Source of the DNA: Candidatus Caldarchaeum sp.
GTDB taxonomy: Archaea; Thermoproteota; Nitrososphaeria_A; Caldarchaeales; Caldarchaeaceae
NCBI GenBank assembly: GCA_025058435.1
Contig: JANXEM010000029.1
Coordinates: 1 to 5,350 of the forward strand
Length of the DNA: 5,350 nucleotides
Reading direction: 5' to 3'
Shown here: piece by piece, positions 1-5,350 of the stretch
Numbering within the stretch: the first letter of the stretch is position 1
Layout of the letters: each line of letters opens with the position of its first letter
Notes under the pieces: generated by a model
Told to the model about the DNA's origin: nothing
What the model saw: the letters and a program-made list of their open reading frames with translations, nothing else
The model's database searches: none
Made by a program: the position numbers and the translations under genes

Positions 1-594
1 GTATGGGTCGGTTACGTCGGCGCCCCCGTTAAAGAGCGGAATAGGCTGGTTAGAAAGGCATGCTTGAACAAACCTTGGAACCATTTTATTCGGCGGCTCG
101 TATTCGCCGAAAGCTTTCCAAGGCCTCAAAACCACCACCGGAAGGCCGTGGTTTCTCCAGTAGCTCCAGACGATGTTTTCGAGGGCGACTTTCGAATAGT
201 CGTAGGGTGTTCTCGGGGCCGGCGAATCTTCTTCGGAGACGGGAACTTTAGACGGCGCGCCGTAGTAGTTTGCGGATGAGAAGACAACGACCCTGCCGAT
301 CTTTTTCCGACGAGAGGCTTCCAAAACATTCAAGGTGCCGTAAACGTTTACTGAAAAACATCTGTAGGGGTCTTTCATGCTTTCGGGAATGTCGGCGACG
401 GCGGCGAGATGAACAACGGCGTCCAAATGTGTATTCTCAAACATCTCTAAAACATCGCGGAAAACTGTCACATCCAAACGCACATCGGCTCCGTCGGCGA
501 CGTCCGTTGCGACCACGTTGTAGTTCCGCGCCGCAAGATATTCGGTCAAATGTTTTCCCAAAAATCCCTGAGAACCCGTTACCAGTATCCTCAC
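1..594 (-). CDS. NAD-dependent epimerase/dehydratase (extended SDR family), partial: N-terminal 198 codons
   Basis: Reading the minus strand from a GTG at 594 gives an uninterrupted frame that runs off the left edge. Visible motifs are the Rossmann dinucleotide-binding loop TGSQGFLG (residues 6-13), an acidic residue D31 at the end of the second strand that would favour NAD, HLAA (62-65), the active-site strand with SSANYYG (106-112), the catalytic YxxxK as YDYSK (Y131, K135) and LRP (156-158) followed by the substrate-binding region. These define the extended short-chain dehydrogenases that include UDP-glucose 4-epimerase and nucleotide-sugar dehydratases, which act in the cytoplasm on sugar nucleotides for polysaccharide or glycoprotein synthesis. 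About a third of a typical 300-320 residue protein is missing, including much of the substrate pocket, so the substrate cannot be named. The GTG start is chosen because MRILVTG is the normal beginning of the family and a TATA-like box lies about 26 nt upstream. It is transcribed divergently from srp54. Confidence 0.93.
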   Translation of the reverse strand, partial: MRILVTGSQGFLGKHLTEYLAARNYNVVATDVADGADVRLDVTVFRDVLEMFENTHLDAVVHLAAVADIPESMKDPYRCFSVNVYGTLNVLEASRRKKIGRVVVFSSANYYGAPSKVPVSEEDSPAPRTPYDYSKVALENIVWSYWRNHGLPVVVLRPWKAFGEYEPPNKMVPRFVQACLSNQPIPLFNGGADVTDPY

Positions 595-616
595 GGCCGT
601 TTTTTAAGCGGGCCAT

Positions 617-624
617 TATTTAAA
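617..624 (-). promoter_or_regulatory. TATA-like box for the epimerase gene
   Basis: On the minus strand this reads TTTAAATA, a close match to the archaeal TATA consensus. Its centre is about 26 nt upstream of the GTG at 594, the spacing expected between an archaeal TATA box and the transcription start. Transcription would therefore begin at or next to the start codon, giving a leaderless mRNA. This agrees with the lack of a Shine-Dalgarno motif before the GTG. The assignment rests on motif and spacing only. Confidence 0.6.
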
Positions 625-630
625 TGAGGA

Positions 631-638
631 TTAAAATA
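631..638 (+). promoter_or_regulatory. TATA-like box for the srp54 cluster
   Basis: The plus strand reads TTAAAATA, centred about 32 nt upstream of the srp54 ATG, so the predicted transcript would have a leader of only a few bases. It mirrors the minus-strand TATA box across a 4-base spacer (626-629). It is the only clear TATA-like element before srp54, so it probably drives at least srp54 and pus10. Confidence 0.5.
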
Positions 639-666
639 ATCCCGGCGTTCTTTAACGCAAGGTGTA

Positions 667-1995
667 ATGTCGGGGGTTTCTTCGCTGGGCCGGACTTTGA
701 AAGATGTTTTCGGTAAATTTCTTTCCGCGCCTTCGGCCGACAAGGCCGCGGTCGAGGAGCTTGTGAGGGGGATTCAGCGGTCGCTTTTGATGGCGGATGT
801 CAAGGTGGAGCTGGTTCAGAAACTTTCGGAGCGGATTCGTCAAAGGGCTTTCAGCGAAAAACTTCCGCCGGGTGTGAGCAGAAAAGACAGCATCGCGAAA
901 ATCGTCTACGAAGAGCTGACGGCCCTGCTCGGCGACAAGCCGGCCAAATTTTCGACGGGGGGGAGGAAACCCTACGTGATAATGCTCCTCGGCATACAGG
1001 GAACGGGAAAAACAACGACGGCCGCCAAACTGGCTAACTATCTCAAAGTCAACGGACACAGGGTCGGGGTAGTCTGCGCCGACACCTACAGGCCCGCGGC
1101 CTTCCAACAGCTCAAACAACTCCTTGAACCACGACAGATACCGGTATACGGCGAACCGTCGAACAACGACCCCGTCAAAATAGCCGCAAACGGCCTCCAA
1201 TTTTTCAAACAACAAAACACAGAGGTCGTCATCATCGACACAGCCGGGCGACACCGCCAGCAGGAATCTCTGATGGAGGAGATGAAAAACTTGGAGAAGG
1301 CCCTCAAACCCGACGAAAACATCCTCATCATCGATGGAACAATTGGCCAGCAGGCGGGAATTCACGCCGAAGCCTTCCACAAAGCCACACCCGTCGGTTC
1401 GATAATCGTAACCAAGCTGGACACATCGGCGAAAGGCGGAGGAGCCTTGACGGCCGTCGCGGAAACAGGGGCGGCGATAAAATTCATAGGAGTCGGCGAA
1501 GCAGTTGAAGATTTTCAGCCATTCAACCCCGCGGCATACATCGCATCCCTCCTCGGAATGCCCGACATCGAAAGCCTCGTCGAAAAAGTCAAGCTCGCCG
1601 AAATGGCGACCGACGAAGAAAGAATGAAAGCCATGCTTTCCGGCAAATTCACCCTCGAAGACATGGTCAACCAAGTAAGCAGCCTCACAAAACTCGGGCC
1701 CCTCCGGAAAATCCTTTCAAAACTGCCGCTTCCGGGGGTCGACGGCCTGTCGGATGAACAGCTGGAAGAAGCGGAAAAACGGATAAAAAAATGGACCGCC
1801 ATTATCAAGTCGATGACTCTGGAGGAAAGGGCCGACCCCGGCATAATCGATGGCTCGAGGGTGAGAAGGATTTCTCGGGGGGCGGGTGTCCTCGAAAGAG
1901 ACGTGAGAGAGCTCCTCAAAAGCTATCAAACGTCCCGGAAAATGCTGAAAGACCGAAAGCTGCGACACCTTCTCAGGACAAGGGGACTCGAATAA
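667..1995 (+). CDS. srp54: Signal recognition particle protein SRP54 (Ffh homologue)
   Basis: This 442-residue GTPase binds SRP RNA and the signal sequences of emerging membrane and secreted proteins, and delivers ribosomes to the receptor FtsY at the membrane. The N domain covers about residues 1-95. The G domain follows with P-loop GIQGTGKTT (109-117), [11 protein letters not shown] (139-149), DTAGRH (191-196), DGTIGQQA (223-230), TKLD (249-252) and GVGE (285-288). The M domain starts near 300, with a finger-loop region (about 340-362) and the RNA-binding helix-turn-helix [11 protein letters not shown] (397-407). Length matches archaeal SRP54. The ATG at 667 gives the normal N domain; GGTG lies only 2 nt upstream, so a short-leader start is likely. 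Two normally constant spots differ: the residue after TKLD is Thr rather than the usual Gly, and the hinge LLGMGD reads LLGMPD. It is the first gene of the plus-strand cluster. Confidence 0.98.
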
Positions 1996-3300
1996 TTGGA
2001 AACAGTTCTCGAGCAAACAGCTCTGCTGCTGCGAAACATAGCCCTCTGCGACTACTGTCTCGGCCGACAGTTCGCCCGAATATCGCCGACCACCAGCAAC
2101 AGGGAAAAAGGCCGGGCTCTAAAACTCGCCCTTTTTCTTGAAGCGGCGAAAAACCAAGAAAAAGAACTGATAACCGTCCTCGCGTCCAACGGCGGGCTGG
2201 ACGAGGCCCTTCATCATCTTCGCTCCCCGGAAACGATGAAAAAAAGCTGCGAATTATGCGGAGGATTGCTGAACGAAACCAAATTCAACGGCCTCGCCGA
2301 AAAGGCCGCAGACCTTCTAACCGCCCACGAATTCACGACTTTTCTCGTGGGGGCCAAAGCTTCTGCGGAAGTGATTGAACGAGAAGACATGCTGCGTTCA
2401 GCCGTCGGCATATCTGAAGGAGAGGACATACGGAACGACGTCAAAAGAGAGTTCGCGAAACGATTCGCCGAAATTACGGGCAAGAAAATTGAATACGCGT
2501 CGCCGGATGTCGTAATCACTGTGGACATTTTTCGGGACAGGGTCGATGTTTTCCCCAACCCCGTCTTTGTAAAGGGCCGGTATCTCAAACACAGCAGGGA
2601 GCTTCCGCAGTCGGTTTGGCACTGTGGATTCTGTTGGGGCCGGGGATGCGAAAAATGCGGCTACACGGGCCGTAAATATTCGTTGAGTGTGGCGGAGCTG
2701 GTCGGCGAAACGGCGAAGCAAATCTACATGTCGATTGATTACAAATTTCACGCAGCGGGCCGTGAGGACGTCGACGCCCTCGTCGCCGGCGAAGGAAGGC
2801 CTTTCATCCTCGAGCTCAAAAAACCCGTCAAACGTTACCAGCCTCTGCAGGAAGTCGAGAAACAAATCAACGAAAACGCCAAAGGCCTCGTGACTGTTTT
2901 CCTCGAATCCTATACTACGAGGAAAGAAGTTCGCGCGATCAAGCTTACGTCGCCGGCGACGGCGAAAACATATTTGCTGACCGCGGTCTACGGGGTCGAC
3001 CTCGAGGAACAGGCCGTCAAGGCGTTGGAGGCGCGTTTCAGGAATGTGGTCGTGGACCAGTTGACGCCGACCCGCGTGCTGAAGCGTAGGCCCGAGAAGT
3101 TGCGTAAGAAAACGGTTTACGAAGTTGAAACCCGTCTCGTGGACAGACGGACGGCTGTTTTCCGCATCCGTTGTCAGGGGGGGCTTTACGTCAAGGAGCT
3201 GGTGACTGGCGACCACGGCAGGACGCGTCCATCTTTCGCCGAACATCTGGGAGCGGTTCCGACGTCGATGGAGCTGACCGTAGTAAAAGTCGAAACATAA
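1996..3300 (+). CDS. pus10: tRNA pseudouridine synthase Pus10
   Basis: Pus10 converts U54 and U55 of the tRNA T-loop to pseudouridine in archaea, taking the place of bacterial TruB for U55. The N-terminal part carries CDYCLGRQFA (C18, C21) and CELCGG (C85, C88), the expected zinc ligands, followed by a THUMP-like region. A second cysteine cluster occurs at C210, C213, C218 and C221, then YTGRKYSLSVAEL. The catalytic domain has FHAAGREDVD (251-260) with D258 the probable catalytic aspartate, GRPFILE, and a C-terminal GGLYVKELVTGDHGRTRPS that is standard for the family. At 434 residues it is of usual length. The TTG start is chosen because it directly follows the in-frame srp54 stop and places the first CxxC at residue 18, as expected; no other ATG, GTG or TTG lies between the stop and that motif. 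A G-rich stretch (1982-1985) is the only hint of a ribosome site. Residues 261-264 (ALVA) depart from the usual pattern containing Arg. Confidence 0.96.
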   Translation: METVLEQTALLLRNIALCDYCLGRQFARISPTTSNREKGRALKLALFLEAAKNQEKELITVLASNGGLDEALHHLRSPETMKKSCELCGGLLNETKFNGLAEKAADLLTAHEFTTFLVGAKASAEVIEREDMLRSAVGISEGEDIRNDVKREFAKRFAEITGKKIEYASPDVVITVDIFRDRVDVFPNPVFVKGRYLKHSRELPQSVWHCGFCWGRGCEKCGYTGRKYSLSVAELVGETAKQIYMSIDYKFHAAGREDVDALVAGEGRPFILELKKPVKRYQPLQEVEKQINENAKGLVTVFLESYTTRKEVRAIKLTSPATAKTYLLTAVYGVDLEEQAVKALEARFRNVVVDQLTPTRVLKRRPEKLRKKTVYEVETRLVDRRTAVFRIRCQGGLYVKELVTGDHGRTRPSFAEHLGAVPTSMELTVVKVET

Positions 3301-3304
3301 ACGC

Positions 3305-3310
3305 TTTTAT
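3305..3310 (+). promoter_or_regulatory. Possible TATA-like element upstream of rpl21e
   Basis: The 36-nt gap between pus10 and rpl21e contains TTTTAT about 29 nt before the rpl21e ATG, the distance that would give a leaderless or nearly leaderless transcript. It is the widest gap in the plus-strand cluster, so an internal promoter separating the ribosomal and polymerase genes from srp54-pus10 is plausible. The motif is weak, and the T-run could instead contribute to transcript ending after pus10. Confidence 0.3.
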
Positions 3311-3336
3311 CATGGTGTAAAACCTTTTGGACGAAG

Positions 3337-3624
3337 ATGCCGCAGTCTAAAGGCTTCCGAAGAAAATCAAGGGGATATCTTAAGAAAGACAAGGGCTCGA
3401 GGAGCGGGCCTTCTCCCGACATCTACCTTCGAGAATACAAGCCGGGCGACAGAGTTCTTATAGCGATAGAGCCGTCCATCCAGAAGGGCTCCCCCCACCG
3501 CCGCTACCACGGTAAAATCGGCGAAATAGTCGAGAAACGCGGGAGAGGATACGTGGTCAAGGTTGGTGAAGAAGGAAAAATTCTGTCGGTTCTTCCCGAC
3601 CACATCAGGGGAGCCGTGAAATAG
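3337..3624 (+). CDS. rpl21e: 50S ribosomal protein L21e
   Basis: A 95-residue, strongly basic protein matching the archaeal/eukaryotic L21e family, a component of the large ribosomal subunit that binds 23S rRNA. The N-terminal arm is rich in Lys and Arg (residues 1-24). It is followed by the SH3-like barrel with YKPGDRV (34-40), the family signature GSPHRRYHGK (51-60), and GYVVKV (71-76), ending in the usual LPDHIR segment. Length is typical. The ATG at 3337 matches the normal short N-terminus; no clear Shine-Dalgarno motif precedes it. The rpoF gene begins 3 nt after its stop codon, so the two are almost certainly co-transcribed, as in many archaea. Confidence 0.97.
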   Translation: MPQSKGFRRKSRGYLKKDKGSRSGPSPDIYLREYKPGDRVLIAIEPSIQKGSPHRRYHGKIGEIVEKRGRGYVVKVGEEGKILSVLPDHIRGAVK

Positions 3625-3627
3625 AGC

Positions 3628-3984
3628 ATGGTGAGGAAAATCATTTCGAAAACCGAAATTCCGATGTCGACTGTAGCTAAGCTGATCGAAGAAAGAGCCG
3701 AATCCCCGAACGTTCTCCAGTCAAGAGTGCTGTCCTACGTAAAAAAATATTCGAAGCTTTCACCTGAACAGGCAAACCTGCTGGTCGAAAAGCTCATGGC
3801 CGAGATTGGTTTGACGCGGGAAGAGGCGGTGCAGGTCGCTGATACCTGTCCCCGCAACGTTGAGGAGCTCAGGGCCATCCTCAGCGGATACAAAAGGCTC
3901 GTATCATTCCTCCTGTTTTCGGAGGAGAAGATGCGGGCCGTTTTGAAGCTGGTCGAAGACGCTGTCGCAGGTCGTTTGACTTAG
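3628..3984 (+). CDS. rpoF: DNA-directed RNA polymerase subunit Rpo4 (RpoF, Rpb4 homologue)
   Basis: Rpo4 forms the stalk of archaeal RNA polymerase with Rpo7. It helps open complex formation and binds emerging RNA. The 118-residue sequence has the N-terminal strand region that contacts Rpo7 (about 1-12), a helix STVAKLIEER (14-23) where the family has its xVKxxLE segment, and the C-terminal HRDC-like helical bundle with PRNVEELRAIL (75-85), the most recognisable part of archaeal Rpb4. Length is normal (about 110-120). The ATG at 3628 lies 3 nt after the rpl21e stop; GTG, the second codon, is an alternative start differing by one residue. No good ribosome site is seen in the short gap, suggesting translation coupled to rpl21e. 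Placement between L21e and DUF655 is the standard archaeal arrangement and supports the call. Confidence 0.93.
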   Translation: MVRKIISKTEIPMSTVAKLIEERAESPNVLQSRVLSYVKKYSKLSPEQANLLVEKLMAEIGLTREEAVQVADTCPRNVEELRAILSGYKRLVSFLLFSEEKMRAVLKLVEDAVAGRLT

Positions 3985-3989
3985 AGTTT

Positions 3990-4586
3990 GTGAATGACAT
4001 GCAGCGTCAAAAACGTTACGAAGATTATGGATACGTTTTAGACGTCTTTCCCGCATCCCAGCATCGGGTATCGGGCCAGCGTTTCTTCCAAGACCGAAAC
4101 GAATTCGTCCTCCAGCTTCTCGGCGAAGAATTCTTCACCCTGCTCGAAGTCGCGGTCAACGAAAGGTTCAGGCCCAAGCCGGGGACGCGGTTCTACATCG
4201 GCCGCGACGTCCCGCGGGAAATTCTGCGGATTGTGCGGAGGATAAACTTCGAAGACCTGACGGAGACGGCGGTGGCGAATCTGGAGCCGTCAATATACAG
4301 GATAGTGGAAGAAAATCCTCAGAGGTTTCTGGACTTTATCAACAACAGCGGGTTGTTGACTCCCCGGATGCATGCCCTCGAGCTGGTTCCCGGAATCGGC
4401 AAGAAGATGCTTCAAAAATTCCTGCAGGAAAGGGACAACTCGAAGTTCGCCAGCTTCGACGACATCAAAAACAGAACGGGCCTGCCAAACCCCGTGGAAG
4501 CGATTGTGAAAAGAATTATGCAGGAGCTGAAGAACAGGGAGGAAAAATATAGGTTGTTTGTCCGCGAGCCAACCCCCAGAGAATAG
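3990..4586 (+). CDS. DUF655 family protein (COG1491), predicted nucleic-acid-binding protein of unknown function
   Basis: A 198-residue protein of an archaeal family with no settled function. The N-terminal part (about 10-80) begins with the family pattern YEDYGYVLDVFP (10-21) and includes the basic segment RFRPKPGTRFYIG (59-71), predicted from family knowledge to be an OB-like barrel. The C-terminal half carries a helix-hairpin-helix element LELVPGIGKKM (130-140) and a second helical repeat around DDIKNRTGLPNP (157-168), a RuvA-like arrangement that usually binds the nucleic-acid backbone. The tail is highly charged. GTG at 3990, 5 nt after the rpoF stop, is taken as the start; ATG at 3999 (residue 4) is equally possible, since the conserved region starts near residue 10. 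Its fixed position next to rpl21e and rpoF suggests a role in transcription, RNA or ribosome maturation, which is inference. Confidence 0.9.
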   Translation: MNDMQRQKRYEDYGYVLDVFPASQHRVSGQRFFQDRNEFVLQLLGEEFFTLLEVAVNERFRPKPGTRFYIGRDVPREILRIVRRINFEDLTETAVANLEPSIYRIVEENPQRFLDFINNSGLLTPRMHALELVPGIGKKMLQKFLQERDNSKFASFDDIKNRTGLPNPVEAIVKRIMQELKNREEKYRLFVREPTPRE

Positions 4587-4587
4587 C

Positions 4588-5350
4588 TCATTTTCCGCGG
4601 AACTGCGGTTCTCTTTTTTCGTAGAACCTCGCCCTGATGCCCTCTTTTAGGTCGTCGGTGTAGAACATCAAAATTGATTCCTTGAGCTGATATTCCATCC
4701 CTTCGTCGACGGGCATTTCACCGCCGAGGTTGACGCAGGCCTTGGTCGCTCCCACCGCGAGGGGTGCGTTCTTGTTTATTTTCCGAGCCAAAGCCATCGC
4801 CTCTTCCATCAGTTTCTCATGAGGCACGACCTTGTTGACGAACCCCAGCCGGTATCCTTCTTCAGCCGACACCCAATCTCCCGTAAACAGGAAATATTTG
4901 GCCCAGTATTTGCTCAAAAACCTCGGAATCCTCACGGTAATACCGGCTCCCGGGCTGACCCCGATAGTTACCTCCGGCAAACCAAACCGAGCGTTCTGAC
5001 TGGCCACCACTATGTCAACTGCCTGAATGACTTCTATGTTGCAGAAGCCGTTGACCGCCGCTATGATGGGTTTCCTCATCTTTTCCATGAACCGCCAGAC
5101 GTCGAGGTTAAACCGGTTGAACTTCTCTATTTCGCTGATTTTCCCCGCCTCGACGTTGGCGAGAAACTCTTTGGCGTCTCCGCCGGAGCAGAAGGCCTTG
5201 TCCCCCGCACCAGTCACTATGATTGACCAAACCTCTGGGTCATCCGCCGCCTTGTGCAAAGCGTCGTTGAACTCCGTAAGCATGGCGACGCTCATCGCGT
5301 TCCTCGCCTCGGGCCTGTTGAAAGTAATCACCGCTATTTTGTCGTCGGGA
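4588..5350 (-). CDS. Enoyl-CoA hydratase/isomerase (crotonase) family protein, 5' partial, with oxyanion-hole glycines missing
   Basis: The frame stays open to the right edge. Before the GTG at 5331 it reads PDDKIAVITF, normal crotonase sequence, so that GTG is internal and roughly 10 or more residues lie outside the window. Numbering from the GTG codon, the first oxyanion-hole segment is AFCSGGD (46-52), the second is KPIIAAVNGFCN (87-98) followed directly by IEVIQAVD (99-106), and FGLPE (116-120) carries the second catalytic glutamate. Crotonases normally have GGG between the equivalents of residues 98 and 99; here it is absent, while E100 and E120, matching the two catalytic glutamates of hydratases, remain. 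SPGAGIT stands where PGAGGT is usual. The C-terminal FYEKREPQFRGK is typical. The family adds water to, isomerises or hydrolyses CoA thioesters; without the glycine backbone NH that stabilises the thioester oxyanion, activity is doubtful. It is convergent with the DUF655 gene, 1 nt apart. Confidence 0.92.
   Translation of the reverse strand, partial: PDDKIAVITFNRPEARNAMSVAMLTEFNDALHKAADDPEVWSIIVTGAGDKAFCSGGDAKEFLANVEAGKISEIEKFNRFNLDVWRFMEKMRKPIIAAVNGFCNIEVIQAVDIVVASQNARFGLPEVTIGVSPGAGITVRIPRFLSKYWAKYFLFTGDWVSAEEGYRLGFVNKVVPHEKLMEEAMALARKINKNAPLAVGATKACVNLGGEMPVDEGMEYQLKESILMFYTDDLKEGIRARFYEKREPQFRGK
4595..4619 (+). terminator. Possible terminator of the plus-strand cluster, inside the 3' end of the crotonase gene
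   Basis: Just past the DUF655 stop the plus strand has CCGC (4595-4598) and GCGG (4605-4608) able to form a short 4-bp stem with a 6-base loop, followed 5 nt later by six T residues (4614-4619). Archaeal termination depends mainly on U-rich tracts, so the T-run may suffice. The stem is short, and these bases also encode the crotonase C-terminus, so chance is possible. Confidence 0.35.

Follow-up and report, generated by a model that had tools for sequence, protein, structure and literature searches.

An old archaeal crotonase subfamily with a shortened second oxyanion-hole loop and a possible role in aldolytic acyl-CoA breakdown

To our knowledge, the oxyanion hole unifies the whole crotonase superfamily. 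The window, a 5,350-nucleotide stretch of DNA from Candidatus Caldarchaeum sp., ends in a crotonase gene that lacks three residues of the second oxyanion-hole loop. This locus raises the question of whether the short loop is an error, a sign of decay, or the mark of a working subfamily, and, in the last case, what would stand in for the missing residues. The relevant features are listed below, where NxE and xxD denote the two short-loop types described later in the text.

4588–5349, minus strand: short-loop crotonase (enoyl-CoA hydratase/isomerase family), assigned by PF00378 and its nearest homologues; the 5′ end is cut at the window edge.
5032–5052, minus strand: shortened loop NGFCNIE, residues 100–106; the canonical form is NG-x-A-L-G-G-G-x-E.
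5037–5038, minus strand: junction of the three missing residues, N104/I105, placed by alignments with homologues and solved crotonases.
5038–5040, minus strand: Asn104, putative oxyanion donor and proposed to cap the N-terminal end of helix alpha-3; N in 59/59 of the NxE type and V in 9/9 of the xxD type.
5032–5034, minus strand: Glu106, equivalent of catalytic Glu144; E in 59/68 short-loop sequences and D in the remaining nine.
4972–4974, minus strand: Glu126, equivalent of catalytic Glu164; E in 68/68 short-loop sequences.
5179–5181, minus strand: Gly57, first oxyanion-hole position (Ala98 in rat); G in 68/68 short-loop sequences, with A in 121/145 and G in 9/145 canonical ones.
5023–5025, minus strand: Gln109, one turn past Glu106 on helix alpha-3, clade-specific; Q in 59/59 NxE, N in 9/9 xxD, and L or M in 134/145 canonical sequences.
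4939–4941, minus strand: Ile137, in place of the canonical Gly eleven residues past Glu164; I in 97% of NxE-type sequences, with G in 125/145 and I in 0/145 canonical sequences.

The crotonase open reading frame (5349–4588, minus strand) encodes the last 253 residues of the protein and includes the stretch KPIIAAVNGFCNIEVIQAVDIVVASQNARFGLPEV. Its close relatives are 264–265 residues long; therefore, the window protein is about 12 residues short at the N-terminus, and its start lies outside the window. Membership in the superfamily follows from fold and profile, with PF00378 matching at 188.3 bits against a cut-off of 27, and the nearest listed homologues are 85–95% identical. Four residues (FCNI) separate the conserved NG from the first catalytic glutamate in this protein, compared with seven in the solved crotonases aligned. 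Rat enoyl-CoA hydratase (1dub/1mj3) carries the long Gly-rich loop, and the same loop is seen in alignment in the Geobacillus (2pbp) and Clostridium (5z7r) enzymes; in all of these it is three residues longer than in the window crotonase. Against the solved crotonases with alignments shown (three in one set and five in another), the gap is exactly three residues, so that the Gly-rich stretch of the second oxyanion-hole position is incomplete.

The reading frame is intact across the gap. Asn104 is encoded at 5040–5038 (AAC), Ile105 at 5037–5035, Glu106 at 5034–5032, and Glu126 at 4974–4972; these residues were numbered N98, I99, E100, and E120 in the first-pass annotation, which had described a minus-strand loop three residues short between Asn and Ile, with the frame and the equivalents of Glu144 and Glu164 preserved. 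The alignments bear out this description, with E106 and E126 both present. The annotation had also held that exactly Gly-Gly-Gly is lost. The length of the gap agrees with this wording, but the residues flanking it are altered too (canonical ALGGGCE versus CNIE); a loss of exactly GGG gives the simplest alignment, one consistent with the predicted secondary structure, while other alignments are possible.

A nine-base sequencing or assembly error and slippage leaving an inactive protein were two of the three explanations originally offered, and the window taken by itself is compatible with an error. However, the same loop is found in G004, a separate genome with 92.4% DNA identity to the window over all 5350 bases, as well as in 68 of 325 aligned crotonases originating from many contigs. 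The crotonase genes of the window and G004 differ by 38 synonymous and three nonsynonymous changes (dN/dS 0.018); the gene is under purifying selection, which is strong in the close pairs measured. The short-loop sequences form one deep clade, and both catalytic glutamates are present in all 59 sequences of the window's type. An assembly error is thus refuted and a pseudogene ruled out, leaving error or decay with a vanishingly small probability. Slippage into inactivity finds no support on these grounds, and of the three explanations it is the third, a subfamily whose pocket has changed, that holds.

An alignment with the closest archaeal crotonases, the check that the first-pass annotation had suggested, finds the short loop to be clade-wide. 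Among the 325 aligned sequences (309 database proteins, the window, and 15 locus translations that may in part duplicate the database set), the spacing is four in 68 and seven in 257, with no other length; these sets are drawn from lists of the best 120 matches, and the ratio is not a measure of short-loop frequency across all crotonases. L101, whose loop reads NGYCNIE, is left outside these counts. The three loop positions of the 257 long forms are GGG in 230, GAG in 13, AGG in 12, and GEG and GSG in one each. All 43 nearest homologues listed from a database of 5.8 billion proteins (46–95% identical) share the short loop, while the next 77 listed (P0044–P0120, 38–46% identical) all have the long one, and the short loop is therefore not a product of chance.

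Among the named carriers of the short loop are Candidatus Caldarchaeum, Candidatus Pelearchaeum, Conexivisphaera, and Nitrososphaerales. In the class of G001, nine of 44 genomes carry the window's type. Two further searches, in which at most the best six candidates were scored per genome, covered the class of G003 and the phylum. From 400 genomes drawn from the former, 12 matched: nine with the NIE loop, two of the VMD type, and one canonical. The phylum search matched 20 of 398 genomes in 22 rows, comprising nine of the window's type, one more short-loop form (L135, from G673), and seven canonical forms (L136–L141 and L146), with L142–L145 and L147 left out of the classification. G427, a candidate at 254 bits, was dropped as a member because it carries GGG.

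In a maximum-likelihood tree of 59 sequences, built without the loop columns and their flanks, all 23 short-loop sequences lie on one side of a single branch, which has a UFboot value of 98 and an SH-aLRT value of 94 and is recovered in 98% of the 200 bootstrap replicates. A faster tree of 80 sequences (35 short) yields the same split with an SH-aLRT value of 91. The nearest long-loop relatives, P0138–P0142, have seven-residue loops such as ALAGGTE. The archaeal subfamily with the short second oxyanion-hole loop is old. Its simplest history looks like a single three-residue loss before the sampled forms diverged, the tree being unrooted as to loss or gain and counting changes only; loss is favored over gain because the long loop is so widespread. 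The first-pass annotation had set a whole clade with a different loop and another oxyanion donor against a deletion. The loop is indeed clade-wide, but with a root placed among the canonical forms the change remains a loss of three residues, and the other donor is a proposal.

Two types are distinguished within the short-loop branch. The NxE type (59 of 68 sequences), to which the window belongs, has an asparagine two residues before the first glutamate and retains both catalytic glutamates. In the xxD type (9 of 68), this asparagine is replaced by valine, the first glutamate by aspartate, and both Gln109 and Leu124 by asparagine, all together. The xxD members (VMD/VLD) are L120:8910-9680 (G242), L110 (G407), P0121, P0123, P0127, P0128, and P0130–P0132, and those in the tree form one small clade. 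The loss of Asn and first Glu together suggests that the two act together, and their joint change may be a single event. The crotonase of G242 lies near genes for an MFS transporter, an HMGL-like enzyme, and a periplasmic binding protein, with no molybdenum hydroxylase module in the 19 kb read around it.

The AlphaFold2 model of the window protein, calculated with an 80-row alignment that includes canonical sequences, has an intact fold (pLDDT 97.2) in which helix alpha-3 starts at I105, one residue ahead of the first glutamate. A disordered active site was considered on the basis of pLDDT values of 64–65 at residues 131–150 in a model from 43 rows, all short-loop; the values rise to 94–96 with the 80 rows, and the dip is thus probably an artifact of the shallow alignment. 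The predicted fold superposes on solved hydratases with an rmsd of 1.2–1.5 in the five best rows of the fold search. This superposition and the helix start at I105 are also what is expected if the deletion is structurally near neutral, such that the NH of I105 or E106 falls in the same place, Asn104 is a mere helix cap, and the protein is an ordinary short-chain hydratase. This reading is quite unlikely: residues N104, Q109, I137, G200, Q221, and E224 are clade-specific and invariant or nearly so, Gln221 replacing a canonical Glu, and they argue for a distinct job, as does the presence of canonical crotonases in the same genomes (G001–G003).

With both catalytic acids and the invariant asparagine at the gap preserved, the main short-loop type appears to be a functional enzyme whose active site has been rebuilt. 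The remodelled N-terminal end of helix alpha-3 probably takes over from the missing Gly backbone NH. Asn104 ahead of the helix and the free NH groups of residues 105 and 106 would serve as donors, together with the Gly57 NH at the first oxyanion-hole position. Asn104 is a possible donor by virtue of its invariance and position; the xxD type, which keeps the short loop despite the loss of this residue and the first glutamate, counts against such a role. The backbone NH of the first site would serve with either Gly or Ala, and Ile137 is a possible filler of the space vacated by the lost loop.

The window crotonase probably remains an enoyl-CoA hydratase/dehydratase, as both catalytic glutamates are kept in every sequence of its type. 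An alternative is that the subfamily is no longer a hydratase and, with one backbone NH left, catalyzes a different CoA reaction, as an isomerase, lyase, or hydrolase, with a substrate needing less oxyanion stabilization. Both oxyanion positions are changed, with Gly for Ala at the first, and the sister xxD type has turned its first glutamate into aspartate, as this alternative would have it. However, it is rendered unlikely by the Glu144 and Glu164 equivalents found in 59/59 sequences of the window's type, a pair used in hydration according to the Nmar_1308 study (PMC8613188).

Nmar_1308, a 3HP-CoA dehydratase, is an archaeal crotonase with the same two glutamates as the window protein. Its oxyanion donor Gly109 is kept at the start of helix alpha-3, three residues ahead of the first glutamate, Glu112 (PMC8613188). 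The retention of this glycine rules out the window crotonase as Nmar_1308, the 3HP/4HB enzyme of ammonia oxidizers. A second archaeal crotonase, 5zai, also shares both glutamates but has a full-length loop in the alignments. The best NCBIfam score of the window protein is to the EchA19-type hydratases (NF051848; 4f47, 6wyi), although its 232.6 bits fall far below the cut-off of 400.

Gene neighborhoods were read in 18 genomes with the window's type, nine each from the classes of G001 and G003. In 12 of these (G002, G003, G008, G009, G053, G057, G086, G102, G292, G397, G433, and G444), the crotonase is at most three genes away from a molybdenum hydroxylase large subunit. The stretch read also holds an acyl-CoA dehydrogenase gene in 10 of the 12 and genes for a thiolase-like and a DUF35 protein in 11 (11/18 overall), the exception being G292, with neither of the latter two within 17 kb. 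A uracil-DNA-glycosylase-family gene, an odd partner for acyl-CoA enzymes, adjoins the crotonase at five loci (L118:8399-9151, by profile scan; L121:8916-9734, L126:5854-6630, L127:8897-9625, and L130:12200-12781, by similarity).

In the remaining six genomes (G001, G004, G005, G006, G007, and G011), the crotonase stands apart from this module. In the window, genes for SRP54, Pus10 (TTG start), L21e, an RPB4-like protein, and DUF655 run in one direction at 667–4583 and converge on the crotonase; these and an NDP-sugar-epimerase-family gene are ordinary archaeal housekeeping, and molybdenum hydroxylase, acyl-CoA dehydrogenase, thiolase-like, and DUF35 genes are absent within the window. The same gene order, with the crotonase adjoining DUF655, is repeated in G001, G004, G005, and G006, while G007 and G011 have other surroundings. 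A cluster of acyl-CoA dehydrogenase, molybdenum hydroxylase, and thiolase-like genes is found elsewhere in the genomes of G001, G006, G007, and G011, with DUF35 there in the first three. G004, the closest genome, keeps the hydroxylase and acyl-CoA dehydrogenase side by side; its draft yields no thiolase-like match, and the 8 kb surrounding the pair contain no DUF35 gene. The G005 draft also has no thiolase-like match, and its best molybdenum hydroxylase matches are 46–52% identical. The module is incomplete in the nearest kin of the window. Beside the hydroxylase of G004, in the place taken by the thiolase-like and DUF35 genes in relatives, lies a gene that by eye looks like GAPDH (L158:360-1394).

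The distant short-loop carrier G673 has acyl-CoA dehydrogenase and CoxM/CoxS-like genes nearby; thiolase-like, DUF35, and molybdenum large-subunit genes are absent from the 18 kb read. The acyl-CoA dehydrogenase gene next to its crotonase is split over two frames (L148:9567-9926 and 9917-10684), by a frameshift or a sequencing error. Among the 44 genomes of one class, a thiolase-like orthologue (at least 58% identity) occurs in seven of nine crotonase carriers and in none of the 35 others, with two others having 32% matches; the hypergeometric p of 9.4e-7 assumes independent genomes, whereas these are related drafts.

The thiolase-like proteins lack the typical thiolase residues. In all 14 compared (of 15 found, the one from G086 being only located), CASG is absent, a residue other than Cys occupies the aligned Cys position, YDD[YF]T stands in place of HDxFT, and GQ is found at the GHP position (by eye in L130). 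Those of L121 and L127 have a cysteine four positions after the lost one, and L119 has another thiolase with all three thiolase features. The pattern resembles that of Ltp2 (6ok1), which aligns with YD for HD and with no thiolase Cys at that position but a Cys close by. Ltp2 is the aldolase of steroid side-chain breakdown (PMC11321319). The one DUF35 protein scanned, that of L121, matches the Pfam ChsH2 C-terminal domain. The one molybdenum hydroxylase scanned, also of L121, has glyceraldehyde dehydrogenase as its best NCBIfam match, at 564 bits and below the cut-off of 790. A gene for a 4HBT-type thioesterase comes next in G006, and one for an AMP-forming ligase is nearby in G053, G086, and G102.

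The string AYRCSFR, which we take to be a mark of form-I CO dehydrogenase, is in none of the 17 molybdenum large subunits read. Multiple CoxL copies in five Caldarchaeales genomes are reported as aerobic carbon-monoxide dehydrogenase (PMC10547907). In G001, G002, G004–G009, and G011, genomes of about 1.4–1.8 Mb have 11 to 17 molybdenum hydroxylase matches each (E 1e-60), with contig-end fragments counted apart. Three large-subunit paralogues from two Caldarchaeum-type genomes (G006:C1:539276-541612, G006:C1:365227-367506, and G001:C5:51120-53363) contain one in-frame TGA each, which may be a frameshift, an error, or a recoded codon.

On the basis of these neighbors and motifs, an aldolytic acyl-CoA-shortening module with the short-loop crotonase as its hydratase is proposed. 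In most relatives, the crotonase would hydrate the enoyl-CoA made by the neighboring acyl-CoA dehydrogenase, the thiolase-like protein would then cleave the 3-hydroxyacyl-CoA with DUF35 in a retro-aldol step, and the molybdenum hydroxylase would oxidize the carbonyl product. The module would thus match, with a crotonase as its hydratase, the bacterial Shy-Sal and ChsH-Ltp2 modules for steroid side chains. Shy-Sal performs hydration and retro-aldol cleavage to a free aldehyde, followed by oxidation and re-esterification, and its likeness, like that of ChsH1-ChsH2-Ltp2, lies in an acyl-CoA dehydrogenase, a hydratase, DUF35, and a thiolase-fold aldolase, with the later aldehyde oxidation in Shy-Sal (PMC11321319). 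The Shy and ChsH hydratases have the MaoC hot-dog fold and are linked to DUF35. In contrast, the candidate here is a crotonase with a separate DUF35 gene, and the window protein has neither the hot-dog fold nor a DUF35 domain. The candidate aldehyde oxidizer is a molybdenum hydroxylase, unlike in those systems.

In G053 and G102, a crotonase of the GGG type is found close to the module, and in G011 a further crotonase gene directly adjoins the short one; thus, the module's hydratase could be another protein. The canonical neighbors in G053 and G102, along with the variation of surroundings between lineages, also speak for a subfamily that has left hydration. The preferred reading, which combines a selected subfamily, an active hydratase, a rebuilt oxyanion hole, and the aldolytic module, is given a nearly even chance as a whole. 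The more specific conjunction is somewhat unlikely, namely, that a fixed three-residue deletion removed a backbone NH that was replaced by an invariant Asn side-chain amide at the new helix start, that the enzyme serves archaeal aldolytic acyl-CoA shortening with a dehydrogenase, a DUF35/thiolase-fold aldolase, and a molybdenum aldehyde oxidase, and that a sister branch lacks both Asn and first Glu.

The titles and abstract openings of the literature searched, which leaves most subscription journals outside its coverage, contain no described loop-deleted crotonase and nothing on point for an archaeal aldolytic module. The short-loop branch is a crotonase by fold, sequence, and catalytic glutamates and fails one feature held typical of the family. 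As a conserved branch under selection in which one of two loops has been cut, it offers a natural experiment on the extent to which the chemistry depends on the oxyanion hole. Its neighborhood points to a possible aldolytic route of acyl-CoA breakdown in Caldarchaeum, Conexivisphaera-like, and Nitrososphaerales archaea.
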